Positions 1 to 11,740 of a DNA stretch of 11,740 nucleotides are shown in pieces (positions within the stretch are counted from its first letter, which is position 1; the number at the start of each line of letters is the position of its first letter). The stretch covers positions 1-11,740 of the forward strand of contig CALGIH010000330.1 of NCBI GenBank assembly GCA_937916035.1, given 5' to 3'. The position numbers were made by a program, and so were the translations under genes. Source of the DNA: an uncultured Lacinutrix sp. GTDB lineage: Bacteria; Bacteroidota; Bacteroidia; Flavobacteriales; Flavobacteriaceae. The notes under the pieces were generated by a model. The model was not told the origin of the DNA and did no database searches. It worked only from the letters and a program-made list of their open reading frames with translations.

Positions 1-352
1 TTCTGCAGTTGATAATTGATCTACTAATTGTTCGCTAAAATAAGTATTACCTTCATTAACAGCTCTAATACAATTTTCAATTTCAACAAGTGCAAACTCT
101 TTTAAAATACAACCAGAGACACTAAAATATTTGGCTTGATGATATAAGGTTTCATCTTTCTCAAAAGTGATAAGAATAATTTTTGTTTTCAAATTCTTTT
201 CTTTACAAGCAGAAGCAATTTTAAGACCAGTCATAAAAGGCATTCTTATGTCTAATATGGCAATATCTGGATTGAATTCAATAATGGAATCGTAAGCCTG
301 ATCACAAATCGTGTTGAGGTTTTTTTATCGCTGTAAATTGTATTATTTTCAT
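1..352 (-). pseudogene. LuxR/NarL-type response regulator, 5' end damaged, 3' end outside window
   Basis: The minus strand encodes the later part of a receiver domain. It has a PDIAILDIRMP block whose Asp (codon 250-252) is the expected phospho-acceptor, then IILITF with the conserved Thr, and CILKE with the conserved Lys. A helix ending in VNEGNTYFS normally leads to a LuxR helix-turn-helix, which would lie left of position 1. The receiver frame is open only from about 324, with an in-frame stop at 325-327. The nearest plausible ATG (350-352) is in another frame and stops after 16 codons. The two frames meet at a run of seven A (320-326). Removing one A would join them, but the protein would still lack about 20 residues, including the N-terminal acidic pair needed for Mg2+ and phosphorylation. 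This suggests decay rather than a single sequencing error. The partner sensor and target genes are not visible. Confidence 0.7.
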
Positions 353-366
353 CTTAAAATAATGAC

Positions 367-993
367 ATGTGTTTATTAACTGAAAAGATTGAATTTCCTA
401 GTGTTAGTCAAGCATCTGATGAGGGGTTACTAGCTTATGGAGGCGATTTGTCGACTGAGCGATTAATTCTTGCATATTCCAACGGTATTTTCCCTTGGTT
501 TGAAAAGCGTGAACCCATTTTATGGTGGTCACCAGATCCAAGATTTGTGTTATTTCCAAATGAATTAAAAGTGTCAAAAAGTTTAAAAAAGACCATTCAG
601 AATAATGAATTTCAAGTAACAACAAACAAATCATTTAGAGAGGTCATTACTGCTTGTGCGAAATTTAAAAGAAAAGGACACAGCGGAACTTGGATAACAT
701 CAGAAATGATAGATTCTTACTGTGATTTACACGATTTAGGATTTGCTAAATCTGTTGAGGTATGGCAAGATAATGTGCTTGTTGGAGGACTTTATGGTAT
801 CGATTTAAACAATGGTGTTTTTTGTGGCGAAAGCATGTTTAGCACTGTTAGTAATGCAAGTAAAGTTGGCTTTGCTACTTTTATTAATAATTCAAGCTAC
901 AAGCTAGTTGACTGTCAGGTTCATACGAAGCATTTGGAAAGCTTAGGAGCTAAATATATTTCAAGAAATATGTTTATAAAATCATTATATTGA
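367..993 (+). CDS. aat: Leucyl/phenylalanyl-tRNA--protein transferase
   Basis: This cytoplasmic enzyme moves Leu or Phe from an aminoacyl-tRNA onto proteins with an N-terminal Arg or Lys, making them substrates for ClpS/ClpAP in the bacterial N-degron pathway. Visible family motifs are GLLAYGGDLS (20-29), IFPWFE (41-46), ILWWSPDPRFVLFP (51-64), GTWIT (107-111), LVGGLYGIDL (138-147) and FCGESMFS (152-159). Glu155 corresponds to the catalytic-pocket Glu of the E. coli enzyme, and DCQVHTKHLESLGA (182-195) closes the GNAT-like domain. At 208 residues it is slightly shorter than E. coli Aat, mainly at the ends. The ATG at 367 fits the family start (M-x-x-LTEKIEFP). It lies only 14 bp from the ATG of the damaged divergent regulator, and I see no good TAnnTTTG promoter element in that gap. 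Confidence 0.96.
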   Translation: MCLLTEKIEFPSVSQASDEGLLAYGGDLSTERLILAYSNGIFPWFEKREPILWWSPDPRFVLFPNELKVSKSLKKTIQNNEFQVTTNKSFREVITACAKFKRKGHSGTWITSEMIDSYCDLHDLGFAKSVEVWQDNVLVGGLYGIDLNNGVFCGESMFSTVSNASKVGFATFINNSSYKLVDCQVHTKHLESLGAKYISRNMFIKSLY

Positions 994-1055
994 CAAAAGG
1001 CATAGATAAAAAATAAAAAATTATAGATATTAGCAGAATATAAATGACGTAATTA

Positions 1056-1895
1056 ATGCTTAAAAAAGAAGATTTTAACCATTTCGAAAACAAAGAAAAG
1101 TTTTTAGAAATCGTTAACCACAAGATAGATAAAAACTTTTTGCAAGAAGTTAGAGACAAAGTTGAATATGAAAAAGAACTTTTAAAACTTCAAGCAGAAT
1201 TGGTTAACCTACAACGTTGGGTAGCAAAGCATAAAAAACGCGTTTGTGTTATTTTTGAAGGACGAGATGCCGCAGGAAAAGGAGGAGCCATTCGTAGGTT
1301 TACAGAACATTTAAATCCGCGTTCAATGCGAGTTGTGGCTTTAACAAAACCAACAGACGTTGAAAAAGGACAATGGTATTTCAGAAGGTATATTAAAGAA
1401 CTCCCAGAACCAGGAGAAATCGTATTTTTTGACAGAAGTTGGTACAATCGTGCCGTTGTAGAACCAGTTATGGTATTTTGCACAGACAATGAGTACGAGA
1501 AGTTTATGCTTCAAGTTACTGAGTTTGAGCACATGCTATACGAAGATGGTGTTGATATTGTAAAATTTTGGTTTTCTATCACTAAAGCTGAACAAGCAAA
1601 ACGATTTAAATCGAGATTAAAAAATCCTTTAAAACGTTGGAAATTTAGCCCTGTCGATAAAGAGGGTCAAATACGATGGGATGATTATACGTTTTTTAAA
1701 GAGCAAATGTTTAGTAAAACACACACTTCGTTTAGCCCTTGGATACTCATAATTACAAATAATAAAAGACAGGCAAGATTAGAAAGTATGCGTTATTTAT
1801 TATCAAAGTTTGATTATGAAGGCAAACGAAAATCGGGTTTAACCATGTTACGTGATCCTAATGTAGTGCAACGTTATCACAGAGCGATAAAATAA
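1056..1895 (+). CDS. ppk2: Polyphosphate kinase 2 (PPK2), upstream paralogue
   Basis: PPK2 enzymes transfer phosphate between inorganic polyphosphate and nucleotides, mostly making NTPs from NDPs or NDPs from NMPs, in the cytoplasm. The 279-residue protein is a single-domain PPK2. It has an N-terminal helical stretch (about 1-60), a Walker A loop GRDAAGKGG (69-77), TEHLNPRS (83-90), KPTDVEKGQWYF (98-109), a Walker B block FFDRSWYNR (124-132) followed by AVVEPV, and the basic lid NPLKRWKFSPVD (190-201). All motifs expected for activity are intact. The gene starts 62 bp after aat and ends 10 bp before a second ppk2, so the two kinases are probably cotranscribed. Compared with the downstream copy it has a longer C-terminal tail (RDPNVVQRYHRAIK). 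I cannot assign nucleotide specificity (class I, II or III) from sequence alone. Confidence 0.95.
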   Translation: MLKKEDFNHFENKEKFLEIVNHKIDKNFLQEVRDKVEYEKELLKLQAELVNLQRWVAKHKKRVCVIFEGRDAAGKGGAIRRFTEHLNPRSMRVVALTKPTDVEKGQWYFRRYIKELPEPGEIVFFDRSWYNRAVVEPVMVFCTDNEYEKFMLQVTEFEHMLYEDGVDIVKFWFSITKAEQAKRFKSRLKNPLKRWKFSPVDKEGQIRWDDYTFFKEQMFSKTHTSFSPWILIITNNKRQARLESMRYLLSKFDYEGKRKSGLTMLRDPNVVQRYHRAIK

Positions 1896-1905
1896 AAAAT
1901 CAAGG

Positions 1906-2712
1906 ATGACTGAAAATTTAACAGATAAAGATATAAAGCTCTTGAATTCTAAGAAAGGCATTAAACAATTCTTGAAGGAAGAAAATTATGCTATCCCTAA
2001 AATACTGCGTTATGTTAAGTATGAAAATAAACTAACGGAATTGCAGGAAGAACTTATTAAACTTCAAAAATGGGTTGGTGAAAATGATGAAAAAGTTGTT
2101 ATTCTTTTTGAAGGTCGTGATGCAGCTGGAAAAGGAGGAGCTATAAGACGTACGACAGAACATTTAAATCCTAGAGAGTTTAAAGTGGTGGCTTTACCTA
2201 AACCAACAGATGACGAAAAAAGTCAATGGTACTTTCAACGTTATATTAATCATTTACCCAAAAAAGGAAAAATAGTTTTTTTTGATAGAAGTTGGTACAA
2301 TCGTGCTGTTGTAGAGCCAGTAAATGGGTTTTGCACTCAAGACGAATATCACAGATTCATGAATCAAGTTAATGAATTTGAACGCATGCTAATTGAATCT
2401 GGTATTAGGTTGATTAAATTCTATTTCTCAATTTCAAAAGACGAACAAGCAGAACGTTTTGAAGATATTAAGAGAAGTCCAATAAAAAAATGGAAATATA
2501 GCGCAGTTGACGCTAAAGCTCTAGAGCTTTGGGACAATTATACCGAGTATAAAAAGAAAATGTTTGAAAAAACAAATACCGAATTAGCACCTTGGATAAT
2601 TATAAAAGCTAATAGAAAAAGTAAAGCCAGAATTGAAGTTATTCAAAAAATATTAGAGCTAATTCCGTATGATTCTAAAAATTTTGAAATAATTAAACCA
2701 TTTAATTTTTAA
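1906..2712 (+). CDS. ppk2: Polyphosphate kinase 2 (PPK2), downstream paralogue
   Basis: This is a second single-domain PPK2 of 268 residues, a tandem paralogue of the gene just upstream. Motifs line up one for one: Walker A GRDAAGKGG (70-78), TEHLNPRE (84-91), KPTDDEKSQWYF (99-110), Walker B FFDRSWYNR (125-133) and lid SPIKKWKYSAVD (191-202). The segment after Walker B reads AVVEPVNGFCT here and AVVEPVMVFCT in the upstream copy, and the C-terminus is shorter. Both copies keep every catalytic motif, so neither looks like a decaying duplicate, and different nucleotide preferences are a reasonable inference. The start at 1906 leaves 10 bp after the upstream stop. The TAA stop overlaps the stop of the convergent tag gene by 4 bp (TTAA, 2709-2712). 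Confidence 0.95.
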   Translation: MTENLTDKDIKLLNSKKGIKQFLKEENYAIPKILRYVKYENKLTELQEELIKLQKWVGENDEKVVILFEGRDAAGKGGAIRRTTEHLNPREFKVVALPKPTDDEKSQWYFQRYINHLPKKGKIVFFDRSWYNRAVVEPVNGFCTQDEYHRFMNQVNEFERMLIESGIRLIKFYFSISKDEQAERFEDIKRSPIKKWKYSAVDAKALELWDNYTEYKKKMFEKTNTELAPWIIIKANRKSKARIEVIQKILELIPYDSKNFEIIKPFNF

Positions 2713-3275
2713 ACTTCATTGTATCTAAAACAAGATAATTCATGGTCATTAACCAAACCTGTGGCTTGCATGTTTGCATAAATTACTGTCGAACCTACAA
2801 ACTTAAAATCACGCTTCTTTAAATCTTTACTAATAACGTCACTTAAAGGTGTATTTGGAGGAGCATTTTTATAATTGCTAACAGCGTTTTTAATCGGTTT
2901 TCCATCTACGAATTTCCAGATATATTTGCTGAAGCTTCCAAATTCTTCTTGAATTTGCATAAAAGCTTGTGCATTTGTAATGGTAGCTTTTATTTTTAAT
3001 TTGTTTCTAACTATTCCTGCATCTTGGAGTAAAATATCTATTTTATCCTGATCGTATTTAGCAATTTTTTTATAATCAAAATTGTCTAAAGCCTCTCTAA
3101 AATTCTCTCGTTTCCTTAAAATGGTTATCCAACTTAAGCCAGCTTGAAAAGTTTCAAGAATTAAAAATTCAAATAAAGTAGCATCATCATAAACCGGAAC
3201 TCCCCATTCTTTGTCATGGTAATCTTCATAGAGTGCATTACCAATACACCAACCACATTTGTGCTTGTTATTCAT
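2709..3275 (-). CDS. tag: DNA-3-methyladenine glycosylase I
   Basis: This base-excision repair enzyme removes 3-methyladenine from alkylated DNA. The 188-residue protein matches the Tag family end to end. It has CGWC (7-10), YEDYHDKEWGVP (16-27), ETFQAGLSWITILRKRENFR (41-60), QDAGIVRNKLKI (84-95), KKRDFKFVGSTV (153-164) and MQATGLVNDHELSC (169-182). By alignment to E. coli Tag, Cys7, His20, His178 and Cys182 are the zinc ligands, Glu41 is the base-recognition Glu, and Trp49 stacks on the flipped base. All are present, so an active enzyme is expected. The ATG at 3275 gives the usual short N-terminus. The gene is divergent from a thioredoxin-like gene, with a 103-bp shared upstream region holding a perfect palindrome. 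Its stop overlaps that of the convergent ppk2. Confidence 0.96.
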   Translation of the reverse strand: MNNKHKCGWCIGNALYEDYHDKEWGVPVYDDATLFEFLILETFQAGLSWITILRKRENFREALDNFDYKKIAKYDQDKIDILLQDAGIVRNKLKIKATITNAQAFMQIQEEFGSFSKYIWKFVDGKPIKNAVSNYKNAPPNTPLSDVISKDLKKRDFKFVGSTVIYANMQATGLVNDHELSCFRYNEV

Positions 3276-3314
3276 AAATTATCTTGTAAGGTTTTAAAAT
3301 ATAATAGACTCATA

Positions 3315-3330
3315 TATGACAAAAGTCATA
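3315..3330. promoter_or_regulatory. Perfect 16-bp palindrome, possible Crp/Fnr-family operator
   Basis: TATGAC-AAAA-GTCATA is a perfect inverted repeat with 6-bp arms and a 4-bp spacer, in the divergent tag/thioredoxin-like upstream region. The inner ATGAC-N4-GTCAT has the same geometry as FNR-type sites (TTGAT-N4-ATCAA), so a Crp/Fnr-family regulator is a plausible reader. The regulator itself is not in the window. Its centre (3322.5) lies about 41 bp upstream of the start predicted from a TAGTTTTA element at 3352-3359. The 4-base loop and absence of a T-run argue against a terminator. Confidence 0.4.
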
Positions 3331-3351
3331 AAATAAAGTGAATCAAGATAT

Positions 3352-3359
3352 TAGTTTTA
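3352..3359 (+). promoter_or_regulatory. Candidate -7 element of the thioredoxin-like gene
   Basis: TAGTTTTA differs by one base from the Bacteroidota -7 consensus TAnnTTTG. It lies 19 bp before the ATG at 3379. No TTG (-33) is present at the proper distance, which would fit a promoter that depends on an activator bound at the palindrome just upstream. In such AT-rich DNA a one-mismatch hit alone is weak evidence. Confidence 0.3.
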
Positions 3360-3378
3360 CGGCAATAAAATTACAATT

Positions 3379-3996
3379 ATGCACCAAATATTAAAAGATA
3401 GTGTAGACAACAGTATTAGTTACGCAGATTATTTCAGGTTAATGCAGAAATTAGTTCAAAATAAGTTTACTACTGGGAGGGATATTTCAGAAGCTAATAT
3501 TAATTATACCATGCTCAATGAAAAACGCATGAGCAGATGGAATAAAAAACTTGAGATTTCAGAAGCTTATAAAGCTAAAATAATAGTATTTAATTCAGAA
3601 ATCATTTGGTTAGTAATTACTGAAAGTTGGTGTGGTGATGCCGCACATTTACTTCCTGTAATGAACAAAGTTGCTGAATTGAACCCGAACATTAATCTAC
3701 GTATTGTGTTGCGTGATAATAACGAAGGTTTAATGAATCAGTTCTTAACAAATGGCAGTAAGTCCATTCCTAAATTAATTATGATGGATGCGGATTCTTT
3801 AAAAGTAATTAATTCTTATGGACCAAGACCAAGTACTGCAACTGCAATGGCGGAAAATTATAAAAAAGAACATGGTCAATTAACTCCAGAGTTTAAAGAA
3901 GATTTACAACGCTGGTATAATAAAGATAAGGGCAAAACAACCATCGATGATTTAATTAAACTATTGGAAACACATACACCTAATTTTTCCCTTTAA
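3379..3996 (+). CDS. Thioredoxin-like protein with a monothiol WCGDA site
   Basis: This 205-residue cytoplasmic protein has no signal peptide or membrane segment. The thioredoxin fold is recognised from a beta strand IIWLVITESWCGDA (75-88), where the CxxC site would be, the strand INLRIVLRD (105-113), the cis-proline loop KSIPKLIMM (128-136), and GPRP (148-151). Only one active-site cysteine is present (Cys85). The second position is occupied by Ala88 in C-G-D-A, and the protein has no other Cys. It therefore cannot form the usual intramolecular disulfide, and may act as a monothiol reductase or bind a partner. Proteins of this kind are often annotated 'thioredoxin family protein' in flavobacteria; the substrate is unknown. 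It is divergent from tag. Its last 17 bp overlap the convergent TonB-like gene. Confidence 0.85.
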   Translation: MHQILKDSVDNSISYADYFRLMQKLVQNKFTTGRDISEANINYTMLNEKRMSRWNKKLEISEAYKAKIIVFNSEIIWLVITESWCGDAAHLLPVMNKVAELNPNINLRIVLRDNNEGLMNQFLTNGSKSIPKLIMMDADSLKVINSYGPRPSTATAMAENYKKEHGQLTPEFKEDLQRWYNKDKGKTTIDDLIKLLETHTPNFSL

Positions 3997-4714
3997 AGAT
4001 AAAAGTAATTGTTCCAATTTGTGAAGGTTTTGAGCTATTTGCATTAAATAATGATGCTTTTGCATACTCTAAGGCAGTATCAACTAGACAGCCATTATCA
4101 GTGGATGAAGCATTATTATAGTTAGTGTCTGTGACGTTCCCTTCACTATCAACAGTAATATTAACAACTACTTTTCCACCTGATTCGCATAAATAAATTG
4201 GAGGCGGAATTTCTATTTTTTCTCGATTAACTAATGAGTAACTAATAGAGCTGTTTTTATTCGTGCCACTTGATGAAGGCGCTCTTTTCTTTTCTGAAGT
4301 TTTTGCTATGATGTCATTAATATCATCAAAAGCAGTAGCTTCATTTTCGTTTGACGTGTTTTTTGATGATGATGCGGTATTGTTGGACTCTGTTGGTTCA
4401 GTTATTGGTTCCTCATTATTTCTGTTTCGTATTTCTTCTAACTGTTCTTCAAAAGCTTTATCTTTTAAGGCATCATTATTTTCGTTATAGGCTTGATTTG
4501 TAGTAGAAGTATTAAGCAAATTATCAAGACTTTCGAGGATTTCTTTAAGCGCTTCTTTTTCGGCTTCCGCAATGGTTTCAGGCTCCATTTCATAATAAGT
4601 TTCGGAAGCTAATTTAGAATGCTCTTTGATATGAATTGTAAACCCTAAAAACACGACAACAGTAGATAATAATGTTGTAGCTATCATGGCTTTATATGTA
4701 TTTGTAGTAGGCAT
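3980..4714 (-). CDS. Membrane-anchored protein with TonB-C-like domain
   Basis: This 244-residue protein is built as N-terminal anchor, long linker and small C-terminal domain. One transmembrane segment spans about residues 9-27. A charged coiled-coil-like stretch (about 44-98) and a low-complexity Asn/Ser/Glu linker (about 99-160) follow. The C-terminal domain (about 170-243) contains PPPIYLCESGGKVVVNITVD, EGNVTDTNYN and IGTITFIFKGK, a pattern seen in Bacteroidota 'energy transducer TonB' family proteins. Cys176 and Cys209 could pair outside the cytoplasm. The linker lacks the Pro-Lys/Pro-Glu repeats of classical TonB, and no exbB/exbD or TonB-dependent receptor gene is nearby, so a true energising role is not established. 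The gene lies 96 bp downstream of truB and may have its own promoter. Its 3' end overlaps the convergent thioredoxin-like gene by 17 bp. Confidence 0.75.
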   Translation of the reverse strand: MPTTNTYKAMIATTLLSTVVVFLGFTIHIKEHSKLASETYYEMEPETIAEAEKEALKEILESLDNLLNTSTTNQAYNENNDALKDKAFEEQLEEIRNRNNEEPITEPTESNNTASSSKNTSNENEATAFDDINDIIAKTSEKKRAPSSSGTNKNSSISYSLVNREKIEIPPPIYLCESGGKVVVNITVDSEGNVTDTNYNNASSTDNGCLVDTALEYAKASLFNANSSKPSQIGTITFIFKGKN

Positions 4715-4810
4715 TAATTTAGAACGTAATTATTTAATTTAGTGCGTTATATATACGTTAAAGTATAGAAAATAGTTTAGAAACCTAATCTATTGCTTGA
4801 ATATTTGATT

Positions 4811-5506
4811 TTAATGCTTTGGTAAATTCGCGATAAACCCTTCAATTGTTTGAGCTGTATTAACATTATAATCTCCAATTTTAGTTCTTCGTAACTCAGA
4901 TAAATGAGCACCTGAGTTTAGGGCTTTGCCAAAATCATTTGCTAAAGAACGTATGTATGTGCCTTTACTACAAACAACTCTAAAACTAACTTCATTGTTT
5001 TCTAATCTGGTAATTTCAAATTCTGAAATAGTTATGTTTCGCGATTTTATTTCTACACTTTCACCAGCTCTTGCATATTCATATAAGCGTTTGCCATCTT
5101 TTTTTAGGGCTGAAAAAATAGGTGGAATCTGCTCGATGTCGCCAATAAATTGGGTGGTAGCTTTTTTTACTAATGCTTCAGTAATATGATTTGTTGGAAA
5201 AGTTTCATTGATTTCAGTTTCTAAATCAAATGAAGGAGTTGTACTACCTAAAACGATGGTTCCTGTGTATTCTTTAATTTGCCCTTGAAATGTATCAATC
5301 TGTTTGGTCATTTTACCTGTGCAAATAACAAGTAATCCACTAGCTAGAGGATCTAAGGTTCCAGCATGACCAACTTTTATTTTTTTGATGCTAAAGGCTT
5401 GCCTTATTTCCCAACGTAGTTTATTTACAGCCTGAAAAGAGGTCCAATGCAAGGGTTTGTCAATGAGTAAAACTTGCCCTGATTGATAGTCTTCCGAAGT
5501 TTTCAT
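4811..5506 (-). CDS. truB: tRNA pseudouridine-55 synthase
   Basis: TruB converts U55 in the T-loop of tRNAs to pseudouridine. The 231-residue protein opens with LLIDKPLHWTSFQAVNKLR (13-31), the family's motif I. It contains GHAGTLDPLASGLL (46-59), where Asp52 is the catalytic aspartate, GTIVLGSTTPSFDLE (82-96), QIPPIFSALKKDGKRLYEYA (126-145), and CSKGTYIRSLANDFG (179-193). It is shorter than E. coli TruB because it largely lacks the C-terminal PUA extension, which is common for Bacteroidota enzymes. The ATG (5504-5506) directly follows the uppP stop (5507-5509) with no intervening base, so translation of the two is probably coupled. It is likely the last gene of the ftsX-DUF3098-uppP-truB transcription unit. 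Confidence 0.97.
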   Translation of the reverse strand: MKTSEDYQSGQVLLIDKPLHWTSFQAVNKLRWEIRQAFSIKKIKVGHAGTLDPLASGLLVICTGKMTKQIDTFQGQIKEYTGTIVLGSTTPSFDLETEINETFPTNHITEALVKKATTQFIGDIEQIPPIFSALKKDGKRLYEYARAGESVEIKSRNITISEFEITRLENNEVSFRVVCSKGTYIRSLANDFGKALNSGAHLSELRRTKIGDYNVNTAQTIEGFIANLPKH

Positions 5507-6301
5507 TTAATTCGTTAAAGCATAAGTGATAGCAATAAAACCAACTACAATACAGTAAATAGCAAAATAACTTAGCTTACTGCTTTTAACCAATTTAATC
5601 ATCCAAGTACAAGCAAATAATCCAGAAATAAAAGCAGCAATAAAACCAACCGAAAGTATGCTAAAGTTCGTACTTTCATAAGTAAGTTCTCCAACTAAAA
5701 TGTCTTTTGCAATTTTGCCAAATATTAAAGGTACAACCATTAAAAACGAAAATCGTGCAGCTTTAGTTTTATCATTTCCTAAAAGTACTGCTGTTGAAAT
5801 AGTAGCTCCAGAACGTGAAATTCCGGGAAGCATTGCTATGGCTTGCGAGATGCCAATAATAAAAGCATTTTTAAAACTTACTTTTTTATTGGTGCTTTTT
5901 GCTTTATCAGCTAGAAATAGGAGGAAGGCTGTGACAATTAACATACACCCAACAAGTAAAATATTACCACCAAAAAGTTGTTCTAGTTGTTCTTCAAAGA
6001 ATAGTCCAACAATTATTGCTGGAATCATTGATAATAGAATCTTTGTTAGAAACTGCATGTCTTCATTCCACTGAAACTGAAAGATGCCTTTTATGATGTT
6101 CCAAATATCTTTTCTAAATACAACCATAGTACTTATTGCTGTTGCAAAATGCAGTACAACTGTAAATAGTAAACTTTCTTCAGGGATTGAGTTATCGCCA
6201 AGAAGAGCCTTGCCAATTTCTAAGTGACCACTTGAAGACACAGGAAGAAACTCAGTGAGTCCTTGTACAATGCCTAGAATAATTGCGTCAATAATTTCCA
6301 T
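5507..6301 (-). CDS. uppP: Undecaprenyl-diphosphate phosphatase (UppP/BacA)
   Basis: This integral inner-membrane enzyme removes one phosphate from undecaprenyl diphosphate, recycling the lipid carrier for peptidoglycan and other surface polymers. High levels of it give bacitracin resistance. The 264-residue protein has both signature regions: QGLTEFLPVSSSGH (13-26), holding the Q/E-x3-E motif (Glu17) and active-site His26, and LPGISRSGATIST (158-170), with the phosphate-binding Arg163. Six to eight hydrophobic segments are visible across the length, as expected for the BacA fold. It follows the DUF3098 gene by 38 bp and abuts truB. With ftsX upstream this groups cell-wall precursor recycling with division and wall hydrolase control. 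Confidence 0.97.
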   Translation of the reverse strand: MEIIDAIILGIVQGLTEFLPVSSSGHLEIGKALLGDNSIPEESLLFTVVLHFATAISTMVVFRKDIWNIIKGIFQFQWNEDMQFLTKILLSMIPAIIVGLFFEEQLEQLFGGNILLVGCMLIVTAFLLFLADKAKSTNKKVSFKNAFIIGISQAIAMLPGISRSGATISTAVLLGNDKTKAARFSFLMVVPLIFGKIAKDILVGELTYESTNFSILSVGFIAAFISGLFACTWMIKLVKSSKLSYFAIYCIVVGFIAITYALTN

Positions 6302-6339
6302 GTGGCAAATGTATCAAAAAGCAAGAATGAATTAGAATA

Positions 6340-6609
6340 TTATTTTTGGGAATTTGATTCTTTATCCGGATTCAACAAAATAGCATAAATCTGAATACCA
6401 AAACCAATAAGCACTAAGGTTGGTGCTAAACGAATACGTCTCCAACTAAAAATTTCAGGGTTAAAAACATTTGGGTCATCACTTCCTCCACCAGACATTA
6501 GTATAAAACCTAAGGCAATAAAACCTAAACCAATAAACATCCATTTATAGTTCTTTTTGCCAAAAATAAAAATATCTTTTGTGTCTTCCTTACGTTTTTG
6601 TTCTCCCAT
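6340..6609 (-). CDS. DUF3098 small membrane protein
   Basis: This is an 89-residue protein of a family known from Bacteroidota and without an assigned function. A charged N-terminus (about 1-12) precedes FIFGKKNYKWMFIGLGFIAL. There are two transmembrane helices (about 22-39 and 60-78), separated by a conserved-looking loop SGGGSDDPNVFNPEIFSWRR (39-58). A short charged tail ends the protein. The hairpin topology and its place between ftsX and uppP suggest a role in the envelope or in division, but this is inference from context only. The ATG at 6609 lies 1 bp after the stop of a coding-like frame (6611-6790), as if translationally coupled to it. Confidence 0.92.
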   Translation of the reverse strand: MGEQKRKEDTKDIFIFGKKNYKWMFIGLGFIALGFILMSGGGSDDPNVFNPEIFSWRRIRLAPTLVLIGFGIQIYAILLNPDKESNSQK

Positions 6610-6610
6610 G

Positions 6611-6790
6611 TTAATCGAATTCGGTAAAAATTATGTCGTCACCAATAGCCATTTGTACAATATGTTCAGAAGTGCCAAACAACATTATTGGTAAGTGCAA
6701 AGTAACGGTTTTATTTAAAACTTTTGCGTTAAGGGTTTCTAAATTTAAACCTTGGTCTAAACCACGATTAATAATACAACTGATCAGTCT
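6611..6790 (-). other. Coding-like frame between ftsX and DUF3098, no normal start
   Basis: The minus strand is open from a stop at 6791-6793 to TAA at 6611-6613 (59 sense codons). Codon choice resembles the neighbouring genes (TTA, GAA, AAA, GGT, ACC). The product reads, in pieces, NRGLDQGLNLETLNAKVL, NKTVTLHLPIMLFGTSEH and IVQMAIGDDIIFTEFD. There is no upstream ATG, GTG or TTG: the first in-frame ATG is mid-sequence, and the earlier options are CTG (6785-6787) or ATT (6770-6775). It overlaps the end of ftsX in a different frame and stops 1 bp before the DUF3098 ATG. It could be a small gene with a rare start, the remnant of a lost gene, or an extension of FtsX by +1 frameshift near its stop. 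I do not recognise the family. Confidence 0.4.
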
Positions 6791-7646
6791 TTAAATTCAA
6801 AAAACGCTGTGTGGCGAAATAGGTGCTTAACCATGAGATGATAATGCCTAATAAAAACACACCCAAAAATAAACCAGTAATCATTATTGGTTTACTTAGT
6901 AATTCTAATTCAGCAAAGGTCTTGTCAACATAATACAACACTACAGCCATTCCAATCAATGCTAAGATGGATCCAATAATGCCAAGCTTAATGCTTTTCC
7001 AAATAAAAGGGCGTCTAATAAATTGTTTGGTAGCACCAACCATTTGCATGGTTTTTATGGTAAAACGTTTAGAGTAAACAGATAATCTTATGGAACTATT
7101 AATAAGCAAAACAGCAATTAATGTAAAGAGTCCACTAATGATTAAAACCCAAAGGCTAATTCGTTTTACATTGCTATTCATCATAGAAACCAAATCTTTA
7201 TCGTAACGTACTTCAGCTACAAATTTTTTGGTCATATTAGCTTCAGAAATACTATCCAGACGTTGTTCAGTTACAAAGTCTGCTTTTAAATTCACGTCAA
7301 TGGAGTTCTGTAAAGGGTTATAACCAACATCATCTAAAAAATCTTCGCCATATTCACTTTTCATAAAGGCAGCAGCATCTTCTTTAGATACATACTTGGT
7401 TTCCTTTACATATTTGGCAAGTGTTAAGCTTTTTTCTAACTGATTTATCTCCACTTCTTTTGCGTTGTCATTCAAATAAATAGTCATAACCACTCGCTCT
7501 TTAAAATTGTCCGAAATGGTTTTAGCATTTAATACGAGCATTCCTAATAAACCTATTAAAAATAATACTAGAGCAATGCTTAGTACTACCGAAAAATAAG
7601 AAGATAATAATCGACGTTTTTGGTGCTTTTCAAAAGTTGAGCTCAT
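6768..7646 (-). CDS. ftsX: Cell division protein FtsX
   Basis: FtsX is the membrane part of the FtsEX ABC-type complex, which links the divisome to periplasmic peptidoglycan hydrolases. From the chosen start the protein has 292 residues. Its topology is a cytoplasmic basic start (SSTFEKHQKRRL), TM1 (about 19-40), a periplasmic domain (about 41-162), then TM2 (163-185), TM3 (219-240) and TM4 (254-276). The last cytoplasmic loop contains KTMQMVGATKQFIRRPF (198-214), the family's ATPase-coupling region, and the ending LKTDQLYY is as I recall for flavobacterial FtsX. I prefer the ATG at 7644-7646 (MSSTFEKH...) over the in-frame ATG at 7713-7715. The latter would abut the divergent gene's ATG and add a non-family AT-rich stretch. 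ftsE is not adjacent. It is the likely first gene of the operon running to truB. Confidence 0.93.
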   Translation of the reverse strand: MSSTFEKHQKRRLLSSYFSVVLSIALVLFLIGLLGMLVLNAKTISDNFKERVVMTIYLNDNAKEVEINQLEKSLTLAKYVKETKYVSKEDAAAFMKSEYGEDFLDDVGYNPLQNSIDVNLKADFVTEQRLDSISEANMTKKFVAEVRYDKDLVSMMNSNVKRISLWVLIISGLFTLIAVLLINSSIRLSVYSKRFTIKTMQMVGATKQFIRRPFIWKSIKLGIIGSILALIGMAVVLYYVDKTFAELELLSKPIMITGLFLGVFLLGIIISWLSTYFATQRFLNLKTDQLYY

Positions 7647-7658
7647 AAAGTGTTTTAG

Positions 7659-7689
7659 TTGATGGTGTAAAAATAATAAAGTATATTTA
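7659..7689 (+). promoter_or_regulatory. Candidate Bacteroidota-type promoter for the ketopantoate-reductase gene
   Basis: A TTG (7659-7661) is followed after 20 bp by TATATTTA (7682-7689), which differs in one base from TAnnTTTG. The expected spacing is about 19 bp. Transcription would start near 7694-7697, giving a leader of about 20 nt before the ATG at 7716. The element lies in the short divergent region shared with ftsX, which also supports the shorter ftsX start. Confidence 0.4.
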
Positions 7690-7715
7690 ATCTTAAATAT
7701 TAATAACTCAAACAT

Positions 7716-8642
7716 ATGAACATTGTTGTAATTGGAGCTGGAGGCGTTGGTGGCTATTTTGGCGGTAAATTAGCAAAGGCTGGTAATAATGTTACTTTTA
7801 TAGCTAGAGGAAAGCACTTGAAAGCTATTAAAAACAATGGTTTACAAGTTAAGAGCATTAATGGAAATTTTATAGTGCGACCAAATGTAACTGATGATAT
7901 TTCAACTATTTCAAATCCAGATTTGGTTATTCTTGGAGTTAAATCTTGGCAAGTTGGAGAGGTTGCTAAGCAATTAAAATCAGTTATTAATAAAAACACG
8001 ATGGTTTTACCTTTGCAAAATGGTGCTGATAATGCAGATAAACTAAGAGTTATCTTGCCAAATGAAAATGTGTTGGCTGGATTGTGCAAAATAGTGAGTC
8101 GTGTTGAAGCTCCTGGGATCATTGATCATTTCGCTTTTGATCCCGAGATTGTTTTTGGTGAATATGATAATGAAACAACTCAGCGTGTTCAGGAAGTTTC
8201 AAAACTGTTTGATAATGGAGGAATAAAAAACACAATTTCAAAAGACATTCATTTAGATATTTGGAAAAAATTTCTATTCATCGCAACGATTAGCGGAATA
8301 GGAGCTCTAACAAGAGTGGAGTTTGGCGCTCTGAGGGATGATGAACATATCAGACAAATTATGTATCAAACAGCCAATGAAATTGTTGCAATAGCCAATG
8401 CAAAAGGGATTGCTTTAACCAATGATGATATTGAAATGATACTCAAAGTTGTTGACAACCTTAACGAAAAAACTACGGCATCTATGCAACGTGATATTAT
8501 GGATGGTCGCCCAAGTGAGCTAGAAAATTTTAATGGTTATATAGTAAAACAAGGGAAAGAATTTCATGTCACAACTCCTGTAAATAGCTTTACTTATCAT
8601 TGTTTACTACCTCAAGAAAAGAAAGTTCGTGGATTAAGTTAA
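7716..8642 (+). CDS. Ketopantoate reductase family oxidoreductase (PanE/ApbA)
   Basis: This 308-residue NADPH-dependent enzyme belongs to the 2-dehydropantoate 2-reductase family, whose main member makes pantoate for coenzyme A. The N-terminal Rossmann domain shows the glycine-rich loop GAGGVGGYFG (7-16), Arg31 at the usual NADPH phosphate contact, and LPLQNG (98-103) with the conserved Asn102. The C-terminal helical domain has IWKKFLFIATIS (182-193), with the catalytic Lys at 184 or 185, SMQRDIMDGRPSELENFNGY (256-275), with Ser256 and Glu268 at substrate-binding positions, and TPVN (287-290). No panB, panC or panD is nearby, and this family includes paralogues acting on other 2-keto acids, so I give no gene symbol. 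The last 9 bp overlap the convergent EamA gene. Confidence 0.9.
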   Translation: MNIVVIGAGGVGGYFGGKLAKAGNNVTFIARGKHLKAIKNNGLQVKSINGNFIVRPNVTDDISTISNPDLVILGVKSWQVGEVAKQLKSVINKNTMVLPLQNGADNADKLRVILPNENVLAGLCKIVSRVEAPGIIDHFAFDPEIVFGEYDNETTQRVQEVSKLFDNGGIKNTISKDIHLDIWKKFLFIATISGIGALTRVEFGALRDDEHIRQIMYQTANEIVAIANAKGIALTNDDIEMILKVVDNLNEKTTASMQRDIMDGRPSELENFNGYIVKQGKEFHVTTPVNSFTYHCLLPQEKKVRGLS

Positions 8643-9548
8643 TTTCACTTTAGGCTTTCTGCTTATTAAATACACACCAGAAATCACTAGTAAACAACTC
8701 AATATTTTAACAAGATTAATATCTTGTGCATATTTCTCTCGCATCAATACATAGGCATAAATACTTACCATAATAAAGCTCACCGCTGGCTGTAAATATA
8801 CATAACTCCCATTAACTGATGGTGCAACATAATTAAGTGCATAAATATTGAATAAATAAGCAAAGAAGGTTGTGAACAAAACAACAAACCCAACAGCTAA
8901 ATAAGTGCTTAGATCAAAGGCAGCAAAATCTGTCGCTAAAAAATCACCTATTCCAAATGGAAACATAAAAATAAAACCGAATAAAAACACCCAACTAATC
9001 ACGTTTAGGGAATTGTATTTTTTCATCATTGGTTTCACAATGACCAAATACAAAGCATAAGAACAAGCGTTTATAAAAACAAAAAGGTTTCCTAAAGAGG
9101 AACCTGTACCAGTTGCACTTTTGCCATACCAAATTAGCAAAACAGCTCCAATACCACCAACTGTAATACCAATAAGTTTATTGGTTGTTATTTTTTCCTT
9201 TAATATAATCGCACTAAATATTAAAACCATTACAGGAATTGACGTTATAATGATTGAAGCATCAATTGGAGACGTTAAATTTAAACCATGAAAAAACAGC
9301 AACTGGTTCGTGGTAACTCCTAAAATTCCACAAAGGACTAATCTTAAAAAATCTTTTTTATCAATAGATTCTTTTATAAAAGATTTAATAATCCAGAACA
9401 AAATACCTGCACCAACTATGCGCAAAAACACAAAAGCTGATGGCCCAATTTTGTTAGGCATTATGCCTTTTGCAATGAGATAATTAGCCCCATAAATAAC
9501 GTTGGCGCCAAGAAGTGCGACGTGTGCTTTGTTAGTGTTGGTTAGCAA
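8634..9548 (-). CDS. EamA/DMT-family transporter
   Basis: This 304-residue integral membrane protein has ten predicted helices (about 9-28, 36-55, 67-86, 93-112, 124-142, 153-172, 182-200, 214-233, 245-266, 278-296). They are arranged as two EamA repeats of five. Each repeat has the family's helix-4 to helix-5 junction with an acidic residue: LKEKIT (117-122) in the first and MREKYA (269-274) in the second. The drug/metabolite transporter superfamily exports amino acids, metabolites or drugs; nothing here fixes the substrate. A short cytoplasmic basic tail (SRKPKVK) ends the protein. It is divergent from leuS, with 149 bp between, and its 3' end overlaps the ketopantoate-reductase-like gene by 9 bp. 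Confidence 0.93.
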   Translation of the reverse strand: MLTNTNKAHVALLGANVIYGANYLIAKGIMPNKIGPSAFVFLRIVGAGILFWIIKSFIKESIDKKDFLRLVLCGILGVTTNQLLFFHGLNLTSPIDASIIITSIPVMVLIFSAIILKEKITTNKLIGITVGGIGAVLLIWYGKSATGTGSSLGNLFVFINACSYALYLVIVKPMMKKYNSLNVISWVFLFGFIFMFPFGIGDFLATDFAAFDLSTYLAVGFVVLFTTFFAYLFNIYALNYVAPSVNGSYVYLQPAVSFIMVSIYAYVLMREKYAQDINLVKILSCLLVISGVYLISRKPKVKLT

Positions 9549-9663
9549 TAGAAGTGTTGGTTTAAGTTGCTGTGAAAATACAAATTGCTTTTTAAAACTA
9601 ATTGAATTAATCCATAATTAAATTTATTAGAAGCAATCACTTTACTGTTTTCTTTATTAACCG

Positions 9664-9671
9664 TAAATTTG
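9664..9671 (+). promoter_or_regulatory. -7 element of the leuS promoter
   Basis: TAAATTTG is an exact match to the Bacteroidota -7 consensus TAnnTTTG, 26 bp before the leuS ATG. The -33 position, 19 bp upstream, reads TTA (9642-9644) rather than TTG. Transcription would begin near 9676-9679, leaving a leader of about 20 nt. That is too short for a T-box or other leader control. Confidence 0.55.
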
Positions 9672-9697
9672 GCCTTTTAAATGCGGAAAACATTACG

Positions 9698-11740
9698 ATG
9701 AAATACCATTTCAACGACATAGAAGCCAAGTGGCAAAAATATTGGGCAGAAAACAAAACGTTTAAAGCCGAAAACAAAAGCGACAAACCAAAGTATTATG
9801 TACTAGATATGTTCCCTTATCCAAGTGGAGCAGGCTTGCATGTTGGTCATCCACTAGGTTATATCGCGAGTGATATTTATGCACGATACAAACGTCATAA
9901 AGGCTTTAACGTATTGCATCCTCAAGGGTATGATAGTTTTGGATTACCTGCGGAACAATATGCCATTCAAACTGGGCAGCATCCAGCAATTACAACGGCT
10001 GAAAATATAAAAACATACAGACGTCAGTTAGATCAAATCGGTTTTTCATTCGATTGGTCTCGTGAAGTCAGAACCAGTGATCCTAGTTATTACAAATGGA
10101 CACAATGGATTTTTATTCAGCTATTTAATTCTTGGTATAACAATGACTCTGATAAAGCTGAAAATATTTCAGAATTAATAAAGCATTTTGAAGCTGTAGG
10201 AAATGCGAATTTCAATGCTGAATGTGATGATAATGTAGAAGCGTTTACTGCAGAAGATTGGAAAGGCTATTCTTCTAAAGAACAACAACAAATAATATTA
10301 AAATACAGATTAACATATCTAGCCGAAACCGAAGTAAATTGGTGTCCTGCTTTAGGAACCGTTTTGGCAAATGACGAAATTGTTAATGGTGTGTCTGAAC
10401 GTGGTAGTCATCCGGTTGTCAGAAAAAAAATGATGCAATGGAGTATGCGAATTTCAGCTTTTGCTGAACGCTTACTTCAAGGATTAGAAACCATCGATTG
10501 GCCAGAACCATTAAAAGAAATACAACGTAACTGGATTGGAAAATCTATTGGTGCTACCGTTTCTTTCAACCTCATTGCGAGCGAAACGAAGCAATCTGCC
10601 AATAATATAAACAAAAGTCACGCTGAGATTGTCGAAGCATCTCATAAAATAGATGTATTCACAACAAGACCAGATACTATTTTCGGTGTTTCATTTATGA
10701 CGCTTGCACCTGAACACCAATTAGTATCACAAATTACAACTGAAGCTCAAAAAGCTGAGGTTGAAGCTTACATTGAAGCAACAGCAAAGCGAAGCGAGCG
10801 TGATAGAATGGCAGATGTAAAAACCATTTCTGGTGCCTTTACAGGAGCCTATGCTGAGCATCCTTTAACTAAAGAACCAATTCCAATCTGGATTGGAGAT
10901 TACGTATTAGCTGGTTACGGAACAGGAGCAGTGATGTCTGTACCTTGTGGTGACCAACGTGATTATTATTTTGCAAAACACTTTAATATCGCAATTCCTA
11001 ATATTTTTGAAGGTGTTGATATTTCTGAAGAAGCCTTTGCTGATAAAGACAACACAGTTATTGCGAACAGTGATTTCTTAAATGGACTTATTTATAAGAA
11101 AGCTGTAAAAACTGCGATTTACGAATTAGAAAAACTAGGTCAAGGCGAAGGAAAAACCAATTATAGATTGCGTGATGCTGTGTTTAGCAGGCAACGATAT
11201 TGGGGCGAACCGTTTCCAGTGTATTATGTAAACGGCATGCCACAGATGATTGATGCTGAACATTTACCTATTACCTTACCAGAAGTAGAAAAATATTTAC
11301 CAACCGAAACTGGCGAGCCACCTTTAGGGAATGCAACGGTTTGGGCTTGGGATTCAATTAATAACAAAGTAGTCTCTAACGACCTTTGTCATGCTGAGCC
11401 TGTCGAAGCATCTCATAATGGAACTTACCCTCTAGAACTAAACACAATGCCTGGTTGGGCTGGAAGCTCACAGTACTTTAACCGCTACATGGATCCTCAC
11501 AATGACAAAGAAATCTTCTCACAAGAGGCGATTAACTATTGGCAACAAGTAGATTTATATATTGGTGGAAGCGAACATGCAACAGGACATTTATTGTACT
11601 CTCGTTTCTGGCAAAAATTTATGTTCGATTTAGGCTTAGTGCCTCACGATGAGTTTGCAAAAAAGCTGATTAACCAAGGGATGATACTTGGGACTAGTGC
11701 TTTTGTTTACAAGTTAACTTTGATGTGGTCAAATACAGCA
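9698..11740 (+). CDS. leuS: Leucyl-tRNA synthetase, 3' end outside window
   Basis: This class I synthetase charges tRNA-Leu and edits mischarged products. The frame is open for 681 codons to the window edge. Visible parts are [18 protein letters not shown] (38-55) with the HIGH-type signature HVGH (48-51), a linker with [14 protein letters not shown], the WIGKS entry to the CP1 editing domain, the editing motif TTRPDTIFG (322-330), [77 protein letters not shown] and [17 protein letters not shown]. The KMSKS loop and anticodon-binding domain lie beyond the edge. The ATG at 9698 gives the family start [16 protein letters not shown]. Two stretches do not fit the family: residues about 292-316 and 564-573. 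They are translations of short repeat-like DNA elements inserted in frame, listed separately. No frameshift or stop results, so the enzyme is presumably functional. Confidence 0.97.
10572..10598 (+). repeat. Repeat-like element A inside leuS (ATTGCGAGCG...CGAAGCAAT type)
   Basis: ATTGC (10574-10578) and GCAAT (10591-10595) are inverted around GAGCGAAACGAA, forming an imperfect palindrome. From memory, the sequence resembles the short dispersed TCATTGCGAGCGAAGCGAAGCAATCT-type repeat found in several bacterial genomes (quoted loosely, not checked). It is translated as LIASETKQS (292-300), a peptide not expected in LeuRS, between [13 protein letters not shown] and the editing motif TTRPDTIFG. 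Confidence 0.7.
10617..10647 (+). repeat. Repeat-like element B inside leuS, copy 1 of a 31-nt direct repeat
   Basis: GTCACGCTGAGATTGTCGAA followed by GCATCTCATAA matches the copy at 11388-11418 at 28 of 31 positions, same orientation. It is 18 bp downstream of element A and is translated as [10 protein letters not shown] (307-316). It ends just before the editing-domain strand [11 protein letters not shown]. The terminal inverted arms are ACGCT/AGCAT, imperfect by one base. Confidence 0.75.
11388..11418 (+). repeat. Repeat-like element C inside leuS, copy 2 of the 31-nt direct repeat
   Basis: GTCATGCTGAGCCTGTCGAA followed by GCATCTCATAA has inverted arms ATGCT (11391-11395) and AGCAT (11407-11411). 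It differs from element B at three positions. It is read in the same frame, as [11 protein letters not shown] (564-574), in a loop between VVSNDL and the conserved [15 protein letters not shown]. Most bacterial LeuRS proteins have a shorter, unrelated link here. Confidence 0.75.

Follow-up and report, generated by a model that had tools for sequence, protein, structure and literature searches.

REPs are short repeats that are widespread in bacteria. The GTAG-tagged half has a proposed transposase; for the CGTC half, which includes Neisseria dRS3 and Rickettsia RPE-4 and RPE-6 (CGTC-4 and CGTC-1, respectively), one survey reports that none was found, that CGTC-REPs "apparently lack a dedicated transposase", that they are mostly HH dimers, and that no tyrosine transposase gene is flanked by CGTC repeats in CGTC-positive species (Di Nocera, De Gregorio, and Rocco, 2013; PMC3733652). 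In this work we analyzed a stretch of 11,740 nucleotides (the window) from an uncultured Lacinutrix sp., one contig of a MAG (G000) of 1.71 Mb and 62.8% completeness, in which a LeuRS gene carries units of a repeat resembling the CGTC-REPs. The likeness lies in the tag (YGTC or CCTC, with TGTC and CCTC as accepted variants), in dispersed and partly intragenic copies, in the presence of the family in Bacteroidetes, and in the AT at the stem start of unit A and of the site 2 copy of unit B. Where that survey gives an 8-9 bp stem and a CCA tail for CGTC-REPs, a conserved GAG...GA core lies within a short outer stem in the window units, and the tail is TCT. The survey detected no mobilizer gene linked to the repeats, whereas here GIY-YIG genes are bracketed by such repeats.

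RPE-4 and RPE-6 are, like the window units, short palindromic repeats that lie within genes and are translated, but they belong to another phylum and have other stems, and the likeness seen here is one of in-frame translation. Unlike the RPEs, the flavobacterial insertions concentrate at two sites of one gene over many genera and belong to several unrelated families. REPtrons (RAYT plus GTAG REPs) resemble the GIY-YIG elements described below in that inverted hairpin repeats enclose a tiny gene and many repeat-only copies exist in the genome; they differ in their Y1 transposase and GTAG tag, in place of which we find a GIY-YIG nuclease and a YGTC tag. Homing endonuclease insertions such as inteins resemble the DUF559 inserts, since a nuclease domain (of predicted activity for DUF559) recurs in-frame at a single position of the essential LeuRS gene, with decayed copies, but the DUF559 inserts have adjoining palindromes, and no splicing domain was found in the four that were scanned. 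Among the matches listed in a search of the open-licence PMC literature (titles, beginnings of abstracts, and term counts), we found no account of a link between GIY-YIG and palindromic repeats, of DUF559 in this role, or of the in-frame LeuRS insertions; an earlier description elsewhere is possible.

Repeat units in the LeuRS reading frame of the window

The window ends within the LeuRS gene (Table 1), whose product matches TIGR00396 above the family cut-off and contains PF13603 (LeuRS editing domain, Pfam) at residues 277-474. A preliminary description of this DNA had recognized two adjacent repeat units, 18 bp apart, at site 1, which our analysis confirms, and had overlooked the second in-frame copy of unit B at site 2. 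It had put the insert at about 25 residues; the actual excess of the window loop is 19 residues, since the commonest length elsewhere is 10, found in 46 out of 81 loops (80 named LeuRS plus the window) of which 28 have at least 13 residues. A scan of the window with Rfam gave no match at gathering scores. At the other end of the window, two adjacent related ORFs (1056-1895 and 1906-2712; 72% alike over 280 nt) are, judging by motif, presumably polyphosphate-kinase-2-like.

Table 1. Positions of the LeuRS gene, its site 1 loop, and the repeat units in the window
Feature	Position	Strand	Remarks
LeuRS (leucine--tRNA ligase) ORF	9698..11740	+	681 codons, open at contig end; TIGR00396 leuS_bact, E 5.3e-209; PF13603
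LeuRS site 1	10568..10654	+	29-residue loop, residues 291-319, upstream of VFTTRPDT; recurrent insertion site
Repeat unit A	10570..10598	+	Site 1; CCTC-ATTGCGAGCGAAACGAAGCAAT-CTG, i.e. tag CCTC + ATTGC...GCAAT + CTG
Spacer A-B	10599..10616	+	18 nt, in-frame, translated; partly common to L225 (G240)
Repeat unit B	10617..10647	+	Site 1; GTCACGCTGAGATTGTCGAAGCATCTCATAA = GTCA + CGCTGAGATTGTCGAAGC core + ATCTCAT
Second copy of unit B	11388..11418	+	In-frame at LeuRS site 2, directly before ELNTMPGWA; 90% identical to first B

A CGTC-type tag is present in two of the three window units, as CCTC in A (10570-10573) and TGTC in the site 2 copy of B; the first B has AGTC, which is off consensus, and GTCA lies directly 5' of 32 out of 82 related copies. 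The GTAG tag, the CGTC-REP hairpin (8-9 bp stem, 4-5 nt loop), and the 3-nt tail CCA are all absent from the window units, which end in TCT; the CCA tail is found in the flanks of four alpha-proteobacterial GIY-YIG genes (L471, L473, L475, and L481). The units had been called palindrome-like, and this holds for the family more than for the window: A and both copies of B fold as single strands no better than shuffled sequences (z of -0.15, -0.25, and -0.14), while among related copies outside LeuRS all three outer base pairs are paired in 65 out of 82, over many different stems, against 1.3 expected. Among the B core copies alone the outer stem is paired in 15 out of 17, and the flank repeats of the own-genome GIY-YIG gene L428 and of Shinella fold stably (z of -4.75 and -4.74). 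Since the copies covary while the window units fold poorly, the predicted hairpin characterizes the family as a whole and is weak in A and B.

The preliminary description had also likened both units to dispersed intergenic repeats, and both recur elsewhere in the MAG. Allowing 2 mismatches, the B core has 10 matches there, against one for the reversed control; eight of the 10 are credible in context, with L007 and L009 looking like chance; five credible copies lie outside any ORF of at least 80 codons, two in LeuRS, and one in-frame in a chorismate-binding enzyme. Unit A has two copies, both intragenic and in-frame, in LeuRS and in an IcmF-like mutase, so that the translated units of this MAG comprise three in LeuRS, one in the chorismate-binding enzyme, and one in the IcmF-like gene; A also occurs in the LeuRS of other genera (e.g., L225, L253, L255, L259, and L261). 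The view that a coding-compatible mobile repeat sits in an essential flavobacterial enzyme and is still translated gains support from these copies and from the loops of relatives. The Rickettsia precedent cited for it is apt as regards translated intragenic palindromes, and too narrow in its taxon, as PMC3733652 reports REPs within genes, including those of tRNA synthetases.

A structural check agrees with a loop. In an AlphaFold2 model of a 307-residue LeuRS segment (37 sequences; mean pLDDT 72.4, pTM 0.64), pLDDT falls below 50 at model residues 91-107 (approximately LeuRS 297-313), between predicted strands at 74-87 and 111-116, as expected for a flexible loop between two strands, and the nearest solved LeuRS structures (1h3n and 2v0c) have a gap where the window insert sits. 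The captured units were probably retained because they lie in a disordered beta-hairpin turn, which would tolerate extra residues. Judged from sequence, the window segment almost certainly consists of two units of a dispersed CGTC-REP-like repeat captured in-frame in LeuRS.

LeuRS loops in related genomes

From 299 Flavobacteriaceae genomes drawn we obtained a LeuRS match in 293; 231 site 1 loops were read (228 by script and three by eye) and 62 were taken as 10 residues from a 420-nt match to the 140-residue query. The loop has 12 residues or fewer in 185 and is longer in 108, which comprise 36 that match a repeat library, 21 with a DUF559 nuclease domain, and 51 others. The family and named sets overlap in some genomes and are otherwise kept separate; when they are pooled, 158 out of 308 loops have 10 residues. 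The only same-genus relative (L293 in G206) has a 10-residue loop, and a close match to the A-spacer-B segment of the window was seen in one other genome, G240 (L225), which belongs to a different genus. Most relatives examined lack the segment and have other dispersed repeats, other loops, or no excess there. Many of the long site 1 loops translate repeats, which vary by genus and include CCTGAGCGCAGTCGAAGGG-type, CTGAACTTGTTTCAG-type, CTCTCC...GGAGAG-type, ATTGCGAG...GAAGCAAT-type, and other units. With different dispersed repeats in different genera, the site 1 and site 2 segments of relatives are, on these alignments, not ordinary shared protein; nor is the window segment ordinary family-wide protein, and its units recur elsewhere in its genome.

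The library holds 29 strings, 26 from the flanks of GIY-YIG genes and three from a palindrome listing; it was assembled after the loops had been inspected, and its members occur elsewhere in the genomes. Over the 308 pooled loops, matches were found in 36 out of 56 loops of 18-49 residues (34 via GIY-YIG-flank strings), 11 out of 56 of 13-17 residues, 6 out of 19 of more than 130 residues, none in the single loop of 70 residues, and 2 out of 176 of 12 residues or fewer, while 0.87% of 1500 random LeuRS windows matched. With a cut-off of 24, the loop of the window reaches 36 with one of the GIY-YIG-flank strings. When 228 LeuRS were scanned over their length, 23 had a strict match at site 1, 14 had one at site 2, and a single sequence had one at another place, close to the N-terminus of its open frame.

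The repeat cores are also dispersed. The core YGAGYGNAGTCGARR, counted by pattern and not sorted by location, has 8-92 copies in each of 10 out of 10 genomes (92 in G007, 68 in G005, and 55 in G001); the exact core is not in the LeuRS of all ten, and L018 and L035 have their insert at site 2. Copy number in the MAG of the window is lower, with eight credible copies of B and two of A. For the core GCTGAAACAAGTTCAGCATGAC, the two genomes that carry it as an insert have 36 and 45 copies at up to 3 mismatches, and the palindrome CTCTCCNNNGGAGAGGG gave 31 and 29 matches, many of which are both strands of one copy and some of which are the LeuRS copies. The reversed control was zero in all three cases. 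These counts bear on the possibility that the loop arose by ordinary rapid protein evolution and resembles repeat DNA by chance. In its favor, hairpin turns commonly take up insertions, and 51 out of 108 long family loops match no library repeat. Against it, the external library matches 36 out of 56 loops in the 18-49 residue class and 0.87% of random windows, and the cores are dispersed through these genomes while their reversed patterns gave no match; we give this possibility an almost negligible probability.

Taken together, the comparisons identify LeuRS sites 1 and 2 as recurrent insertion points in Flavobacteriaceae and also in Mucilaginibacter. Insertions can be nested: L020 (Allomuricauda abyssi) and L024 (Muricauda sp. 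NBRC 101325) have one repeat pair in common, the middle of which is replaced in L024 by a CCTGCC...GGCAGG palindrome, with one added unit, and in L203 a unit lies inside the loop of another and is followed by further units. On a FastTree tree of 228 LeuRS without the loop, a minimum of 32 changes is needed for 36 repeat-bearing tips and of 17 for 19 DUF559 tips; this scatter indicates repeated gain, loss, or transfer, as the tree cannot separate gain from loss. Related species show the two sites in short, inserted, and nested states, a naturally occurring series of repeated in-frame insertions of mobile DNA into an essential enzyme that is useful for studying how proteins gain loops.

Other sources of loop residues were also seen. 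By eye, some site 1 loops, those of L016, L048, L049, L057, L059, L081, and L014, look like short tandem DNA repeats, and the LeuRS of a Hymenobacter (L090) has a 70-residue site 1 loop of repeated S/A-G-P/S-A-E units. A third region, from QGMI to KMSKS, varies from 75 to 167 residues among 201 family LeuRS, and window positions 11700-11740 end there. It was considered as a further repeat site and left aside, since its long variable inserts gave no strict repeat match.

Small GIY-YIG genes between inverted repeats

A PF01541 search of 10 genomes gave matches in all of them, 68 in total, and 30 were examined as loci, which we sorted, after the flanks had been seen, into 18 repeat-type, seven tRNA-type, and five large ones. 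From their length, we take the large proteins to be UvrC-like or exonuclease-like. Inverted similarity was scored between the 150-nt flanks of each gene, against a background of 713 other ORFs with 99% at 26 and a maximum of 40. A score of at least 26 was reached by 12 out of 18 repeat-type genes (up to 56, in seven of 10 genomes) versus 1.4% of the 713 other genes; the own-genome genes L417 (26) and L428 (56) are among the genes with inverted repeat ends, and the six that fall below include the own-genome L440. Two of the seven tRNA-type genes (L433 and L441) score 26. Only two of the five large genes could be scored (23 and 15), and they are poor controls, as the upstream flank lies inside the gene. 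A scan for hairpins with exact 6-bp stems was weak, with both sides positive in 2 out of 18 GIY-YIG genes versus 3 out of 707 background genes, probably because mismatched cores lie within the stems, and inverted-similarity scores were used instead. The stems of window units A and B are unlike those in the own-genome GIY-YIG flanks.

The arrangement extends to plasmids. A tblastn search with the own-genome GIY-YIG protein gave 33 plasmid records, 24 of them from Rhizobium, Sphingobium, Sinorhizobium, or Shinella, and we scored 13 loci, hand-chosen to limit near-duplicates. Strong inverted ends were found in eight of the 13, all alpha-proteobacterial; they score 36-151, whereas shuffled sequences reached at most 23-29: Shinella WSC3-e (151), Azospirillum lipoferum (84), Rhizobium CIAT894 (68, the best score coming from outside the REP pair, which is also present), Neorhizobium (63), Novosphingobium aromaticivorans (62), Sphingobium and Shinella PSBB067 (56 each), and S. 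meliloti (36). The CGTC tag is present in seven of the eight, and S. meliloti has the CCTC variant. The other five have no clear inverted ends, namely Planktothrix (28, shuffle maximum 31), Spirosoma (26, maximum 26), R. tumorigenes (15), Photobacterium (16), and Sinorhizobium C101 (16, unreliable because the ORF end is misplaced). In two of the plasmid records the GIY-YIG genes score 58 and 151, and the other genes, 41 and 46 in number, reach at most 21 and 23.

At the sequence level, the association of the small GIY-YIG gene with inverted repeats is thus established. Probably, a very small mobile element exists that has a GIY-YIG nuclease of about 100 residues as its sole gene and such repeats as inverted termini, and the dispersed repeats are its non-autonomous ends. 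That the nuclease moves the repeats is suggested by this association, and we lean towards it. The nuclease would nick or cut a hairpin end or a tag-like target, and a copy of the repeat would be placed at the cut; copies that break a reading frame would be lost, and those in-frame in loops would persist and be translated. As a whole, in-frame capture of CGTC-REP-like repeats in LeuRS with a GIY-YIG element as their source is the likely explanation.

Insertion of a GIY-YIG gene between pre-existing paired repeats would give the same picture. The main competing account holds that the repeats are older and moved by something else, and that they flank the gene because it homes into REP dimers, between the two units. 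The GIY-YIG fold is known from homing nucleases, and the other small GIY-YIG genes, at tRNA genes and with direct repeats on both sides in six of seven cases, suggest that related nucleases may home. HH dimers also predominate among CGTC-REPs (PMC3733652). This account leaves the mover of the repeats unnamed, and a RAYT finds no match in nine of 20 genomes, including the repeat-rich G007, G005, and G001 (92, 68, and 55 copies); we regard it as possible and rather unlikely. A RAYT (Y1 tyrosine transposase) as mover, as proposed for GTAG REPs, could draw on the presence of PF01797 in 11 out of 20 genomes. There is, however, no PF01797 match in G000 (62.8% complete), G206, G217, G001, G005, G007, G009, G010, and G012, so we rejected it as a general mover, and PMC3733652 reports no CGTC-flanked tyrosine transposase gene in CGTC-positive species; this makes a RAYT very improbable. 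To return to the GIY-YIG nuclease as the favored mover, CGTC-type REPs that bracket a nuclease gene in two phyla make the question of what moves CGTC-REPs directly testable.

The second kind of small GIY-YIG gene, with ORFs of 80-94 residues, was seen at tRNA genes in L423, L433, L441, L426, L438, and L443. Several of the direct repeats beside the tRNA-type genes are clearly tRNA fragments (direct-repeat scores 32-261), and L433 and L441 are tandem copies. The arrangement looks as if these genes home into tRNA genes.

DUF559 inserts at LeuRS site 1 and elsewhere

DUF559 domains were found at site 1 in 21 out of 293 family LeuRS, 19 by length and alignment and two by eye (L311 and L354). PF04480 was matched in 10 of the 21 (four by scanning and seven by family search, one being common to both), with E values of 1e-16 to 1e-36 for the four scanned long inserts; the same four of the 21 gave no match to protein-splicing families, and the LeuRS protein apparently retains the added domain. 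DUF559 beside palindromes was also found in a RecG-like gene (two genomes), a MetH-like gene, the IcmF of two Mucilaginibacter, and standing alone. The RecG-like and MetH-like hosts are presumed identifications from sequence, for which Pfam support is partial or sub-threshold. In L457 (G005) and L460 (G138) the domain lies in-frame at the identical position of the RecG-like helicase; in IcmF, the repeat of the own genome and the DUF559 domain of Mucilaginibacter occupy different positions. Of 22 DUF559 flanks scored, only eight attain the 99.9% level set by 3000 random blocks, including only one of the seven scored in LeuRS. The LeuRS copies L295, L300, and L348 are decayed, with little left of the conserved E-x-D-G..H stretch. 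Purely vertical inheritance of the inserts is not favored, with 17 changes for 19 tips and a correlation of 0.55 between insert identity and host identity.

These data identify the putative DUF559 nuclease with adjacent C/G-rich palindromes as a parallel element inserted at the same LeuRS site. We give about even odds to a wider proposal, namely that GIY-YIG genes with inverted CGTC-type REP ends are the autonomous form of an unrecognized class of mobile elements in Bacteroidota and alpha-Proteobacteria and thus the missing mobilizer of CGTC-REPs, that DUF559 with C/G-rich palindromes is a second class of the same sort, and that both land in permissive loops of essential enzymes, chiefly the two LeuRS loops, where they would add new peptide segments.

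One further locus, L469 (G138:C1:236312-236512), has a partial DUF559 match in a 717-residue ORF whose host part contains ...VVHNC, which we take to be an intein-like motif; from this locus, DUF559 may also serve as a homing nuclease of inteins.
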